From Aeropyrum camini SY1 = JCM 12091 (GTDB taxonomy: Archaea > Thermoproteota > Thermoprotei_A > Sulfolobales > Acidilobaceae): a DNA stretch of 64,000 bases. The translations under genes and the position numbers were made by a program. The notes beneath the pieces were generated by a model. The model saw only the letters and a program-made list of their open reading frames with translations. It was not told the origin of the DNA and did no database searches. The DNA is taken from positions 620,001-684,000 of the forward strand of contig NC_022521.1 of the NCBI RefSeq assembly GCF_000591035.1. The letters run 5' to 3'. Positions 1 through 64,000 of the stretch are shown piece after piece. Within the stretch, counting starts at the first letter, position 1; each line of letters begins with the position of its first letter.

Positions 1-110
1 AGACGGTGAACGTGGTTAAGAAGAGGCAGAGGGAGAAGGAGGAGATAGAGCAGGCGAGGGAGGAGTACTACGAGCTCGTGCTCGAGCAGCTGGGAGAGTA
101 CGGTGAGTAG
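1..110 (+). CDS. C-terminal fragment of an unidentified protein
   Basis: An open frame enters from the left edge (codons from base 3) and ends at TAG 108-110, giving 35 residues. The fragment is rich in Lys, Glu, Arg and Gln and looks like a charged helix. The fragment is too short to assign a family. The nearest downstream gene is convergent, so nothing about its role can be inferred from context. Confidence 0.45.
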   Translation, partial: TVNVVKKRQREKEEIEQAREEYYELVLEQLGEYGE

Positions 111-144
111 CCTGGGGGACCCCCTAGAGGCTACTAGAATGCCT

Positions 145-684
145 TTAGTTTAGAACGCCCCGGGCCCCCGCCCTCCCATCGCTATCATATTGGGGGCCCG
201 CGGAGGGGGGCTGCAGCCCCCCGCCCTCCACCTCGCTCCTCCTCACCACAGTCATACCAACCCTCAGCACAGCCCCCCGCCTGAGGACCTCCACGAGGTC
301 CCTCCTCAGGTCGGTGGCGGCCTTGGAGCTCCCTATCATAACCGTCTCCGGGCCGACGTGGCTGCTCCTCCTAAACACCATCCTCCTCCCGTCGCCGAAG
401 CTCAGCCCGGGGTGGCCCCTGCCGACGGCGGTGTCGCAGACCCCGCCGGAGCAGAGGACGACTATTATGATCGAGTCGCGGCTCCTAGCCAGGCTCTTAA
501 ACCACTGGGGGAGGCTCCTGGGTGTCACGCTGCTCCTGATCCCTATGATGCAGTCGCCCCTGGGGGTCAGATAGTCGTCGCTCGTGATCTCGAACGTTGT
601 CCTATGGGTAGCCCTAACGTTAGGGTGCCCCCAGGCCTGGAAGAACACCCACCTACCCACAACCTCAAGCCCAGCCTCAGCCAA
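145..684 (-). CDS. DUF371 family conserved archaeal protein
   Basis: This protein matches the archaeal DUF371 (COG2090) pattern: GHPNVRATHRTTFEIT near the N-terminus, followed by LTPRGDCIIGI. The family is widespread in archaea and its function is unknown. The protein appears soluble, with no signal peptide or membrane segment. The start is uncertain. TTG at 684 has a GGGGGG run about 6 nt upstream, while the frame stays open to another TTG at 723 that would suit leaderless transcription from the TATA box at 741-750. The C-terminal 25 or so residues (Gly-Pro rich) lie outside the usual conserved core. It is divergent from pcm and probably monocistronic. Confidence 0.8.
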   Translation of the reverse strand: MAEAGLEVVGRWVFFQAWGHPNVRATHRTTFEITSDDYLTPRGDCIIGIRSSVTPRSLPQWFKSLARSRDSIIIVVLCSGGVCDTAVGRGHPGLSFGDGRRMVFRRSSHVGPETVMIGSSKAATDLRRDLVEVLRRGAVLRVGMTVVRRSEVEGGGLQPPSAGPQYDSDGRAGARGVLN

Positions 685-740
685 CAACAACCCCCCAGGG
701 GCGGACCCGCGGCCTCCACACAATCCCTAGGAGCCAAAAC

Positions 741-750
741 CTTATAGTTT
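741..750 (-). promoter_or_regulatory. TATA box for the DUF371 gene
   Basis: Read on the minus strand this is AAACTATAAG, an archaeal TATA element. It predicts transcription starting near 719-722, right at or just before the candidate start codons of the DUF371 gene. Confidence 0.45.
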
Positions 751-864
751 CCACCCCTCCGGGCGGCCTCCAGTTCGGGTGGACGGTTGAAAAGCCCGGT
801 GCCAAGGGCCGTTTTAGAACCCTCCACACCCCCTCCAACAACCGGGACGTCTCGGAGGTGGACT

Positions 865-1569
865 GTGTTAAGGGAGGGCGACCCCTACAGGGAGGCTAGG
901 CTTAGGATGGTGGAGCAGCTGAGGAGGAGCGGGCTGGTCACCAGCAGCCGGGTGCTCGAGGCCATGGCCCGGGTGCCCCGCCACCTCTTCGTGCCCCCGG
1001 AGTACAGGGGGATGGCGTATGAGGACAGGCCCCTCCCCATAGGCCACGGCCAGACGATAAGCGCCCCCGGGGTGGTGGGGAGGATGCTCCAGCTCCTCGA
1101 CCCCAGGCCCGGGGATAGGGTGCTGGACGTGGGGGCGGGCAGCGGCTACCAGTCCGCCCTCCTGGCGGAGCTCGTATCCCCCGGGGGCAGGGTGTACGCG
1201 GTGGAGAGGATACCCGAGCTGGCTGAGTACGCCAGGGAGAACCTAGGGAGGGCGGGCTACCTGGGGGTAGTGGAGGTTGTGGTGGGCGACGGGAGCAGGG
1301 GCCTCCCACAGCACGCCCCCTACCAGAGGATAAAAGTGGCCGCCGCCGCCCCCAAACCCCCCAAACCCCTGGTGGAACAGCTAGCATCCGGCGGGAGAAT
1401 GGTGATACCCATAGGAACCCCAGACCTCCAGGTCCTCACGGTGATAGAGAAGACGCCCGAGGGCCGGGTGAGGGAGTGGAGGGACATAGAGTTCCTCTTC
1501 GTACCACTAATAGGCGAGCACGGATACAGAGAAGACTGGCGGAAACAATACTGGCAATGGTGGCGATGA
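865..1569 (+). CDS. pcm: protein-L-isoaspartate O-methyltransferase
   Basis: This enzyme methylates isoaspartyl residues so that damaged proteins can be repaired, using S-adenosylmethionine in the cytosol. Visible hallmarks are PRHLFVPPEY, GHGQTISAP, the SAM motif VLDVGAGSGYQSALL (about residues 86-100) and the family's GGRMVIPIG segment. GTG 865 was chosen because GGAGGTG at 854-860 sits just upstream and the family begins close to the YREARLRMVEQL segment. An in-frame TTG at 787 would add 26 Pro/Thr-rich residues with no family match. Length from 865 is 234 aa, normal for Pcm. The C-terminal tail ends with Trp-rich QYWQWWR, which is unusual. Confidence 0.9.
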   Translation: MLREGDPYREARLRMVEQLRRSGLVTSSRVLEAMARVPRHLFVPPEYRGMAYEDRPLPIGHGQTISAPGVVGRMLQLLDPRPGDRVLDVGAGSGYQSALLAELVSPGGRVYAVERIPELAEYARENLGRAGYLGVVEVVVGDGSRGLPQHAPYQRIKVAAAAPKPPKPLVEQLASGGRMVIPIGTPDLQVLTVIEKTPEGRVREWRDIEFLFVPLIGEHGYREDWRKQYWQWWR

Positions 1570-1718
1570 CGACTGTGGTTGGCACAGAACCCCAAAAGAA
1601 AGAGAGGGGGTGATGAAGACTAGGAGCCCACAGAGCCTTAATTAATATGTAATATGAAATATGATGTATGATGTATGAAACAAAAATTAAATATAAATAA
1701 TTAATGTTGGAGACTTAA
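1570..1718. repeat. AT-rich spacer with tandem heptamers
   Basis: This gap separates the convergent pcm and pilin genes. It shifts abruptly from GC-rich to very AT-rich after about 1635. It contains a perfect tandem ATGATGT at 1661-1667 and 1668-1674, followed by ATGAAAC. Together with the pilin gene it forms a compositional island. It may act as a 3' untranslated or terminator region for either gene. No RNA gene is recognised. Confidence 0.4.
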
Positions 1719-2213
1719 CTATTGCACTGTGCCTTCCGTTATCGTTACAGGTACACTTGTCTGTCCGCTTTTCTCGAAACTAACAACAACCACAGCTGTA
1801 TCGCCTGGGTTCACGCTGGTAAAGTTGCAATCAGGACTTGCGCCTCCCAAAGCTATTGCATTTGAGTCATACCAGCCGCTGGAATTAGCATTTATAGTAG
1901 TGTTATTAAACTTAGCGGTTATATCACAAAACTCGTTGTTTATGGATAAACCTACGCTCAATATCTTGTCGCTTCCACTGCCAGTGTTAACTATGTATAT
2001 GCTAACCTTCATTTGATCGTCAGCAGTACTATTTGGGTCAGCGCCTTTATCATAAATGATTTTTGCTGCTGATACTTGTATTTGTGGGCTTCCTGTTGCG
2101 AAGCTTCCCCATAGTCCGAAGAGCCATCCTGCTACTGCTATGCTTATGGCTATCGCCACCGCTACTATTATGACTGTTGCTATAACCGGCGAGATACCCC
2201 TCCTAACCTTCAC
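1719..2213 (-). CDS. archaeal type IV pilin-like protein with class III signal peptide
   Basis: The N-terminus KVRRGISPVIATVII followed by about 20 hydrophobic residues is a class III signal. A PibD/FlaK-type peptidase would cut after Gly, leaving ISPV, and the hydrophobic helix would form the filament core. The remaining 130 residues are Ser/Thr/Asn/Gly rich with possible N-glycosylation sites (NTT, NSS, NFT) and a beta-rich look, typical of surface pilins. GTG 2213 is preferred: it follows GGTGAG and lies just after the start predicted from TATA 2241-2250. GTG at 2225 or 2228 is possible. No pilus ATPase, TadC-like platform or peptidase gene is adjacent. Base composition is far more AT-rich than neighbours, which suggests transfer or fast evolution. 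Confidence 0.85.
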   Translation of the reverse strand: MKVRRGISPVIATVIIVAVAIAISIAVAGWLFGLWGSFATGSPQIQVSAAKIIYDKGADPNSTADDQMKVSIYIVNTGSGSDKILSVGLSINNEFCDITAKFNNTTINANSSGWYDSNAIALGGASPDCNFTSVNPGDTAVVVVSFEKSGQTSVPVTITEGTVQ

Positions 2214-2240
2214 CTCGGGTCTCACCACTCTGTTTTGTGT

Positions 2241-2250
2241 CTATAGATAG
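2241..2250 (-). promoter_or_regulatory. TATA box for the pilin gene
   Basis: The minus-strand sequence CTATCTATAG lies about 30 nt upstream of the preferred pilin start, giving a nearly leaderless transcript. The AT-rich stretch continues to about 2340 and includes a second weaker box-like run near 2300. Confidence 0.4.
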
Positions 2251-2368
2251 TTTTTTGTGTTTGGTCTTGTTAAAATGGTTTTGATAGTAATACCGTTTTA
2301 TCGGATCGTGGGCGTTTAGCTTTTTGGTATTAAAGGTTGCCTAGGGCTCTCGGGGTTCTTTTAAGGGT

Positions 2369-3244
2369 TTATGGCGGCCTTGTGTGGAAGACTTTCTCCA
2401 CGAGGTCTATGCTCGCCTTCCTAACCCACTCCTCCGCCTCTAGGCTTGTGGAGGCTACTTCCCTTAGCTTCCTGGCTAGGAGCCAGGGTTCTACTACTGC
2501 GCCTGGCCTGGCGGGGTCGTCGAGGTAGTCGCTCTCCACCAGGTAATGGGGTGGCTCTCTGGCTATGGCGTGTTCGAGGAGCTTGGGGACCCCGGGTATG
2601 GTGGCGTTGTACCCCCTGGCCACAGCCTCCCTCGCCACCCTGAGGGTTGCGTGGTGGAATATAACCATGCCCCTCCTAGCCCCCGTGGCCCCCGCTCTCC
2701 GGAGTATCCTGTCCACCGTCTCCACGGTGGCGGGCCCCTCGTTCTCGAGGTGGAGCTGCACCAGGCAGCCCTCCTCCAGGGCGGCTGCCACAGCCTCCTC
2801 CATGACAGCCATTGCTATAGCCACCCTGAGGGGGCTGGTCTTGTAGTGCTGCCTCCCCACCTCACCCACACCCTCTATAGCACCCTCCCTGCAGAGCCTC
2901 CTGAGGACCTCAACCGCCCCTAGGGCGGTCTCGAGGGCCTTCTCCGGGGGCTGGCGGTACTTGTCTATCATCCTGTCAACCTCAGCGGGGTGGACGCCGG
3001 CGAAGCACGCCACCCTCAGCCCCTCCCCGCGGGCGGCGTTGCACTCCCGGAGGTGTATCTCGTACATCCTCCTGTAGGCCTCCACCCCTGTTGGGGCTAG
3101 GCCGTAGCTCCAGGTTGTGAGGGTTAGGAGGGCGGCGAACCAGCCCCCCTCCCTCCTGAACCTCCTAGCCGCCTCCCTAGCCCCCAGGCCTCTCACGGGG
3201 TTTGTGTGCATGTGTGCGTCAGCCACGGGGATACTGGTGGACAA
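2369..3244 (-). CDS. TatD-related metal-dependent hydrolase (TIM barrel)
   Basis: Resembles the archaeal predicted metal-dependent hydrolases related to TatD (COG1099-like). Candidate metal ligands are the N-terminal HMH pair in ADAHMHTNPV (His11, His13), Glu in GVGEVG, His in VQLHLENEG, His in IFHHAT and Asp in VESDYLDDP. This is the order expected of an amidohydrolase barrel. Substrate is unknown; relatives are phosphoesterases or nucleases. It starts (TTG 3244) only 5 nt after leuS, so the two are probably cotranscribed. Length of 291 aa is normal for the family. Confidence 0.75.
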   Translation of the reverse strand: MSTSIPVADAHMHTNPVRGLGAREAARRFRREGGWFAALLTLTTWSYGLAPTGVEAYRRMYEIHLRECNAARGEGLRVACFAGVHPAEVDRMIDKYRQPPEKALETALGAVEVLRRLCREGAIEGVGEVGRQHYKTSPLRVAIAMAVMEEAVAAALEEGCLVQLHLENEGPATVETVDRILRRAGATGARRGMVIFHHATLRVAREAVARGYNATIPGVPKLLEHAIAREPPHYLVESDYLDDPARPGAVVEPWLLARKLREVASTSLEAEEWVRKASIDLVEKVFHTRPP

Positions 3245-3249
3245 GCCCT

Positions 3250-6162
3250 CTAGCCACCCCTCTTCTCCGCGTATAGGGCGGGCCTGCCTGGGAGGGCGTT
3301 GGCCCTCCTGGGGCTCCCGCCCTCCTCCTCAGTCTCCACCACAACCCTAACCCCCAGCTCGGCCTCCAGTAGCTGGGCGGCGTCCCTGAGGGCCTCCAGC
3401 TCCACCTGGCGGGGGGCTGCTCTCCTGAGGACCTCGGGCGCCCTTGTGAGCTGCTGGACCAGCCTTGCCGCCTCCCTCTTGTCCACGCCGTCTATGTTGA
3501 AGGCTTCTCTGAGGGCCTCCTTCATGCTGGCGCCCCTCTCCCTCGCCCTCCTGACGGCCTCGACAGCCCTGTACTTCCACTCGGCCGCCACTGTCACCAC
3601 GAGTGTGTCGGCGCCTCCCAGGAGCTTGAGGACCTCCCTCGCATCCTCGAGCACGGCCTGCACCGTCTCCTCGGCGGCCTCCGCCTCGGGGCTTATCTTA
3701 TCCTCCGCCGCCTCCGGCCATGGGGCTGTGGAGGCGAAGCCCTCCCTTCCCATGGCCTCCCAGGCCTCCTCTGCGGTGTGGGGTGCGAAGGGGGCTATGA
3801 GTAGGGTCTGGACCTCTATGAACCTCCTTAGGAGGTCCTCCCTGGGCTCGCCCCCGGCCCTCCTTAGGTACCACCTGTAGCTCTCCTGCAGCTTGTACCA
3901 CGCCTCCACCAGGGCTGTCTTGAAGTTTGCCTCCTCCATGAGCCTCGTGACCCTGGCTATGGTGGAGTTTAGCCTGCTCTCGAACCACCTGTCTATCCAC
4001 CTCTCCTCCCTCCTCGCCGCCCTCCCGTAGTTCTCCCTTACGAAGTCTATCCACTGGCTTAGGATTGAGACGGCGCTGTCGGCGACGCTGGGCTCGAAGT
4101 TCGCGTCGTCGAGCCCCGAGTCGGCGCCCGCGAGGACCTCGGCCCACCTGGTGGCGTCGGCGCCCCACCAGTCTAGGGCCTGCCTTAGGAGGATGAAGTT
4201 GCCCTTGGACTTGCTCATCTTCTCCCCCGCTACCAGGACCCAGCCGTTCACCCCTATGGCCCTGGGCCACAGCTCCCTGGGGAATATGGCTGTGTGGTGG
4301 AATATGAAGAAGACTAGGTGGTTGGGTATGAGGTCCTTGCCGCTTATCCTCATGTCCAGCGGGTACCAGTATAGGAACTCCCTCCTCATCTCCTCCAGCA
4401 GCCCCTGGGGTATGCCGCTCCTCCTGGACACCTCCCCGGGGTCGCCCACGCCTAGGAAGACGTAGTCGAAGACCTCGGGCGTCAGCATCTCCGGCTCTAC
4501 GCCGTACTTCTCGGGGTGCTGGGTGTACTTGGCTATGGTGTAGTAGGCCATGTATATTGTGGAGTCGCTGAGGCTCTCTATAACCCACTCCCTATCCCAG
4601 GGGAGGGGGGTGCCGAGCTCGCCCTTGTGGGTGAAGGCCCAGTCCCTCAGCGCCTCTATGTTAGCCTCGAAATCCCTCCTCACGTGGCCGGGGAGGAACT
4701 CCATCCTCGCCACCGCCTCCCTCGCCAGCGCCTTCCACTCGGGCTTGCTGTAGAGGAGGAACCACTGGTCCTCAACGATCTTCACATGCGTCCTGGCCCC
4801 GCACCTGCAGTAGACCTCCTGGGGGAGGGTGTAGATCCTGAGGGCCGCCCCCATGGACTCCAGCCACTCCACAACCTTCTCCTTAGCCTCGGCCACCTTC
4901 AACCCGCTGAACCTGCCCGTCGTCTCGAGCATTATCCCCTCGTAGAACTCCCTCGCATAAACCTCCCTGGTGGCCTCGTCCAGCTTCTCCCTATCCAGCT
5001 GGCTCTCCACACCCCTCCTCCTAACCTCCTCAACCACCAGGAGCCCCTCAGCCCGGGGGACGGCTATCAGCTGTATAGGCTCCAGGGCCTCCACAACCCC
5101 CGGCTCCAGACCGTACTCCCTCAGGGTCTCCGGCCTCCTCTTCAGCTCCATGAGGGCGACGTAGTCGTAGGGAGCGTGGGCGGGGACGCTCATTACAACC
5201 CCCGTGCCCAGGTCTGGCCTCACGAAGCTTGCCGGCAGCACGGGAACCTCCCTGCCGTCGGCTGGGTTGACCACTATCCTCCCCAGCAGCCTCCTCCCCT
5301 CGACCCTCTCGAGGATCACCACTCTGTGGCCCTGGTCAGCCAGCTCCCTGGCTCCCTGCTCCCCAATGATCCACCTCTCCCCCCCGTCCACCTCCGCCAC
5401 GAGGTAGGTGGCGTCTGGGTGGACCCAGAGGTTGGTGACGCCGAATACCGTTTCGGGCCTGTAGGTGAGGGCCGGGTATACCAGCCCGTCCCTGCCCCTG
5501 AACTTTATGATCACCGCCTCCTGGGGGCCTATGCCGGCGTACTCGTCGGGCCTATCGTGGTCCCCCACCACCTTCTGCTCCTTGGGGCACCACACCACCG
5601 GGTGGCGGCCCTTCCCCACAAACCCCTTCTCCCTCAGCTTCAGGTACTGCCACTCTATGAACCTGGAGTAGGCGGGGTTGAGGCTGGTGGTGTAGAACTC
5701 CCTCCTCCAGTCTATGCTCATCCCATACCTCTCCAGGTCCCTCCTCCAGGCTTTCGTGAAGAACTCGACCCAGTACCTGGGGTCCCTGAACCTCGGTATA
5801 TCCTCCTCGGGTATGCCCATGTCCCTCAGCGCCTTGATTATCCTGGGGTCGCCCTCCCTAACCCTGAGGGCGGAGCTCACTATTGGGCCTCCGGTGGCGT
5901 GCCACCCCTGGGGGAAGAGGACGTTGTAGCCCCTCATCCTCTTGTACCTGGCCATGATGTCTACCCTGAGGATGGTGAACGCGCTCCCCAGGTGGGGGTA
6001 GGCGTTGACGTAGGGGTAGGGGAAGGTTATGAAGAACTTCCTCTTCCCCGGCTGGGGGTCGGCCTCGAACAGCCTGGCCTCGCGCCACCTCTCCTGCCAC
6101 TTCTCCTCCACAGCCTTGAGCCTCTCCACAGCCTCCCTAGGCGCCCTGGGCCTTATCTCCAA
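3250..6162 (-). CDS. leuS: leucyl-tRNA synthetase
   Basis: Class Ia aminoacyl-tRNA synthetase that charges tRNA-Leu. Visible motifs are the HIGH-type PHLGS (residues 56-60) within FPYPYVNAYPHLGS, an editing domain rich in Thr/Asp motifs in the middle, KMSKSKGN near residue 649, and the long archaeal C-terminal region. At 970 aa it has the archaeal/eukaryotic length. The start is TTG 6162 (TTG GAG ATA AGG); no other start gives the conserved N-terminal helix. It is divergent from the DHDPS-family gene and followed 5 nt later by the TatD-like gene. Some crenarchaea carry two LeuRS paralogs; both catalytic motifs here look intact. Confidence 0.97.
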   Translation of the reverse strand: MEIRPRAPREAVERLKAVEEKWQERWREARLFEADPQPGKRKFFITFPYPYVNAYPHLGSAFTILRVDIMARYKRMRGYNVLFPQGWHATGGPIVSSALRVREGDPRIIKALRDMGIPEEDIPRFRDPRYWVEFFTKAWRRDLERYGMSIDWRREFYTTSLNPAYSRFIEWQYLKLREKGFVGKGRHPVVWCPKEQKVVGDHDRPDEYAGIGPQEAVIIKFRGRDGLVYPALTYRPETVFGVTNLWVHPDATYLVAEVDGGERWIIGEQGARELADQGHRVVILERVEGRRLLGRIVVNPADGREVPVLPASFVRPDLGTGVVMSVPAHAPYDYVALMELKRRPETLREYGLEPGVVEALEPIQLIAVPRAEGLLVVEEVRRRGVESQLDREKLDEATREVYAREFYEGIMLETTGRFSGLKVAEAKEKVVEWLESMGAALRIYTLPQEVYCRCGARTHVKIVEDQWFLLYSKPEWKALAREAVARMEFLPGHVRRDFEANIEALRDWAFTHKGELGTPLPWDREWVIESLSDSTIYMAYYTIAKYTQHPEKYGVEPEMLTPEVFDYVFLGVGDPGEVSRRSGIPQGLLEEMRREFLYWYPLDMRISGKDLIPNHLVFFIFHHTAIFPRELWPRAIGVNGWVLVAGEKMSKSKGNFILLRQALDWWGADATRWAEVLAGADSGLDDANFEPSVADSAVSILSQWIDFVRENYGRAARREERWIDRWFESRLNSTIARVTRLMEEANFKTALVEAWYKLQESYRWYLRRAGGEPREDLLRRFIEVQTLLIAPFAPHTAEEAWEAMGREGFASTAPWPEAAEDKISPEAEAAEETVQAVLEDAREVLKLLGGADTLVVTVAAEWKYRAVEAVRRARERGASMKEALREAFNIDGVDKREAARLVQQLTRAPEVLRRAAPRQVELEALRDAAQLLEAELGVRVVVETEEEGGSPRRANALPGRPALYAEKRGG

Positions 6163-6268
6163 AACCCTGCACCCGGCCCTGGTGATAGTGGTGCTGCCGG
6201 GTAGTTATCCCTTAGGCCTCCGCCGGATAAATCCCCCGGCGTCCACTATAGTTTCTCGGTGCGATGTT

Positions 6269-7180
6269 TTGGCTAAACCCAAGGTTATAGTCCCCATGGT
6301 AACCCCCCTCCGAGGCGGCTCCGTCGACAAGGCCGCCGCCTCCTGGCTCGCCTCCAGACTCTCGGAGAGCGGGGTTGACGGTGTCTTCGTCCCGGGCACC
6401 ACGGGCGAGTGGTACCTCCTCGACCCCCACGAGAGGGCTGAGGCGTTCTTCGCAGTAGCCTCAAGCGCCATAGCGGGGCTCAGGCTAGTGGCGGGCGTCT
6501 CGGGGTACAGGCCTGAGGAGTCCTACAGGCTGGCGGAGGAGGCCGCGGGCCACGGGGCCCACGCGGTGATGGCCGTGCCCCCAATCTACTTCAAGCCCTC
6601 GACAGACTTCCTGAGGGAGTTCTACGGCGAGATCAAGAGGAGGGCCGGGGGGCTGCCAACATACATCTACATATTCCCCGAGAGGATGGGCTACACCCTA
6701 GCCCTAGACCAGGTTGAGGCCCTTGTGGAGGCGGGTGTTGTCGACGGGATAAAGGCTACGGTCACCGACGCCGCCTACATAGCGGGCCTGGCCGCCGTTA
6801 AGGAGAGGAACCCCGGGTTCGAGGTCCTCGCCGGGGGGCTGGAGATGCTCGTCCACACATCCCTCTCCGGCGGAGACGGCGTGGTTGACGCCTACTCCAA
6901 CGTAGCCCCCAGGCTGGCGGTAGAGCTCGCGGATAGCCTGGAGAAGGGGCCTGTGGAGAGGGTGGCGGGGCTCCAGGCCAAGGTCCTCAAGCTCTCCAGG
7001 ATACTCGGGAAGAGGAGCCTCCCCTCCGTCTTGAAGGCGGTGTTGCACGTGCTAGGCGCTCCCGTGACAGGCGAGGTTAGGAGGCCGCTCAAACCGCTGA
7101 CCCAGCCCGAGGCTAACGCAGCGGCCAACGCCCTCTGCACAGGCTACAGGGAATATCTGCTCCCAGGCCTGGAATGCTAG
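6269..7180 (+). CDS. DHDPS/KDG-aldolase family class I aldolase
   Basis: Member of the dihydrodipicolinate synthase / N-acetylneuraminate lyase superfamily. Visible features are KVIVPMVTPL at the N-terminus, GTTGEWYLLDPHER (phosphate/carboxylate loop), the Tyr-containing YIYIFPER segment and the Schiff-base Lys in GIKATVTD. Archaeal members act as 2-keto-3-deoxygluconate aldolases or in lysine synthesis. The substrate cannot be decided here, and neighbours (leuS, ABC exporter) do not help. Start is TTG 6269, with a TATA-like GGATAAAT about 40 nt upstream. A downstream ATG (6296) would cut the first beta strand. Length 303 aa is standard. Confidence 0.85.
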   Translation: MAKPKVIVPMVTPLRGGSVDKAAASWLASRLSESGVDGVFVPGTTGEWYLLDPHERAEAFFAVASSAIAGLRLVAGVSGYRPEESYRLAEEAAGHGAHAVMAVPPIYFKPSTDFLREFYGEIKRRAGGLPTYIYIFPERMGYTLALDQVEALVEAGVVDGIKATVTDAAYIAGLAAVKERNPGFEVLAGGLEMLVHTSLSGGDGVVDAYSNVAPRLAVELADSLEKGPVERVAGLQAKVLKLSRILGKRSLPSVLKAVLHVLGAPVTGEVRRPLKPLTQPEANAAANALCTGYREYLLPGLEC

Positions 7181-7240
7181 AGCCTCCCCCAGCAGTCACC
7201 TCCAGCCCCGCGTGGTAGGCTGCTTAGGAGGGCCCCGGCG

Positions 7241-7876
7241 TTGGCAGCCCTGCTAAGGCTTGAAGGGGTTTGGAAGATGCTCGGCGGCCGCTGGGTGCTG
7301 CGGGGGGTTACCCTGGCCCTGGAGCCCGGGGAGGCGGTGGTTGTGTCCGGGGCGAACGGCTCGGGGAAGACGACAATGCTGCGGCTGGCGGCCGGGCTGA
7401 TGGAGCCCTCCCGCGGCAGGGTGTGGTGGCGCTGCCCCCGGGGGCCCCGGGGGTGCGTGGGGTATGTGGGCCACACCCCCATGGTCTACGGGGATCTAAC
7501 TGTCAGGGAGAACATCGAGTTCTTCTCCGCCCTCCACGGCTCGGGGCTCGATAGGTCGCCCCTAGCGGCGGAGGCCTGGAGGCTCATGGGGCTGGAGAGG
7601 TATAGCGGCAGCCTGGCGTCACAGCTCAGCTTCGGATGGCGTAGGAGGCTCGACATGGTTAGGGCCCTCCTAGGCTTCCCCAGCCTCCTCCTCCTGGACG
7701 AGCCTTTCACGGGCCTCGACCAGGGGGCCTCGGAGGCCCTCTCCAGGCTCCTCAGGCTAGCCCTGGGGGAGGGCCTGGCACTCCTCATGACGACACCGCT
7801 CCCCGACCCCCGCTACCTGGGGCTAGCCCACAGGGTTTACACGCTCGAGGAGGGGGTTCTGGCGGAGGCCTCCTAG
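7241..7876 (+). CDS. ABC transporter ATP-binding protein, CcmA-like
   Basis: ATPase subunit of a two-gene ABC exporter. Walker A is GANGSGKT (38-45) and Walker B is LLLLDEPF (about 149-156). The signature motif is degenerate: QLSFGWRRR in place of LSGGQ, as also seen in heme-exporter CcmA proteins. At 211 aa it is short, like CcmA. The next gene starts 6 nt downstream and encodes a CcmB-like membrane subunit. No CcmC, CcmE or CcmF gene is nearby, so a role in cytochrome c maturation is unproven. Confidence 0.85.
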   Translation: MAALLRLEGVWKMLGGRWVLRGVTLALEPGEAVVVSGANGSGKTTMLRLAAGLMEPSRGRVWWRCPRGPRGCVGYVGHTPMVYGDLTVRENIEFFSALHGSGLDRSPLAAEAWRLMGLERYSGSLASQLSFGWRRRLDMVRALLGFPSLLLLDEPFTGLDQGASEALSRLLRLALGEGLALLMTTPLPDPRYLGLAHRVYTLEEGVLAEAS

Positions 7877-7882
7877 AGGGGG

Positions 7883-8554
7883 GTGGCCCAGCTGTCTAGG
7901 GCTTTCCTCTGGCTGGTGAGGAAGGAGCTGCTCCTGGCCGCCAGGAACCCGGTGCTCCTGGCTACTCAGGCCCTCTTCACCCTTGCCATGGCTGTGGCGG
8001 CTGGGGCTTTGGAGCATAGTAGCCTGCTGGAGCCAGGGTTCAGCCTGCCGCCTATGCTGGCGGCGCTAGCCCTCTTCCAGGCCGTGTTCACCGCCTACAC
8101 ATCCTACATCAGGGAGGCCGAGTGGGGTACTCTTGAGGCACTGAGGACCTCGCCCGTCGACCCTGGGCTGGTCTATCTGGCGAAGACCCTCTACTCCGCG
8201 GCCTCCATATTCCTGACGACCCTGGCGTTCCTCCCGGTGTACGCCGTGCTCGCCTCCCCCCCGATACCCCTCTGGGGCTACCTCATGCTGGGGGGGTGGA
8301 TACTCCTCTCCTCCCTCCTGCTGGGGGGCGTTGCCAGCCTCTCTTCGGCTATGCTCTCCTACAGCAGGAACCAGGCCCTCCTGACTCCCACGGTACTGGC
8401 TGTCGTCTCGGCCCCCTACATGAGGGTGGCCTCCAGGCCCCTCGCCGACCTTGGGGCCGGGCTCGAGCCTCCGGGGGGGTGGTGGGCAGCTCTCGCGGCG
8501 GCGGCCCTCCTCTTCACCCTGGTGGGCTACAGCCTCTCCCGCCAGCTCTCCTAG
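7883..8554 (+). CDS. ABC transporter membrane subunit, CcmB-like
   Basis: Integral membrane protein with about six hydrophobic segments and the N-terminal pattern RKELLLAARNP typical of CcmB/ABC-2 permeases. IREAEWGTLEALRTSP is the cytosolic coupling region, similar to the CcmB segment ERDEGTLEQL. Start is GTG 7883, 6 nt after the ATPase gene. Its stop overlaps by 4 nt the end of the convergent VWA gene. It should pair with the preceding ATPase to export an unknown substrate. Confidence 0.75.
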   Translation: MAQLSRAFLWLVRKELLLAARNPVLLATQALFTLAMAVAAGALEHSSLLEPGFSLPPMLAALALFQAVFTAYTSYIREAEWGTLEALRTSPVDPGLVYLAKTLYSAASIFLTTLAFLPVYAVLASPPIPLWGYLMLGGWILLSSLLLGGVASLSSAMLSYSRNQALLTPTVLAVVSAPYMRVASRPLADLGAGLEPPGGWWAALAAAALLFTLVGYSLSRQLS

Positions 8555-9954
8555 TCGAAGTCGACCACCTTGACCGCCTCCCTCCCCTCCAGCCTCCTCA
8601 CGCTCATGTACCTGTAGCTTATCCTCTTGAGGTAGGGGTTGTGGCCCTGTATGACGACGGTGTGGAGCCTGGCGTCCGACCTCTTCAGGCTGTCCTCGAC
8701 GACGTCTATGTTTAGCCTGTCCTCCCCGTCCGTTATCAACACTATATCGCTTATCCTCTGCTCCCCACGGGGCGTCCTGAGGATGTCGTCCGCCGCAGTC
8801 TTTATCGCCGCCGTTATGTCAGTGCCACCCCCGGCCTTGACGGCGGCCAGGTACTTGACCAGCTCCAGGAAGTCCCTCGGCTTGCTCCTCGGCCTCAGGT
8901 GTATCGCCGGGTAGGTTACGCTGTCGAAGAAACGGGCTGAGAACCTCCGGTTCTCGGCGAGGCTCCTCCTGAAGAGGGCTACCGCCACAGCCCTAGCCCA
9001 GTCTATCTTTGCCCCCACCATGCTCCCGCTCTTGTCCAGGAGCACGTATATCGGCCCCCTGCTCGAGTCGAGGACCTTCCTGTAGAGGAGGAGCTTCGAG
9101 CTGGAGTAGCTCGCCCAGAAGTACTCGTCCGGGAGTATTAGCTGGGAGTAGTGTATCCTCTCCAGGTCGCTCCCATACTCCAGCCCGTCGAACCAGCCCT
9201 TGGGGCTCCTAGTCTCCCTCCTGCTCCTCCTCTTCATTATCTCCCTTATACCCTGGACGTTCTCCAGCACCCTGCTGACGTCGGTCTCCCGGGCTATCCT
9301 GAGTATGAACTCTATGTTCTCGTCGAACGCTAGAACACTAGTATCCCCCGCCCCCATCATAGAGAGGAGCTGCTTCACGTTCTTAGCCGCCCTGGCATCC
9401 TTCTCCACAGACTCCAGAGCCTTCTCCACCATCTCCCTCAGCTTCTCCTCCTCAAACTCACCCCCAGGCTCCCCCTCGCCCTGGCCACCCTGGTTCTCCC
9501 CCTCCTTCTCCTCCCTATCCCTACTCCTCCCCCTCTGGGGCCTCTGCAGCCTCGAGAGGAGCCTGGCAAGCCTCTCCACAAAGCTAGCCGCCGCCACAAC
9601 GCTCGTCAGGCTGTCCGCGGTGGTGTATGGCTTGGCCCTCCAGAGGTTGGGGCTCATGAGAAGGCTCTCTAGAACCCTCCTCCTGAAGACCGCCTCCTCA
9701 CCCCACTCCAGAGGCGGCTGCTCCTCCAGCGCGGGGACGGGGTAGTAGAAGGTGTAGAAGACGTCCACCGCGAGCTCGGGGGATATTATATCGGGGATCC
9801 CCGAGATGTTGAGCTTCCTCGCGGTGGACAGTATCTTCTGGCCCCTGTAAAGCTTGAGATCGTCTATAACCCCCACTCCCTTTATCAGGCTCCTCCTCTC
9901 CCTCCCAGCGTCAGACCCCTCTCCAGACCTATCCTCGGTCAAGAAGCCAGCCAC
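8551..9954 (-). CDS. VWA-domain protein, ViaA/CoxE-like
   Basis: The C-terminal half is a von Willebrand A domain with a MIDAS site: DKSGS (about residues 310-314), a Thr in GGGTDI and an acidic LITDGED strand. The N-terminal half is helical with a Glu/Arg/Gly-rich low-complexity hinge (about 145-180). It follows a MoxR-type AAA ATPase by 25 nt on the same strand. This is the arrangement of RavA-ViaA and CoxD-CoxE pairs, in which the ATPase remodels or metallates a target held by the VWA protein. The client is unknown here. Start is GTG 9954 with GGGGTTGGG upstream. Confidence 0.8.
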   Translation of the reverse strand: MAGFLTEDRSGEGSDAGRERRSLIKGVGVIDDLKLYRGQKILSTARKLNISGIPDIISPELAVDVFYTFYYPVPALEEQPPLEWGEEAVFRRRVLESLLMSPNLWRAKPYTTADSLTSVVAAASFVERLARLLSRLQRPQRGRSRDREEKEGENQGGQGEGEPGGEFEEEKLREMVEKALESVEKDARAAKNVKQLLSMMGAGDTSVLAFDENIEFILRIARETDVSRVLENVQGIREIMKRRSRRETRSPKGWFDGLEYGSDLERIHYSQLILPDEYFWASYSSSKLLLYRKVLDSSRGPIYVLLDKSGSMVGAKIDWARAVAVALFRRSLAENRRFSARFFDSVTYPAIHLRPRSKPRDFLELVKYLAAVKAGGGTDITAAIKTAADDILRTPRGEQRISDIVLITDGEDRLNIDVVEDSLKRSDARLHTVVIQGHNPYLKRISYRYMSVRRLEGREAVKVVDFD

Positions 9955-9979
9955 CCCAACCCCCCGGGGCTCTGGGGGT

Positions 9980-11140
9980 TTACATGTTGAGCTTGGCCAT
10001 TATCTCCTCGAGGAGGAGGTCCACCGCTATAATTATCTCGTCCGCCATCCTCTGCACCTCGGGGTCGTCGAGGTCCTTGACAAGGTGCGCCACCCTGTTT
10101 CTCGTGGCTTTGAGGCTTCTGAAGTAGTCGGTGAGCCTTGGGTCGAAGCTCTGCATCCTGGTTATCACTGACTGGGCGTTCTCGACGTTCTTCCTTATCT
10201 CCTCGAGCTCCCTGAGGACCCTGTCCTTCGTCTTAAGCTCCTCCATCAGTATGATGTTGATCTTGTCGAAGTCCTCCGGGTCCTTGGGGACCGTGTACTT
10301 GAGCACTATGAGGTCGCTCTCCTCGGCGCTGGACCTCCCGTTGAGGAGGGCGTGGGCCGCGACGGCCTTCAGGATCTTGCCCTTCCTCCTGTCGGTCACG
10401 TGGAGGCCCTTCTCCTCCAGCAGGACGAAGAGCCTTATCAGGCTCGGCTTCACCGGGGAGACGTCGACGCTCATCACATGCTTGTTTATCTCCTTAAGCT
10501 CCTCCATGCTCATTATGGGCTTGGCCGCCTCGTACTCCCCCTTCTCGAGGCTCCAGGCCGCGTCTAGCAGCTTGTCCCAGTGGTCCTGGTCCAGCGGCTT
10601 GACGTAGTCCCTGTAGACGAACCTGTCGTAGAGGGCCTCGAGCTCCGGCTCCTCGGGAACCCTGTTGCTCGCCCCTATTATACTCCATATCGGCACCCTG
10701 ATCTCGCTGTACCCGTCGTACACTATCCTCTCCTGCATGAGGCTGAGGAGGGTGTTCAGCACGGCGCTGTTCGCGTTGAAAACCTCGTCGAGAAACGCGA
10801 TCTCAGCCTCCGGCAGCTTCCCCCGGGTTATCCTAACGTACCTCCCCTCCCTCAGAGACCTGAGGTCCAGGGGGCCGAAGAGCTCGCTGGGCTCGGTGAA
10901 CCTGGTTAGAAGGTACTTGAAGAACCTTGCGTTCAGCAGCTCCGCAGCCCTCCTGGCGAGGGCGCTCTTGGCGGTGCCAGGCTCCCCTATCATGACCACG
11001 TGCTCGCCGCTTACCAGGGCTAGGGTCAGCATGAGCGCCTGCTCATGCCTGCCCACGAATGGCTTCTCAAGCTCCTGGAGGAACTTTCGGGCGAGGCCTG
11101 AGGCCGTCCTAAAGTCCATAGCACTGGAACCCCTTCCCAT
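9980..11140 (-). CDS. MoxR/RavA-type AAA+ ATPase
   Basis: AAA+ ATPase of the MoxR family. Walker A is GEPGTAKSALAR, Walker B is IAFLDEVF and sensor I is GASNR. The MoxR-specific segments RFTEPSELFGPLD and LLSLMQERI are present. A helical C-terminal extension of about 90 residues is suited to binding a partner. The start is ambiguous: ATG 11140 has GGGGGT a few nt upstream, ATG 11119 follows AAGGGGTT, and GTG 11159-11161 is also open. It is first gene of the pair with the VWA protein and divergent from cdd. Confidence 0.88.
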   Translation of the reverse strand: MGRGSSAMDFRTASGLARKFLQELEKPFVGRHEQALMLTLALVSGEHVVMIGEPGTAKSALARRAAELLNARFFKYLLTRFTEPSELFGPLDLRSLREGRYVRITRGKLPEAEIAFLDEVFNANSAVLNTLLSLMQERIVYDGYSEIRVPIWSIIGASNRVPEEPELEALYDRFVYRDYVKPLDQDHWDKLLDAAWSLEKGEYEAAKPIMSMEELKEINKHVMSVDVSPVKPSLIRLFVLLEEKGLHVTDRRKGKILKAVAAHALLNGRSSAEESDLIVLKYTVPKDPEDFDKINIILMEELKTKDRVLRELEEIRKNVENAQSVITRMQSFDPRLTDYFRSLKATRNRVAHLVKDLDDPEVQRMADEIIIAVDLLLEEIMAKLNM

Positions 11141-11242
11141 AGAACCCCCTTCAGGGACCACCCTGGAGTTTCACACCCACATTAAACCCATAGGCGGGGC
11201 CTCTTTAAACGCTTTCTTACAAACAAACAGGCCCGTAAACAG

Positions 11243-11250
11243 TTATATAG
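11243..11250 (+). promoter_or_regulatory. TATA box of cytidine deaminase gene
   Basis: TTATATAG is centred about 22-25 nt before GTG 11268, so the transcript would begin at or a few bases from the start codon (leaderless). Confidence 0.5.
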
Positions 11251-11267
11251 AGGCTTGGTGGAGGGCT

Positions 11268-11672
11268 GTGGAGCCGCCTGAGGACCTCGTGGGGGTTGCT
11301 GTCGAGTACTCGGCCAGGGCCTACGCCCCCTACTCCCGCTTCAGGGTTGGGGCCGCTGTGAAGACCTCGGACGGCCGGGTCTACGGTGGCTGCAACGTGG
11401 AGAATTCTAGCTACGGCCTCACAGTCTGCGCCGAGAGGACGGCGGTGTTCAAGGCTGTCTCCGAGGGGTCGGCGGGTGTGGAGGAGATTGTGGTCTACGC
11501 GGCCGACAGCGACGAGCCCGTGCCACCCTGCGGCGCCTGCCTCCAGGTGCTGAGCGAGCACGCCAGGGGAGACCCCCCGGTCTACATGGTATCCCGCTCT
11601 GGGAGGGTGAGGTACGCAAGGCTCTCCCAGCTGCTTCCGATGGCCTTCAGGCTGGGGGAGGGGCGGGGCTGA
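11268..11672 (+). CDS. cdd: cytidine deaminase
   Basis: Zinc hydrolase that deaminates cytidine or deoxycytidine to uridine for pyrimidine salvage. Motifs are GCNVENSSYG, the catalytic CAERTAV (Cys54 zinc ligand, Glu56 proton shuttle) and PCGACLQ (Cys88, Cys91 zinc ligands). The length of 134 aa is that of the small tetrameric CDA. GTG 11268 is chosen because it follows the TATA box at 11243-11250 and fits the family N-terminus. The gene is divergent from the MoxR gene. Confidence 0.92.
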   Translation: MEPPEDLVGVAVEYSARAYAPYSRFRVGAAVKTSDGRVYGGCNVENSSYGLTVCAERTAVFKAVSEGSAGVEEIVVYAADSDEPVPPCGACLQVLSEHARGDPPVYMVSRSGRVRYARLSQLLPMAFRLGEGRG

Positions 11673-11742
11673 GGCTGCACCCTGGGTGGCCTCTGTGTTT
11701 AAGCACCCCCGCGGCCCAACATCTAGTGGGTGTGGATGAGGG

Positions 11743-12411
11743 TTGAGCAGGGCGCCCCTAGACCCTAGGGCCCCCCTCTACAAGGCGGTGCAGATAGCCC
11801 GGAGGAGGGCGGCTGAGGAGGGGGATAGCAGCTGGAGGGTTGTTGCCCAGGCTGTGGAGGAGCTTGCGAGGAGGGTGGAGAGGATATACGAGCTGGCCTC
11901 TAGGCACGGCCTATCCAAGCCCTTCTGGCTCTCCCCCAGGCTGCTCGAGGTCCTGAGGAGTGTTGAGGAGGGGGACAAGGGGGGAGCTATAGAGAGGGTG
12001 AGGAGCATATCCGAGAGCCTCCTCCCCGCTGGCCTGGCTGGAGAGTACTCCCTCGCTACCGGCACCGCGGCCAGGGTGCTCGCCTCCATCATATTCCTCG
12101 CCGCCGCGGCGTACATAGGCGTGGAGGGCCTCCAGGCCCCCTCAACCCCCGCGGCCGTCACCACCCTGGCACTCGCCTCCTTCGCCCTCGCCTCCCTCCT
12201 GGCAGCCTCAACCCACTACTCCCTATACCTCCTCGCCGTCTCAACAGGGGCCTCCCTAGCCCTGGCCACAGCCTACAGGCCAGTCATAGACATGTACAGC
12301 ACCCTCATGGCCCTCTACTCCGCCGTCCTAGGCTTCGCCGCAGCCGCCTACAGCTCCTACACCCGCAGGAAGTTCTACAGGATGCTGAGGAGGCTTGAGA
12401 GGGGGGTGTAG
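11743..12411 (+). CDS. unrecognised membrane protein with cytosolic helical N-domain
   Basis: I do not recognise a family. Residues 1-100 are charged and helical (IARRRAAEEGD, VEELARRVERIYELASRHGL). Residues about 105-205 form four hydrophobic segments, followed by a basic tail (RRKFYRMLRRLERG) that should be cytosolic. Start is TTG 11743 behind GATGAGGG. The gene runs into the next membrane-protein gene, suggesting an operon. Confidence 0.65.
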   Translation: MSRAPLDPRAPLYKAVQIARRRAAEEGDSSWRVVAQAVEELARRVERIYELASRHGLSKPFWLSPRLLEVLRSVEEGDKGGAIERVRSISESLLPAGLAGEYSLATGTAARVLASIIFLAAAAYIGVEGLQAPSTPAAVTTLALASFALASLLAASTHYSLYLLAVSTGASLALATAYRPVIDMYSTLMALYSAVLGFAAAAYSSYTRRKFYRMLRRLERGV

Positions 12412-12418
12412 GCTCCTT

Positions 12419-12919
12419 TTGATACCCGAGCTGCTTCCCGAGAACCCGGTGGCGGCGGTGGCCCTCGCCTCCCTAACCCCGGGCCTGGAGCCGAGGTACG
12501 CCCTGCTTATAGGCCTAGGCCTGGGCCTAGGCCTGCCGGAGACCCTAGCCCTCTCAGCGGCCGGCGTCCTTGTGCTAGCCCTCCTGCTCTACACCGCGAT
12601 AGGCACGGTGGACGGGCTTATGGAGGCCCTCTGCCGCAGGAGGGGCAGCCGGGCCAACCCGGGGTGCCTCTACCTAGCCCTCAGGTCCTCGGCGGCCCGC
12701 CGTGCGGGGGGTTATGTTGAGAGGTATGGCTGGGCGGGGCTAATACTCTTCATAGCCATACCGCTACCCGCCACTGGCATGTACAGCGGCGCCCTGGCGG
12801 CGGCACTGCTGGGGATAAGAGACCCAAGGCTCCTGGCGAGCCTGCTGGCCGGGGGCTACCTGAGCCTGGCTATAACTGCTTTGGTTGGAGGAGGGGTTTC
12901 AATAGTTTCAACCTGGTAA
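12419..12919 (+). CDS. COG2426-like small membrane transport protein
   Basis: Short, very hydrophobic protein with about five transmembrane stretches. The pattern PELLPENPVAAV, PGLEPRYALLIGLGLGLG and IPLPATGMYSGALAAALLGI resembles the COG2426 'small multidrug export' family, which is related to DedA/SNARE-associated proteins. Transport substrate is unknown. The start is uncertain: TTG 12419 lies after the preceding stop with GGGGGTG upstream, and an in-frame TTG at 12395 would overlap the upstream gene by 17 nt. Probably translationally coupled to that gene. Confidence 0.65.
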   Translation: MIPELLPENPVAAVALASLTPGLEPRYALLIGLGLGLGLPETLALSAAGVLVLALLLYTAIGTVDGLMEALCRRRGSRANPGCLYLALRSSAARRAGGYVERYGWAGLILFIAIPLPATGMYSGALAAALLGIRDPRLLASLLAGGYLSLAITALVGGGVSIVSTW

Positions 12920-12959
12920 AAAGAGGGGTGTGTTGGGTGGTGTCTCCTCCGGCTGGGCT

Positions 12960-13394
12960 CTAGGCTTTCTTGCCTCTCGCGCAGCCCACGCCCGCGACGA
13001 GCGCCTTTAGGAGGGCGGCCATCTCGGGGCTTGTCATGGTTTTCAGCAGCTCCCTTATACCCATGCCCTTCTCTGTTGAGGCTGCCTCCTGTAGGGCTGT
13101 GTTCATGCAGAGGGGCATCTTCTCCGCCGCCTTCATGAGGAGGGGCTGGTCTATCTGGGAGAGTATGTAGCCCATCATCATGAGGTTTCCGATCATCTTC
13201 ATGACCTCTGGCCTGGCTAGGGAGTTGAATATCTCGTCCCCCATCTCCGCTAGCTGTAGGAGGGCGTCGAGGGTTCCCGACTTCTTCAGCGCAGCGACCA
13301 GCTCTATCGCCGTGGCTAGGGCATCGTAGTTCTCCTCGACAAGCTCAAGCAGTTTGAGGATCTTCTCATCCCCGACCTGGGCTCCATGCTCCAT
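12960..13394 (-). CDS. DUF1641 protein partnered with the SQR-like oxidoreductase
   Basis: Helical 144-aa protein with the DUF1641 look: repeated hydrophobic helices such as LATAIELVAALKKSGTLDALLQL and the Met-rich PEVMKMIGNLMMMGY. DUF1641 genes are often found beside sulfide:quinone oxidoreductases or formate dehydrogenase-type genes. Here it follows the SQR-like gene by 17 nt on the same strand. It may be a membrane-proximal adaptor or subunit for the flavoprotein (inference). The C-terminus carries GVGCARGKKA. Confidence 0.75.
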   Translation of the reverse strand: MEHGAQVGDEKILKLLELVEENYDALATAIELVAALKKSGTLDALLQLAEMGDEIFNSLARPEVMKMIGNLMMMGYILSQIDQPLLMKAAEKMPLCMNTALQEAASTEKGMGIRELLKTMTSPEMAALLKALVAGVGCARGKKA

Positions 13395-13411
13395 ACACCA
13401 TCACCCCCATA

Positions 13412-14557
13412 CTATGCGAACCACTTCTCAAGCCAGTACCTCTCGAAGGCGTATTTAAGCGGCCTGAAAGCCCTCATACCCCCGAGTATGACGCAGTCAG
13501 GATAATCCGCCTCACCCATAACCTTCTTAGAGAAGTCGCAGTACACGGCTGCCCCCGCGTAGCCGAGGTCCATAACACAGACGCCGCTCATGTTGTAGTG
13601 CTCACCCATGTAGGTCCCCAGTATCTCGTCGGCTATCTGGCTCGCCACGTACTCAGCCTGGAAGTGGGCGAATATTCCCGCCATGCCGAGGCCCAGGCTG
13701 GGGGCGATAATGTCTCCCACGCCGAAGACGTTGCCGTACCTGGGGCTCCTCAGGGTCCTCTTGTCAACCCTCATATACCCTCCGAGGCTCTCGTCGCCCA
13801 GGGGCGACTCGGCCACCGGCTTGGGCGGCTCGTGGGGAGGGGCGAAGACGGCTAGGTCGTACTCTATCTCCTCCCCGCTGCCCGCGACCAGCCTGCCCTC
13901 CCTGGCCTCAACCGGCTCCACACCGCCTTTGAAGCCCACTCCATACATGTCTAGGAAGCTCTGGAAGGCCTCGGCCATCGTGGGGCCGAAGGGCTCCATA
14001 GGCTTCTTCCAGAAGTGGACCACCGTGACCTGGGCGTCGCCTCCCCTCTGCTCTACGAGGTATTTGACTAGGAACGCCGCCTCGAAGGGGGCGGGCGGGC
14101 ACTTGTACGGCCAGCTCCAAGCACCCACAACAACCCTGCCGCTCTTGAAGCCCGCCAGCTTCCTCCTACAGTCTAGAGCCCCCTCCACCGTCCAGGGGCT
14201 GCAGACTGTGTCGTCCGTCTTCATGAGCTCCGGCCGGGGTATGCTGCCTAGGCTCACCACGAGGAAGTCGTACTCGAACTCACCGCCTGAGGTGGCGACC
14301 TTGTTGTTGTCCGGGTCTATCGACTCCACGCTGGCGGTAACAATCTTTACCCCGTGCTTCTCAAGCCTGGACAAGGGCCTCATAATATCCTCGGGCTCCC
14401 TCTGCCCAACCATCACCCAGAGGAGGCTGGGGGGGAAGAGGTGGTATCCCGTCTTGTCCACCAGCGTAATCTCAGCCTTCCCCCTCAGCAGCTTGGCCAG
14501 GTTGTAGGCGGCGACCAGGCCTCCGGGCCCCCCGCCTAGGACGAGTATCCTCTTCAA
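13412..14557 (-). CDS. sqr: sulfide:quinone oxidoreductase-like flavoprotein
   Basis: FAD-dependent disulfide-oxidoreductase family enzyme that would oxidise sulfide and pass electrons to the membrane quinone pool. FAD motif is VLGGGPGGLVAAYNLA at the N-terminus; the second FAD site is NVFGVGDII (about 276-284). Cys119 (DDTVCSPW), Cys153 (PYKCPPAPFE) and Cys327 (SGVCVMD) match the three-Cys pattern of archaeal SQR. The C-terminus FERYWLEKWFA is an amphipathic helix that could dip into the membrane. TTG 14557 has GAGGTG 8 nt upstream. A type II NADH dehydrogenase is the alternative, but the Cys set favours SQR. Confidence 0.85.
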   Translation of the reverse strand: MKRILVLGGGPGGLVAAYNLAKLLRGKAEITLVDKTGYHLFPPSLLWVMVGQREPEDIMRPLSRLEKHGVKIVTASVESIDPDNNKVATSGGEFEYDFLVVSLGSIPRPELMKTDDTVCSPWTVEGALDCRRKLAGFKSGRVVVGAWSWPYKCPPAPFEAAFLVKYLVEQRGGDAQVTVVHFWKKPMEPFGPTMAEAFQSFLDMYGVGFKGGVEPVEAREGRLVAGSGEEIEYDLAVFAPPHEPPKPVAESPLGDESLGGYMRVDKRTLRSPRYGNVFGVGDIIAPSLGLGMAGIFAHFQAEYVASQIADEILGTYMGEHYNMSGVCVMDLGYAGAAVYCDFSKKVMGEADYPDCVILGGMRAFRPLKYAFERYWLEKWFA

Positions 14558-14586
14558 GACGCCTACACCTCGGGGCCTCCATTACC

Positions 14587-14595
14587 ATTATATAT
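14587..14595 (-). promoter_or_regulatory. TATA box for the SQR-DUF1641 operon
   Basis: The minus-strand ATATATAAT lies about 30 nt upstream of the TTG start. The predicted transcript would begin near 14566 and carry the GAGGTG ribosome site (14566-14571) close to its 5' end. Confidence 0.5.
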
Positions 14596-14650
14596 GTTGG
14601 GGTTGTTATTAACCTAGGCCTCGCGCCTTTAACTACACTATAACATTTTG

Positions 14651-14671
14651 AATATACTAAAAATATACTAA
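14651..14671. repeat. direct repeat AATATACTAA with 11-nt period
   Basis: AATATACTAA occurs at 14651-14660 and again at 14662-14671 in the AT-rich gap (14558-14838) between the divergent SQR and nitroreductase genes. The 11-nt spacing puts both copies on the same face of the helix, as expected for a tandem operator. No regulator is identified. Confidence 0.4.
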
Positions 14672-14785
14672 TTAGATTTGAAATACCCAAAACAGGTTAT
14701 TAGGGGGAGGATACAAGGAAACATGTAGCACAATAATCTAAAACATTTAGACCAATAGGTGTATGCTGGTCCCCTAGCCGCCCGG

Positions 14786-14794
14786 CTTTATATT
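14786..14794 (+). promoter_or_regulatory. TATA box for the nitroreductase gene
   Basis: CTTTATATT predicts initiation near 14816, leaving a leader of about 23 nt that contains the ribosome site GAAGGTGGG (14827-14835) before ATG 14839. This is one of few genes here with a clearly leadered transcript. Confidence 0.5.
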
Positions 14795-14838
14795 AAGCCT
14801 TCTCTGCTCCCAACTGTTTAACATTTGAAGGTGGGCTT

Positions 14839-15588
14839 ATGGAGACTGCGGGCGTTGCTGAGGCGGCTAGGGTTGTCTACGAGGTATTCTCCAGGCACAG
14901 GTCTATAAGGAAGTATGTTAAGAAGCCTCTGCCGGAGGAGCATGTAAACCTCCTCATGGAGGCTGCTAGGAGGGCCCCTACAGACGCGACCCTCCACCTC
15001 TGGAGCGCTGTCAGGGTTGTTGATGATGGTGTGAGGAGGAGGCTGGCCACGGCGATAGGGCAGGAGCACGTGTATGAGGCTGGCGAGTTCTTCGTGTTCC
15101 TGGCTGACTTCTACAGGCTCAAGAGGCTGCTCGAGCACCGGGGCGAGGAGCTGGGCAGGGTTGACAGGGCTCTCCTCGTGTTCTCAGCCATAGACGCGGG
15201 GCTGGCGGCGGAGAACATGGCGGTGATGGCTGAGGCCCTCGGCTACGGGACCTGCTTCATAGGCGGGGTCCAGAACGCCGCAGAGCTCATCATAGACCTC
15301 CTAGACCTCCCCGAGAAGACCTACCCCCTCTTCGGCCTCACCATAGGCTACCCCGCTGAGGATCCGCCGCTCAGGCCCAGGCTACCGGCGGACCTGCTGT
15401 TCCACACCGACAGGTACAGGAGGTACAGTAGTGAGGACCTGGCTAGGGCCTACGAGGCCATGGCCTCCTACAGCAGGAGGAGGGACTGGCTCAGGATACT
15501 GAAGCGCTACGTCGCCGTCGGCGGCTACTTCGAGACCAGGAGCGAGGAGATGTGGAGGCTGCTGAGGCGGCGGGGGTTCGAGGTGTAG
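14839..15588 (+). CDS. nitroreductase-family flavin oxidoreductase
   Basis: FMN-dependent NAD(P)H oxidoreductase of the NfsA/FRP-like branch. RHRSIRKYVKKPLPEEHV is the N-terminal FMN phosphate-binding segment and ARRAPTDATLHLWSAVRV follows as expected. AEALGYGTCFIGGVQN and LFGLTIGYPAEDPPLRPRLP are the C-terminal family motifs. Physiological substrate is unknown; relatives reduce flavins, quinones and nitroaromatics. ATG 14839 is well supported by GAAGGTGGG. It is divergent from the SQR operon, which suggests a shared redox context (inference). Confidence 0.85.
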   Translation: METAGVAEAARVVYEVFSRHRSIRKYVKKPLPEEHVNLLMEAARRAPTDATLHLWSAVRVVDDGVRRRLATAIGQEHVYEAGEFFVFLADFYRLKRLLEHRGEELGRVDRALLVFSAIDAGLAAENMAVMAEALGYGTCFIGGVQNAAELIIDLLDLPEKTYPLFGLTIGYPAEDPPLRPRLPADLLFHTDRYRRYSSEDLARAYEAMASYSRRRDWLRILKRYVAVGGYFETRSEEMWRLLRRRGFEV

Positions 15589-15600
15589 CCGCGGCGGCTA
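15586..15600. other. palindrome spanning the two convergent stop codons
   Basis: TAGCCGC-G-GCGGCTA is a perfect 7-bp inverted repeat with a 1-nt centre. Its two ends are the TAG stop codons of the nitroreductase gene and, on the other strand, the HtpX gene. It may help end both transcripts, though no T-tract follows. Confidence 0.35.
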
Positions 15601-16713
15601 GTAGCTCTCTATACCCCCGATCCTCATGGCCAGCCTGTCCAGGAACCTCAGCCTCTTCGAGACGGGCGGGTGGGTGCTGAACAGCTCCACCAGGGGGTTC
15701 GCCTCCTGCTCCTTCAGCCTCTCGACAAGGTAGTCCACGTCAACCAGGGTCGAGGCCGCCAGGCTGGTTAGGGGGGCGACTATGAAGAGCATGCTGGCCA
15801 TCTCGTTGCTCCTAGCCTCCTCCACCAGGTAGGGGTTGTGCTCGTAGGCGGCGTGGATCCTAGCCAGGGCCCTCTGGAGGCTCCTGGGGCTCCCCGTAAC
15901 CAGGGCGCTGTGGGCGTCGGCATAGTACTCCCTCAGCCTGTTGAAGTGGGCCACTATCAGCTGGAAGACCATGCCCGCGGCTAGGAGTGCCGCGCCCACC
16001 GCAACCAGGGCCATGGGGTTGCCCCGCCTCTCGCCTCCTCCCCCGCCCAGTATGCCGGCCCAGACAAGCGCCCTGCCTATGAGGAAGGCGGCCACGGGTA
16101 TGAGGCTTAGGGCGAGTATGACTGTAACGTCCCGGTGCTTCAGGTGTCCAACCTCGTGGGCCAGCACAGCCCTAACCTCGTCCCTGGGCAGGAGCCTGAG
16201 GAGGCCGCGGGTTACGGCGACGTAGCTGCCGGCTATGGGGCTCCCGTAGGCGAAGGCGTTGGGCATGCTCATCTCGCTCACCACAACCTTAGGCGGCTTC
16301 AGCCCGCTCCTCCTGGCGAGCTGCTCCACCTCAGCCACAAGCCACTCCTCGCCCGGCAACGGCTCCCGGGTCCTGTACACCATGTTTATGATGTAGGGTG
16401 AGAAGAGCCACTGCACCAGCACCATGCCGAGGGCGAGGAGGGATAGCATGATAGCTACCCCGGTGCCCGAGAGGCCTGTGAAGGCGTCTAGGGCCCAGGC
16501 CGCAACGCCTAGCACGACGATGTAGCCGCCTATGAGGGCGAGGACTGTGAGCCCCATGCTTGCCTTCAGGGCTGTTAGGCTCTGGGGCGCGTCCCCCACT
16601 ATCCTGTGGGCGTTGAGGGCTACAAGGGCTATGACCCCGGCTAGTATCAGCGACTCTACCAGGCCCAGCCACCACCAGGCGAATATGAACTCCAGCATCC
16701 GCCACTCCCTCAC
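15598..16713 (-). CDS. htpX: HtpX-like membrane zinc metalloprotease (M48)
   Basis: Membrane-bound peptidase of family M48 that degrades damaged membrane proteins. Two hydrophobic segments precede the catalytic domain (about 17-37 and 55-105), and two more follow HEVGH (about 196-222 and 234-256). The zinc site is HEVGH (186-190) with a third ligand Glu262 in REYYADAHS. GTG 16713 gives a 22-26 nt leader from the TATA box at 16761-16768; ATG 16698 is an alternative. At 371 aa it is slightly longer than bacterial HtpX. Confidence 0.9.
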   Translation of the reverse strand: MREWRMLEFIFAWWWLGLVESLILAGVIALVALNAHRIVGDAPQSLTALKASMGLTVLALIGGYIVVLGVAAWALDAFTGLSGTGVAIMLSLLALGMVLVQWLFSPYIINMVYRTREPLPGEEWLVAEVEQLARRSGLKPPKVVVSEMSMPNAFAYGSPIAGSYVAVTRGLLRLLPRDEVRAVLAHEVGHLKHRDVTVILALSLIPVAAFLIGRALVWAGILGGGGGERRGNPMALVAVGAALLAAGMVFQLIVAHFNRLREYYADAHSALVTGSPRSLQRALARIHAAYEHNPYLVEEARSNEMASMLFIVAPLTSLAASTLVDVDYLVERLKEQEANPLVELFSTHPPVSKRLRFLDRLAMRIGGIESY

Positions 16714-16760
16714 CCGATCTAACCCAGCCTATAGGCTCCTCCCGCCATATGGGATACTCC

Positions 16761-16768
16761 ATATATAT
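16761..16768 (-). promoter_or_regulatory. TATA box for htpX
   Basis: The minus-strand GGATATATAT is about 50 nt from the GTG start, predicting initiation near 16739. Confidence 0.45.
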
Positions 16769-16797
16769 CCCGGGAGGCTAAACGCTTTTTGCCCACT

Positions 16798-16805
16798 GTA
16801 TATAC
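16798..16805 (+). promoter_or_regulatory. TATA box for the eIF2B-family gene
   Basis: GTATATAC is about 20 nt upstream of TTG 16821, consistent with an essentially leaderless transcript. The same octamer recurs twice in the CRISPR leader near 59.1-59.25 kb. Confidence 0.45.
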
Positions 16806-16820
16806 GTTGGTGGCGTAGCC

Positions 16821-17675
16821 TTGCCAGCAGGGTTCGAGGAGGCCGTTAGGGAGGTTTCCAGGGAGAGGGTCCGGGGCGCCAGCTGGGCCCTCTCAACCCT
16901 CGCCCGAGGCCTTCTAGAGGAGCTGGAGTCGGGCCGCACCCTTGAATGCCCCAGGACCTCCCAGGTCCTCAGGACCACGCTACCCGGCATGGGGAGCCTG
17001 GAGGTCCTCGCAGAGGTTGTTGAGAGGCTATGCAGCCGTCCCGGGGAGCTGGCCGAGGCGCTGAGGAGGCTCATGGACTATGTTGAGGAGGCTGGGAGGG
17101 AGGCGGCGGAGCGTGCCGCCGAGCTCCTCAGTGGGGCTGGGGCGGTTTCGACAGTGAGCTTCAGCAGGGCTGTGCAGCTTACAATTCTAGCCGCGAGGCC
17201 CCCGCTAGTGTACGTGCTGGAGTCGAGGCCCGGCGGAGAGGGTGTGGCGATGGCCAGGCACCTGAGGCAGTCGGGGGTGAACACTGTTGTCTTGCCGGAC
17301 TCGGCCGTGGGCCTGGCCGTCTCCAGGTCGGGCGCGGTGGTTTTTGGGGCGGACGCCGCGGGGCTGGACGGGTGTTTGAGGAACAAGCTAGGCACCCTCC
17401 CCCTGGCGACTTCCGCTGGCGCCCTTGGTGTGGAGGTTGTCGCTGTTTTTGAGTCCTACAAGATAGTCCCGAGGGCCTGCGGCTGGGAGGGGGTTGAGAC
17501 CCGGGGCTACAGGGTGGAGGGGTGGGGCGACGTCGAGTATCCGGTTTTCGAGCCTGTGCCTCTCCGGCTTGTTAGCCATATTGCGACGGAGCTGGGTGGA
17601 GGGAGGGCTGGGGTGGAGCCTCTGAGGCTGTATAGGAGGCTTTTCCTGGAGGAGGTCCTGGGGGGTGATGTATAA
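16821..17675 (+). CDS. eIF2B alpha/beta/delta-family protein
   Basis: Belongs to the eIF2B-alpha / methylthioribose-1-phosphate isomerase / ribose-1,5-bisphosphate isomerase superfamily. An N-terminal helical bundle is followed by a Rossmann-like domain with YVLESRPGGEGVAMARHL, the acidic VVFGADAAGLDGCLRNKLGT (the GADxIxxxGxxxNKxGT motif, here with some changes) and VVAVFESYKIVPR. Archaeal members may be R15P isomerases in nucleotide salvage or 'aIF2B'; the sequence does not decide. Next gene starts 5 nt downstream but is functionally unrelated. Confidence 0.8.
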   Translation: MPAGFEEAVREVSRERVRGASWALSTLARGLLEELESGRTLECPRTSQVLRTTLPGMGSLEVLAEVVERLCSRPGELAEALRRLMDYVEEAGREAAERAAELLSGAGAVSTVSFSRAVQLTILAARPPLVYVLESRPGGEGVAMARHLRQSGVNTVVLPDSAVGLAVSRSGAVVFGADAAGLDGCLRNKLGTLPLATSAGALGVEVVAVFESYKIVPRACGWEGVETRGYRVEGWGDVEYPVFEPVPLRLVSHIATELGGGRAGVEPLRLYRRLFLEEVLGGDV

Positions 17676-17680
17676 AGGGC

Positions 17681-19186
17681 TTGGGACGACAGAGTTTGGA
17701 TACGGTGTCCAGTTTGCAGGGCGGCTACTCCCTAGCCCACATAGCCGCTGGCATAGCTGTGGTCGCCCTCATAGTACTCGGGGCGGGCTTCTACGCCATA
17801 TACCAGGAGCTCGCCAGCCTGAGGAGCCAGGTGGAGGGTCTTAACACCAGGTACGAGGAGATAAGCGAGAGCCTGGAGAACGTGCAGGGCGCCTTCGAGT
17901 CGAGCAGGGGGGATATAGAGTCGATAGCCTCCTCCCTCGAGTCTATACAGGACAGGGTATCCAGTATTGAGGAGAGGCTGGGCTCTACGGCCACCCAGAG
18001 CGACCTGGATGCTGTGGCCAGGGAGCTTGCATCCCTCTCCCAGCAGCTCGAGGACCTCCAGGCCAGGATCCAGGCTCTAGAGGAGAGCGGTGCCGAGAGG
18101 GGGGAGAGGCTGGACCAGCTGGCCATGGCCCTCCAGGACCTCCAGGCCAGGCTTGCATCGCTGGAGGAGAGGGTTGACGAGGTCTACTCATCCCTCTACT
18201 TCCCCGTCACAGTGGTGGACGGTACGGGGACCCCTGTCGTCATACTGGAGAGGCCTGAGAGGATAGTCAGCATGGCGCCCAGCGCAACAGAGGCCCTCTA
18301 CTACATAGGAGCCCTAGACAGGGTGGTGGGGGTCGACCAGTACAGCGACTTCCCGCCCGAGCTGAACGAGGCGAAGGAGGCGGGGGATGTGGCGGTGATA
18401 GGGGGATACTGGAACCCGAGTATAGAGGCTATACTTAGCCTCGAGCCCGACCTCGTGGTGGGCGTTTCCTCGGTGCCGAGCCACATCCAGGCGAGGAAGG
18501 TCCTCGCGGCCTACGGGATACCGGTCATACTGCTCCCTTACAGCAGCCTCGAGGATATAAGGGAGTCCCTAATAATGGCTGGCAAGGCTACTGGCGAGGT
18601 TGTTAGCGCGTATAAGGCTGCGGTGGAGTTCGACATGGCCGTGGCCGCAGCCGGGATTCTGCTGGAGGGCCTCGAGCCTGTGGAGACAGCGGTTATTGTA
18701 TGGCCAAACCCGTTGTTCGTGGTGGGCGGCGGGACGTGGGAGCACGAGATTATTGAGGCGGCTGGCGGGGTTAACGTATACGGCGACACACAGGGCTGGC
18801 CGCAGGTGTCCTACGAGTCACTCCTCGAGAAGGACCCCGACGTGATAATACTGATGGGCGACCACGGAGAGGGTGGAGTCACCGTTGAAGGGTTTATGGA
18901 GGCGCTTGAGAGCCAGCTGGGCGATGCGGCCTGGGAGATAGACGCCGTCGCCTCTGGTAGGATCTACATACTGCTGGATGAGTACAACGACAGCTTCGCC
19001 AGGCCCAGCCCCAGGACGGTTCTATCCATGTTCGTGATGGCCGCGGTAATCCATCCAGAGGCCTTCGACATGCAGCCCGATAGCCTGCCGAGCGAGGTGT
19101 CCCCCGGGACCCTCGATATACTAGCACTGCTTGAGGGTAGGTTGCCTGGGGAGGTGTTGGAGTTCCTAGGTGGGGCTCTAGGTTGA
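17681..19186 (+). CDS. membrane-anchored substrate-binding protein on a coiled-coil stalk (BtuF/FecB fold)
   Basis: Extracytoplasmic receptor for the adjacent BtuCD/FecDE-type importer. The order of parts is a short basic N-terminus, a transmembrane anchor (about 19-41), a long coiled coil (about 42-170, with SLRSQVEGL, SIEERLGS, LEDLQARIQALEESG) and then the binding domain from about 174 (RPERIVSMAPSATEALYYIGA, VIGGYWNPSIEAILSLEPDLVVG). There is no lipobox Cys. At 501 aa it is nearly twice the usual 260-300 aa. The stalk could lift the receptor through the periplasm-like space under the S-layer (inference). Ligand is unknown: corrinoid, heme or ferric chelate. TTG 17681 is the start; the stop overlaps the permease start by 4 nt. 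Confidence 0.85.
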   Translation: MGRQSLDTVSSLQGGYSLAHIAAGIAVVALIVLGAGFYAIYQELASLRSQVEGLNTRYEEISESLENVQGAFESSRGDIESIASSLESIQDRVSSIEERLGSTATQSDLDAVARELASLSQQLEDLQARIQALEESGAERGERLDQLAMALQDLQARLASLEERVDEVYSSLYFPVTVVDGTGTPVVILERPERIVSMAPSATEALYYIGALDRVVGVDQYSDFPPELNEAKEAGDVAVIGGYWNPSIEAILSLEPDLVVGVSSVPSHIQARKVLAAYGIPVILLPYSSLEDIRESLIMAGKATGEVVSAYKAAVEFDMAVAAAGILLEGLEPVETAVIVWPNPLFVVGGGTWEHEIIEAAGGVNVYGDTQGWPQVSYESLLEKDPDVIILMGDHGEGGVTVEGFMEALESQLGDAAWEIDAVASGRIYILLDEYNDSFARPSPRTVLSMFVMAAVIHPEAFDMQPDSLPSEVSPGTLDILALLEGRLPGEVLEFLGGALG

Positions 19187-20145
19187 GGACCTCAATTCTG
19201 CTAGCCTCCTCCATAACCGTGTTTTCAATGCTAACCCTCGCGAGCCTCGCCCTAGGCCCCGCGGGGGTGAAGAGCCCCCTGGACTATATAGACGGGCTGG
19301 GCGGGGTGGAGCTGTACAGGCTGCTGAGGACCTCGGCCTCAATAGTGGTGGGCGCCTCCCTCGCCGTAAGCGGTGCCTCCCTCCAGCAGGCCCTGCGGAA
19401 CCCCCTGGTAGACCCCTACCTCCTCGGCATCTCCACGGGCGCCTCCCTCGCCGTAGCCCTAAGCCTTCTCCTGGGGCTGGCGGGGCCCCTGGGCATAGGC
19501 TCCGCGGCCCTCGCCGGCGGCCTGGCGGCCTTCCTCCTAGTACTAGTCACAGCCAGGCTTGCAGGCATGACGGGCTCTGGCTTGATAATAGTGGGGGTCG
19601 CCTACTCCTACCTCTTCGGGAGCCTGACCACTCTCCTCGTCCTCAGCTTCCCCGACAGGCTGACGGGGGCTCTCTACTGGATATTCGGCTCCGTAGCCTA
19701 CGTGGACAGGGGGATTCTGGCTACAGCAGCGGGGGGGCTAGGCCTCGCCGCAATATACCTCGCTGCATCCTCGAAGGCCCTGGAGGCGTTGAGCCTGGGT
19801 GAGGAGGCCGCCCGGGGCCTGGGCATAGCGGTTGAAAGGCTTAGAGCCTGGGTCGCCACAGCCAGTATCGTAGCCGTGGCCGCCTCCGTAGCCCTGGCCG
19901 GCCCCGTGGGGTTCATAGGGTTGACTGCCCCGTGGATAGCTAGGCTTCTGGGAGCCTCGCGCTTCCAGCAAGTCCTCCTCGCCTCGGCCCCACTGGGCGC
20001 GGGGCTGGCTCTCGCCTCAGACATCCTGGCCCGCACGCTCGCGAGCCCCGCCGAGCTGCCTCTAACACCTATAGCCAGCCTCATAGGAGTGCCCATCCTA
20101 GTCTACGCCGCTGTGGAGAGGTGGAGGGGTGTTGAGGCCCTGTAG
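19183..20145 (+). CDS. BtuC/FecD-type ABC permease
   Basis: Polytopic membrane subunit with about nine hydrophobic segments. Family hallmarks are GASLAVSGASLQQALRNPLVDPYLLGISTGAS, the cytosolic EEAARGLGIAVERLRAW near the ATPase contact, and GPVGFIGLTAPWIARLL. It should form a homodimer in a vitamin B12, heme or iron-chelate importer. The start TTG 19183 overlaps the binding-protein stop (TTGA), indicating translational coupling. Confidence 0.92.
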   Translation: MRTSILLASSITVFSMLTLASLALGPAGVKSPLDYIDGLGGVELYRLLRTSASIVVGASLAVSGASLQQALRNPLVDPYLLGISTGASLAVALSLLLGLAGPLGIGSAALAGGLAAFLLVLVTARLAGMTGSGLIIVGVAYSYLFGSLTTLLVLSFPDRLTGALYWIFGSVAYVDRGILATAAGGLGLAAIYLAASSKALEALSLGEEAARGLGIAVERLRAWVATASIVAVAASVALAGPVGFIGLTAPWIARLLGASRFQQVLLASAPLGAGLALASDILARTLASPAELPLTPIASLIGVPILVYAAVERWRGVEAL

Positions 20146-20881
20146 CGTCAGGCTGGAGGGTGTTGAGGCTGGCTACGCCGCTGCACCCCCCGTTCTGAGG
20201 GATTTGAGCTTCAGCATCGACCCCGGCTCGCTGGTGGCCCTCCTAGGCCCGAACGGCAGCGGCAAGACAACACTCCTCAGGCTCCTCGCTGGCATACTCA
20301 AGCCGAGCAGGGGGAGGGTGGAGGTCTGCGGCCGCCCCCCGGGTAGGGTGAGGCGGATGCTCGGCTACGCCCCCGCAACCCCGGAGGTGGACCCCAGGCT
20401 GAGGGCCGTGGAGGTGGCCCTCCTCTACAGGTACGGGGTTTCGGAGGGCGTAGCCTGGAGTAGGAGGGACTGGGAGGAGGTCCTGTCCGCCCTCAGGGAG
20501 ATGGGCGTCGAGGAGCTGGCTTGGAGGAGGTGGGGGGAGCTTAGCAGCGGCCAGAGGAGGCTGGTAATCCTGGCGGGGGTTCTGGCTAGGAGGCCCGCCC
20601 TGGCCCTCCTAGACGAGCCCCACTCCTTCCTCGACGTATCCAACATGAGGAGAGTGACACTGGTGCTCCGCTCCCTCAGGGGCAGGGCAACAGTGGTCTA
20701 CACCACCCACGACCCCCTAGCGGCTATGGCCGCCGACACGGTGGTAATGCTGAGGGAGGGGCTACTCCACGCCCAGGGGCCGCCCGGGGCTGTGGTGACC
20801 CCAGAGACTATAGAGGAGGTCTACGGAATCCCGGCGGACAGGCTGGACGGCCTCACAATTCCACGCTACTACAGGCCCTAG
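20129..20881 (+). CDS. BtuD/FecE-type ABC ATPase
   Basis: ATPase of the importer. Walker A is GPNGSGKT (about 40-47), the signature is LSSGQRR, Walker B is LALLDEPHSFLD and the H-loop is YTTHDP. Start is GTG 20129 (or TTG 20132), overlapping the permease gene by 17 nt. With the two genes upstream it makes a complete binding protein-permease-ATPase set. No corrinoid or heme synthesis gene is adjacent, so the substrate is undecided. Confidence 0.92.
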   Translation: MLRPCSVRLEGVEAGYAAAPPVLRDLSFSIDPGSLVALLGPNGSGKTTLLRLLAGILKPSRGRVEVCGRPPGRVRRMLGYAPATPEVDPRLRAVEVALLYRYGVSEGVAWSRRDWEEVLSALREMGVEELAWRRWGELSSGQRRLVILAGVLARRPALALLDEPHSFLDVSNMRRVTLVLRSLRGRATVVYTTHDPLAAMAADTVVMLREGLLHAQGPPGAVVTPETIEEVYGIPADRLDGLTIPRYYRP

Positions 20882-20989
20882 AACACGGCCACACTTTACC
20901 CCCGCGGGGGGCTATAGAGAACTGGGGATGAGGACTCCACGGGTTCCGACGCCCCCCGGGGGGCTCCCCGGGAGGTGGGGACACCTGTC

Positions 20990-21685
20990 TCAACTGACCC
21001 TAGTGCCTACTCCTTTCACGGCCGCCTCCCGGGCCAGGTCTCTCCTTGCTATGGGGCCTCTGGGCTCGGCCTCCCTCCATATGGCCGCTTTGAACCTGTA
21101 GATCTCGACGTCCTCCCTCAGCCAGCACGTCCCTGGGAGCCCTGCCTTTATGCAGGCCCATGTGAGGAACATTATGGGGTCCCAGCCCTCGTCGACAGCC
21201 ACTTGGGGGAGCAGCAGGCCCGCGTAGGGGAGTTTCTCGACGTAGAGGCCGTGAACCCCTACCTTGACATGGGCGGGCCTCAGATGGGGCTTCCTGGGGA
21301 GGGGCTCCATGCTGCCGAGCACCGTGACCTCGATTCTCACCATACCGAGCTCTTCCCGCCTCAGAGGCTCGAACCGGGGGTCGCTGGAGGCTGCGTCGAC
21401 AGCGGCTGTAACCACCGCCTCGGCTAGGGGGATTACAGGCCTTACAACCCCTATACACCCCCTAAGCTCCCACCCCTCCCCGCCCCTCTTCTCCAGGGTT
21501 ACGAAGGCGGCCCCCGGCCTCCCAAGCTTCCCCCTAGCTTCCACTCTCAGCCTCCTACCATGCTCCACCCACTCCTCCACCGCCCTCCTGGCAATCCTCA
21601 CCAGGGCCTCCCCGTCAGCGTCGTCAAGCTCCTCCGGCTCGACTGGAGCACCTTCAGCCCGCTCTATCCTAACTCCCCCAACCAA
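20990..21685 (-). CDS. AMMECR1-domain protein
   Basis: Matches the AMMECR1 family: RGCIGVVRPVIPLAEAVVTAA with the invariant RGCIG hexapeptide region, SSDPRFEPLRREELGMVRIEVTVL, and KVGVHGLYVE...GLLLPQVAVDEGWDP. The function is unknown; structures suggest a ligand-binding or enzymatic fold, and the human member is a disease-locus gene. The frame is open to 21835 but the extra 50 residues are Pro/Ser rich and unlike the family. TTG 21685 is my chosen start and gives 231 aa. It is flanked by a convergent ABC ATPase gene and codirectional TYW1. Confidence 0.87.
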   Translation of the reverse strand: MVGGVRIERAEGAPVEPEELDDADGEALVRIARRAVEEWVEHGRRLRVEARGKLGRPGAAFVTLEKRGGEGWELRGCIGVVRPVIPLAEAVVTAAVDAASSDPRFEPLRREELGMVRIEVTVLGSMEPLPRKPHLRPAHVKVGVHGLYVEKLPYAGLLLPQVAVDEGWDPIMFLTWACIKAGLPGTCWLREDVEIYRFKAAIWREAEPRGPIARRDLAREAAVKGVGTRVS

Positions 21686-21871
21686 CCCTCCGACCCCCCT
21701 AGTATCTACTCTAGGATGGTGGGGGCTAAAGACTGGAGGAGGGGGTTTAGAGGTGGAGGTGCCTCGGATTCCGGCGCACTCCTCCTCGCCCAGCCCCCTG
21801 GGGGCTGGGCTTTCGGTGACGAGGTTGGTCGTCACAGGCTCCTGTTTTAGGTTCGTTGCCCCCTCCGGGTT

Positions 21872-22912
21872 TTATGGCATTATGTCTGGGTCGTAGGGGG
21901 CGTCGTACTCTCCCTCCTCCGGCTCCGGCGTGTTGAGGCCTTCTGGGCATCCCTTGCCCAGTCTTATGGGTTTTTCTAGCCTGCTCAGCAGCACCACTCT
22001 GCTGGCCCTGCTCTCGCCGAGTATTGGGTAGCCTGTGAGCTCGGAGAGCCTCTCGCTAACCTTCCTGACGTACTCGTGCTCAGCCATGTTGGCCTTGCTG
22101 AGCCTCATCCTGCTGGCGCCCACCCACATGTAGCTCTTTATCTCTACGTAGGTTGGCTGGGCGAGGTTTATGAGCTTTGCGAAGCCCTTGAGGGCCTCGT
22201 CGGTGTCGTTGAACCCGGATACCAGGGTTATCCTGATCACTGTGGGGCTGGTGAAGCTGGGCATCATCTCCAGGGTCTCCAGCGTGAGCTCCCAGGCCCT
22301 GGGCACGAGGGGCCTGGTGAAGTAGTTGTAGCTCTTCTTATCCCACGCCTCAAGGCTCACGTAGAGCTGGCTCGGCTCCTCCTCGAGGTTCGCCAGTATG
22401 TCTGGCCTGACGCCCCTGGTTACGAGGAAGCTAGTCATACCCCTCCTGTGCACCTCCTTCAGCAGGTCGCTTAACATCGGGTAGAGGGTGGGCTCGCCGG
22501 TGAGGCTTAGGGTCACGTGGACGGGGTTCCAGGCCTCCCAGAACTTCTTCGGGTCCACCTTCGGGTGGCCCTTGTAGCCGCTTATCAGCCTCCGGTGTAT
22601 CCTGATGAGCTCGTCCACCAGCCACTTGGGGTCGTCGACTATGGTCAGCTTGGTCTCGTCGAGGTCGACGCCCAGGTCCTGGGGCCTTATCCTCCAGCAG
22701 TGGAGGCAGGCGTTCCAGCACCAGAAGGCTGCGGGGCTCATCTGTATATCCCTGTGGCTCTCTATCCCGTAGAACTTGCACTTGTAGCAGTGTCTGTCCT
22801 CGGTGAGGGCCTTGTGGGTCCAGTAGCACTTCTTAACCACGGTGTGCCTGCCGGCGAAGTGGTACTTCTGCTTGACCATAACCTCGGCTAGGGGCAGCCA
22901 CTTCTCCGGCAT
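21872..22912 (-). CDS. taw1: TYW1-like radical SAM wyosine-biosynthesis enzyme
   Basis: Converts N1-methylguanosine-37 of tRNA-Phe to imG-14 (4-demethylwyosine) with pyruvate. The radical SAM cluster is CWNACLHC (Cys65, Cys69, Cys72), and a second 4Fe-4S set is formed by Cys29, Cys42 and Cys45 (KKCYW...HCYKCKF). TLSLTGEPTLYPML is the family GE motif. The m1G37 substrate would be made by Trm5, encoded at 39.9 kb. ATG 22912 follows a TATA-like CTTAAAAAC at about 22926-22934, giving a short or absent leader. Confidence 0.92.
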   Translation of the reverse strand: MPEKWLPLAEVMVKQKYHFAGRHTVVKKCYWTHKALTEDRHCYKCKFYGIESHRDIQMSPAAFWCWNACLHCWRIRPQDLGVDLDETKLTIVDDPKWLVDELIRIHRRLISGYKGHPKVDPKKFWEAWNPVHVTLSLTGEPTLYPMLSDLLKEVHRRGMTSFLVTRGVRPDILANLEEEPSQLYVSLEAWDKKSYNYFTRPLVPRAWELTLETLEMMPSFTSPTVIRITLVSGFNDTDEALKGFAKLINLAQPTYVEIKSYMWVGASRMRLSKANMAEHEYVRKVSERLSELTGYPILGESRASRVVLLSRLEKPIRLGKGCPEGLNTPEPEEGEYDAPYDPDIMP

Positions 22913-22978
22913 CCCCTGGGGTATGTTTTTAAGTATGTTCCTCCTGGGAATCCCTCAACACCCTCAAGAAACATGGTA

Positions 22979-23991
22979 TTACTTTAACCCAGTTAAAGGC
23001 TTCGGCTTGTATAGCCCCTTCTCCTGCAGGTAGGTGTAGGCGCTGTAGGCGGCCACCGCGCCCATGGCCGCGGCCGTGACTACCTGCCTGAAGCCCGGCC
23101 ACATGCTGGTGCAGTCTCCCGCCGCGAATATCCCTGGCATGCTTGTCCTCATCCACTCGTCCACCACCACGTTGCCCATGCTATCGGTCTCCAGCCCTAT
23201 GGCCTCGAACAGCTCCCTAGGGGGCTCGGAACCTATCTCTATGAAGATACCGTCCACCTTGAGCTCCTTCTCCTCGCCAGTCACCTTATTCTTCACGACC
23301 ACAGACTCCACCCGGTCCCGGCCTCTTATCTCGGTGACTATGCTGTCGAGTATGAACTCTATGTTAGGCTTCTTCCTAGTCTCCTCCACGTAGAAGGGCT
23401 TCGCCCTGAACCCCTGCCTCCTGTGGACTAGGTAGACCTTCTTGACGTAGCCGCTGAGGAGGAGGGCGCCTTCCAGGGCGGAGTCCCCGCCCCCACCACA
23501 ACCACAGCATTCTTACCCTTGAAGAGGGGGGCGTCGCAGACGCTGCAGTAGCTCACCCCCCTCCCGGCGAGCTCCTCCTCCCCGGGGACGCCGAGCTTCC
23601 TCCTCCTGCTGCCGACCGCTAGTATGACTGTGTGGGCCTTAACCTCAAGCCCCCTAGACCCCCTCACCAGGAACCACTGGTCGTCGAGCCTCTGCACCGA
23701 CTTCACCTGCACACCCGTTACAATCTTCGCGCCGAACATCTCCGCGTGGCTCCTGAAACTCTCCACCAGTTTAGAGGCCTCCAGACCCCCCATACCCGGG
23801 TAGTCGTCTATCCAGTTCGTTAGGTTCAGCTGGCCCCCCACGTCCATGGAGACTATGAGGGTCGACATGAGGAACCTCGTCGTGTATATAGCCGCCGAGA
23901 GCCCGGCTGGCCCCGCACCTACTATGACCGTGTCGTACTCCTCCCCCTTGGGCACTCTGGGCGCCCTCACGGCTGAGAGCCTTAGCGGCAT
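22979..23991 (-). pseudogene. trxB: thioredoxin reductase, split by a one-base frameshift
   Basis: The 5' part encodes an FAD domain (TVIVGAGPAGLSAAIYTTR), a redox-active YCSVCDAP and the start of the NADPH domain (GKNAVVVVG). The frame is then lost in a C run at 23490-23494 (G run on the coding strand). Adding one G restores [13 protein letters not shown] and continuity into the 3' part, which begins near 23470 and carries [25 protein letters not shown] and [14 protein letters not shown]. The repaired protein would be 337 aa, normal for TrxR. Everything else is intact, so a sequencing error in a homopolymer or a recent mutation is more likely than old decay. Start taken as ATG 23991; ATG 24024 is also open. 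Confidence 0.88.
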
Positions 23992-24042
23992 TGTGATGCA
24001 CCTAATCACCACACTATTATCCATGGCGGCCCAAATCCTTGA

Positions 24043-24459
24043 CTATCCAGCACCCCGAGCCTCCCCCGCCTCCCCCGGGCTTGAAGGCGGCAGCCTACAC
24101 CTCCTCCGCCTCCCCTCCACGTAGGCCTCCGCCACCCGTCTGAGCAGCTCCTCAGGGCTCTCGACAGTAACCACCGCCTCTCCACCCCTAACCTCGATGG
24201 CGGCCGCCCCTATCCTCCTAAGCCTCTTCACGATCCCCCGGGCCGTCCTCTTTGTGACGCACAGCCTCTCCCTTAGGGCTTCCACGGCCTCTCCATAGTT
24301 CAGCGTGGGCCCGAGGCTGTATAGGATGTAGAGGGCCGCCACCTCCCTCTTCCCTGGCATCCTAGCCAGCCTGGGGGGCTCTCCTCCTCTCATGGTCGGT
24401 GATCCCCACTCCCCTGAGCCTGAGGCGGGCGGGGCGTCGGTGTAGGGTAGCCCAGTCAT
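24043..24459 (-). CDS. unrecognised small protein with winged-helix-like region
   Basis: I cannot assign a family. The centre (REVAALYILYSLGPTLNYGEAVEALRERLCVTKRTARGIVKRLRRIGAA) reads like a winged helix-turn-helix: a recognition helix rich in Lys/Arg, then a short strand pair (AIEVRGGEAVVTVES). The C-terminus is basic and Pro/Gly rich. A DNA-binding regulator is plausible. ATG 24393 would remove a poorly structured Gly/Pro-rich N-terminus and may be the true start. It lies 18-50 nt upstream of trxB on the same strand, so it may be cotranscribed with it. Confidence 0.55.
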   Translation of the reverse strand: MTGLPYTDAPPASGSGEWGSPTMRGGEPPRLARMPGKREVAALYILYSLGPTLNYGEAVEALRERLCVTKRTARGIVKRLRRIGAAAIEVRGGEAVVTVESPEELLRRVAEAYVEGRRRRCRLPPSSPGEAGEARGAG

Positions 24460-24501
24460 CGCCCCAGTCTATAATAGTGTTTGGGCCTCCGAGGCTGATA
24501 T

Positions 24502-25062
24502 TCAGCTGCACCCCGAGAGGAGGGGGCCCAGGAGCCTGAGCCTCTCGAACACGGGCCCACCTACGGCCGCCGCCACATAACCCCCAGGACCTCCAAGCAG
24601 GAGGGGCCTCCCCTCAACCCCAACATACACCTCCAAACCCCCCTCCACCCCCCCGGGGTCCACAATCCGGTGCACACCCTCGACACCGTTCACGAGCAGC
24701 GCCAGGGGGTCGCGGTAGGCGTAGGCCACTGCAACACCCTCAACATCCCCAGCCGCCCCCCCGAGGAACTCCATCCTAGGCTCCCCCGGCCTACAAGCCT
24801 CCACCCACTCGGGCCTGGAGAGGGTGTGGTACAGGCCAGCCGGAGGCTCCACGGGGGATATGATGCTACCAACACCCAGGGCGACGAGGAGGGTCGAGGC
24901 CGGGCCTAGGGAGAGGGAAACCACGGTGGGGCTGGTGACAACCCAGGCGTCTCCAGAGGATAGAGCCCACTCAACAAGGGCGGCGGCCTCCCCAGGGCTG
25001 GCCAGCATCCAAGACACGTCTACAACATAGGATCCCCTGTCAAACCTCGGCAACCACCACAC
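24502..25062 (-). CDS. unrecognised hypothetical protein
   Basis: A 186-aa protein of no family I recognise. It is rich in Gly, Val, Ala and Pro with alternating hydrophobic strands (SYVVDVSWMLASPGEA, AWVVTSPTVVSLSLG, GVAVAYAYRDPLALLVNG). One moderately hydrophobic stretch (STLLVALGVGSIIS) is too weak to call a membrane segment. GTG 25062 follows GGGGGTG. It lies 42 nt upstream of the winged-helix-like gene on the same strand, and the two may be functionally linked. Confidence 0.5.
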   Translation of the reverse strand: MWWLPRFDRGSYVVDVSWMLASPGEAAALVEWALSSGDAWVVTSPTVVSLSLGPASTLLVALGVGSIISPVEPPAGLYHTLSRPEWVEACRPGEPRMEFLGGAAGDVEGVAVAYAYRDPLALLVNGVEGVHRIVDPGGVEGGLEVYVGVEGRPLLLGGPGGYVAAAVGGPVFERLRLLGPLLSGCS

Positions 25063-25111
25063 ACCCCCGCAACACCCCCCGGCGGCTCGCCAGCCTGGTT
25101 TCCGCTCACCC

Positions 25112-25134
25112 GCACCCAGGCTCCAGCTGGGTGC
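25112..25134. other. perfect 8-bp hairpin upstream of sucC
   Basis: GCACCCAG, a 7-nt loop and CTGGGTGC form a perfect stem in the 211-nt GC-rich gap 25063-25273. The gap shows no tRNA pattern. Further downstream, only a weak AT-rich patch (CTAATTAG, about 25211-25218) looks promoter-like for sucC. Confidence 0.3.
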
Positions 25135-25273
25135 TCGCCCCTTACATGGGCGCCCATAGCCCCCGGGGAGCGGTGGGCTCTCCGCCTTGTGTGTCCATGT
25201 TGGGTCTAACGCTAATTAGCCTCACGCCTCAACAGCCTCCGCTTGGAACTCCTTGCCGGTGGGTGTGGACGCG

Positions 25274-26410
25274 TTGAAGCTGTACGAGTTTGAGGCTAAG
25301 GAGATATTGAGGATGTATGGGGTTGAGACTCCCCTGTCTGTCCTGGTTATGCCGGGGGATGATGTTGCGGCTAAGGTTAGGGAGGCTGGCTTGGAGCCGC
25401 CGCTCGTGGTGAAGAGCCAGGTTCTTGTAGCTGGTAGGGGGAAGGCTGGGGGTATTAAGCTGGTTGAGAGTGTTGAGGAGGCTGTTAGGGTTGCTGAGGA
25501 GCTCTGGCGAAAACCTATAAAGGGGATCCTCCCGGGGGCTCTCCTCGTGGAGAGGGCTGTGCCCCATGAGGCGGAGCTCTACACGTCTATAATTATAGAT
25601 AGGAGCGAGAGGAGGCCGGTGGTCCTGGCCAGCAGGTATGGGGGTATGGATATTGAGGAGATAGCTAGGGAGAAGCCAGAAAGCATCGTTAGATACTATG
25701 TAGACCCCTTCCTAGGGCTGAGGGGTTATGAGGCTAGGATGGTGGGCAAGGAGATAGGCCTCTCAGGCAGGCTCCTAAACTCCTACGCCTCCTTCCTCCA
25801 GGTCCTCTACAGGGTGTTCACAGCCCTGGAGGCAGAGCTGGTGGAGAGCAACCCCCTGGCCATAGTGGGGGACAAGGTGGTCCCCCTCGACGCCAGGATA
25901 ATAGTGGATGACAACAGCCTCTTCAGGCATAAGGAGCTGGTGGAGAGGAGGAGGGTGGAGCAGAGGGGAGAGTACACCGAGTGGGAGGTCAAGGCGAGGA
26001 GCCAGGGCCTCCCCTTCGTCGAGCTCGACGGCGACATAGGGATCATAGGCAACGGGGCCGGCCTCACGATGGCCACTATGGACCTCGTCTACCACTTCGG
26101 CGGTAGGCCCGCGAACTTCCTCGACATAGGCGGCGGCGCCAGGGCCGAGCTGGTTAAGAAGGCCGTCTCCTTCCTCCTCGAGTTCCCCAAGGCGTCCAAG
26201 ATATTCATAAACGTGTTCGGCGGCATAACCAGGGGCGACGAGGTTGCCCGCGGTATAGTGGCTGCCGTTAGGGAGTCCGGCTCCAGCAAGCCGCTGGTTG
26301 TGAGGCTAAGCGGCACCAGGGAGGAGGAGGGGAGGAGGATACTTGAGGACGCCAGCATCTACGCCTATACCGACCCGGTGGAGGCTGTAAAGAAAGTTGT
26401 ATCTCTCTAG
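25274..26410 (+). CDS. sucC: succinyl-CoA synthetase beta subunit
   Basis: ATP-grasp subunit of succinate-CoA ligase, which makes succinyl-CoA or conserves energy as ATP/GTP in the citric acid cycle. LKLYEFEAKEIL opens the ATP-grasp domain; VKSQVLVAGRGKAGGIKL binds nucleotide; ELVESNPLAIV and LDARIIVDDN hold metal ligands. The C-terminal CoA-ligase domain has GNGAGLTMATMD and NVFGGITRGDEVA. TTG 25274 places the start exactly at the family N-terminus behind GGTGGGTGTGG. TTG 25253 is also open. sucD follows 21 nt later. Confidence 0.95.
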   Translation: MKLYEFEAKEILRMYGVETPLSVLVMPGDDVAAKVREAGLEPPLVVKSQVLVAGRGKAGGIKLVESVEEAVRVAEELWRKPIKGILPGALLVERAVPHEAELYTSIIIDRSERRPVVLASRYGGMDIEEIAREKPESIVRYYVDPFLGLRGYEARMVGKEIGLSGRLLNSYASFLQVLYRVFTALEAELVESNPLAIVGDKVVPLDARIIVDDNSLFRHKELVERRRVEQRGEYTEWEVKARSQGLPFVELDGDIGIIGNGAGLTMATMDLVYHFGGRPANFLDIGGGARAELVKKAVSFLLEFPKASKIFINVFGGITRGDEVARGIVAAVRESGSSKPLVVRLSGTREEEGRRILEDASIYAYTDPVEAVKKVVSL

Positions 26411-26431
26411 GGCCGTGTGGGGTGGTGTGTG

Positions 26432-27310
26432 ATGGCGGTTCTGGTGGACAGCGGCACGAGGGTCCTGGTCCAGGGTATAACTGGTAGGGAGGGCTCGTTC
26501 CACGCGAAGGCCATGCTAGACTACGGCACCAAGGTGGTGGCGGGGGTGACGCCCGGGAAGGGCGGCAGCGAGGTCCACGGCGTCCCGGTTTACGACAGCG
26601 TTAAGGAGGCTGTGGCGGAGCACCCCGAGATAAACACCAGCATAATATTCGTCCCAGCCCCCTTCGCCCCCGACGCGGTCTACGAGGCTGTGGACGCGGG
26701 TATAAAGCTGGTCGTCGTGATAACGGAGGGCATACCCGTCCACGACACTATGAGGTTCGTCAACTACGCCAGACAGAAGGGGGCCACGGTCATAGGGCCC
26801 AACTGCCCCGGCGTCATAACGCCCGGCCAGGCCAAGGTCGGGATAATGCCGGGCCACATTTTCAGGGAGGGTGGCGTGGCCGTTGTCAGCAGGAGCGGCA
26901 CCCTGACGTACGAGATAAGCTACATGCTCACCAGGCAGGGTATAGGCCAGTCCACGGTGGTGGGGATAGGGGGAGACCCTATAGTGGGCCTGAGCTTCAC
27001 CGAGGCGCTCAGGCTCTTCCAGCAGGACCCCCAGACCGAGGCGCTCGTGCTTATAGGCGAGATAGGCGGGGACATGGAGGAGAGGGCTGCAGAGATGATC
27101 AAGAAGGGTGAGTTCACAAAGCCCGTCGTCGCCTACATAGCCGGCAGGACGGCGCCGCCGGAGAAGAGGATGGGCCACGCTGGGGCGATAATAATGATGG
27201 GCGCGGGAACCTACGAGGGGAAGGTGAAGGCGCTTAGGGAGGCCGGCGTGGAGGTGGCGGAGACGCCCTTCGAGGTGCCAGACCTGGTGAGGAGGGCCCT
27301 GAGGAGGTAG
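26432..27310 (+). CDS. sucD: succinyl-CoA synthetase alpha subunit
   Basis: CoA-binding and phosphohistidine subunit paired with Suc[19 protein letters not shown] and the GIPVHDTM segment bind Co[13 protein letters not shown] is a family signature. The phosphorylated His is in [10 protein letters not shown] (His249). ATG 26432 sits behind GGTGGTGTG; an in-frame GTG at 26417 would add five residues. The gene ends near the convergent XPB-like helicase. Confidence 0.96.
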
Positions 27311-27334
27311 CGGGATGCCGAGGTCCTCACCCGC

Positions 27335-28954
27335 CTACCCCCTCCCCCTTCTCCTCCTACTCTGCAGCTCCTCCCCCGTACCCTTTGCTATAACCTCGTA
27401 GAGCACAGCCCTCTTCCCCTCCCCGGGCCTGAGGAGGCGGCCGAGCCTCTGTATGAACTGCCTCCTGCTCCCCGTACCCGACACTAGAATACCTACGTTG
27501 GCGTCGGGTATGTCGAGCCCCTCATCCCCCACCGTCGTCACAACAAGCACCCCAGACTCCATAGCCCTGAACTTGGCCAGTGTCGCCTCCCTCAGCCTCC
27601 TCTCCAGACCCCCGTGGAGGAGGAGGGCTCCAGTGCGCCTAGCAATCTCCTCGGCCTGCCTCCGGTACTGAGTGAACACTATTATCTTGGACCCCCGTGA
27701 CAGCTCTTCCCTCACCAGCTTCTCCACAGCCCTTATCTTCGACTCGCTAAGCTGCACAATCTCCTTCATCCTCGTGTTCACCCTTATCGCCTCAACCGCG
27801 GTGGGGTCCCCCCTCCTGGCGTCCTCCAGTATCTTCTCGAAGCTCCTCCCCCGGGCTAGGAGCCTGTACTTCCTCTTGAGGTCCTCGTAGACCCTCTTCT
27901 CCTCCCCCTCCAGCTCAACCTTCACCCGCCTTATGATGAAGGGGGCTAGGTATCCCTTCCTGGTCAGCTCGCCGGGGCTGCTGCTATACACCACCCCGCC
28001 CACGAGGCTGTATACCTCCTCGTGCCTCCCGTCCTCCCTCTCTATCGTGGCGGAGAGGCCCATCCTGTAGGGCGCTGGGCTGGCCGAGGCTATCCTCTTG
28101 AACTTCTCGGCTGGGATGTGGTGGGCCTCGTCGAACACTAGGAGGGGGAAGAGGGGGGCTAGCCTGTCTATGTGGCGGTAGGCCGTCTGGTACGTTGTTA
28201 CCGTTATAGGTGCTAGCCTCTTCTCCTCGCCATAGTACGCCCCCACCAGGCCGTGGGCGTCGGTGAACCTCCTGAAAGCCTCTATCCACTGGCGGACATG
28301 GTCCCTCGTATACACTACTATGAGGCTCCACACCCCCGCCTCCGCGACGGCGGCTATGGCCACCACAGTCTTGCCAGCCCCGGTGGGCAGCACTATAACC
28401 CCCCTCCCCCTGGCCTTCCTCCAGGCCTGGAGAGCCTCCTCCTGGTAGTCCCTGAGCTTCCCTGTGAAGCGTATGGGGCGGGGGAGCCTGTGTGAGGATG
28501 GGGGAAACACCCTGTCCTCCACCTTGAGCCCCCTGCCCTCGAAAGCCTCTCTGAGGCGGGGGTACAGTAGGGGGGGCGCCCTGTACGCTCTCTCCCCCCT
28601 GTCGTAGGGGAGGCTGAGGCCCTCCTCCTCGAGTATGGGCTTCAGCATGACCCTGCTCCGTATATATATCCAGCCGCCCCGCAGCTCCATCACAACCCTC
28701 AGGGCCTCCTCGGCCGCCCTCCTGAGGGCCTCGAGATCCTCCTCCACAACCACCCCCAGGTCCTCGAGGGAGGCTATAGCGTCCCACAGGCTCAGGCCGT
28801 TTTCCCTCAGCCTCACGGGGTCTATTCTAAACAGGCCGTAGCCCCTGTCCCTACCCAGGTAGCGGGCGAAGCGCGAGACCTCTTTGAAAGCCTCGTCGCC
28901 CAGCCACCCCTTCACCCTGAATGTGAGGCTCCAGGGCTCCAGCCCCCTCTCCAC
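27335..28954 (-). CDS. xpb: XPB-like superfamily 2 DNA helicase
   Basis: SF2 helicase related to XPB/Rad25 of TFIIH. The N-terminal damage-recognition-like region (about 1-165) precedes the motor. Motifs are LRDYQEEALQAW (Q-like), PTGAGKT (Walker A), VFDEAHH (motif II), GLSATIERED (motif III with the XPB RED element), GLDIPDANVGI and QRLGRLLRPGEGK (motif VI). A role in nucleotide excision repair or transcription-coupled processes is expected. GTG 28954 starts 7 nt after an unrecognised upstream gene. The Bax1 nuclease that accompanies XPB in many archaea is not adjacent. Confidence 0.92.
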   Translation of the reverse strand: MERGLEPWSLTFRVKGWLGDEAFKEVSRFARYLGRDRGYGLFRIDPVRLRENGLSLWDAIASLEDLGVVVEEDLEALRRAAEEALRVVMELRGGWIYIRSRVMLKPILEEEGLSLPYDRGERAYRAPPLLYPRLREAFEGRGLKVEDRVFPPSSHRLPRPIRFTGKLRDYQEEALQAWRKARGRGVIVLPTGAGKTVVAIAAVAEAGVWSLIVVYTRDHVRQWIEAFRRFTDAHGLVGAYYGEEKRLAPITVTTYQTAYRHIDRLAPLFPLLVFDEAHHIPAEKFKRIASASPAPYRMGLSATIEREDGRHEEVYSLVGGVVYSSSPGELTRKGYLAPFIIRRVKVELEGEEKRVYEDLKRKYRLLARGRSFEKILEDARRGDPTAVEAIRVNTRMKEIVQLSESKIRAVEKLVREELSRGSKIIVFTQYRRQAEEIARRTGALLLHGGLERRLREATLAKFRAMESGVLVVTTVGDEGLDIPDANVGILVSGTGSRRQFIQRLGRLLRPGEGKRAVLYEVIAKGTGEELQSRRRRGRG

Positions 28955-28961
28955 CCCTCCT

Positions 28962-29453
28962 TCACCCCTGTGGCGATGGCGGCGCGGGCTCCAGCCCCTC
29001 TATCCTCCACCCAGCCGGTGTGAGGCCGAGCTTCTCGAGCGCCTTCTTAACCCTATATGGCGGGTCTAGCGGTATTACTATCTCAACGCACCCCCTATCG
29101 AGAGCCACCTTCGCCACCTCAGGCCAGTCAGCAGCCTTGAGGAGCCTAGGCCCCCACTCGTCGCCGCAGCCCCTGACGACTAGGGCGGCCGCGGTGTAGC
29201 ACTCCTGCTCCATGCTCCAGGAGACGTGGTAGTAGATGTGGAGGCCGCCTGTGCTTGAGAGGCGTAGGAGGGCCTCGTCCAGGCCCGTCCTCTCCAAGGC
29301 AGCTACCGCGGCGTGGAGCTCCTCCTCCCCAGCCTCCACCAGGGGGAGGCCGTCCTCCACGCAGGGCCCGGCTTGATGCGTGGGTTCTAGCTCAGCCCCG
29401 CCGGCGGCGGGTCGCCGCTTAACACTCGCCTCATCGCCGGGCCCCCGGTTCAA
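28962..29453 (-). CDS. unrecognised protein preceding the XPB-like helicase
   Basis: No family recognised. The 163-aa product has a Pro/Gly-rich start, then an alpha/beta part (EEELHAAVAALERTGLDEALLRL, LHIYYHVSWSMEQECYTAAALVVRG) ending in RVKKALEKLGLTPAGWRIEGLEPAPPS. TTG 29453 has GAGGAGG 4 nt upstream, a strong ribosome site. The stop is 7 nt before the helicase start, so the two are very likely one operon. It may be an accessory factor of the helicase (inference). Confidence 0.6.
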   Translation of the reverse strand: MNRGPGDEASVKRRPAAGGAELEPTHQAGPCVEDGLPLVEAGEEELHAAVAALERTGLDEALLRLSSTGGLHIYYHVSWSMEQECYTAAALVVRGCGDEWGPRLLKAADWPEVAKVALDRGCVEIVIPLDPPYRVKKALEKLGLTPAGWRIEGLEPAPPSPQG

Positions 29454-29513
29454 CTCGCCTCCTCTAGAATTTTCTTGGGCTTCCGGGGTTGTTAAGGGTT
29501 GGGCCCTCCACCC

Positions 29514-29520
29514 CTTATAT
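29514..29520 (+). promoter_or_regulatory. TATA box for the HTH-phosphoribosyltransferase gene
   Basis: CTTATAT is centred about 29 nt upstream of ATG 29546, predicting a leaderless or near-leaderless transcript. Confidence 0.5.
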
Positions 29521-29545
29521 CCCCGGGGGTTCTCGTGATTGTCTC

Positions 29546-30304
29546 ATGGGGTGTAGCATAATTACGCCGTCTAGGGGCTCGGCCTCCTGCCCCCCGGGGG
29601 AGGCTCCTCATGGAGAGGCCAGGTATAGGGCCGCTCTCATACTGAGGTCTGCCAGGAGGTTTATGACGCTTAGGGAGCTCTCAGAGGTCCTCGGGCTCCC
29701 CCTCTCAGCCGTCTCGAGGTACTCGAACCTGAGGCTCCTCCCCAGCGTGGAGAGCGCCCTGAGGATTATAGAGGGGGTGCTCTCCAAACAGGTCCTCTCC
29801 AGTATACTCATGAAGAGGATAACAGCCTCGAGGGCTGGCAGGGAGGCCACAGTCTACGACATAACCTCCGCCGCAGGGGACCCCGACGTCCTCCACCTTG
29901 TGGGGGAGTATGTTTGCATGAGGTCCAGAGGCCTCTTCGACGCGATAGTAGCCCCAGAGGTAGGGGGGGTGACGTTCGCCACCGCCGTTGCAATGGTCTC
30001 GAGAAAGCCTCTGGCAATAGCGAGGAGGATTAGGATGGGGTGGGAGAGGTTTGCAGAGATACCTGTCTACAGGGACCCAGCGACGGTGGACTACTACTAC
30101 CTAAACCTGGACTATCTAGAGGGGGTTAGCACGGCTATAATAGTGGACGACTTCGGCGTGAAAGGGGCCACCATCTCAGGGTTCGTCGAAGCCCTCGAGA
30201 GCCACGGCATCGAGGTGAAGGGAGTCTACCTGATGGTGGGGGTGGGGGGAGACTGGAGGAGGGCCCACCCAAGAGCCGAGGCCATACTCGAGATAGGGCT
30301 ATAG
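29546..30304 (+). CDS. HTH domain-phosphoribosyltransferase fusion, GfcR-like regulator
   Basis: Residues 38-60 (RFMTLRELSEVLGLPLSAVSRY) form a helix-turn-helix. Residues 110-252 are a type I phosphoribosyltransferase domain with the PRPP-loop-like IIVDDFGVKGATISGF (about 198-213). Archaeal proteins of this layout include transcriptional regulators of sugar metabolism (GfcR) and purine genes rather than biosynthetic enzymes. The catalytic loop is altered from the consensus (V-D-D-F-G-V-K-G-A-T), so ligand sensing is more likely than catalysis. ATG 29546 agrees with the TATA box at 29514-29520. It is divergent from the helicase operon. Confidence 0.8.
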   Translation: MGCSIITPSRGSASCPPGEAPHGEARYRAALILRSARRFMTLRELSEVLGLPLSAVSRYSNLRLLPSVESALRIIEGVLSKQVLSSILMKRITASRAGREATVYDITSAAGDPDVLHLVGEYVCMRSRGLFDAIVAPEVGGVTFATAVAMVSRKPLAIARRIRMGWERFAEIPVYRDPATVDYYYLNLDYLEGVSTAIIVDDFGVKGATISGFVEALESHGIEVKGVYLMVGVGGDWRRAHPRAEAILEIGL

Positions 30305-30350
30305 AAGTCCCTGGGGGGTTGAGGCGGCGTCAGTGAGGTCACCACTCGCC

Positions 30351-30383
30351 ATCCCCCCAAGGGCTCCAGAGCCCCTGGGGGAT
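30351..30383. other. long imperfect hairpin between convergent genes
   Basis: ATCCCCC...GGGGGAT with an inner AGGGCT/AGCCCCT stem forms a 33-nt hairpin 47 nt after the phosphoribosyltransferase stop. It lies in the 265-nt gap 30305-30569 between that gene and convergent ftsY. It could be a transcription end or RNA stability element for either gene. The rest of the gap is GC-rich with scattered dyads and no gene I can support. Confidence 0.4.
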
Positions 30384-30569
30384 GCTGCACTCGGCAAAGA
30401 CATCATCCTGCCCGCCGGGCTATACACCCGCTGTATCCAGGATCCCCGGGGAGCCCAGGATAATATTAACCGGGGTGGCCGAGTTATAACGCTCTCCAAG
30501 CCTGAGCCGCCCAGGGAGCCCCGCCCCGGCGGGGGTTCTGTGTGTACGGCGGCCTCCCCCGGGGGCTCT

Positions 30570-31496
30570 CTATTCTAGGAGGCGGTTTACAGTCTTCTGG
30601 GGGTCGAAGGGCTCTAGGTCCTCGTAGCCCTGGCCTGTTCCCAGGTAGAGTATGGGTTTTCTTATGGCGTGGGCTACTGAGACTAGTGTCCCGCCCTTCG
30701 GGTCTGCGTCGACCTTGGTTACTATGACGCCGTCTACCCCGACAGCCTCGTTGAAGAGCCTCGCCTGTTCGACCGCGTCGTTGCCGGTGAGGGAGTCTAC
30801 TACTAGTATCTTGTAGTCGGGGTTTGAAACCCTCACTATCTTCCTCAGCTCCTCCACGAGGTTGCTGTCGACGTGCATCCTGCCCGCGGTGTCGACGAGG
30901 ACCGCGCAGAACCCCCTGGACTGGGCGTGTTTTATGGCGTCATACGCCACGCTGGCAGGGTCTGCGCCGTAGCGGCCGCGGACGATGGGCACGCCGATCT
31001 TCTCGGCGTGGGCGGCCAGTTGCTCCTGAGCGCCCGCCCTGAAGGTGTCGGCCGCCGCTATCACAGGCGTGACACCGGCCTTCCTGAGCATGTAGGCGAC
31101 CTTTGCTATAGTCGTCGTCTTCCCCGTCCCGTTCACCCCTAGGAATAGTATCACGAGGGGCCTTCCGCCGCAGCGGGCCCGGGCCTCCCCCGCTAGGTCG
31201 GGCCTCGGCCCCGGGTCGAGGAGGGCTAGGAGAGCCTTCCTGAGAGCCTCCCTCACAACCCTCTCCACAGGCTCTCCCCGCCTTATCCTCGACCCCACGA
31301 GCTCCTCCCTAACCCCCGCGACTATGGCCTCCGCAGCCTCCAGGGCGACGTCGGACTCTACAAGGTCTAGGAGGATGTCGTCAAGCAGGGGCTGGAGGTC
31401 CTCGGGCTTGATCTCCCTGTAGGCCAGGGTGTCTATTATCCCCCTGGCTATATGCTCGGAGGCCCTGTTCAGGGCCTCCCTTAGCCTCCCGAACAA
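30570..31496 (-). CDS. ftsY: signal recognition particle receptor FtsY
   Basis: SRP GTPase that docks ribosome-SRP complexes at the membrane translocon. The helical N domain (1-100) is followed by the G domain: GVNGTGKTTTIAK (G1, 120-132), DTFRAGAQEQL, VDTAGRMHVDSNL (G3), TKVDADPKGG (G4) and GTGQGYEDLEPFD (closing motif). There is no long acidic A domain, as usual in crenarchaea. It is the last gene of the ribosomal operon that begins with DNA ligase. Length 308 aa. Confidence 0.96.
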   Translation of the reverse strand: MFGRLREALNRASEHIARGIIDTLAYREIKPEDLQPLLDDILLDLVESDVALEAAEAIVAGVREELVGSRIRRGEPVERVVREALRKALLALLDPGPRPDLAGEARARCGGRPLVILFLGVNGTGKTTTIAKVAYMLRKAGVTPVIAAADTFRAGAQEQLAAHAEKIGVPIVRGRYGADPASVAYDAIKHAQSRGFCAVLVDTAGRMHVDSNLVEELRKIVRVSNPDYKILVVDSLTGNDAVEQARLFNEAVGVDGVIVTKVDADPKGGTLVSVAHAIRKPILYLGTGQGYEDLEPFDPQKTVNRLLE

Positions 31497-31578
31497 CCCT
31501 TCGGGTACACCTCCAGAGGAGCCGGGCTGGACGGGGTGTGAGCCCAGGTGTGGATACGCCTAGCCTGTGGAGAGGGTG

Positions 31579-32043
31579 TTAGGCCCCGGTTTGGGAGCTC
31601 TTCTTCTCCCCGCCCGCCTGCTGGGCGGCCTGGCCTGCTGTGAGGGCTTGGAGGAGCTGTAGGTACTGGTCGTGTGTTTTCGCGAGCTTGTCCAGCTCCT
31701 GCTTCAGCGTCTCCAGGCTCTTCTTGAGGGCGTCCTCCTTCTTCGCCAGTATCTCAGCGGCTTTTGCCGTGTCGAGTTTCGCGTAGACATTTAGCCCTAG
31801 GTGTACTATCGCCTTGCCGGGCTCTAGGAGCCTCGCCTTCAGTATTGTGTTGAGCTCCGGGTCGCCCGGGAAGAGGGTTTCTCCATCGTGGCCAGCCGCC
31901 TTCTCCACAGTCTCCTTAGCCGCCTGGACGCTCCTGAGCCTCAGCTCCAGCTGGGCCAGCACCCCCTGCAGCTCGGCTATCTGGTCCCTTATCATCTGGA
32001 GCTGGGCGGCTATCTCCTCGGGGCTCGGCATTTGCTGCGACAC
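31579..32043 (-). CDS. pfdA: prefoldin alpha subunit
   Basis: Hexameric chaperone subunit that hands unfolded proteins to the thermosome. Two long coiled-coil helices (about 5-50 and 100-140) flank a beta-hairpin region containing TLFPGDPELNTI, ARLLEPGKAIVHLGLNVYAKLD. GTG 32043 starts 6 nt after the LX gene. Position between LX and ftsY matches the conserved crenarchaeal order. Confidence 0.93.
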   Translation of the reverse strand: MSQQMPSPEEIAAQLQMIRDQIAELQGVLAQLELRLRSVQAAKETVEKAAGHDGETLFPGDPELNTILKARLLEPGKAIVHLGLNVYAKLDTAKAAEILAKKEDALKKSLETLKQELDKLAKTHDQYLQLLQALTAGQAAQQAGGEKKSSQTGA

Positions 32044-32049
32044 CAGCCA

Positions 32050-32316
32050 TCACCCTGTCTTCACGAACCGCTCCAGCGACGCCAGCCTTATTATGTTGAG
32101 GTCCTCCACCTCGCTCGGGTCCACCTCCTCGACGCTCCTCACCCTTATGTGCTTCCTCCTCAGCTTGTGCCTGCTGCCCAGGTCGGAGTAGACCTTCTCT
32201 AGAGCGTGCTCCCTCTTAAGAGCCCTGACGTAGACCTCGAACTTCCTCCACTCGGGGAACCTGTCGTGGGATATGAGCATCTCCCCCTTAACCCTATACA
32301 CCTTAACCTCGCTCAC
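32050..32316 (-). CDS. rpl18a: large ribosomal subunit protein LX (L18a/L20a)
   Basis: Archaeal 50S protein LX of 88 aa: [50 protein letters not shown] region is diagnostic. GTG 32316 overlaps the aIF6 stop in a GTGA, showing translational coupling. It lies in the aIF6-LX-pfdA-ftsY block. Confidence 0.95.
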
Positions 32317-33014
32317 TTCACCCCACCTCCAAGGGCCACCTGTATGCGCGCTATCTCGGGGCCCGTTGTATCCTCTCCAACCAGGGCCCCATAACTGTTC
32401 GCCACGAGGCCTGTCCTCACGAACTCGACCCCGAAGTTTATGGTCCCTGCCTCGAAGGGGACCTTAAAAACGTCGGAGAGTAACTTGAGCTCCTCCTCAC
32501 TAGCATCGGGGTGAGCGAGGCCCCCCCGGTTGGTTACCACCACCGCGGAGCCCACGGTATAAACCCCCGCCACCGAGCCCTCCACAACCTCGACCCCGAG
32601 AGTGTCGGAGACGGTCTTCAAAGCCTCCTTCTCCAGCCCCGGGGAGGCGAGGCAGGCCCTATCGTTGCAGACTATAACGTTCCCGAGGGCGTTGCTCCTC
32701 GTGGGAACAATCCCTATCTCAACCTCACCGAGAGCCTTCTTAACCAGCTCAACCTCCCTGTCGACACCCTCCGGCAGCAGGATCCCCCGGCTGTTGCCGG
32801 TGGTCAGAACCCCCACCAGCCTCATACCCAGAACCCTAAGCCTCACAACCCTCTCCTCAGCCACCCTGAGGACCTCCGAGATCGTCCTAACATCCTCAAC
32901 CCCTATGTCGTCGGGGGCGAGGACGTAGGAGTCGGAGGCGGAGAGATAGACACCTATATTGGGGTTCCCATAGAGGCTCAGCTTCTCCACAGTGAAACCG
33001 CCACCGCTATCCAT
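32313..33014 (-). CDS. eif6: translation initiation factor 6 (anti-association factor)
   Basis: aIF6 binds the large ribosomal subunit and prevents premature joining of subunits. It shows the five-fold pentein repeat with its recurring NxxGxL-type segments: [57 protein letters not shown] and [10 protein letters not shown]. Length 233 aa. ATG 33014 is used; GTG at codon 9 is an alternative. It is flanked by L31e and LX, as in other archaea. Confidence 0.95.
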
Positions 33015-33107
33015 CCTCGAACCACCTATACACCAGCAGCCACACCACCACGCTCGGGGCGGGGGGCCATGGACAGGGGTTTCCGTGGAAGGGCAGGCCC
33101 TGGGGGG

Positions 33108-33422
33108 TTAGGCCTTGTACCTCCCGGGCCTGAGCTTCTTTCCGGCGAGCCTGACTATAGCCTTCCTCAGCTTCCCCTCGCCCTCCTCGGGCTCCTCCTC
33201 CCTTATGGAGACTATGATCTTCACCCTTGCGGGGGGCTTCTCCCTGCTCCTGCTCCAGATGTAGTTGTTGAGCTCGTTGTCGATTATGACCTCGTCGGCC
33301 TTCGTATGCCTCTTAACGAACTCCCTGACCATCCTAACAGCCCTCACTGCCCTTCTGGTCCTCCTACCCCAGTATACCCGGCGTAGGTTGACTACGTAGA
33401 CCCAGGTCCCCTCCGTTGGCAC
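33108..33422 (-). CDS. rpl31e: large ribosomal subunit protein L31e
   Basis: 50S protein near the exit tunnel. VYVVNLRRVYWGRRTRRAVRAVRMVREFVKRH and the DNELNNYIWSRS segment are diagnostic. GTG 33422 (GTG CCA ACG GAG). It follows L39e by 17 nt and precedes aIF6. The C-terminus is basic as expected. Confidence 0.95.
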   Translation of the reverse strand: MPTEGTWVYVVNLRRVYWGRRTRRAVRAVRMVREFVKRHTKADEVIIDNELNNYIWSRSREKPPARVKIIVSIREEEPEEGEGKLRKAIVRLAGKKLRPGRYKA

Positions 33423-33439
33423 CGCTCACCACCCCCGGG

Positions 33440-33595
33440 CTAGGCCTTCAGCTTGCTCCTCCTCCAGTGCCTCCTAAGGAGGTTGAACCTGATCCTCCTG
33501 CTCGTCCTGATGACGACCCAGACTGGTATGGCCCTGTTGGATTTGAGGGCTCTGGCGAGCCTGAGCTTCCTGCCTAGGGGCTTGTTCCTAGCCAT
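33440..33595 (-). CDS. rpl39e: large ribosomal subunit protein L39e (51 aa)
   Basis: A small gene easily missed. ATG 33595 begins MARNKPLGRKLRLARALKSN and the protein continues with RAIPVWVVIRTSRRIRFN and ends RRHWRRSKLKA, the universal L39e pattern (51 aa, highly basic). L39e lines the peptide exit tunnel. GGGGGTGG lies about 7 nt upstream of the ATG. It sits 17 nt before rpl31e in the same operon, the standard archaeal L39e-L31e-aIF6 order. Confidence 0.95.
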   Translation of the reverse strand: MARNKPLGRKLRLARALKSNRAIPVWVVIRTSRRIRFNLLRRHWRRSKLKA

Positions 33596-33650
33596 ACAGC
33601 GCCACCCCCTCCGGGTTAGCCCTGGAGTCGAGCGGTTTTATTCTGACCAG

Positions 33651-33998
33651 CTACTTCCTCTTTATCCTTATCTCGAAGTCTCTCCTCGTGCTCCTGTCTA
33701 GCTCGAGCAGTATCTGCACCAGGGTGTCGTCGTCGACGGGGGGCGCCAGCCTACCGGCCTGCACAAGCTGTATCACCGCGTTCTCAGCGGCCTCCGCTAT
33801 CTCGGGCCTCACAAGCCTGAGGTTCGCCAGCCTCTCCCTAGCCTTGCTGGTTAGTATACGCCTCAGCACGGCGTCCTTCTGCGCCCTCAGCCTTGCCTGC
33901 TCCTCCTCCCTCCTCCTCTCCTCCTCGAGCCTGCGCTGGAGCTCCAGCATCTTCCTCCTCCTTATCTCCTCAAGCTCCTCGTCGTACTCGTAGGACAA
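33651..33998 (-). CDS. PDCD5-family DNA-binding protein
   Basis: Archaeal PDCD5/TFAR19 homologue (COG2118). A long charged N-terminal helix (EELEEIRRRKMLELQRRLEEERRREEE) leads to a three-helix core with ILTSKARERLANLRLVRPEIAEAAENAVIQLVQAGRL region and DFEIRIKRK at the end. It binds double-stranded DNA in vitro in related archaea; the cellular role is unclear. Linkage to S19e and L39e is conserved across archaea. Length 115 aa. Confidence 0.92.
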   Translation of the reverse strand: MSYEYDEELEEIRRRKMLELQRRLEEERRREEEQARLRAQKDAVLRRILTSKARERLANLRLVRPEIAEAAENAVIQLVQAGRLAPPVDDDTLVQILLELDRSTRRDFEIRIKRK

Positions 33999-34079
33999 CC
34001 CTCTCTACACCTCCAGGGTGACATCCAGGATTGTGGGTGGGGTTAGGGGCCTATTAATATGAGGATATCGCCGGGGGGT

Positions 34080-34541
34080 TTAGAGGTACCTCTCGAGCTC
34101 CGGCCTGGTCTTGACCAGCTCCTCCATTATCTCCCTAGCTGTTGTGTCGAGGAGGCTCCTGCCGGCCGGCGACAGGGTTCTACCCCTGCCCGGCACCTTC
34201 ACCACCAGCCCGGCCTCCTCGAGCTGCTGGAGTATCTTGCGGGGCACGCTGCCCCCGGCCTTCCTGAAGTGCTCTGGCGCCGAGCCCCTGTTCTGCCTCC
34301 CCCCGTATATTGTGCGGAAGGCCTCTATCCCTATGGGCTCGGGGCTCTTGTAGAGCTTCCTCAGCATGCTTGCGGCCCTCACATACCACCAGTCCCTGTC
34401 GGTCGGCGGCCTCTCCTTGTGGGGCCCCGTCTTGGCGAAGTAGGCCCAGGCGGGGGGCTTGACCTGGGGATACTTCTCCCTAAGCTTCTGGGCCACCCTC
34501 CTTATCAGGAGGTCTGCGGGCACCTCTAGCGCGTCGACCAT
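34080..34541 (-). CDS. rps19e: small ribosomal subunit protein S19e
   Basis: 30S protein with [48 protein letters not shown] and the [18 protein letters not shown] segment, all diagnostic of S19e. ATG 34541 follows GAGGAA and starts 5 nt after the CRM-domain gene. It is followed by the PDCD5 gene. Confidence 0.96.
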
Positions 34542-34546
34542 TTCCT

Positions 34547-34882
34547 CTACTCCACCCAGGACCCAAGGAGTCTCCCGCTCGGCCTTTTAACCTTACCTCT
34601 CCTGGGCTTGTAGAGTATGAAGGTGTATCCCCTGACGCCCATGAGCCTGGCGCCGAGGCTGCTGGCCACCCTCCTGGCCACCTCCCTCCTACCGCCCTCC
34701 TCCCTCCTGAGGGCGGTCTTAAGCATCTTAACCTTGACAACCTCCTTCTTCTCCAGCCTCGCCTCTATCTCCCTGAGAACCTCCCTGGTGACCCCCGCCT
34801 TACCTATTATCACGTCCGCCCTGCCGTGGTGGGCCCTGCGGACCCTCTCCCTCACGCTCTCCACTATACTCCTCCCCAACAC
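34547..34882 (-). CDS. CRM/YhbY-domain RNA-binding protein
   Basis: Small CRM-domain protein: the motif region [32 protein letters not shown] and the later [11 protein letters not shown] match YhbY-type proteins bound to pre-50S particles. It probably acts in ribosome assembly. TTG 34882 overlaps the 3' end of the Rpr2 frame by 83 nt. GTG 34864 is an alternative start that still overlaps. It is followed by S19e after 5 nt. Confidence 0.85.
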
Positions 34883-35258
34883 TGTATACCCCTGTCCGCG
34901 GGGATATAGCCTCCCCGCCCCGCGGCCCCTTCCTGTATGGGTACCTGTGTATCCAGCCGCAGTGTAGGCAGGTGACTACCGTGTAGGATAGCCCGCCCTC
35001 GCTCCTGAGCCTCACCCTCGCCGTCAAACCCGGTACCAGGGGTGTCCTGCAGCTCTTGCAGAACATCCTCTTAACCGTCCTGGGGGGCCTCACCCTGGTC
35101 GAGGCCGCCAGCTGGAAGAGCTGGCTGGCGACCCTCCTAGCCTCCTCCGCCAGGCCCCGGCGGGCCAGCTCCAGGGCCCAGCGGGCCAGCCTCTCCTCCT
35201 CCCCCCTCACAAGCCTGGCATAGCTGTCTCTACACCTTCTCCGCCGCCTCCTCTTCAA
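34800..35258 (-). CDS. rnp4: RNase P protein component 4 (Rpr2/Rpp21)
   Basis: Zinc-ribbon subunit of archaeal RNase P, which trims tRNA 5' ends. The zinc ligands are Cys67/Cys70 (FCKSCRTPL) and Cys97/Cys100 (CLHCGW), after an Arg-rich N-terminal helix pair. The core ends near residue 110. The remaining 42 residues are Gly/Glu/Arg rich and overlap the CRM gene by 83 nt, so this tail may be a poorly conserved read-on. TTG 35258 overlaps the DNA ligase end by 29 nt; GTG 35210 is an alternative. Confidence 0.85.
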
Positions 35259-37041
35259 CCCTCCTCAACTGCCTCTTATACATCTCGAGCAGCTCCTGGG
35301 TTGTGGTGGCGTCCTCGGGCCTCTTATCGTCCCTCCACCTTATGAACCTGGGGAACCTTATGCTTATCCCCACCCCGGGCCTCACAGCGTTGAGGCAGCA
35401 GGTGTGCATGGGGGAGAGGGTGAGCTCCGCCCCCAGTATCTCGGCGACTAGGGCTGGCTCCACCCACACGTCGGGCTCTATCCGCGACTCCACCCTCGGG
35501 TGCTTCCTGGGGATGATGTGCTTCTTCAGCATCTCGTTCATCCTGTCTAGCTCCTCGTCTGTGAAGCCCGTGGCGACCTTGCAGACAGTGGGGAACACGT
35601 CCCTCTCGGGGTCGTAGGCCGCCATCAGCAGGCTGCTCAGCTTGCCGCCCCTCTTCCCCCTGCCGTAGAAGGCCCCCACGACGACGAGGTCGACGGTGTC
35701 CATCATCTCGCTCTTGTAGTCCCTCTTGAGCTTAACCCAGAGCCATCCCCTGACGCCCGCGGTGTAGACGGAGTCCCTGTGGACCGCCTTGACCATAACC
35801 CCCTCGGCCCCCTCCTCTATCGCCTTCAGGAAGAAGGTCCACAGCTCCTCCGGGTCGCTGGTCTCGATGGACTCGGCAAGCCTCCATAGGGGCGTCTCCA
35901 CCACTATCTCCCTCAGCCTGCTACGCCTCTCCGGGAGGGGCTTGCTGGTGAGGTCCTCGCCGTCCACGTAGAGGGCGTCGAAGAGGAAGACGGCCACCGG
36001 CACTTCCCTCATGACCCTGTGTATGTCGTGCTTCCTCTTCCTCTGCATGAGGACCTGGAACGGCTGTAGCTCGTAGTTGTCCGGGTCTACAGCCACTATC
36101 TCGCCCTCCACTATCGCCTCCCGCGCCTTAAGCCCCTTCCTGGCCATCTCAACCACGTCGGGGAACATCCTCGTAATGTTCTCCAGCCTCCTCGAGTAGA
36201 TGTATACCTCCCCGTCCTTCTTGTGGATCTGCGCCCTCTCCCCGTCGTACTTGTACTCCACCACCGCCCTCCCGCCGACCTTCCTCAGTATCTCAGCCGG
36301 GTCCCTCCCCCTCTCGGCGAGCATTGGCCTTATCGGAACCCCCACCTGGGGCTTCACGCCCCTCAGCGCCTCAACCCCCTCCCTCGCCACAACCTCCGCG
36401 ATGTAGCCCAGGTCGGCCCTGAGGTTGTAGGCCCTCTCTATAACCGGCCTGGCGTGGGCGCCCCCTCCGAAGGCCATGGCCAGGGCGTCGAGTATAGTGG
36501 CGTCGCCGACGCCGACCCTCAGCCTGCCCTCCACGAACCTCACGATATACTTGGCCTCCACAGGCTCCGCGTCCGCCAGGAGGCCGGCGAGGAGCCTCAG
36601 CTTGATGTCCCTGCTACCCTCCCCCTGGGCCATCGCTATCCTGTAGAGTGTGTTGTACACCCTCCTAACAGTCAGCGCCTCCCCCCCTCCGGCCATGAAG
36701 GCCTCCAGGGTCACAGCCCTCGACGCCCTAGCCCTGTACTCCCGGGAGAGCCTCTCCGCAACGCTCCCCAGGTCGCCTATAGACTTGTAGAGCTTCTCAA
36801 CCCTCTCCTCAGTAGCCTTGTAAGCCAGGGCTATCGCCTTCACCAGAAGCTTCTCCCCAACCCCCAGCTCGGGCAGCCCCTTCCAGTCTGGCCCCAGCTT
36901 CCCCTGGATCAGGTAGACGACAATGCCTATCGCCCCCGGGGGCGTGGACTTGAAGAGCCTCGTGAGGAGGAGGGTAAGCTGCGTCCTAGATGTTATCCTC
37001 TCCATAGAGGCGAAAGCCTCGGCCACAGGCTTGAAAGGCAT
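35230..37041 (-). CDS. lig: ATP-dependent DNA ligase
   Basis: Replicative DNA ligase that seals Okazaki fragments. The N-terminal DNA-binding domain (1-230) precedes the adenylation domain, whose nucleophile is Lys264 in [16 protein letters not shown]. Motifs III ([11 protein letters not shown]), IV (EGVMVKAVH) and V ([10 protein letters not shown]) and the OB-fold follow. ATG 37041 ([10 protein letters not shown]) has GGTGGTG just upstream and a TATA box at 37102-37109; upstream codons of the frame are unlike the family. Length 603 aa. It heads the operon continuing with Rpr2, CRM protein and ribosomal proteins. Confidence 0.96.
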
Positions 37042-37392
37042 GTCACCACCGCCAGCATCCCCCAGGCTAGACGCCAAAAACCGACACCCCACCACCCACA
37101 GAATATATTGGAGCCCCAGACTTGAATAGGTTGGCACCCCAGCAGTTACAACCCGGGGGGGCGGTGAGTGCAACCCGGCAAGTCCGAGCCCAAACCCCCC
37201 GCCCCCCGGGCGGGCGGGTGCTATGAGTGGAAGTCGGGGTTTAACGAGCCCCCCGCCCTTCTTGGCTTCGCTGTTGAAGGGTTATCACCCCCCGGAGGCT
37301 AGGGTTTCCTCTGGGATGAATGGGCCGACATAGCCCGACGGCCGTGTGCGGCTGGGGTTTCCCGCCTGGCTGGATGACGTGGGGTCAATGGA
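37042..37392. other. 351-nt intergenic region between lig and the NSUN gene
   Basis: This GC-rich divergent spacer holds the ligase TATA box at 37102-37109 and several dyads. At its right end, GGAATG-AC-CATTCC (about 37390-37403) covers the ATG of the NSUN gene. I compared it mentally with tRNA and RNase P RNA patterns and found no convincing match. No short ORF with a good ribosome site was seen. Confidence 0.4.
37102..37109 (-). promoter_or_regulatory. TATA box for the DNA ligase/ribosomal operon
   Basis: AATATATT lies about 65 nt before ATG 37041, predicting a leader of about 39 nt that includes the GGTGGTG ribosome site. It would drive the ligase-to-ftsY gene series. Confidence 0.45.
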
Positions 37393-38559
37393 ATGACCAT
37401 TCCCCGGCCTCTCTGCGGTACTAGCATCTCCTACGACTCCGGCCTCGCCGAGGTCCTGGAAGCCTCCTCCGGGCCGCTGTGCAGCCTTCTCTCGAGCCTT
37501 GAGAGGCCGCCGCCCAGGATTTATGTTAGGGTTAACACGCTGAAGGTGGGTGTTGACAGGTATCTCGAGATGCTTAGGGGTGCCGGGCTGGAGTTCAGGG
37601 TTGACGAGGACATACCCGAGGCTATCTGGCATCCGGTGGAGGGGCCTCTCTCCTGGGAGTTTAGGGGTAAGAGGGTTGTGGCGGATAAGGTGGCGAGCGA
37701 GAGCGTGCTGATGGGGAGCGACCTCTACGCCCCGGGCGTCCTCCACGCCAAGGGTGTTGAGAGGGGTGATGAGGTGGTTGTGGTGGCGCCCAACGGCAGG
37801 GTTGTGGGGGGTGGTGTGGCCGTCATGTCTTGGCGGGAGATGAGGAGGTCGGGGCGGGGGCTGGCGGTCAGGGTTACGAAGCCGATCTACAGGGCGCCGA
37901 GGGTGTCGGAGCTGCCGGGGTTCAGGGAGGGGCTGGTGTACGGCCAGAGCATAACCTCCATGTACGTTGCCAGGGCCCTGGACCCCAGGCCCGGGTGGAC
38001 TGTGGTGGATATGAACGCCGCCCCCGGGGGGAAGGTGAGCCACGTCGCCCAGCTTGCCGGACGGGGGGCGAGGATAATAGCTATTGACAGGCCGAGCAAG
38101 GTGGCGAGGCTGAGGGAGACCCTGGAGAGGCTGGGGGCGGGTTGGGTGAGGGTTGTGGGGGGCGATAGCAGGAGGGCCTCCAGCCTCCTGCCAGGCCTCG
38201 CCGGGAGGGTTGACGCTATCCTCGTCGACCCACCATGCACCAACATAGGCGTCATACCCAAGGTTTTCGATGTGAAGACGCTGAGGGACAGCGCCTCCGC
38301 CCACCGCTACCAGTGGATGTTCGTGGAGGAGGCCTGGAGGCTCCTGAGGAGGGGTGGCGTTCTTGCCTACTCCACATGCACCCTCTCCAGCCTTGAGAAC
38401 GAGCTTATAGCTGCTAGGGCGGAGGAGCTTGGCTTCAGGCTCACGTGGAGCTGGGGGGTGAGGCCGAGCAGGGGGCGCCGGGGGCGACTGGGCTTCAGGT
38501 GGGAGCCCCACAGGGACGCTACCCCGGGCTTCTTCCTCGCCCTCCTTGAGAAGCCCTAG
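37393..38559 (+). CDS. NSUN/NOP2-family RNA cytosine-C5 methyltransferase with PUA domain
   Basis: Methylates cytosine C5 in tRNA or rRNA. A variable N-terminal segment leads to a PUA-like domain (about 95-160, KRVVADKVASESVLMGSDLYAPGVLHA...DEVVVVAPNG region). The Rossmann methyltransferase has MNAAPGGKVSHVAQL, the motif IV Cys in DPPCTNIG (about 280) and the motif VI nucleophile Cys in YSTCTLSSLENE (about 329). ATG 37393 lies inside a small hairpin. The stop overlaps the convergent Nob1-like gene by 4 nt. Substrate is unresolved. Confidence 0.9.
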   Translation: MTIPRPLCGTSISYDSGLAEVLEASSGPLCSLLSSLERPPPRIYVRVNTLKVGVDRYLEMLRGAGLEFRVDEDIPEAIWHPVEGPLSWEFRGKRVVADKVASESVLMGSDLYAPGVLHAKGVERGDEVVVVAPNGRVVGGGVAVMSWREMRRSGRGLAVRVTKPIYRAPRVSELPGFREGLVYGQSITSMYVARALDPRPGWTVVDMNAAPGGKVSHVAQLAGRGARIIAIDRPSKVARLRETLERLGAGWVRVVGGDSRRASSLLPGLAGRVDAILVDPPCTNIGVIPKVFDVKTLRDSASAHRYQWMFVEEAWRLLRRGGVLAYSTCTLSSLENELIAARAEELGFRLTWSWGVRPSRGRRGRLGFRWEPHRDATPGFFLALLEKP

Positions 38560-38927
38560 ACGGCGCCCCTGTACCTGAGCCTCACAACCCCCAGCCCCAG
38601 CCTCGCGGCGAGCCTCTGGAGGGTGTAGTCGTCCGTCGCCAGGGACACCCTGCAGCCCCTCCACGCCAGGTCCAGGGCGAGGGCGAGGACCTCGATGTCA
38701 GCCCCGCTGAGCCTCCCCAGGACCCCGGCCCTCCTCGCCTCCTCCCTCGCCCTCTCCACGGCCCGGGGGCTCGGCGGGAGGACCTCGAGCCTCCCCGTGG
38801 ACTGTAGGAGCTCCAGCAGCGCCCTGCTCCCCCTGTCCCTAACCTCCTCCAGGACCCTGGGGGGCGTGGCTAGCCTCCCGGGCAGGGCGGCTGCCTTGCC
38901 CGCTATGAAGGCCCCTGTGTCGAGCAC
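38556..38927 (-). CDS. PIN-domain ribonuclease, Nob1-like
   Basis: The PIN fold has its conserved acids in VLDTGAFIAG, LEEVRDRG, LSGADIEVLALALDL and LATDDYTLQRLAARLG, the arrangement of Nob1, which matures the 3' end of 16S rRNA. The zinc-ribbon half of full-length Nob1 is missing, so it may be a stand-alone PIN protein or a split Nob1. GTG 38927 begins 10 nt after the nadK stop with GAGG nearby, starting right at the first beta strand. An ATG at 38975 would overlap nadK by 38 nt. No antitoxin partner is visible. Confidence 0.75.
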   Translation of the reverse strand: MLDTGAFIAGKAAALPGRLATPPRVLEEVRDRGSRALLELLQSTGRLEVLPPSPRAVERAREEARRAGVLGRLSGADIEVLALALDLAWRGCRVSLATDDYTLQRLAARLGLGVVRLRYRGAV

Positions 38928-38937
38928 TATGGCCTCG

Positions 38938-39813
38938 CTACCAGTAGGCGAGCAGTCTCGTGTAGAGCCTCTCATAGTAGTCCTCCCACCACCTGAACCT
39001 TGCTATCCTCACCCCGCTCCCGCACCTCTCTATATCCACAATACCCCCGGGCTCCAGCTCGTACACGTACTGCCCGTCTATGTTGACCACCAGCGGGTTG
39101 CTGTAGACGCTAGCCTCCACGGTGACCCGGGAGCCGCTGGGGACGACTATGCTCCTTAGGAACAGCTGCACCGGGTTTAGGGGTGTGAGGACCATCACGT
39201 CGAGCCTGGGGTCTATGATGGGCCCGCCCCCGCTTAGGCTGTAGGCGGTGCTCCCCGCCGTCGTCGAGACCACAACACCGTCGCCATCTATATTCATAGC
39301 CAGGTCGCCGTCCACGAACACGTGCACCCTCGCCATCTTCGCGTTGTTGGCGGTGACCGCGGTGTCGTTGAACATACACCCCCTGGCCTCCCCCTCAAGG
39401 TAGACGCGGTAGCGGGGGTACACAACCTCCCTGAACCTCCCATCCAGGAAGTCCCTGAGCCTCTCCACAGCCTCATACCTCTCAACGTCGAGGAGGAACC
39501 CCTTCTTCCCCGCCTTTATAGTCATGAAGAGGGGGCTCTCCCTCTCCCCCAGCCTGAGGAAGGTCCTCAGCAGGGTGCCGTCACCCCCCACCACAACCAC
39601 CCTCCCCGGGGGGTCCCTGGATATGCTGAACCGGGGTAGGTGCGAGAGGGAGGGGTAGTCCACGGTCTCGTCCACGAGGACCTCCACACCCCTCTCCGCA
39701 AGCTCCTTCACAACCAGCCTCGCCACGTCCTCGGCTATCCCGCTCCTCCTCTTAACCACGAGCCCCACAGCACCGGCCAAAAGATGATCCCCCAGCGCCA
39801 GAGCCTCGGTCAT
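38938..39813 (-). CDS. nadK: NAD kinase
   Basis: Phosphorylates NAD to NADP. GGDGT (76-80) is the signature site, with FNDTAVT in place of the usual NE pair, DGDGVVVSTTAGSTAYSLSGGGPII as the second nucleotide-binding motif and FLRSIVVPSGS in the C-terminal beta domain. Length 291 aa is normal. ATG 39813 appears leaderless from the bidirectional TATA box at 39833-39840. It is followed by the PIN-domain gene. Confidence 0.93.
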   Translation of the reverse strand: MTEALALGDHLLAGAVGLVVKRRSGIAEDVARLVVKELAERGVEVLVDETVDYPSLSHLPRFSISRDPPGRVVVVGGDGTLLRTFLRLGERESPLFMTIKAGKKGFLLDVERYEAVERLRDFLDGRFREVVYPRYRVYLEGEARGCMFNDTAVTANNAKMARVHVFVDGDLAMNIDGDGVVVSTTAGSTAYSLSGGGPIIDPRLDVMVLTPLNPVQLFLRSIVVPSGSRVTVEASVYSNPLVVNIDGQYVYELEPGGIVDIERCGSGVRIARFRWWEDYYERLYTRLLAYW

Positions 39814-39832
39814 GATACTTTACGCCCGCCAC

Positions 39833-39840
39833 CATATATC
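39833..39840. promoter_or_regulatory. single symmetric TATA box serving nadK and trm5
   Basis: CATATATC is the only TATA-like element in the 51-nt gap between ATG 39813 (minus) and GTG 39865 (plus). Its centre is about 24-28 nt from each start codon, so both mRNAs would be leaderless. A shared, near-palindromic TATA box for two genes is inferred. Confidence 0.45.
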
Positions 39841-39864
39841 TAGTTAAGCCGGCCCGCTCTACGG

Positions 39865-40917
39865 GTGGCGGGGGCCTCTGGGTTGCCGGAGTGCGTTGCA
39901 GTCAAGCCTGTGGACGGGGAGAGGGCTATACGCATCCTCCGGGAGGCCGGGCTGCTGGATAGGGGGTTCAAGCCCGCCCGGGGCGGGGGGAGGCTGATGC
40001 TGCCTGTAGCCAGCACGGCGGAGGCCCTGGAGATCCTCAGGTCCTCGGGCCTCGAGGCCTGGCCCTGCAGCGCCTCCTTCGAGCCGAGGCGGAGGCCCCG
40101 GGGGCTGAGGGAGCTGGGGTTCGAGGGGCTCTCGGGATACAGCCTGGTGGGGGATATAGCGGTGTTCAGCAGGAGGGAGGGCGGGCCCGGTGTTGAGGAG
40201 TATAGGAGGGCGGCTGAGGTGCTCCTGAGGGAGCAGCCGAGGGTGAGGGCTGTGTACCTGAAGGAGGCCACCGTCGGGGAGCTTAGGGTGCAGAAGCTTA
40301 TACACCTGGCGGGGGAGAGGAGGACCTGGACCGTCCACAGGGAGTTCGGCCTCGAGTTCGAGGTTGACATAGCGAGGGCCTACTTCAACCCCCGCCTGGC
40401 CGGCGAGCACAGGCGGGCCGCCGAGGCTGTGGGGGAGGGGGAGAGGGTTCTGGACATGTTCTCGGGCGTCGGGGGGTTCTCTATACACATAGCGAGCCTC
40501 AGGAGGGCCAGCGTGGTAGCGGCGGACATAAACCCCCACGCCGCCCTCCTGGCAGCGAGGAACGCGAGGAGGAACAGGAGGAGGCTCCGGGGGAGGGTCT
40601 CGGTCCTCAGGGCCGACGCCCGCCTCCTACCAGGCATCCTTCAGCCGGTTTTCACCACAATAATAATGAACCACCCCACAGCCTCCCACACCTTCGCCTG
40701 GGAGGCCTGCAGGCTCGCGGGCAGCAGCGGGGCGAGGGTGCTCTTCTACAGGCTCTCTGAGAGCTGCCCCCAGGCTGTGGAAGACGCCATCGAGGCCTTC
40801 GCCCGCACACCCTGCTGCCGAAGGGTGGAGGCGGGGTGGTGCAGGAGGGTTCTCGAGTACAGCCCCTCAGCCGCGGTTTACAGGGTCGAGGTTGAGGTGG
40901 AGCCCAGGCGGGTGTAA
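39865..40917 (+). CDS. trm5: Trm5-family tRNA guanine-N1 methyltransferase
   Basis: Methylates G37 of tRNAs. The N-terminal D1-like region (1-80) and the RNA-fold segment with KLIHLAGERRTWTVHREFGLEFEVDIARAYFNPRLAGEH are typical of Trm5. The SAM motif is VLDMFSGVGGFSIHIAS, and the catalytic region reads IIMNHPTASHTF, a variant of NPP. Archaea often have paralogs (Trm5a/b/c); the short N-terminus makes the subtype uncertain. The product m1G37 would be substrate for the TYW1-like enzyme at 22 kb. GTG 39865 appears leaderless. Confidence 0.88.
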   Translation: MAGASGLPECVAVKPVDGERAIRILREAGLLDRGFKPARGGGRLMLPVASTAEALEILRSSGLEAWPCSASFEPRRRPRGLRELGFEGLSGYSLVGDIAVFSRREGGPGVEEYRRAAEVLLREQPRVRAVYLKEATVGELRVQKLIHLAGERRTWTVHREFGLEFEVDIARAYFNPRLAGEHRRAAEAVGEGERVLDMFSGVGGFSIHIASLRRASVVAADINPHAALLAARNARRNRRRLRGRVSVLRADARLLPGILQPVFTTIIMNHPTASHTFAWEACRLAGSSGARVLFYRLSESCPQAVEDAIEAFARTPCCRRVEAGWCRRVLEYSPSAAVYRVEVEVEPRRV

Positions 40918-40928
40918 AAACCCCTCTT

Positions 40929-40955
40929 CAAACCCCCGGGGGAGGGGGTGGGTTT
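40929..40955. terminator. hairpin between convergent trm5 and fbp
   Basis: CAAACCC..GGGTTTG with inner CC/GG pairs forms a GC-rich stem in the 42-nt gap between the trm5 stop and the fbp stop. It may help end both transcripts. There is no strong T-run on either side. Confidence 0.35.
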
Positions 40956-40959
40956 GGAG

Positions 40960-42123
40960 TTAGTCTACGTCGGCCGCCTCGCCGGCCTCGTGCTTGACCT
41001 TCGGCTTGTAGCCCATCTCCACGGGCTTGAACCTGTCCTTCAGCCTCTTGAGGACCTCGGGCAGGGTTGTGTACTCCATCTCCTCCGGGCCTAGCCTGTG
41101 TGGCATGAAGGGGCCGTGCCTCCTGATGTAGTCCGCTATCATCTGGGCCTGCCTCCTCGCCTCGTCGAAGGCCGGGTCGTCGAAGAGGTCTGCGGGGCCT
41201 ATGAGCTCGCCGTTCTTCACCTGGAAGCCGAGGGCTATGACCCTGGGGGGCCCGTCGAACCTGGAGACCTTAGAGTCCTTCAGGCCCACCGGCATTAGGG
41301 GGCCGTGGTGGCTTCCCCTCATCCACCCGGCGACTAGGTGTGGGAAGGCGAAGGGCTCGAGGACCTCGCCCACAGCCGGGAACCCGCTCTGCGCCCTGAC
41401 TATCATAACCGGGTCGTCCTTACCCACGTACCTCCCCGCTATTAGGCTTAGCCTCTCGCTGCTCACCACAGCCGCTATCTCCCTGTCGCTCTTCCTGTAC
41501 ACCCTCTTAACGACGTACCTGCTGGGGGTCCCGATGAGGGCTAGGAGGTCGTAGATCTCCTCCGGCGCCCTGAGCTCCACCGCCTTGCCCTCGAACACGT
41601 CGAGGACCTCGAATATGAAGCCGTCGTGGAGCCTCGGGTCTATGACTAGGCCGGCTGTGTTGAAGGGGTCGGCGAATATCTTGTAGAGGGGGAGGTTGAA
41701 GGCGCCCGGCTCCGTCTTGTCGGCCATGAAGACCACTATCGGCTCGCTAGGCCTCTCCACAAACTCCATCTCAGCAACCCCGGGGCCCAGGCCGCGTATG
41801 TTACCGCTGAAGGCGTCGCTCAACAGGTCCTGGCCCGCGGCGTAGAGGCCGAGGTCCTTGGCAACCTTGGTCGCCTCTCTGAACGCCGTCCATGCTAGCT
41901 CGTGTACCTCGGGGTTGTCGACCCCCTTGAAGTGGGTCATGATGAGCTGTAGGTCGTCGCCGGCGTTGGTCACGTAGAAGCTCTTAATAACCCCCTTCCT
42001 CTTAGCCTCCGCGAGAACCCTGCTGGCCGCTAGTATGGTGTCGGGGTGCACCCTATGGTGGCCCGCGAGGCTACCTATATCCGCCTTTATAACGCTCACA
42101 GTCGTGGTCCTAGCCTCCGACAA
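40960..42123 (-). CDS. fbp: bifunctional fructose-1,6-bisphosphate aldolase/phosphatase
   Basis: Archaeal type V FBP aldolase/phosphatase (COG1980), the unidirectional gluconeogenic enzyme that makes fructose-6-phosphate from triose phosphates. VSVIKADIGSLAGHHRVHP at the N-terminus carries metal ligands, with DDLQLIMTH, MADKTEPGAFNLPL, RLHDGFIFEV and GSHHGPLMPV further on. TTG 42123 is chosen because GGAGGTG is 7 nt upstream; codons further upstream are unrelated in character. Length 387 aa fits the family. Divergent from a PD-(D/E)XK-like gene, with dyads between them. Confidence 0.95.
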   Translation of the reverse strand: MSEARTTTVSVIKADIGSLAGHHRVHPDTILAASRVLAEAKRKGVIKSFYVTNAGDDLQLIMTHFKGVDNPEVHELAWTAFREATKVAKDLGLYAAGQDLLSDAFSGNIRGLGPGVAEMEFVERPSEPIVVFMADKTEPGAFNLPLYKIFADPFNTAGLVIDPRLHDGFIFEVLDVFEGKAVELRAPEEIYDLLALIGTPSRYVVKRVYRKSDREIAAVVSSERLSLIAGRYVGKDDPVMIVRAQSGFPAVGEVLEPFAFPHLVAGWMRGSHHGPLMPVGLKDSKVSRFDGPPRVIALGFQVKNGELIGPADLFDDPAFDEARRQAQMIADYIRRHGPFMPHRLGPEEMEYTTLPEVLKRLKDRFKPVEMGYKPKVKHEAGEAADVD

Positions 42124-42130
42124 AACACAA

Positions 42131-42163
42131 CACCTCCGAGCACGCAGAAAGCCATAAACTATA
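42131..42163 (-). promoter_or_regulatory. fbp promoter and ribosome-binding site
   Basis: On the minus strand an AT-rich CTATAGTTTATGG (42153-42163 region) is followed by GGAGGTG (42131-42137) and then TTG 42123. The ribosome site decides the fbp start. Confidence 0.45.
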
Positions 42164-42224
42164 GTGTGGAGCGAGGCCCCATAAACACCCGCCCATAGCC
42201 AGCACCCCCAGCCCCCTCCGCGGC

Positions 42225-42279
42225 GGTAATACCCCCTCAGGTCTACCCGTATTACCCTGGGAGGCGGGTAAGCCGCCTC
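42225..42279. promoter_or_regulatory. two dyads between fbp and the adjacent hypothetical gene
   Basis: GGTAATAC (42225-42232) and GTATTACC (42249-42256) form a perfect 8-bp inverted repeat with a 16-nt spacer. Immediately after, GAGGCGG-GTAAG-CCGCCTC (42261-42279) is a perfect 7-bp hairpin. They lie in the divergent intergenic region and could be operators; no bound regulator is known from the sequence. Confidence 0.4.
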
Positions 42280-42301
42280 TAGCCCCCTCCGCCCAGGGGC
42301 C

Positions 42302-42871
42302 ATGGTTTTCAGCGTCCACCCTCCAAATCATCAGTACGGGCTTGAGGTGTTAGGGTCGGCTGCCCGCCAGCGCCTCAAGAGGGGTAACGGCTCCCGTATC
42401 CACAGCCTCATCCAGGGCACCGTGGCTTCGTGGCTCTCCTCCAGGGGTTTCGACGTGTACCCTGAGGAGAGGCTTGGGGAGGACCTGGTTGCCGATATCT
42501 ATGCTGAGAGCCCCTGGGCTACTGTGATAGTCGAGGTTGAGACGGGGTTTATAGACCCGAGGGCCCTGGACAGGCCTGAGGTCTACCTGCTGGCGAGGGT
42601 GGTGGCGAAGGCCTCCAGGTACTCGAGGTACGCGGACTACTTCACAGTCGCCATACCCTCCTACCTCTCCCTCGACGAGGCCGCGCTGAGGGCGGTACTC
42701 TCGGGGGACCCCACCCCCCTGGGGGCTGGGGGGGCGTGGGAGGTCCTCGCCCTTGTGAGGCGGCCCAGGCCCGGGGGCCTGCAGGAGGCCAGGGTTGACG
42801 CTATACTGAGGGTGAACGTTACGAGGCGCAGCGTCCAAGTGGAGCCCCTGAGGAGGGGCCTGCTCCTCTAG
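42302..42871 (+). CDS. hypothetical protein with PD-(D/E)XK nuclease-like segment
   Basis: No named family recognised. Residues 32-82 (IHSLIQGTVASWLSSRGFDVYPEERLGEDLVADIYAE then TVIVEVETG) resemble a restriction-endonuclease-like core: helix, Asp65 on a strand, then Glu78-x-Glu80. The usual Lys of ExK is replaced, so activity is uncertain. The C-terminal half is alpha/beta with no motifs. ATG 42302. The stop overlaps by 4 nt the convergent map gene. Confidence 0.55.
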   Translation: MVFSVHPPNHQYGLEVLGSAARQRLKRGNGSRIHSLIQGTVASWLSSRGFDVYPEERLGEDLVADIYAESPWATVIVEVETGFIDPRALDRPEVYLLARVVAKASRYSRYADYFTVAIPSYLSLDEAALRAVLSGDPTPLGAGGAWEVLALVRRPRPGGLQEARVDAILRVNVTRRSVQVEPLRRGLLL

Positions 42872-43797
42872 ATGGTGGGCTGCCCCTTCTCCGTGACCAC
42901 CACAACCCCGCCGCGGAGGGCGTAGAAGGTGTGCTCCGCCTGGGCTACGAGGCCACCTCCAGCCTCTATCAGCACGGGGTAGCCGTGGAGGGCTCCCAGT
43001 CTTGCCAGGAGCTTGACGGCCCTCTCCACCTCCTCGTCGCCCGCCATACCCTTGAGCCATCTGGGCGTGAAGGGCAGGGTCTTGTACTTCTCGGCGACAT
43101 GCCTGAGTATCCTCTCCTCCAGCCCCCCTAGCATCGTCCTGGGCCTCCTCCCGGTGTAGGCGTATATGTTTACCGTGGACCCCTCCCTCACGAGGCCCCT
43201 GCCGTTGGTGGCGAAGGGCTCTATCGCGAAAGTCATACCAGGCTTCACCCTATGTATCCAGGCAGTCCTGTCGCCGTAGTTGGGTATGCTGAGGCCGGCG
43301 TGTATGACGTACCTGTCTATAGTGTGGCCCGATAGGTTCTTGACAACCTTGAACCCCCTCCTCCTCACCGTCTGCTCAACCGCCCTGCCTATATCGTAGA
43401 ACCTCACACCCGGCTTGAGAACCTTCATGGCGGCCTGGAGCCCCTCGACACTCGCATCCACAAGCCCCCTCGGCCCGCCGCCGAGGTCGACGGTGACGGC
43501 GGTGTCGGCTATATAACCCTCAACGGCGGCCCCCACGTCGAGCTTCACAACACTCCCCTCGGCTATGGTGCAGTCGTCCCTAAGCCCCGGGGTGTAGTGG
43601 GCTGCAACGCTGTTCAGGGATATGTTGCAGGGGAACGCGGGGACTGCCCCCAGGCTCCTGATTCTCTCCTCAACCAGCTCGCACACCCTCCTACAGCTCT
43701 CCCCGGCCTCCACAAGCCCCGCGGCGTACTCCCTAACCTCCGCGGCTATCCTGCCGGCCTCGAGAAGCATCTTAGGCGGCTCCTGCTCCAACGCCAA
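42868..43797 (-). CDS. map: methionine aminopeptidase, type II
   Basis: Removes initiator Met from new proteins. Metal ligands of the pita-bread fold are visible in KLDVGAAVEGYIADTAVTVD (two Asp), SGHTIDRYVIHAG (His), FAIEPFATNGRG (Glu) and QAEHTF (Glu). The insertion typical of type II (MetAP2-like) enzymes is present between them. Length 309 aa is normal for archaea. It is divergent from the UPF0173 gene. Confidence 0.94.
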   Translation of the reverse strand: MALEQEPPKMLLEAGRIAAEVREYAAGLVEAGESCRRVCELVEERIRSLGAVPAFPCNISLNSVAAHYTPGLRDDCTIAEGSVVKLDVGAAVEGYIADTAVTVDLGGGPRGLVDASVEGLQAAMKVLKPGVRFYDIGRAVEQTVRRRGFKVVKNLSGHTIDRYVIHAGLSIPNYGDRTAWIHRVKPGMTFAIEPFATNGRGLVREGSTVNIYAYTGRRPRTMLGGLEERILRHVAEKYKTLPFTPRWLKGMAGDEEVERAVKLLARLGALHGYPVLIEAGGGLVAQAEHTFYALRGGVVVVTEKGQPTI

Positions 43798-43851
43798 CCC
43801 CCCAGAGACCAGCGGGGGGTTTGAGAGCCTTATTATCGCCTGGCCCCCAAC

Positions 43852-43858
43852 AATATAC
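43852..43858 (+). promoter_or_regulatory. TATA box for the UPF0173 hydrolase gene
   Basis: AATATAC is about 20 nt before ATG 43875, indicating a leaderless mRNA and supporting this ATG rather than an upstream in-frame start at 43821. Confidence 0.45.
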
Positions 43859-43874
43859 TCTACGGTGCTGTGCC

Positions 43875-44603
43875 ATGGCGAGGCTCACATACCTCGGCCA
43901 CGCGGCCTTCCAGCTTGAGGCCGGTGGGAGGAAGATACTTATCGACCCCTGGCTCTCCAACCCGAAGAGCCCTGTGAAGCCTGAGGAGGCCCGGGGGATT
44001 GACCTTATAGTCATAACCCACAGCCACTTCGACCACCTGGGCGACGTGGGTAAGATAGCGGCGAACAACCCGGGGGCCAAGGTCCTCGCGGTCTACGAGG
44101 TGGCCGACCTGGCGGCGGAGGAGATTGCAAAGGAGACTGGCGCCAGCAAGGAGGAGCTGTTCAACAGCGGCAGGGTGATAGGGGCTAACATCGGGGGGCC
44201 TGTGGTGCTCCAGGACCTCGGCCTCAAGGTGGCGTTCACACCCGCCACCCACAGCAGCGTGGGCGTGGCGGCCGGCGCGGTGATAATAACCGGGGAGGGC
44301 AGGGTCTACCACGCGGGCGACACTGGGGTTACCATGGACATGAGGCTTATAGGCGAGATCTACAAGCCCCACGTAGCCCTGCTACCCATAGGAGGCCACT
44401 TCACCATGGACCCGGTGGAGGCGGCCAAGGCCGTGGAGCTCCTCAGGCCCCTTGTGGCTATACCCATGCACTACGGAACCTTCCCCGTCCTCTACGGAGA
44501 CCCAGAGGAGTTCAAGAAGAGGGTCGAGGAGAAGTGCCTGCCCACGCAGGTTAGGATACTGAAGCCGGGGGAGAGCTACGAGTTCGACTTCTCCAAAGCC
44601 TAA
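43875..44603 (+). CDS. UPF0173 metallo-beta-lactamase-fold hydrolase
   Basis: Metal-dependent hydrolase of the UPF0173/UlaG-like group. LTYLGHAAFQLEAGGRKILIDPW opens the fold, THSHFDHLGD (His49, His51, Asp53, His54) binds the dinuclear metal site, FTPATHSS and YHAGDTGVTMDM supply further ligands, and PMHYGTFP closes it. Substrate is unknown. ATG 43875 is supported by the TATA position and by family N-termini. Length 242 aa. Confidence 0.9.
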   Translation: MARLTYLGHAAFQLEAGGRKILIDPWLSNPKSPVKPEEARGIDLIVITHSHFDHLGDVGKIAANNPGAKVLAVYEVADLAAEEIAKETGASKEELFNSGRVIGANIGGPVVLQDLGLKVAFTPATHSSVGVAAGAVIITGEGRVYHAGDTGVTMDMRLIGEIYKPHVALLPIGGHFTMDPVEAAKAVELLRPLVAIPMHYGTFPVLYGDPEEFKKRVEEKCLPTQVRILKPGESYEFDFSKA

Positions 44604-44629
44604 ACCCCCAACTTTTCACATGGTGGCTT

Positions 44630-46486
44630 CTAGACGGCGTAGTACAGCTTCCTGGCCCTCTGCATCCTGTCAAGGTAACTCCCCTCCTTGTTCAGCCTCG
44701 GCCTGCCAGTCTGCTCGTCCTTCCTGACAGTCACCCCCAGGTTCTGGAGGAGGAGGTTCATCCCCTCCTTCACCGGCCTAGGGTCGTCCACGTGGCCCCT
44801 CACCCCGGGCTCGCCCGAGACTAGCATTATCCTGTCGCTCACGTAGTCCAGTATCATGAGGTCGTGCTCCACTACGAGGGCGGCTGCCTCCCTCGTCTCC
44901 ACAACCCTCCTGATAGCCCTCGCCACGCCAACCCTCTCCTCCACGTCAAGGTAGGCGCTGGGCTCGTCTAGGAGGTAGACGTCGGCCTCCCTAGCCAGGG
45001 CCGCGGCAACTGCGACCTTCTGCATCTCCCCCCCGCTCAGCGTCCTCACCCTCCTGTCGAGCAGCTTGTCCAGCCTCATCCTCTTAACAAGCTCCAGGTT
45101 TAGCCAGGAGCCCGGCGCCAGGGCGGAGGGGTTCGCCGCCTTGAGGACCTGCTCGACTGTGGCGTCGGGGAGGCTCTCAGGGCTTATGTACTGGGGCTTG
45201 TAGCTGACCCTGAGGTCCTCGACGTACGGGTAGACAGCCCCCTCGGCGGGCTTCAGCACGCCTGCTAGGGTTTTGACGAACGTCGTCTTCCCTATACCGT
45301 TAGGCCCTGCGACCCCTATGACCTCGCCGCCGTGGAGCGCCCCCTCCCCCGAGGTTAGTGTGAACCCGTCTAGGGCTACCCTGAGGCTGGTCCACCCTAC
45401 TATCCTCCTCCTAGACGCCTCCCTCCCAGCCCCCGGGGCTGTGGCGGGGGCTGCCTCGGGGGCGGGCTTCCTGAAGAGTATCGGCTCCTTCCTCAGCCTT
45501 ATGTTCTCGGCGGGGAGGTAGCCCTGGAGGAACACGTTTATACCCTCCTTGGTTGAGTAGGGCTTCGACACTATGCCGTATGCCCCGGGCTCGCCGTAGA
45601 GTATGTGGACCAGGTCGCTCACGTAGTCTAGCACGGCGAGGTCGTGCTCCACCACCAGCACATAGGCCCCCGGCTTCGCGGCCCCCGCTATGAGCCTGGC
45701 CATCCTCATCCTCTCCCTAATGTCCAGGTAGCTGCTGGGCTCGTCGAAGATGTAGACGTTGGCGTCCCTGCTCAGAACGGCTACGATGAGCATCTTCTGT
45801 AGCTCGCCGCCGCTGAGCTGCCTGACGTCCCTGTCGAGCACCCTGTCCAGGCCGACCTGCTGGGCCAGCTCCAGGGCGATGCCCCTCTCGTCAGCCCTCT
45901 GCAGCAGGTCTCTAACCCTCCCCTTCAGCCTCCTAGGCACGAGCTCGACGTACTGTATCTTATGGGCTATCCTCAGCTTCCCGTCTACGAGCTTCTTGAA
46001 GTAGGTCTGGAGCTCGCTCCCCCGGAACCTCCTGAGTATCTCATCCCACCCGGGCTCCCCGCCCTCAACCCTCCCCAGGTTGGGCTTGAGCTCCCCCGCC
46101 AGTATCCTGAGGGCCGTAGTCTTCCCCGTGCCGTTCCTCCCGAGGAGGCCCACGACCTGGCCGTCCCTGGGTATGGGGAGGCGGAAGAGCTTGAACCCGT
46201 TGACCCCATACCTGTGGACCGCCTCCTCCTCAAGCTCCATTGGCAGGTTGACGATGTAGATGGCGTCGAAGGGGCATGCCTTGACGCATAGGGCGCAGCC
46301 TATGCAGGCGTCCTCGTATATGACAGGCTTACCCCTGCTAGCGGTATCCGCCTCTATCGCCACTCCCCTCCCGCTCTTGTTGACCGGGCAGACGGCTATA
46401 CACTCGTAGCTACACTTCTTTGGCTTGCACGTGTCGTAGTCTATCACAGCGAGCCTCAGCCTCAAGCCCCCCTGCAAACCTTCCAC
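44630..46486 (-). CDS. abce1: ABCE1/Rli1 ribosome recycling ATPase
   Basis: Splits ribosomes after termination. The N-terminal domain has two 4Fe-4S clusters (Cys20, 25, 29, 33 and Cys61, 64, 67, 71). Two ABC cassettes follow: GRNGTGKTTAL...QLSGGELQKM...FDEPSSYLD and GPNGIGKTTFV...TLSGGEMQKV...LDEPSAYLD, with VVEHDLAVLDYVSD and VVEHDLMILDYVSD. Length 618 aa. The start is GTG 46486 or TTG 46465; the second begins closer to the family N-terminus (RLRLAVIDYDTC). It is divergent from DUF1512 and monocistronic. Confidence 0.97.
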   Translation of the reverse strand: MEGLQGGLRLRLAVIDYDTCKPKKCSYECIAVCPVNKSGRGVAIEADTASRGKPVIYEDACIGCALCVKACPFDAIYIVNLPMELEEEAVHRYGVNGFKLFRLPIPRDGQVVGLLGRNGTGKTTALRILAGELKPNLGRVEGGEPGWDEILRRFRGSELQTYFKKLVDGKLRIAHKIQYVELVPRRLKGRVRDLLQRADERGIALELAQQVGLDRVLDRDVRQLSGGELQKMLIVAVLSRDANVYIFDEPSSYLDIRERMRMARLIAGAAKPGAYVLVVEHDLAVLDYVSDLVHILYGEPGAYGIVSKPYSTKEGINVFLQGYLPAENIRLRKEPILFRKPAPEAAPATAPGAGREASRRRIVGWTSLRVALDGFTLTSGEGALHGGEVIGVAGPNGIGKTTFVKTLAGVLKPAEGAVYPYVEDLRVSYKPQYISPESLPDATVEQVLKAANPSALAPGSWLNLELVKRMRLDKLLDRRVRTLSGGEMQKVAVAAALAREADVYLLDEPSAYLDVEERVGVARAIRRVVETREAAALVVEHDLMILDYVSDRIMLVSGEPGVRGHVDDPRPVKEGMNLLLQNLGVTVRKDEQTGRPRLNKEGSYLDRMQRARKLYYAV

Positions 46487-46586
46487 ACCCTATCTAGACT
46501 CCATTGTCGCCAGGCGCACTAATACATGGGCCCTGGCCTGCGGCACCTCCCGGCTGCATTTGGGTATAAAAGGCTGTGGCCACTCT

Positions 46587-46596
46587 GGTTATATAC
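46587..46596 (+). promoter_or_regulatory. TATA box for the DUF1512 gene
   Basis: GGTTATATAC is about 33 nt upstream of ATG 46625. A second element TATAAAAG (46565-46572) lies further upstream and could serve either direction, for example abce1. Confidence 0.45.
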
Positions 46597-46624
46597 ATTG
46601 GCTGGGCCGTGAAGTCTGTAGGGT

Positions 46625-47791
46625 ATGGTTATAGGTGTCTGTGCTGCAGGAGTCTATGGGGGTTCACCTGAGGTGGTCTTGGAACTGGCTTCCCTGCCTG
46701 AATGGATCTCGGCTATAAGCCAGCTGCTGCTCGTCCTGATATTCGTCGCCCTCTTCACCGGGGCTAACCAGAGGATACAGGTCTACCTATGGAGCAGGGA
46801 TATAAGGTCTAAGCTGGTTATTCTCGAGTCCTTCGCTAACGACGCTAGGAGGAGGACGGTCGAGTATATGGTATCTAAGGGGGCTAGGGATGCGGAGTCC
46901 CTCGTCTCGAGGCTGGCGGACTTCTTCGTCATATCGCCGGTGGACATCGAGCCTGTGGACATTATAAGGAGGCTCGAGCACCTGGTGAACCTCAGGTCCA
47001 GGAGGTTTAAGGAGGAGGTCGCCAGGCACATGCCGGAGGCGGACGAGGTTTCGAGGAGCAAGGCGGAGGTGGCGCTGGAGATAGCCAGCGCCCTCTCCTT
47101 CATCCACAAGTATGTGAGGCACATCCTCCTCACGGGGGAGAAGACGAGGAACTGGATCCTCATCATGCAGCTCCAGCTCATAATGCCTATGATACTTAAG
47201 ATTGCAGACACGTATAGGAGGGCGTTGAACGACTTCCTCAAGGGCGTCCCCATAGGAGACTCCGCCGGCCCCATGGTAGCCCTGAGGCTCGCGGGCTTGG
47301 GCGCCAGGTGGGAGAGGATTGAGGAGGAGACTGTCTACACCGTCGCGGACGTCGAAGGCAGGAAGGTCTACATAGTCAAGGCTGAGGGGCCGGGCAGCAG
47401 CGTGGGGAGGCCCGGGTCGGCGACGGAGAGGCTCATAGAGAAGCTTGTGGCCCAGGGGAGGAAGCCCAGGCTCCTGGTGACTGTGGACGCCGCCCTGAAG
47501 CTCGAGGGGGAGGAGACTGGGAGCGTGGCCGACGGTGTCGGGGCAGCCATAGGCGATATAGGGCCGGAGAAGATTAGGTTCGAGAGGATAGCCGTCAAGT
47601 ACGGGATACCCCTGAGGGCTGTGGCTATAAAGATGGGGCTGGAGGAGGCTATACTGGGGATGACGGAGAAGATTGTGAAGGGCGTTGAGAAGGCTGTGGA
47701 GAGGGTGAGGGAGATAATAAGGGGCGAGTCGAAGCCCGGCGATATAGTGGTTGTCGTGGGAGTGGGGAACACTGTGGGGGTGGGTCAGTAG
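46625..47791 (+). CDS. DUF1512 membrane-anchored protein
   Basis: Resembles the archaeal DUF1512 family. One transmembrane segment (about 29-46, ISQLLLVLIFVALFTGAN) is followed by a large cytosolic helical domain (RRLEHLVNLRSRRFKEEVARHMPEADEV) and an alpha/beta part with GDSAGPMVALRLAGLG and ETGSVADGVGAAIGDIG. The function is unknown. ATG 46625 fits the TATA box. The stop (TAG 47789-47791) overlaps the next start, indicating coupling to a second small membrane protein. Confidence 0.78.
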   Translation: MVIGVCAAGVYGGSPEVVLELASLPEWISAISQLLLVLIFVALFTGANQRIQVYLWSRDIRSKLVILESFANDARRRTVEYMVSKGARDAESLVSRLADFFVISPVDIEPVDIIRRLEHLVNLRSRRFKEEVARHMPEADEVSRSKAEVALEIASALSFIHKYVRHILLTGEKTRNWILIMQLQLIMPMILKIADTYRRALNDFLKGVPIGDSAGPMVALRLAGLGARWERIEEETVYTVADVEGRKVYIVKAEGPGSSVGRPGSATERLIEKLVAQGRKPRLLVTVDAALKLEGEETGSVADGVGAAIGDIGPEKIRFERIAVKYGIPLRAVAIKMGLEEAILGMTEKIVKGVEKAVERVREIIRGESKPGDIVVVVGVGNTVGVGQ

Positions 47792-48123
47792 TGCCCCTCC
47801 TACCCTTCATGGACGACTCCCCCCTCGCCTGGCTCCAGCCGCTTATACTGGCGGCCGTCCTCCTACTCACTATACTCCTCATGCTCAGGCAGGCGGGGGA
47901 GATGAAGAGGCTGGAGGAGGCCGCCTCCAGGAGGAGGGAGTTCATAACCATACTGGACTGCGGCGGGAGGGAGGTGAGGAGGCCCTTCAGGGAGGGCGAG
48001 TACGTCGGAGCCCGGGCCGAGGGGTGCGACGGGGAGGCCGGGGTTGTTAAGGCTATAGTGGTGAAGCCTGAGGAGGAGAAGAGGGATAGGGGTAAGGGTA
48101 TAAGGGGGTTACTCAGACTATAA
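47791..48123 (+). CDS. small single-pass membrane protein downstream of DUF1512
   Basis: The 110-aa protein has one transmembrane helix (about 14-32, [19 protein letters not shown]), then a charged coiled segment ([18 protein letters not shown]) and a small beta-rich tail with CGGREVRR and CDGEAGVV. No family recognised. GTG 47791 shares its first base with the preceding TAG, so it is likely translated with DUF1512 and may form a complex with it. Confidence 0.6.
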
Positions 48124-48142
48124 CCCCCCGGGATGCCGGGTC

Positions 48143-49861
48143 ATGGCTAAGTATGTGGTAACCTCTGCGTGGCCCTACGTCAACCACGTCCCCCACCTAG
48201 GCACTCTCATAGGAAGCGTGCTCAGCGCCGACATCTACGCGCGCTACCTCAGGCTCCGGGGTAGGGAGGTCGTCTTCGTCAGCGGGAGCGACGAGCACGG
48301 GACGCCGATAGAGCTTGAGGCCAGGAGGAAGGGGGTCGAGCCCAGGGAGCTGACGGACCAGGTCCACGAGTACGATGTTAAGATGTGGAGGGAGTACAGG
48401 ATATCCTTCGACAACTACAGCCGCACCGAGAGCCCGGTGCACAAGGAGTTTGTGATGGAGTTTATGAGGAAGCTTGAGGAGAACGGCTACATATTCAGCC
48501 AGGAGGAGGTCCTCCCCTACTGCGAGAAGGATAAGATGTTCCTCCCCGACAGGTTCGTCGAGGGCACCTGCCCCTACTGCGGCTACGAGAGGGCCCGCGG
48601 AGACCAGTGCGACGAGTGCGGCAGGCTCCTCCACCCCACGGAGCTGAAGAACCCTCGGTGCGCCCTATGCGGCTCTAAGCCTGTCTACAAGTCTACCAGA
48701 CACTGGTTCATAGACCTGAGGAGGGTTCAGGACAGGCTCCTCAAGTGGCTGGAGGGCCACGGGGAGCTGCAGGATAGTGTGAAGAAGTATAGTATAAACT
48801 GGGTGGCCCAGGGGCTTAAGCCCAGGAGCGTGACCCGCGACCTCTCCTGGGGTGTGCCCGCGCCGTTCAAGGGGGCCGAGGGCAAGACAATCTACGTGTG
48901 GTTCGACGCCCTCCTCGGCTACGTGAGCGCGACGAAGGAGCTGTTCATAATGAGGAGGGGGGACCCGGAGGAGTGGAAGAGGTGGTGGTGGGACAGCGGG
49001 ACGAGGACGGTCTACTTCATAGGGAAGGATAACATACCGTTCCACGCCATAATACTCCCCGCCCTATTCCTTGCGAGCCACGACCCCTACGTCCTGCCCT
49101 GGAGGATAAGCGCGACGGAGTACCTGATGTACGAGGGCCAGCAGTTCAGCAAGAGCAGGAGGATAGGCGTGTGGATAGACGAGGCCCTGGAGATAGCGCC
49201 GGCGGACTACTGGAGGTGGGCCCTGGCGAGGATGAGGCCCGAGGCCAGGGACACCAACTTCACGTGGAAGGAGTTCTACAGGATCGTTAACACCGAGCTT
49301 AACGACGATATAGGCAACTACGTCAACAGGGTGCTGAGCCTCGTCAGGAGCAGGATGAGCGGCGTCGCCCCCGAGCCCGAGGACCTCGGCGGGCACCAGG
49401 GGTTCGTAGATAGGGTTAGGAGAGCCGCCTGGAGGGTGGCTGAGGACCTGGAGGAGATTAGGATAAAGAGGGCGACGGAGGGGATACTGGAGATAGCCAG
49501 GGAGGGGAACGCCTACCTGAACAAGACGCAGCCCTGGAAGCTCCTGGCCGAGGATAGGGAGGAGGGTGTGAAGGCCCTCTCAGCAGCCCTCTACGCTGTG
49601 AAGACACTGGCCCACCTCCTAGCCCCCTTCACCCCCGACGCCGCCGAGAGGCTGTGGAGCATGCTCGGCCTCGCCGGTAGCGTGCACGAGGCGGTGTGGG
49701 ACGAGTGGCTAGACCGCCCCCTCCCCGGGGGGGCGAGGATAGTTAGGGTGGAGCCCCTCTTCAAGAAGCTCCCCGACGACTTCCTCGATAGGGTGGACGA
49801 GATAGTGGAGGAGGCTAGGAGGAGGGCCCTGGAGAAGAGGCCCCCCCTCCTCAGGGACTAG
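48143..49861 (+). CDS. metG: methionyl-tRNA synthetase
   Basis: Class Ia synthetase for elongator and initiator tRNA-Met. HIGH-type PHLGT (17-21) is in the N-terminal segment [15 protein letters not shown]. The zinc knuckles are CPYC...CDEC and a CALC. The KMSKS equivalent is QFSKSRRIG, a common archaeal variation. The anticodon-binding helical domain follows. ATG 48143. At 572 aa it lacks the C-terminal tRNA-binding (Arc1p/CsaA-like) appendage, which in archaea may be encoded separately. Confidence 0.96.
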
Positions 49862-49879
49862 CACCATACCTACTAAACT

Positions 49880-49919
49880 CTTTAATAGCCCTATACCCCA
49901 TTGACCAGGTGGGGGTTGG
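49880..49919 (+). promoter_or_regulatory. promoter and ribosome site of rps24e-rps27ae
   Basis: CTTTAATAG at about 49880-49888 serves as TATA box and GGGGGTTGG (49911-49919) lies 6 nt before ATG 49926. The ribosome site favours ATG 49926 over the adjacent GTG 49923. Confidence 0.45.
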
Positions 49920-49925
49920 TGTGTG

Positions 49926-50282
49926 ATGAGCGTTCCACAGGCGAGGGAGGCGAGGAGGATAGACCTTGGAGAGATGGGCTGGGGGGAGGTGCAGGTAGAC
50001 TTCTACAACCCCCTCGTGAAGCGGAGGGAGATAGTTATGATGCTCCACCACGAGCTGAAGCCCACTCCCATGAGGATCATTCTCAGGCAGAAGCTAGCCG
50101 AGGTCCTCGGGGTGGACATCAAGAGGGTGTACATCAGGAATATAAAGACGGGGTACGGCGCCGGGCTTAGCAGGGTGAGGGTCCACGTCTACGACACCCC
50201 CGAGAGGGCCCTCTCCTTCGAGCCCAAATACGTGATAGAGAGGAACGGGGGCGTAAACCCGTTCGAGGAGGCTGAGGGGTGA
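49926..50282 (+). CDS. rps24e: small ribosomal subunit protein S24e
   Basis: 30S protein with [41 protein letters not shown] and [20 protein letters not shown], diagnostic for S24e. Length 118 aa from ATG 49926. S27ae follows after 6 nt, then Kae1 and Bud32, the conserved archaeal order. Confidence 0.95.
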
Positions 50283-50288
50283 CGGCGG

Positions 50289-50480
50289 GTGGCTGAGAAG
50301 AAGGAGCTCAAGACATACGTCCACAGGCTATACGAGGTCGACTACGAGAAGGGGGTTATAAGGCTGAAGAACAGGCGCTGCCCACGCTGCGGCAGCATAA
50401 TGGCCCACCACATGAAGCCGGTTGAGCGGTGGCACTGCGGGAAGTGCGGCTACACAGAGTTCGTAACGAAGAAGAAGTAG
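50289..50480 (+). CDS. rps27ae: small ribosomal subunit protein S27ae
   Basis: A 63-aa zinc-ribbon protein of the 30S subunit: [13 protein letters not shown] and [11 protein letters not shown] provide four Cys ligands. It lacks a ubiquitin fusion, as in all archaea. GTG 50289 begins 6 nt after rps24e. A hairpin and a TATA box separate it from kae1. Confidence 0.95.
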
Positions 50481-50489
50481 AAGCCCGGC

Positions 50490-50520
50490 CCCGCCCCCCG
50501 GGGGCGGGGGGGCTATACCC
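50490..50520 (+). promoter_or_regulatory. GC palindrome followed by the kae1 TATA box
   Basis: CCCCGCCCCC (50490-50499) and GGGGGCGGGG (50501-50510) form a 10-bp palindrome right after rps27ae. CTATACC (50514-50520) then lies about 23 nt before ATG 50540, giving a leaderless kae1-bud32 transcript. The palindrome could end the S24e-S27ae transcript. Confidence 0.4.
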
Positions 50521-50539
50521 AAGGGTCTGGGGTTCTCTG

Positions 50540-51589
50540 ATGCCGCCTAAGGGGGCTGGGGAGGTCCTCGTCCTGGGCATAGAGTCCACGGCCCACACAT
50601 TCGGGGTGGGGATAGTCTCCACCAGGCCCCCCATAGTGAGGGCTGACGTTAGGAGGAGGTGGACGCCTAGGGAGGGGGGTATACTCCCTAGGGAGGTGGC
50701 CGAGTTCTTCAGCCTCCACGCTGGGGAGGCGGTTGCGGAGGCCCTGGGGGAGGCTGGGGTTTCCATCGGTGATATCGACGCGGTGGCCGTTGCTCTGGGG
50801 CCTGGTATGGGGCCCGCGCTTAGGGTTGGGGCTACGGTTGCGAGGGCCCTCTCCGCCAAGTACGGGAAGCCCCTGGTGCCTGTGAACCACGCCGTCGCCC
50901 ATGTCGAGGCCGCTAGGTTCTCCACTGGCCTCCGCGACCCCGTGGCCCTCTATGTTGCAGGCGGTAACACCACTGTCGTCTCCTTCGTCGCTGGGAGGTA
51001 CAGGACTTTCGGGGAGACCCTCGACATAGCCCTGGGGAACCTCCTCGACACCTTCGCCAGGGAGGCTGGTATAGCGCCCCCCTACGTTGTGGGGGGGCTT
51101 CACGCTGTAGACAGGTGCGCCGAGGGGGGCGGGTTCGTGGAGGGCATACCCTACGTTGTCAAGGGGCAGGACGTCTCCTTCAGCGGCATACTCACAGCCG
51201 CGCTCAGGCTCCTACGCGGGGGGGCTAGGCTCCGGGACGTGTGCTACACACTCAGGGAGGTTGCGTTCTCCAGCGTGGTGGAGGTCACCGAGAGGTGCCT
51301 CGCCCACACCGGCAAGAGGCAGGCCACCCTGACGGGGGGTGTGGCGGCCAACAGGCTTCTCAACGAGAAGATGGGCCTCATGGCCCGGCTCCACGGCGCC
51401 GCCTACAAGCCGGTTGACGTTATGCTCAGCGGCGACAACGGAGTTATGATAGCCCTCACAGGCCTCGCCGCCTACCTCCACGGCGTCACCATAGACCCGG
51501 GGGAGGCGTATATAAGGCAGAGGTGGAGGATAGACGAGGTGGACATACCATGGTACCCCTGGCTCCCTGGAGACCCGCCGCCGGGCTAG
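50540..51589 (+). CDS. kae1: KEOPS subunit Kae1 (tRNA t6A synthesis)
   Basis: Catalytic subunit of KEOPS that transfers threonylcarbamoyl to A37 of ANN-decoding tRNAs. The ASKHA-fold motifs are LGIESTAHTFGVGIV, the metal-binding HAVAHVEAA (His117, His121), YVAGGNTTV, GGVAANRLL and SGDNGVMIALTG with the C-terminal Asp ligand. ATG 50540 fits the TATA box at 50514. Unlike many euryarchaea, Kae1 and Bud32 are separate here, but the genes overlap by 40 nt. The frame is open further upstream, inside rps27ae, but those codons are unlike the family. Confidence 0.95.
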   Translation: MPPKGAGEVLVLGIESTAHTFGVGIVSTRPPIVRADVRRRWTPREGGILPREVAEFFSLHAGEAVAEALGEAGVSIGDIDAVAVALGPGMGPALRVGATVARALSAKYGKPLVPVNHAVAHVEAARFSTGLRDPVALYVAGGNTTVVSFVAGRYRTFGETLDIALGNLLDTFAREAGIAPPYVVGGLHAVDRCAEGGGFVEGIPYVVKGQDVSFSGILTAALRLLRGGARLRDVCYTLREVAFSSVVEVTERCLAHTGKRQATLTGGVAANRLLNEKMGLMARLHGAAYKPVDVMLSGDNGVMIALTGLAAYLHGVTIDPGEAYIRQRWRIDEVDIPWYPWLPGDPPPG

Positions 51590-52245
51590 AGGGCCTCCCC
51601 CTCCTGAAGAGGGGGGCTGAGGCTGAGATCAGGCTGGGAGAGTTCATGGGCCTCCCGGCCGTGTTCAAGCTCAGGGTTAGAAAGCCCTACATGCACCCCA
51701 GGCTGGCTGAGAGGCTTGTCAGGCTGAGGACCAGGAGGGAGGCCCGGGTTATAGCTGCTGCGAGGGCCGCGGGGGTCAGCGCCCCAGCCCTCCTGGCGGT
51801 GTTCCCCAGCATGGGGTTGATAGTGATGGAGCATGTGGAGGGCCCCCTACTCAAGGAGGTTATTGACCGGCGGGGACTCGAGGCCGGGGGGCTTGTGGAG
51901 GAGGCGGGCTACAACCTAGGCCTCCTCCACAGGGCTGGCGTGGTGCACGGCGACCCCACCACCTCGAACTACATTGTGAGGGGGGGTGGGGTCGTGTTGA
52001 TAGACTACGGGCTGGCGGAGTTCAGCTCCAGCGTCGAGGACAGGGCTGTTGACCTCCACCTCTTCAGGAGGGCTGTGGAGAGCACCCACGCCCCCCTGGC
52101 GGGAGAGCTTTACAGCCTCTACACCCGCGGCTACCTGAGGGCCGTGGGGGAGGGGGGTGTGGAGGTGCTGCGGAGGGCTGAGGAGATCAGGCTGAGGGGG
52201 AGGTATGTGAGGGAGAGGCGGAGGAGCGTGTGGGGCGTTGGCTAG
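51550..52245 (+). CDS. bud32: KEOPS subunit Bud32 kinase/ATPase
   Basis: Small RIO-like protein kinase/ATPase that activates Kae1. The fold is minimal: GAEAEIRLGEFMGLPAVFKLRV (Lys40), LIVMEHVEGP hinge, catalytic loop VVHGDPTTSN (132-141) and metal-binding IDYGLAEFS (151-159). The C-terminal RYVRERRRSVWG is the Bud32 tail. ATG 51550 lies behind GAGGTGG and inside kae1, a 40-nt overlap in another frame. The Ham1 gene overlaps its end by 8 nt. Confidence 0.95.
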   Translation: MVPLAPWRPAAGLEGLPLLKRGAEAEIRLGEFMGLPAVFKLRVRKPYMHPRLAERLVRLRTRREARVIAAARAAGVSAPALLAVFPSMGLIVMEHVEGPLLKEVIDRRGLEAGGLVEEAGYNLGLLHRAGVVHGDPTTSNYIVRGGGVVLIDYGLAEFSSSVEDRAVDLHLFRRAVESTHAPLAGELYSLYTRGYLRAVGEGGVEVLRRAEEIRLRGRYVRERRRSVWGVG

Positions 52246-52804
52246 GAGGATCCTCCTCGTCACGGGGAACAGGGGTAAGCTGGAGGAGGCGAGGGAGGTC
52301 CTCGGGGAGTACGGGGTGGAGGTTGAGCAGGCCCAGGCCTGGAAGCTGGAGGTCCAGTCGGAGAGCCTGGAGGAGATAGCGCTCCAGGCCGCCAGGATCG
52401 CCTACGCCCAGCTCCGCAGGCCTCTCGCCGTGGAGGACGCCGGCCTCTTCATAAACGCTCTAAACGGGTTCCCCGGCCCCTACAGCAGCTACGCCTACAA
52501 GACCATAGGCATACCCGGCGTCCTCAGGCTGTTGGAGGGAGCGGCGGATAGGAGGGGGTGCTTCAGGGCGGCTGTGGCCTACATAGCCCCCCTGGTGGAG
52601 AGGGTTTTCACAGGGGAGGTCTGCGGCTCCATAGCCAGGGAGCCCCGGGGCTCCCAGGGGTTCGGGTTCGACCCGATATTCATCCCCGAAGGCTACACCA
52701 GGACCTTCGCCGAGCTGGGGCCGGGTGTTAAGAACAGGATAAGCCACCGTGCCAGGGCCTTCAGGAGGCTGGGGGAGTGGCTCTCCCGGAGGGATCCTTT
52801 ATAA
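52238..52804 (+). CDS. XTP/dITP pyrophosphatase (Ham1/RdgB)
   Basis: House-cleaning enzyme that hydrolyses inosine and xanthosine triphosphates. LVTGNRGKLEEAREVL binds substrate, AVEDAGLFINALNGFPGPYSSY contains the catalytic Asp, and GSQGFGFDPIFIPEGYTRTFAEL and KNRISHRARAF complete the site. Length 188 aa. TTG 52238 overlaps bud32 by 8 nt, so it belongs to the kae1 operon. Confidence 0.94.
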   Translation: MARRILLVTGNRGKLEEAREVLGEYGVEVEQAQAWKLEVQSESLEEIALQAARIAYAQLRRPLAVEDAGLFINALNGFPGPYSSYAYKTIGIPGVLRLLEGAADRRGCFRAAVAYIAPLVERVFTGEVCGSIAREPRGSQGFGFDPIFIPEGYTRTFAELGPGVKNRISHRARAFRRLGEWLSRRDPL

Positions 52805-52869
52805 TCCCTCGGCTAAACCCTATTCTAGCCCGGGCTGACGCTGTCTGTAGAGTGTGAGGTGTGTAGACT

Positions 52870-53322
52870 GTGAACAAGAGGAGGGAGAAGGGCCAGTCCC
52901 ACTCCACCAGACCCCCGCACCCCCAGCCGCCCCAGTGGCTCGTGTTCACCCCCGAGGAGATAGAGCTGCTCATAGCCGAGCTGGCTAAGAAGGGCTACGG
53001 GCCGAGCATGATAGGGGTAATACTGAGGGACCAGTATGGCATACCCCTGGTAAAGCCAATACTGGGCAAGGGGGTCAGCGAGGTCCTCAGGGAGAAGGGC
53101 CTCCACCCGCCCCTCCCCGAGGACCTCCTAATGCTAATAAGGAAGGCCGTCAACCTGAGGCGCCACCTGGACGAGCACCCTAAGGACTACCACGCCAAGA
53201 AGGGGCTCATAGACCTCGAGTCTAAGATAAGGAGGCTAGTCAAATACTACAAGAGGAGGGGAGTACTACCCCCCGACTGGAAGTACGACCCCGAGGCGGC
53301 CAAACTCCTGGTATCAACGTAA
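52870..53322 (+). CDS. rps15: small ribosomal subunit protein S15
   Basis: Archaeal/eukaryotic S15p/S13e with the extra N-terminal domain: [87 protein letters not shown] 52870. Length 150 aa. In related archaea rps15 lies close to a RecJ/Cdc45-like gene and rps3ae; here those are 4-8 kb away, separated by amino-acid genes and a CRISPR array. Confidence 0.96.
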
Positions 53323-53616
53323 AACCACTAATGACCCCTAGGCGGCCTCCATAGCCAGCAGCTCCACGCCGCCACGGCCCACAGCCACCCACCTCCCAAC
53401 ACCCCAGGCGGGAAGAGGATTTAACGCGTGGGAGGCGGTTTCCTAACCCCTCTAGGGACAAACAGCTAGCCCACTGGCCGCCCCAGTTTCAACAGGACCA
53501 GCTTCAGGCCTTCACTTGGCTCCTAAACTATTATTCGAGCCCTGCAACCTAGGTTTCCCGCTTTAAAAATTATAACATAGCTAGGCTGTAACACTAGACT
53601 AGTAGATGGGGAAGAA
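53323..53616. other. 294-nt intergenic region after rps15
   Basis: It starts GC-rich and becomes AT-rich toward the nucleotidyltransferase gene. CTTTAAAAATTATAAC (about 53561-53576) is a likely TATA box for that gene. On the minus strand a GTG-started 16-codon frame (ending near 53339) follows GGGAGGTGG, but it is too short to call a gene. Confidence 0.4.
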
Positions 53617-54012
53617 TTGAGAGATTTGATGCATTCAAGGGGAGATCTGGAGAAGACGGTGTTGCGGATTATCAGACAGATAGTTTTAGAAGAGGCGGTG
53701 AAACTGGGTGTGGAGATAGATGAGATTGTGCTGTTCGGTTCTAGGGCGCGAGGCGAGGCTAGGGAGGACAGCGACTACGATATACTTGTTGTTGTAAAGG
53801 GGAACGTGGGTAGAGTGGAGAGGAGGATCCTCTCAACAAGGATAGCCTCGAGAGCGGCGAGGGAGCTACTCATCCCTGTGGATGTGATAGTAACAACTGT
53901 GGAGCGCTGGCGTAAATACTCTAAAACCGTTGGGACCGTTGAGGAGGCAGCTGCTGGTGAAGGGGGTTCCTTAGTGGGTAATCGGCCGGGGGATAGTGGA
54001 ACGCTTAAATAA
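53617..54012 (+). CDS. minimal nucleotidyltransferase (MNT-like)
   Basis: The central motif VLFGSRARGEAREDSDYDILVVV is the polymerase-beta-type nucleotidyltransferase core (GSRARG plus DxD in SDYDILV), with a third Asp in VDVIVTT. Such proteins usually act with a HEPN partner as a toxin-antitoxin pair in which MNT AMPylates HEPN. No HEPN gene is adjacent. Codon use is more AT-rich than its neighbours (TTA, AGA, GTT). Start is TTG 53617 behind GGGG; ATG 53629 is possible. The C-terminal 20 residues are Gly/Ser rich and may be degenerate. Confidence 0.8.
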   Translation: MRDLMHSRGDLEKTVLRIIRQIVLEEAVKLGVEIDEIVLFGSRARGEAREDSDYDILVVVKGNVGRVERRILSTRIASRAARELLIPVDVIVTTVERWRKYSKTVGTVEEAAAGEGGSLVGNRPGDSGTLK

Positions 54013-54048
54013 CTCTTCAGCCCCTCGTATTCCCGGCTTCAGCAGTGG

Positions 54049-55416
54049 GTGGTGGGTTGTGCGCCAAACGATCTGGTAGTCGTCAAGTTCGGGGGGAGCA
54101 TACTCAGGGGCCCCTCAGGCTATAGGGCTGCGGGCCGCCTCGTCCAGGGGCTCCTGGAGTCGAGTCTCAAGCCTGTGGTCGTTGTCTCCGCTGTCAAGGG
54201 TGTTACCGACGCCCTCCTCTCCTCCTTTGAGAGGCGTGATCCGAGTGTTGGGGGTGCTGTAGGGAAGATCTATCTCTCGATAGCCAGGGAGCTCGGCCTC
54301 CCCGCTGAGTCCTCGAGGGAGGTCAGCCTCGGTGCGGCGGAGCTCTCCAAGCTCCTCTGGGCGGCCGAGGTCCTGGGCCAGTGGACGCCTAGGGTTAGGG
54401 ATCTCGTGGTCTCCTATGGTGAGAGGCTGAGCGCCAGCCTCATGGCCGGGCTGTTGAGGAGCCTGGGTGTGGAGGCTAGGTGGCTAGGGGGTGGTGAGGC
54501 GGGTATAGTGACGGATGGCGAGTTCGGCGACGCGACCCCCCTCTACGGCTACACGGAGGGAGTTATCGGGGAGAGGCTCGAGCCCCTGCTGGACGGGGGG
54601 GTTGTCCCCGTGGTCGCCGGCTTCACCGGCGCCACCAGGGGGGGTGATGCCACACTGCTGGGTAGGGGTGGGAGCGACCTCACAGCAACCCTCCTCGCCT
54701 CAGCCCTGGGGGCAGGGAGGGTTGTCCTCTACACAGACGTCCCCGGGATACTCAGCGGCGACCCCCGCGTTGTGGAGGGGCCGAGGCGGGTGGGTTATAT
54801 GAGCTATGAGGAGGCCTGGGAGGTGGCCAGGCTGGGCCTCAGGAAGTTTCACCCCCGGACTTTCGAGCCCCTGATAGCCGGGGGGCTGGGTGTGGAGGTG
54901 GTGGTCTCAGACCTCATGGGCTGGAGCACCAGGATAGGCCCGGGGAGGGGTGGGCCGCCGCTTAAGGTAGTCTCCCTCAACGGGGGTGTCGCCAGGCTCG
55001 TGGTCAGGGGGCCTAGCATGGCGGGGAAGAGGGGGTTCCTCTCGAGGCTCGCAGGCCTTCTAGCGGGTAGGGGTGTTAACATACTTGCCATAAGGCAGCC
55101 GCCCTCCGAGACCGCTATTGAGGTTGTGGTGGGCGAGGAGGACCTCCCCGCCGCTGTGGAGGAGCTCGGCGCCCGCTCTGGCGCGGCGGGTGTTAGGCTG
55201 GAGGTTGAGAGGGGGTTGGAGATAGTGAGCCTCGTGGGCTGGGGCGCCGCGGAGGCGCTACCCGAGGCTCTCTCTGCCGCGGAGAAGACGGGCGGCAGGC
55301 TGCTCAGCACGGGGGAGCTGAGCCCCAGCATCTCCATACTAGCCCCCGGGAGGTCCTCCCGTGAGCTAGCCAGGCTTCTCCATAGGAGGGTGGTTGAGAG
55401 TTGGGTGACAGGGTGA
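54049..55416 (+). CDS. lysC: aspartokinase
   Basis: First step of threonine/methionine/lysine synthesis: phosphorylates aspartate. VVKFGGSIL is the kinase N-motif, VSYGERLSASLMAGLL and FTGATRGGDATLLGRGGSDLTATLLA bind substrates, YTDVPGILSGDPRVV binds ATP. Two C-terminal ACT domains (about 300-450) suggest feedback control by an amino acid. GTG 54049 or 54052; a TATA-like CTTAAAT is at 54004-54010. The downstream asd start overlaps its end. Confidence 0.93.
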   Translation: MVGCAPNDLVVVKFGGSILRGPSGYRAAGRLVQGLLESSLKPVVVVSAVKGVTDALLSSFERRDPSVGGAVGKIYLSIARELGLPAESSREVSLGAAELSKLLWAAEVLGQWTPRVRDLVVSYGERLSASLMAGLLRSLGVEARWLGGGEAGIVTDGEFGDATPLYGYTEGVIGERLEPLLDGGVVPVVAGFTGATRGGDATLLGRGGSDLTATLLASALGAGRVVLYTDVPGILSGDPRVVEGPRRVGYMSYEEAWEVARLGLRKFHPRTFEPLIAGGLGVEVVVSDLMGWSTRIGPGRGGPPLKVVSLNGGVARLVVRGPSMAGKRGFLSRLAGLLAGRGVNILAIRQPPSETAIEVVVGEEDLPAAVEELGARSGAAGVRLEVERGLEIVSLVGWGAAEALPEALSAAEKTGGRLLSTGELSPSISILAPGRSSRELARLLHRRVVESWVTG

Positions 55417-56462
55417 GGGCCGCGGTACTGGGGGCCTCAGGCCTGGTCGGCCAGGTCTTCCTCAGGCTCCTCGAGGGCCACCCCTACTTCGAGGTGGCGG
55501 CGGTGGCCTCCAGCCCGGGGAAGGCTGGGTTGGAGGCTGTTGAAGCCATAGACTGGATCCTCCCCGGCGGGCCCCCGGGCTATCTGGAGGGGATGAGTAT
55601 GTCTAGGCCCGAGCCGGGGGCGCTGAGGAGGGAGGGAGTTGAGCTCGTCTTCTCAGCCCTCCCCTCCCAGGCCGCCGCTGAGCTGGAGCCTGCTCTCGCC
55701 AGGGAGGGGCTGGAGGTTTTCTCGAACTCGAGCAACATGAGGCTCTACCCCGACGTCCCCCTGGTCAACGGGGAGGTGAACCCGGGCCACCTGGCGCTGG
55801 CTGAGGCCCAGGGGGAGAGGGGTTGGAGGGGTGTTGTGGTGAAGAACCCCAACTGCACCACAGCCATACTGACGCTGGCGCTGAAGCCCATCATGGACGC
55901 GGCGGGCCTGAGGGAGGTTCACGTGGCGACGATGCAGGCCATATCCGGCGCCGGGAGGCGGGGGGTGCCCGGCTACGGTATAGTCGACAACATAGTCCCC
56001 CACATACCCGGGGAGGAGGGGAAGGTGGAGGCTGAGTCCCGCAAGATACTCGGCAGCCTCCGGGGCGGGAGGCTGGAGCCCGCCGGCTTCAGCGTGGCCG
56101 CAACCACCACCAGGGTCCCGGTGCTGGAGGGCCACCTCGAGGTGGTCTACCTCAAGACCCGCCGCCACCTGGGGGCTGAGGAGGCTGTTGAGGTCCTCGA
56201 GTCGTTCAGAGGCATCCCCCAGGAGCTGGGCCTCCCCACAGCGCCCACCAGGCCTGTGAGGGTGCTAAGGAGGGAGGACAGGCCCCAGCCCCGCCTGGAC
56301 AGGATGGCAGGCGGGGGTATGACGGTCTCTGTGGGCAGGGTTGAGGAGAAGGAGGGCGGGTGGCTGAGGATGGTGGTTCTCGGCCACAACCTTGTAAGGG
56401 GGGCCGCCGGGGCCGCCCTGCTGGCGGCGGAGCTTTGGCTGCGGAGGGGCGAGTGGATGTGA
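55401..56462 (+). CDS. asd: aspartate-semialdehyde dehydrogenase
   Basis: Reduces aspartyl-4-phosphate with NADPH. AAVLGASGLVGQVFLRLL is the nucleotide-binding motif, VVKNPNCTTAIL contains the nucleophile Cys152, and VATMQAISGAGRRGVPG is the archaeal-type catalytic segment. A His in LEGHLEV is the likely base. TTG 55401 overlaps lysC by 16 nt; GTG 55413 would overlap only as GTGA and is an equally good choice. Length 353 aa. Confidence 0.93.
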   Translation: MGDRVRAAVLGASGLVGQVFLRLLEGHPYFEVAAVASSPGKAGLEAVEAIDWILPGGPPGYLEGMSMSRPEPGALRREGVELVFSALPSQAAAELEPALAREGLEVFSNSSNMRLYPDVPLVNGEVNPGHLALAEAQGERGWRGVVVKNPNCTTAILTLALKPIMDAAGLREVHVATMQAISGAGRRGVPGYGIVDNIVPHIPGEEGKVEAESRKILGSLRGGRLEPAGFSVAATTTRVPVLEGHLEVVYLKTRRHLGAEEAVEVLESFRGIPQELGLPTAPTRPVRVLRREDRPQPRLDRMAGGGMTVSVGRVEEKEGGWLRMVVLGHNLVRGAAGAALLAAELWLRRGEWM

Positions 56463-57457
56463 GGGTCGTCATAGCCGGGTTCGGCAGTGTTGGGAGGAGG
56501 CTGGCGAGCCTCCTACTAGAGAGGGGCGGGGCCTATGGCCTCAGCCTGGCCGCCGCCCTCGACTCCCGGGGCCACGCCATCTTCGACACCCCGGGCTGCG
56601 TGGAGGAGGCTCTCAAGACGCCCCGCGGAGGCCTCTCGGGGGTTTCCTGCGGCGCCCCAGGCAGCGGCCCGGGTGTGCTGGAGGGGGTGGATTATGACGC
56701 CCTGGTGCTCACAACCGCCAGCAGCCCCGCCACAGGGGAGCCGGGGCTGGGCTACGCCCGCGCCGCCCTGGAGGGTGGGAGGGCGGTGGTGGCCGCCGAC
56801 AAGCCCCCGGTGGCGATGCTCCTGCTGGAGCACGGGGGGCCGCCCCAGGGGCTGTTCTACAAGGCCACAGTCATGGCGGGCACGCCGCTGATAGACCTGC
56901 TGAGGGTTGGCCTGGCGGGGAGGAGGGTGTTGAGGGTTGTTGGGGTGCTCAACGGCACCTCAAACTATATACTCAACCTCCTCATGGAGGGGGTGCCGCT
57001 GGAGGATGCCGTGGACTCGGCGGCCAGGCTGGGGATAGCTGAGCCCGACCCCTCTGCCGACCTTGGCGGAGTGGACCTCGCCCTCAAAGCCTCGATCATA
57101 TCCCAGACCCTAGGCTGCCCCCTGGCCCCGGGTGACGTGGAGGTTCGGGGCACGGTTTGGGACGCCGCGGGCTGGGCCCCCGGGCTCCGGGGAGTTGGAG
57201 TGGCGGTTAGGTACACGGCAGTGGTGGACGTGGCGGCCTGTAGGGCGGTGGTTGGCCTAACCCTCCACCGTGTGGGGAGCAGGCTCTACAGCCTGCCCGG
57301 CAGCCTAAACGCCGCCGTCATCTCCCTCGAAGACTCCACCATCTACCTCGAGGGGCCTGGGGCTGGGCTGGGGGTTACGGCTTCCACCCTCCTGAGCGAC
57401 CTCGTTCTAGCCTCCAGACCGGGCGGGGCGCCCCCCTATTTCCCCGCGCACCTCTAG
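56459..57457 (+). CDS. hom: homoserine dehydrogenase
   Basis: Reduces aspartate semialdehyde to homoserine. VVIAGFGSVGRRLASLL is the NAD(P) motif, VVAADKPPVAML holds the catalytic Lys region, and VLNGTSNYILNLLMEG and EPDPSADLGGVDLALKASI are signature segments. There is no ACT domain. GTG 56459 (GTGA overlap with the asd stop) is preferred since GGAGGGG is about 9 nt upstream; GTG 56453 is possible. It completes a lysC-asd-hom operon; thrB and thrC are not here. Confidence 0.92.
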   Translation: MRVVIAGFGSVGRRLASLLLERGGAYGLSLAAALDSRGHAIFDTPGCVEEALKTPRGGLSGVSCGAPGSGPGVLEGVDYDALVLTTASSPATGEPGLGYARAALEGGRAVVAADKPPVAMLLLEHGGPPQGLFYKATVMAGTPLIDLLRVGLAGRRVLRVVGVLNGTSNYILNLLMEGVPLEDAVDSAARLGIAEPDPSADLGGVDLALKASIISQTLGCPLAPGDVEVRGTVWDAAGWAPGLRGVGVAVRYTAVVDVAACRAVVGLTLHRVGSRLYSLPGSLNAAVISLEDSTIYLEGPGAGLGVTASTLLSDLVLASRPGGAPPYFPAHL

Positions 57458-57483
57458 AACTTTCCCCTGGGTGCGGGCCTGGG

Positions 57484-58791
57484 GTGTTTAAGGTTAGGCT
57501 TTCTCCCGGCGGCGAGTTTGAGAAGGGTTTTGAGGCGGCGTCCAGCGGGTTCAGGCGGGTGGTGGAGGCTGCGGAGGGTGCTGGGGGGGTTGTGAGGATA
57601 TACTCCTACCCCTCTAGGGACGCCCTGCTGGCGGGGGCCTACCTCTTCAAGAGGCTCCTGGCCCTCGGGCTGAGGCCTGTGGCGGGTGTGAGTGTGAAGC
57701 CTCCCCCCGTTGTCTCGCCCACGGTGCTCCTCGGCTACGACGGCCTCCAGTACAAGGCCACGGAGGTCGAGCACCCGGTGCTCGCAGTCTCCTCGGGTGA
57801 GCTGCGGGGGACGCCGGTTATGAACGTCCATATGGTTGAGGCTGAGGGGAGTGTGAGCGCGGCGGCGGCCATAGCCTCTTCCGAGGTGGTCGGCTACCGT
57901 GGCTCCTGGGACGTGATGGTGGCTCTCGCGGGCTGCATGGCGGGGAGGTATGTGGAGAGGAACGGGAGGTTCCACGGGCTGGATAGGATGCTCCTCGACG
58001 AGCTGGGGAGGATAGAGGTGTACAGCCTCGAGGTCCTCACCAGCCTGAAGGCGTATAAGCCCATGGAGGGCGGGGTTTGCGAGGCGATAGCCAGGACGGT
58101 CAACCCCTACTACCCCAAGATGACGGGCGACCCGGGGTACTGTGTCGAGGTCCTCAGGGGGGAGGGGCTCGAGGGGCTGGCCTCAAGGAGCCTCTACAGC
58201 GTCACCGACAGGGACGAGCTCGGCAGGCTCGTCTCCACCATACTATCCCACGTATCCCGCTACACCCAGAGGCTGGAGGGGGAGGAGCTTGTGGAGGAGT
58301 ATGTGGGCGGCTACCCCATATCCACAGCACCCGGAGCGCCCGTTGCTGACGCGAGGATGGCACTCGACGCCCTCACCATGGCTATGGAGCTCGGGGGGCT
58401 GGAGGGGCTGCTGGCCACTGTGATGGACCTGGAGAGGGAGTACCCGATAGCGGAGGCGGCCCTCGAGGACCTGGCCCGGAGGTTCGAGGACCTCCTCTCG
58501 AGGCTGAAGCCCAGGAGGGTGAAGAGCCACCCCAGGCTCAGGCTATACCTCCTAGGCCAGGAGGCCCGGGAGGCCCCCCTATACCTGCTCTGGAGGGCCC
58601 TCCAGATAACCGGGGTGGTGGAGAGGGACAGCGTTGTAGCCGTGGAGGATGGTGAGGGGGGTGCGGTCGCCAGCGCACCACAGGCTGAGGATGCCCTCGG
58701 CGTGGGGAGCGTGAGGAGGATAGTGGAGTCGAGGCTGGGCAGGCTGGAGGGGCTCAGGCTATGGCTCGACACAAGTGCACTGCAGAGATAA
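57484..58791 (+). CDS. Cdc45/RecJ-like protein with degenerate DHH motifs
   Basis: Resembles the crenarchaeal Cdc45/RecJ homologue that joins MCM and GINS in the replicative helicase. The N-terminal VVRIYSYPSRDALLAGAYLFKRLLALGLRP aligns with the DHH motif region (normally S-H-x-D-x-D-G), but the metal-binding residues are lost. TVLLGYDGLQY is the degraded second motif. This matches a structural rather than nuclease role. The C-terminal helical part is less recognisable. Position next to pcc1 supports the call. GTG 57484; the end overlaps pcc1 by 31 nt. Assignment rests on pattern recall, not a search. Confidence 0.7.
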   Translation: MFKVRLSPGGEFEKGFEAASSGFRRVVEAAEGAGGVVRIYSYPSRDALLAGAYLFKRLLALGLRPVAGVSVKPPPVVSPTVLLGYDGLQYKATEVEHPVLAVSSGELRGTPVMNVHMVEAEGSVSAAAAIASSEVVGYRGSWDVMVALAGCMAGRYVERNGRFHGLDRMLLDELGRIEVYSLEVLTSLKAYKPMEGGVCEAIARTVNPYYPKMTGDPGYCVEVLRGEGLEGLASRSLYSVTDRDELGRLVSTILSHVSRYTQRLEGEELVEEYVGGYPISTAPGAPVADARMALDALTMAMELGGLEGLLATVMDLEREYPIAEAALEDLARRFEDLLSRLKPRRVKSHPRLRLYLLGQEAREAPLYLLWRALQITGVVERDSVVAVEDGEGGAVASAPQAEDALGVGSVRRIVESRLGRLEGLRLWLDTSALQR

Positions 58792-59033
58792 CCATCCCCG
58801 GCGGCCCCGAGATAGCGGGGAGCCTCGAGCCCGACAACATCCAGACACCCCCCTGGCTCAAGGTCTCCTGCACCTCCCCCGGGGAAGTTGTGGTCTGCAG
58901 GGTGGAGGTGGAGGGATGCGACAGCCCCAGAAGGATACTCAGCCTAAGGAACACCCTGGACGACCTGCTGAGAAGCTACAGAGCAGCCGCCGACTCCCTA
59001 GAAGCCGCGGACAAACACAGAGATAAAAACTAG
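58761..59033 (+). CDS. pcc1: KEOPS subunit Pcc1
   Basis: Small dimerising KEOPS subunit that bridges two Kae1 modules and binds tRNA. The 90-aa protein has the Pcc1 beta-beta-alpha layout: CTAEITIPGGPEIAGSLEPDN, VSCTSPGEVVVCRVEVEGCD, then RRILSLRNTLDDLLRSYRAAADSLEA. ATG 58761 overlaps the Cdc45-like gene by 31 nt, so it is translationally coupled. Kae1 and Bud32 are encoded about 7-8 kb upstream. Confidence 0.85.
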   Translation: MARHKCTAEITIPGGPEIAGSLEPDNIQTPPWLKVSCTSPGEVVVCRVEVEGCDSPRRILSLRNTLDDLLRSYRAAADSLEAADKHRDKN

Positions 59034-59109
59034 ACACCACACTGGGAGACAATACCCATAGACGTTAAACACTAAATTAACCATTAAAACAAAAATTTAA
59101 CAAATCCCC

Positions 59110-59470
59110 ACTTTCGTAGGGCTGTATATACGTTTAGATTGGGGTTATGTTTATTAGGTTTGGTTGGACCCCCCTTCTTGTTTGTATATATTTTTGTGTG
59201 TGGTTGTTTTTGTATCTCAATGTTTTCCCCTCCGGCGGGGGGAGTATATACTTTTATCTCGTTGGTAAGGGTTATTAGGCTCCGTGTGGACCCCCCATAT
59301 GGCGAGGCCCCCGGGCTAGGGCTGGGGGCCGTGCAATAAACCCCCGGGGGCCGGGGGTTTATCTATGTGATAGAGTTGACTAGCCTCCCGCCCCCCGGGA
59401 TGGCAGGGTGGAAAATAGAATATAGTATCGACTGTAGACACTACAACGCACACCAACAAAACCATGTGCA
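59110..59470 (+). promoter_or_regulatory. CRISPR leader with duplicated promoter-like modules
   Basis: AT-rich region between pcc1 and the first CRISPR repeat. Two modules each contain GTATATAC (59124-59131; 59244-59251), TTATTAGG 27-28 nt downstream (59151-59158; 59272-59279) and TGGACCCCCC 14-15 nt further (59165-59174; 59287-59296). A third GTATATAT is at 59184. A proximal box GAATATAGT (about 59419-59427) predicts a start near 59449, just before repeat 1. Leader on this side agrees with repeat polarity. Confidence 0.7.
59336..59362. other. perfect GC-rich hairpin inside the CRISPR leader
   Basis: ATAAACCCCC (59336-59345) and GGGGGTTTAT (59353-59362) form a perfect 10-bp stem with a short GGGGGCC loop that can pair further. 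It lies 109 nt before the first repeat and between the distal modules and the proximal box, so it could stop upstream transcripts or bind a protein. Confidence 0.5.
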
Positions 59471-60511
59471 GAATCTTCGAGATAGAATTGCAAGGAGCCG
59501 GGGGCGGTGAAATATGCGGCGTGTAGCTTGGCCGAATCTTCGAGATAGAATTGCAAGTCGATATAACACTCGATCTAGCCGCCGTCGAACCAACAGCCGA
59601 ATCTTCGAGATAGAATTGCAAGTTATCAGCGGCGGAGGGCGCGGCGGATGCTATAACAGATATGCTAGGAATCTTCGAGATAGAATTGCAAGAAGCACAC
59701 TTTGAGCTCGCTCGCGAGCGGCGAAAAGTCTGTCAAGAATCTTCGAGATAGAATTGCAAGCTACTTTGAGCAAATCTACAAGAGGTTGAGGGCATGGATT
59801 AGCTTCGGGAATCTTCGAGATAGAATTGCAAGATCAAGATTATACTAGCTGGAGTGGAGGGTGAGCATGCAGAGTTCCGAATCTTCGAGATAGAATTGCA
59901 AGTGTTTCATGGGGTAAACGTAAATTTGCTAAACACACTATGCTATGAATCTTCGAGATAGAATTGCAAGTGTAGAGCTCAGAGAGAGGCTTCTCACCAT
60001 CCTCGACAGCCTTCCTAACGAATCTTCGAGATAGAATTGCAAGTTTATTATATTAAATACTGTAGTTAGATCTAGCATGTTACCGAATCTTCGAGATAGA
60101 ATTGCAAGACACTGTTAAAGAGGAAATGAAAGTCGGGGAGTTATCGAACTACATGAATCTTCGAGATAGAATTGCAAGCATGGCCTGGGCTTGACGCCTG
60201 AACCTGGCTGTCCAGCTAGAATCTTCGAGATAGAATTGCAAGGGCTAGCCCAGCGCCTGGAAGCACCCTTCATAAACAAGTGCAGGAATCTTCGAGATAG
60301 AATTGCAAGATGCGGCTGACAGCTTCCACGTACTTTAGTGCTACTGTATCTGTGAATCTTCGAGATAGAATTGCAAGGTCGTTAAAGTAGCCATTGGTTG
60401 GGTCTAGTGCCTGTGCTATCCGAATCTTCGAGATAGAATTGCAAGACTGTATATCCGCTGAATCTTTGCTCCACACCTGGGGCAGGGGAATCTTCGAGAT
60501 AGAATTGCAAG
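59471..60511 (+). CRISPR. CRISPR array, 16 identical 24-nt repeats and 15 spacers
   Basis: The 24-nt repeat begins GAATCTTCGAGA and ends TAGAATTGCAAG. All 16 copies are identical, starting at 59471, 59534, 59599, 59669, 59737, 59809, 59879, 59947, 60020, 60085, 60155, 60219, 60286, 60354, 60422 and 60488. Spacers are 39-49 nt. The last 8 nt, ATTGCAAG, resemble the usual 5' handle of type I-A/III crRNAs (ATTGAAAG), so transcription runs left to right from the AT-rich leader. No degenerate terminal repeat. No cas gene lies in this window. The array sits between pcc1 and rps3ae. Confidence 0.98.
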
Positions 60512-60541
60512 CTGTGCTGTGTGTTTCGGTTGTGTGGCATA

Positions 60542-60579
60542 TTTTTATAGCCTCGGCTTGGGCATGTTGTGAGGTGGGG
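60542..60579 (+). promoter_or_regulatory. rps3ae promoter and ribosome site
   Basis: TTTTTATAG (60542-60550) lies 31 nt after the last CRISPR repeat and predicts initiation near 60573. GAGGTGGGG (60571-60579) is the likely ribosome site about 10 nt before TTG 60590. The promoter lets rps3ae be expressed independently of array read-through. Confidence 0.45.
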
Positions 60580-60589
60580 ATGGCTAGGC

Positions 60590-61234
60590 TTGGTTAGGGG
60601 TGGCATTAGGGATACGTGGAGGCTGAAGAAGTGGTTTAAGGTTGTGGCTCCTCCGCTGTTCGGGGAGACTGTGCTTGGCACCACGCCGGCAGATGATCCG
60701 GACAAGCTTATTGGGAGGGTTATGGAGACGACACTGTTCGACATCACTGGCGACTACAGCTATGTCCACGTGAAGATGTACTTCCAGGTTGTGAGGGTCG
60801 AGGGTGACACGGCCTACACCAGGTTCAAGGGCCACGAGCTGCTGAGGGACTATATCAGGGGGTTGACGAGGAGGAAGAGCAGCAAGGTCACCGGTATATT
60901 CAACGTGTGGACTAAGGACGGCTACGGCCTCAGGGTGACGGCTATGGCGTTCACGAGGCAGCGCTGTAAGACGAGCCAGAAGAGCGCTATTAGGAAGGTG
61001 ATGCAGGAGGTTGTGGAGCAGAAGGCCAGGGAGTCCACGCTGGACGAGCTGATACAGCTCATGGTGTTCAGCGACCACGAGGGGAGCCTGGCCTACCTGA
61101 TAGACGAGAGTGCGAGGAAGATATACCCGCTTAGGAAGGTTGAGATCGCGAAGAGCAAGCTACTCTGGGTCCCCGGCCCCAACGGCCCGGAGAAGGCGGT
61201 GGTCGTCTCCCCCCTCCAGCTGAGGGCCACGTAA
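60590..61234 (+). CDS. rps3ae: small ribosomal subunit protein S3ae (S1e)
   Basis: 30S protein specific to archaea and eukaryotes: DTWRLKKWFKVVAPPLFGETVLGTTPAD, VMETTLFDITGDYSYVHVKMYFQV, RTKDGYGLRV-like WTKDGYGLRVTAMAF and KSAIRKVMQEV are diagnostic. TTG 60590 follows GAGGTGGGG; GTG 60569 would add seven residues. Length 214 aa. It is directly downstream of the CRISPR array. Confidence 0.95.
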   Translation: MVRGGIRDTWRLKKWFKVVAPPLFGETVLGTTPADDPDKLIGRVMETTLFDITGDYSYVHVKMYFQVVRVEGDTAYTRFKGHELLRDYIRGLTRRKSSKVTGIFNVWTKDGYGLRVTAMAFTRQRCKTSQKSAIRKVMQEVVEQKARESTLDELIQLMVFSDHEGSLAYLIDESARKIYPLRKVEIAKSKLLWVPGPNGPEKAVVVSPLQLRAT

Positions 61235-61283
61235 CGCCCCGAGGGGGTGCCCCGGGACGGCGGCGGCTGGCGGGGAGGCCCCC

Positions 61284-62351
61284 TGCCTCCTCGTTAAGAC
61301 TGGCCTGGGTTTTGAGAGGATAGCGGCGGCTAGGATCGAGGAGGAGGCGCCCCACCTCAGGGCAGCCCCCTCCCCCCGCGGCTTCAAGGGCCTCGTCCTA
61401 GTCTACGGCTGCCGGGATCCCGAGGCCGACGCCCGGATTATCCTGGATAGGGTTTTGGAGGCGGACAGGGTTCTCGTGGTCCATGCTGTCTCTAGGGCGA
61501 GCCTGGAGGAGATGGCGGCCGCCGCGGCGGAGGCTGCCCGGGGGAGGATTGGGGGTGGAGAGTGCTTCGCCGTCAGGACCACCAGGAGGGGGAGGCACGG
61601 GTTCACGAGCGTAGACGTCAACGTCGTCGTGGGGGATGCTGTGAGGAGGGCTACGGGGGCCTGCGTCAACCTGGGGAGCCCCGACAAGGTTGTGGCGGTG
61701 GAGATTATCCAGGACCTCGCCCTCATCTCCATCTACCCCGGGAGCATGGAGTGGAGGAAGATGAGGGGGAAGCACCCCGTCCTCCCCCTCCTCTCCAGGG
61801 TTGCTGTGGTGCAGATGCCCTACCTCGGCCCCCTGGACGCCTGCAGGAACATGGGGGTGAGGATTGGGAGGGAGGTGCAGAACTTCGAGGTGAGGGAGCT
61901 CGTGGTTGCCCCCACGGGGCTGGTGGAGGCTAGGCAGCTGGCCGAGTTCCTCCAGGGGGTGTTCGAGGGTGTTGAGAGCAGGTTTGAGGTGCAGAGGAAG
62001 AGCTACCACAGGCGGGCCAGGAGGGTGCCCGTCTACCTCCAGGACCTCCACCAGCTGGTGAGGGATAGGAGGGGGGAGCCCATCATAGTGATGGAGCCTG
62101 AGGGGGAGCACATATCGAGGGTTGCGGACAGGCTGTGGGAGCTATTCCGGGGGTCGAGGAGGGTTAACGTTCTCGTCGGCAGCAGAGAGGGCATACCCCT
62201 GGGCGTCTACAGGTACGCGGACCTCGTGGTGGATATAGCCCCGGGGATAACCCTCTCCACGGACTACGCCGCCGCCAGCGCCCTGGTGGCGATAGCCACG
62301 GTGCTTTACGAGAGGTCCTCCCAGCTGGAGGAGGGTGGCGGAGGTGGCTAG
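61284..62351 (+). CDS. THUMP-domain RNA-binding protein (COG1818-like), start unclear
   Basis: The THUMP region (FAVRTTRRGRHGFTSVDVNVVVGDAVRRATGACVNLGSPDKVVAVEI) is followed by a SPOUT-like C-terminal half with VLVGSREGIPLGVYRYADLVVDIAPGITLSTDYAAAS. It probably acts on tRNA. Family-like coding sequence extends upstream to about 61284 (CLLVKTGLGFERIAAARIEEEAP). That stretch, from the in-frame TGA at 61221 to TTG 61455, contains no ATG, GTG or TTG codon. GGGGAGG at 61272-61278 could serve a non-standard start at 61284-61293. From TTG 61455 the protein would be 298 aa and lack its N-terminal domain. Confidence 0.75.
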   Translation, partial: CLLVKTGLGFERIAAARIEEEAPHLRAAPSPRGFKGLVLVYGCRDPEADARIILDRVLEADRVLVVHAVSRASLEEMAAAAAEAARGRIGGGECFAVRTTRRGRHGFTSVDVNVVVGDAVRRATGACVNLGSPDKVVAVEIIQDLALISIYPGSMEWRKMRGKHPVLPLLSRVAVVQMPYLGPLDACRNMGVRIGREVQNFEVRELVVAPTGLVEARQLAEFLQGVFEGVESRFEVQRKSYHRRARRVPVYLQDLHQLVRDRRGEPIIVMEPEGEHISRVADRLWELFRGSRRVNVLVGSREGIPLGVYRYADLVVDIAPGITLSTDYAAASALVAIATVLYERSSQLEEGGGGG

Positions 62352-63912
62352 GGGGTTCGCGGTCCTCCTCCTATACCCCGGCCCCAGGAGCGTGGCCTAC
62401 AGCAGCCTCGCATTCCACCTCATACGGGGCCTCCTCTCCAGCCTGGGGGTGGGGGTTAAAACAGCCTTCCTGGAGGACGGCGTCCTCGAGGCCGGACAAC
62501 CCCTCGACCCCCGGGAGACGAGGGCTGTGCTGGTGAGCCTCCCCTACGAGATCATGTACGCCGACATGGTGAGGGCGCTAGAGCAGCTGGGCCTCAACCC
62601 CTGGGCCCAGGGCCGGGGTGACGGGGACCCCCTGGTCATCGCGGGGGGGCCTGCGGCGACCGCTAACCCCGCCCCCCTGCTGGACCTGGTTGACGCCGTG
62701 CTGGTGGGGGAGCTGGAGCCTGTGGCTGAGGGGCTTGTGGACGCCCTCCAGGAGCCCAGTAGGGGGGCTAGGCTTGAGGCCCTCTCACGCCTCCCCGGGG
62801 TCCTTGTCCCCTCTCTGGAGAACTGGCCTGTGAGGAGGGTGTATGTTGAGGACCTCGACGCCGCCTGGTACCCCCTGGACCAGCGTGCCCCCCCGGGTGT
62901 GGAGCCGGTTTGGGGCCGTGGCTTCATACTGGAGACTAGCCGGGGGTGCGGGAGGGGCTGCAGGTTCTGCATGGAGGGCACTGTATTCAGGCCCAGGAGG
63001 GATAGGAGCCTCGAGGTCCTCAAGCACCTGCTCCGGGAGGGGGTTAGGGTTAACAGGGTCGGGAGGGCTATATTCTACAGCCTAGTCTTCTTCGACAACA
63101 GGGCCAGCGACGAGATACTTAGGCACGCCGTCGAGGACCTCGGGCTCCAGGCTAGCGTGCCGAGCCTGAGGGCCGAGACCCTAACCGAGGAGAGGGCCAG
63201 GCTCATAGCCCGCGGGGGGCAGAGGACTGTGACCATAGCCCCGGAGACCGGCTCCTGCACCATAGCCAGGGCGATACTCAAGCCGATAGGAGGGGACATA
63301 ACCCTCTGGGCGGTGGAGAACCTTCTATCCCAGGGCATACCGGGGGTGAAGCTCTACCTCATAACAGGCTTCCCCGGGGAGGGTGAGGAGGACCTCGCCC
63401 AGACCCAGGACCTCGCCATAAGGGTTGTTGAGAGGGTCAGGAAGGCGGGGGGTGTTGCGAAGGTCTCGATAAACCCGTTTATGCCCAAGCCCGTCACGGG
63501 TATGCAGTGGGCAGGCCTGGCCCCCAGGAGGCTGCTGGAGGAGAGGATTAACAGGCTCTCCAGGGCTCTACGCAGGGCGGGCGCCCGGGTATCGGGCTAC
63601 GACCCCCGGTGGGCCGAGGTCCAGGTCGCCCTCGCCCGGGGCGGGAGGGAGATGGCCAGGGTTGTTGTTGAGTGGGCCAGGATGCCCCGTCAAACCCCTT
63701 CAAGCTTCAGAGCCGCAGCTAGAAGGGCGGGGGTCAGCCTAGACTGGAGCCTGGGGGAGTGGCCGGCCGACTACACCCCGCCCTGGCACAGGCTGGTGGA
63801 GCACCCTAGGGCGGAGCTGTGGAGGCTTAGGAGGGACTGGATGATCTACAGGAGGGTAGTCGAGTCCCGGGGAGGGGCTTCCAGGCTCAGGATACCCGGG
63901 TGCACAGCCTAG
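62335..63912 (+). CDS. radical SAM protein, B12-binding-like type (COG1032)
   Basis: An N-terminal alpha/beta domain resembling the cobalamin-binding fold (about 1-150, with VLVSLPYEIMYADMVRAL and LVIAGGPAATANPAPLLDLVDAVLVGE) precedes the radical SAM barrel. The cluster ligands are CGRGCRFC (Cys205, Cys209, Cys212). TVTIAPETGS and KLYLITGFPGEGEEDL follow. The substrate is unknown; relatives include methylthiotransferase-like and uncharacterised enzymes. GTG 62335 overlaps the THUMP gene by 17 nt; GTG 62344 has GGAGG closer by. Possibly an operon with the THUMP protein, suggesting RNA modification (inference). Confidence 0.85.
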   Translation: MAEVARGFAVLLLYPGPRSVAYSSLAFHLIRGLLSSLGVGVKTAFLEDGVLEAGQPLDPRETRAVLVSLPYEIMYADMVRALEQLGLNPWAQGRGDGDPLVIAGGPAATANPAPLLDLVDAVLVGELEPVAEGLVDALQEPSRGARLEALSRLPGVLVPSLENWPVRRVYVEDLDAAWYPLDQRAPPGVEPVWGRGFILETSRGCGRGCRFCMEGTVFRPRRDRSLEVLKHLLREGVRVNRVGRAIFYSLVFFDNRASDEILRHAVEDLGLQASVPSLRAETLTEERARLIARGGQRTVTIAPETGSCTIARAILKPIGGDITLWAVENLLSQGIPGVKLYLITGFPGEGEEDLAQTQDLAIRVVERVRKAGGVAKVSINPFMPKPVTGMQWAGLAPRRLLEERINRLSRALRRAGARVSGYDPRWAEVQVALARGGREMARVVVEWARMPRQTPSSFRAAARRAGVSLDWSLGEWPADYTPPWHRLVEHPRAELWRLRRDWMIYRRVVESRGGASRLRIPGCTA

Positions 63913-64000
63913 ACGCCGCCCCGCCCCGGCGCCCCCGGGCTCCTGAACGCCCTGAGAGCCCCCTTCACAGTCCCCGAGGTCCTCAGGGGCACCACGAGAA
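63909..64000 (-). CDS. C-terminal fragment of an unidentified protein
   Basis: A minus-strand frame enters from the right edge and ends at TAG complementary to 63909-63911, overlapping the stop of the radical SAM gene. The visible end reads LVVPLRTSGTVKGALRAF followed by a Gly/Pro/Arg-rich tail. It could be real, as convergent genes often overlap by 4 nt here, but 30 residues do not allow assignment. Confidence 0.35.
   Translation of the reverse strand, partial: LVVPLRTSGTVKGALRAFRSPGAPGRGGV

What the first reader, a model, noticed from the sequence alone, without database searches (positions are those of the whole stretch)
59110..59470. CRISPR leader carries two diverged copies of a promoter-like module
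GTATATAC - 27/28 nt - TTATTAGG - 14/15 nt - TGGACCCCCC occurs twice, offset by about 120 nt. In archaea a TATA box sets initiation about 25 nt downstream, so TTATTAGG falls at the expected initiation point of each copy and TGGACCCCCC in the early transcript. A third TATA-like box (59184) and a proximal one (about 59419) also exist. Duplicated modules may give tandem promoters or serve as paired binding sites for Cas1-Cas2/Csa3-type integration factors. The element is seen directly; the function is inference.
Basis: partly seen in the sequence, partly recalled or inferred. Interest (0 to 1): 0.6.

Follow-up and report, generated by a model that had tools for sequence, protein, structure and literature searches.

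The report
Twin Csa3-type operator-promoter modules in leader
The DNA just before this CRISPR memory array carries the same control block twice, and each block starts with a mirror-image site like one linked to the immune regulator Csa3 in related archaea, so recording and reading of virus memories here is probably controlled by a paired switch.

Summary
Two diverged copies of GTATATAC / TTATTAGG / TGGACCCCCC lie in the CRISPR leader, 120-121 nt apart; the stated spacings are start-to-start. All six leaders of two Aeropyrum genomes carry both copies. A third same-genus genome carries them in clear form in one leader and decayed in others. None was found in 208 more distant genomes of the order.

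In six same-genus genomes the palindrome-TATA pair occurs only in these leaders. The palindrome matches CAPPa, the Sulfolobales motif associated with the CRISPR regulator Csa3a. Mutating the Csa3a-binding region of a Sulfolobus leader lowers spacer uptake (published). A genome from another family carries two perfect copies in each of two leaders.

Best explanation: twin Csa3-type operator plus core-promoter units, which position the adaptation machinery and/or drive leader transcription. The -56 TATA-like box is the likelier pre-crRNA promoter. This is a new variant of a known kind. The factor is unproven: the A. pernix-like genome lacks a recognisable Csa3a-type protein, and binding and RNA ends are untested. 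Leaders within each genome also evolve in concert.

The parts
59105..59122 (.). Palindrome 1, TCCC-N10-GGGC here; perfect TCCC-N10-GGGA in 4 of the 5 sister leaders; CAPPa-like operator; also the upstream edge of the DNA shared by the leaders
59124..59131 (+). TATA box 1, GTATATAC; invariant in 6 leaders
59151..59158 (+). TTATTAGG copy 1, at the expected transcription start; invariant in 6 leaders
   Evidence: geometry from PMC4333418
59165..59174 (+). TGGACCCCCC copy 1 (7 of 10 positions invariant)
59178..59225 (+). T/G-rich stretch with TATA box 2 (59184) and two T5 runs; 42 of 48 positions invariant; TATA2 has no palindrome and no TTATTAGG
59226..59243 (.). Palindrome 2, TCCC-N10-GGGA, abutting TATA 3; arms invariant in 6 leaders, centre variable
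59244..59251 (+). TATA box 3, GTATATAC; invariant
59272..59279 (+). TTATTAGG copy 2 (7 of 8 positions invariant)
59287..59296 (+). TGGACCCCCC copy 2 (9 of 10 positions invariant)
59306..59330 (.). GC-rich inverted repeat GGCCCCC...GGGGGCC
   Evidence: sequence; alignment
59336..59362 (.). Perfect 12-bp inverted repeat ATAAACCCCCGG/CCGGGGGTTTAT
59415..59423 (+). Proximal TATA-like box ATAGAATAT at -56; likely pre-crRNA core promoter (inference)
59448..59469 (.). Inverted repeat GCACA...TGTGC beside the first repeat; in the place of the Cas1-binding stem-loop of S. islandicus; weak (z = -1.98)
   Evidence: PMC9456107
59471..60511 (+). CRISPR array, 16 identical 24-nt repeats GAATCTTCGAGATAGAATTGCAAG

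Best explanation
The leader of this type I-A associated array carries two copies of a regulatory module. Each has an 18-bp palindromic operator (TCCC-N10-GGGA), a TATA box 0-1 nt downstream, an initiation site about 27 nt further on (TTATTAGG), and a C-rich early transcribed stretch. Shown here: the anatomy, its confinement to leaders, its conservation, and identity in sequence and spacing with a palindrome that sits in a Saccharolobus leader at the place where Csa3a is reported to bind. Inferred: a dimeric Csa3-family (CARF-wHTH) regulator binds the palindromes, helps TBP/TFB at the adjoining TATA, and holds the Csa3-Cas1 adaptation complex at the leader, while Cas1 acts at the inverted repeat next to the first repeat. 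The pre-crRNA itself probably starts from the box at -56.
For: The palindrome plus TATATA within 4 nt occurs 5 times in the own genome and 5 times in G004, all in leaders, and 0 times in four other same-genus genomes; reversed-pattern controls 0. Module elements are invariant at 61 of 68 positions against 48 of 73 for module spacers, Fisher p = 0.0006 (positions are not independent because the leaders evolve in concert). All three species show two modules about 120 nt apart; in G005 the distal one is clear in one leader (20/21, best of 300 shuffles 16) and decayed in the others. The only two TCCC-N10-GGGA sites in the 400 bp before a Saccharolobus-like array are at -116 in the leader and at -335, in front of csa1. 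These fit the CAPPa sites of PMC8699464; the first lies inside the Csa3a-bound distal motif -143..-94 of PMC9456107, whose mutation cut acquisition of two to four spacers 15- to 200-fold. Genome G042 has two perfect palindromes in both leaders (0 of 10000 shuffles reach two). The genome has a complete type I-A operon with csa3.
Against: G004 has only the operon Csa3 above the family cut-off. By my alignment to a Csa3a sequence its recognition helix lacks the residues PMC8699464 calls strictly conserved in Csa3a; the better Csa3a match in the own genome (317302-318000) has no G004 counterpart. PMC8699464 found that S. solfataricus Csa3a binds CAPPa without specificity in vitro. The cas promoters of Aeropyrum looked at lack the palindrome. 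Palindrome 1 has a mismatch in this leader and in one G004 leader. The palindrome alone is not rare (2 in the window, about 5 expected by chance). There are no RNA ends. The modules lie at -365 and -244, further out than in Sulfolobus.
Confidence: 0.6

Rival explanations
1. Adaptation docking sites only: the palindromes hold a Csa3-Cas1 complex, and the TATA boxes are not used as promoters; the array is read from the -56 box.
For: The Sulfolobus distal motif acts in adaptation (PMC9456107). The -56 box is at the same place in all ten leaders of three species. G004 keeps both modules in a leader followed by one repeat and no array.
Against: TATA and TTATTAGG are among the most conserved positions and keep promoter geometry in both copies and in a third species. 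Gene conversion could by itself explain the intact leader without an array.
Confidence: 0.2
2. Tandem promoters bound by a regulator other than Csa3, for example another winged-helix protein or a Cbp1-like factor.
For: The A. pernix-like genome has the palindromes but no recognisable Csa3a-type protein. Cbp1 has non-canonical sites in leaders of S. solfataricus arrays (PMC10883916).
Against: The palindrome has the sequence and spacing of the Csa3a-associated CAPPa, and the analogous leader position in Sulfolobus is bound by Csa3a. Repeat-like sequence, which Cbp1 would need, is weak in these leaders (p about 0.1).
Confidence: 0.13
3. An old duplication kept alike by gene conversion between leaders, without function for the distal copy.
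For: Leaders evolve in concert. The distal copy is decayed in three of four G005 leaders.
Against: Copies 1 and 2 have diverged from each other except at the elements, and both are retained in all six leaders of two species.
Confidence: 0.07

Closest known systems
CAPPa, the CRISPR-associated promoter palindrome of Sulfolobales (PMC8699464)
   Same: 18-bp TCCC...GGGA palindrome next to BRE/TATA in CRISPR leaders; spacing N10 measured here in a Saccharolobus-like leader (the paper's legend writes N8 but calls the motif 18 bp).
   Different: Here outside the Sulfolobales proper as named by NCBI, twice per leader, fused to TATA with 0-1 nt between, coupled to TTATTAGG and TGGACCCCCC, and not seen in the cas promoters examined.
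Csa3a leader-distal motif of Sulfolobus islandicus (PMC9456107, PMC4333418)
   Same: Distal palindromic site plus a stem-loop next to the repeat where Cas1 binds.
   Different: One site at -143..-94 there; two at -365 and -244 here. Binding is not tested here.
Cbp1-Cren7 array chromatin (PMC10883916)
   Same: A DNA-binding factor that promotes transcription from crenarchaeal leaders.
   Different: Cbp1 binds repeats; the modules are not repeat-like.

Membership tests
CAPPa element | 18-bp palindrome with TCCC/GGGA arms | tested here: met
   Module 2: 6 of 6 leaders; module 1: 4 of 6 perfect, 2 with one mismatch
CAPPa element | Lies immediately upstream of BRE/TATA | tested here: met
   0-1 nt before GTATATAC in both modules
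CAPPa element | Generally absent from promoters that are not CRISPR-associated | tested here: met
   With TATATA it occurs only in leaders of six genomes; without TATA it also occurs once elsewhere in the window
CAPPa element | Also in front of the acquisition cassette | tested here: not met
   csa1 promoters of the own genome and G004 lack it
CAPPa element | Co-occurs with a Csa3a-type protein | tested here: inconclusive
   Present in G000 (317302) and G005; G004 has only a different Csa3
Csa3a operator | Specific binding by Csa3a | not testable with these tools
   Needs footprinting or ChIP
Archaeal core promoter | TATA centre 26-27 nt before the start site | tested here: inconclusive
   Geometry fits TTATTAGG; start sites not mapped
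CRISPR leader | Conserved between arrays with the same repeat, abutting the first repeat | tested here: met
   366 bp, 96-100% within the own genome (95-97% in G004), 84-86% between them

The most novel reading that the evidence does not exclude
The twin modules are cyclic-oligoadenylate-responsive tandem promoters. The distal one makes a short leader RNA ending at the T5 runs before TATA 3. The proximal one reads through into the array as a long-leader precursor. A Csa3 CARF protein would thus couple infection signalling to both transcription and spacer uptake through two operators.
Probability: 0.15. Interest if true: 0.7.

Novelty: new variant of a known kind. Interest (0 to 1): 0.52.

Why it matters
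How the adaptation machinery recognises leaders in archaea is only partly known, and the link between the Csa3a palindrome and its function rests on Sulfolobus. Finding the palindrome twice per leader in another lineage, fused to TATA boxes, and again in pairs in a further family, gives exact sites for footprinting and mutation. It also asks which factor reads the site in a genome (G004) without a clear Csa3a.

Tried and rejected
A TATA profile from 97 intergenic upstream regions gave no clear signal (start codons not curated), so promoter strength could not be ranked. A degenerate CRISPR repeat inside the leader was tested: p about 0.1 in the own and G004 leaders, p 0.00-0.04 in G005 leaders; not used. 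Rfam: no hit. Viral contigs: no module and no leader anchor. Whole genome G009: no array found, so uninformative. First 800 kb of G050: three arrays with an unrelated repeat and no palindrome within 700 bp, so the element is not universal. RNA hairpins were considered, but the palindromes lie upstream of their own predicted start sites, which favours a DNA operator. First belief that G005 has a single module was corrected.

Full report
Observation. The sequence holds exactly what was described: TATA boxes at 59124, 59184 and 59244, TTATTAGG at 59151 and 59272, TGGACCCCCC at 59165 and 59287. The distances quoted are start-to-start. Copy 1 and copy 2 align with a local score of 37; 2000 dinucleotide-shuffled pairs reached at most 29; no exact module appeared in 5000 shuffled leaders; the three GTATATA boxes are exactly 60 nt apart, which no shuffle reproduced.

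Genome. The window is positions 620001-684000 of a 1,595,994-bp genome. Three arrays with this repeat family exist in each genome, one of those in G004 reduced to a single repeat.

Related leaders. The DNA shared by the leaders starts at palindrome 1 (59105) and ends at the first repeat: about 366 bp, 96-100% identical within the own genome, 95-97% within G004 and 84-86% between the two. All six leaders carry both modules. Four leaders of a third same-genus genome, G005, carry the proximal module at about -154/-125, degenerate in one of them, and a second copy 116-120 nt further out. That distal copy is nearly intact in one leader (20 of 21 letters; best of 300 shuffles 16) and decayed in the others. 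No genome among the 208 others of the order searched had the module within three mismatches.

The missing part. Each module is headed by an 18-bp palindrome TCCC-N10-GGGA that ends 0-1 nt before the TATA box. Searched through six same-genus genomes, palindrome plus TATATA within 4 nt occurs ten times, all in the leaders of G000 and G004; reversed-pattern controls gave none. The two remaining copies of the twelve (module 1 here and in one G004 leader) have one mismatch. Arms, TATA and TTATTAGG are conserved while centres and spacers vary (61/68 against 48/73 invariant, Fisher p = 0.0006; the leaders are not independent). The palindrome by itself is not rare in this GC-rich window; adjacency and conservation carry the argument.

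Link to Csa3. PMC8699464 describes CAPPa, a TCCC...GGGA palindrome in Sulfolobales, next to BRE/TATA in front of acquisition genes and in leaders. In a Saccharolobus-like genome (G195) I found exactly two TCCC-N10-GGGA sites in the 400 bp before an array: one at -116 in the leader, one at -335, about 80 nt before csa1. The leader site lies inside the Csa3a-bound region -143..-94 of S. islandicus, whose mutation lowered acquisition (PMC9456107). A genome of another family (G042) has two perfect palindromes 154 bp apart in both of its leaders, the first followed 2 nt later by TATTTAAA; its paralogous leader DNA begins only about 40 bp upstream of the first palindrome. No shuffle out of 10000 gave two sites.

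Trans factors. The own genome has a complete type I-A operon, csa1-cas1-cas2-cas4-csa3-(unnamed)-cas7-cas5-cas3'-cas3'', and a second cluster next to the 312-kb array with two more csa3 genes. One of these (317302-318000) matches solved Csa3a structures at 5e-9; the operon Csa3 does not match at 0.001. G004 has only the operon type above the family cut-off, 97.6% identical. The factor is therefore unresolved.

Mechanism. The most likely reading is two Csa3-type operators, each fused to a core promoter. TATA centres at about 59127.5 and 59247.5 predict starts at about 59154 and 59274, inside each TTATTAGG. The third conserved box, ATAGAATAT at -56, predicts a start near -26 and is the better candidate for pre-crRNA. 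The inverted repeat GCACA...TGTGC beside the repeat (z = -1.98) sits where Cas1 binds in S. islandicus. Anatomy, distribution and conservation are shown; binding, initiation and effect on adaptation are inferred.

Evolution. Flanks show that the arrays are orthologous in place between the two genomes, yet 38 columns separate the leaders by species and none by locus; two leaders about 910 kb apart are identical over 366 bp. Leaders are homogenised within each genome, most simply by gene conversion. Conservation between leaders of one genome is thus not independent evidence.

Novelty. No paper in the searched library describes the palindrome in Aeropyrum or a paired, TATA-fused form; most subscription papers are not held. 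I rate it a new variant of the Csa3a/CAPPa leader operator.

Noticed in passing
window 59104-59470; L010, L011, L020, L022, L024: CRISPR leaders evolve in concert: 38 species-specific columns, 0 locus-specific; the 312-kb and 1224-kb leaders are 100% identical although far apart.
   Followed up: partly
L067 4588-4976: The A. pernix-like genome keeps a full leader followed by a single repeat and no array; the second type I-A cluster and the array next to it in the own genome are absent there.
   Followed up: partly
L041 about 5917 and L066 about 6488-6851: The 1224-kb array with its leader is inverted relative to its flanking genes between the two species; inverted repeats lie in the flank.
   Followed up: no
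L068-L071, about -66 from the first repeat: G005 leaders contain a stretch resembling their own CRISPR repeat (15-16 of 24), one repeat-spacer unit upstream of the array.
   Followed up: partly
window 59178-59225: T/G-rich stretch between the modules, 42 of 48 positions invariant in six leaders, with two T5 runs; function unknown.
   Followed up: no
L040 7031-8230 (genome 313030-314229): In the 312-kb array the leader-side repeats carry a variant (GAATCTTCGCGATAGAATTGCGAG) and the far end the canonical repeat, as expected if the leader-proximal repeat is copied at each acquisition.
   Followed up: no
window 59306-59362: Two GC-rich inverted repeats in a row between module 2 and the proximal promoter; the second perfect in the own genome, weaker in G004.
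   Followed up: no
window 58761-59033: A 90-aa open frame beside the leader has relatives in two Acidilobaceae genomes (51-59% identity).
   Followed up: no
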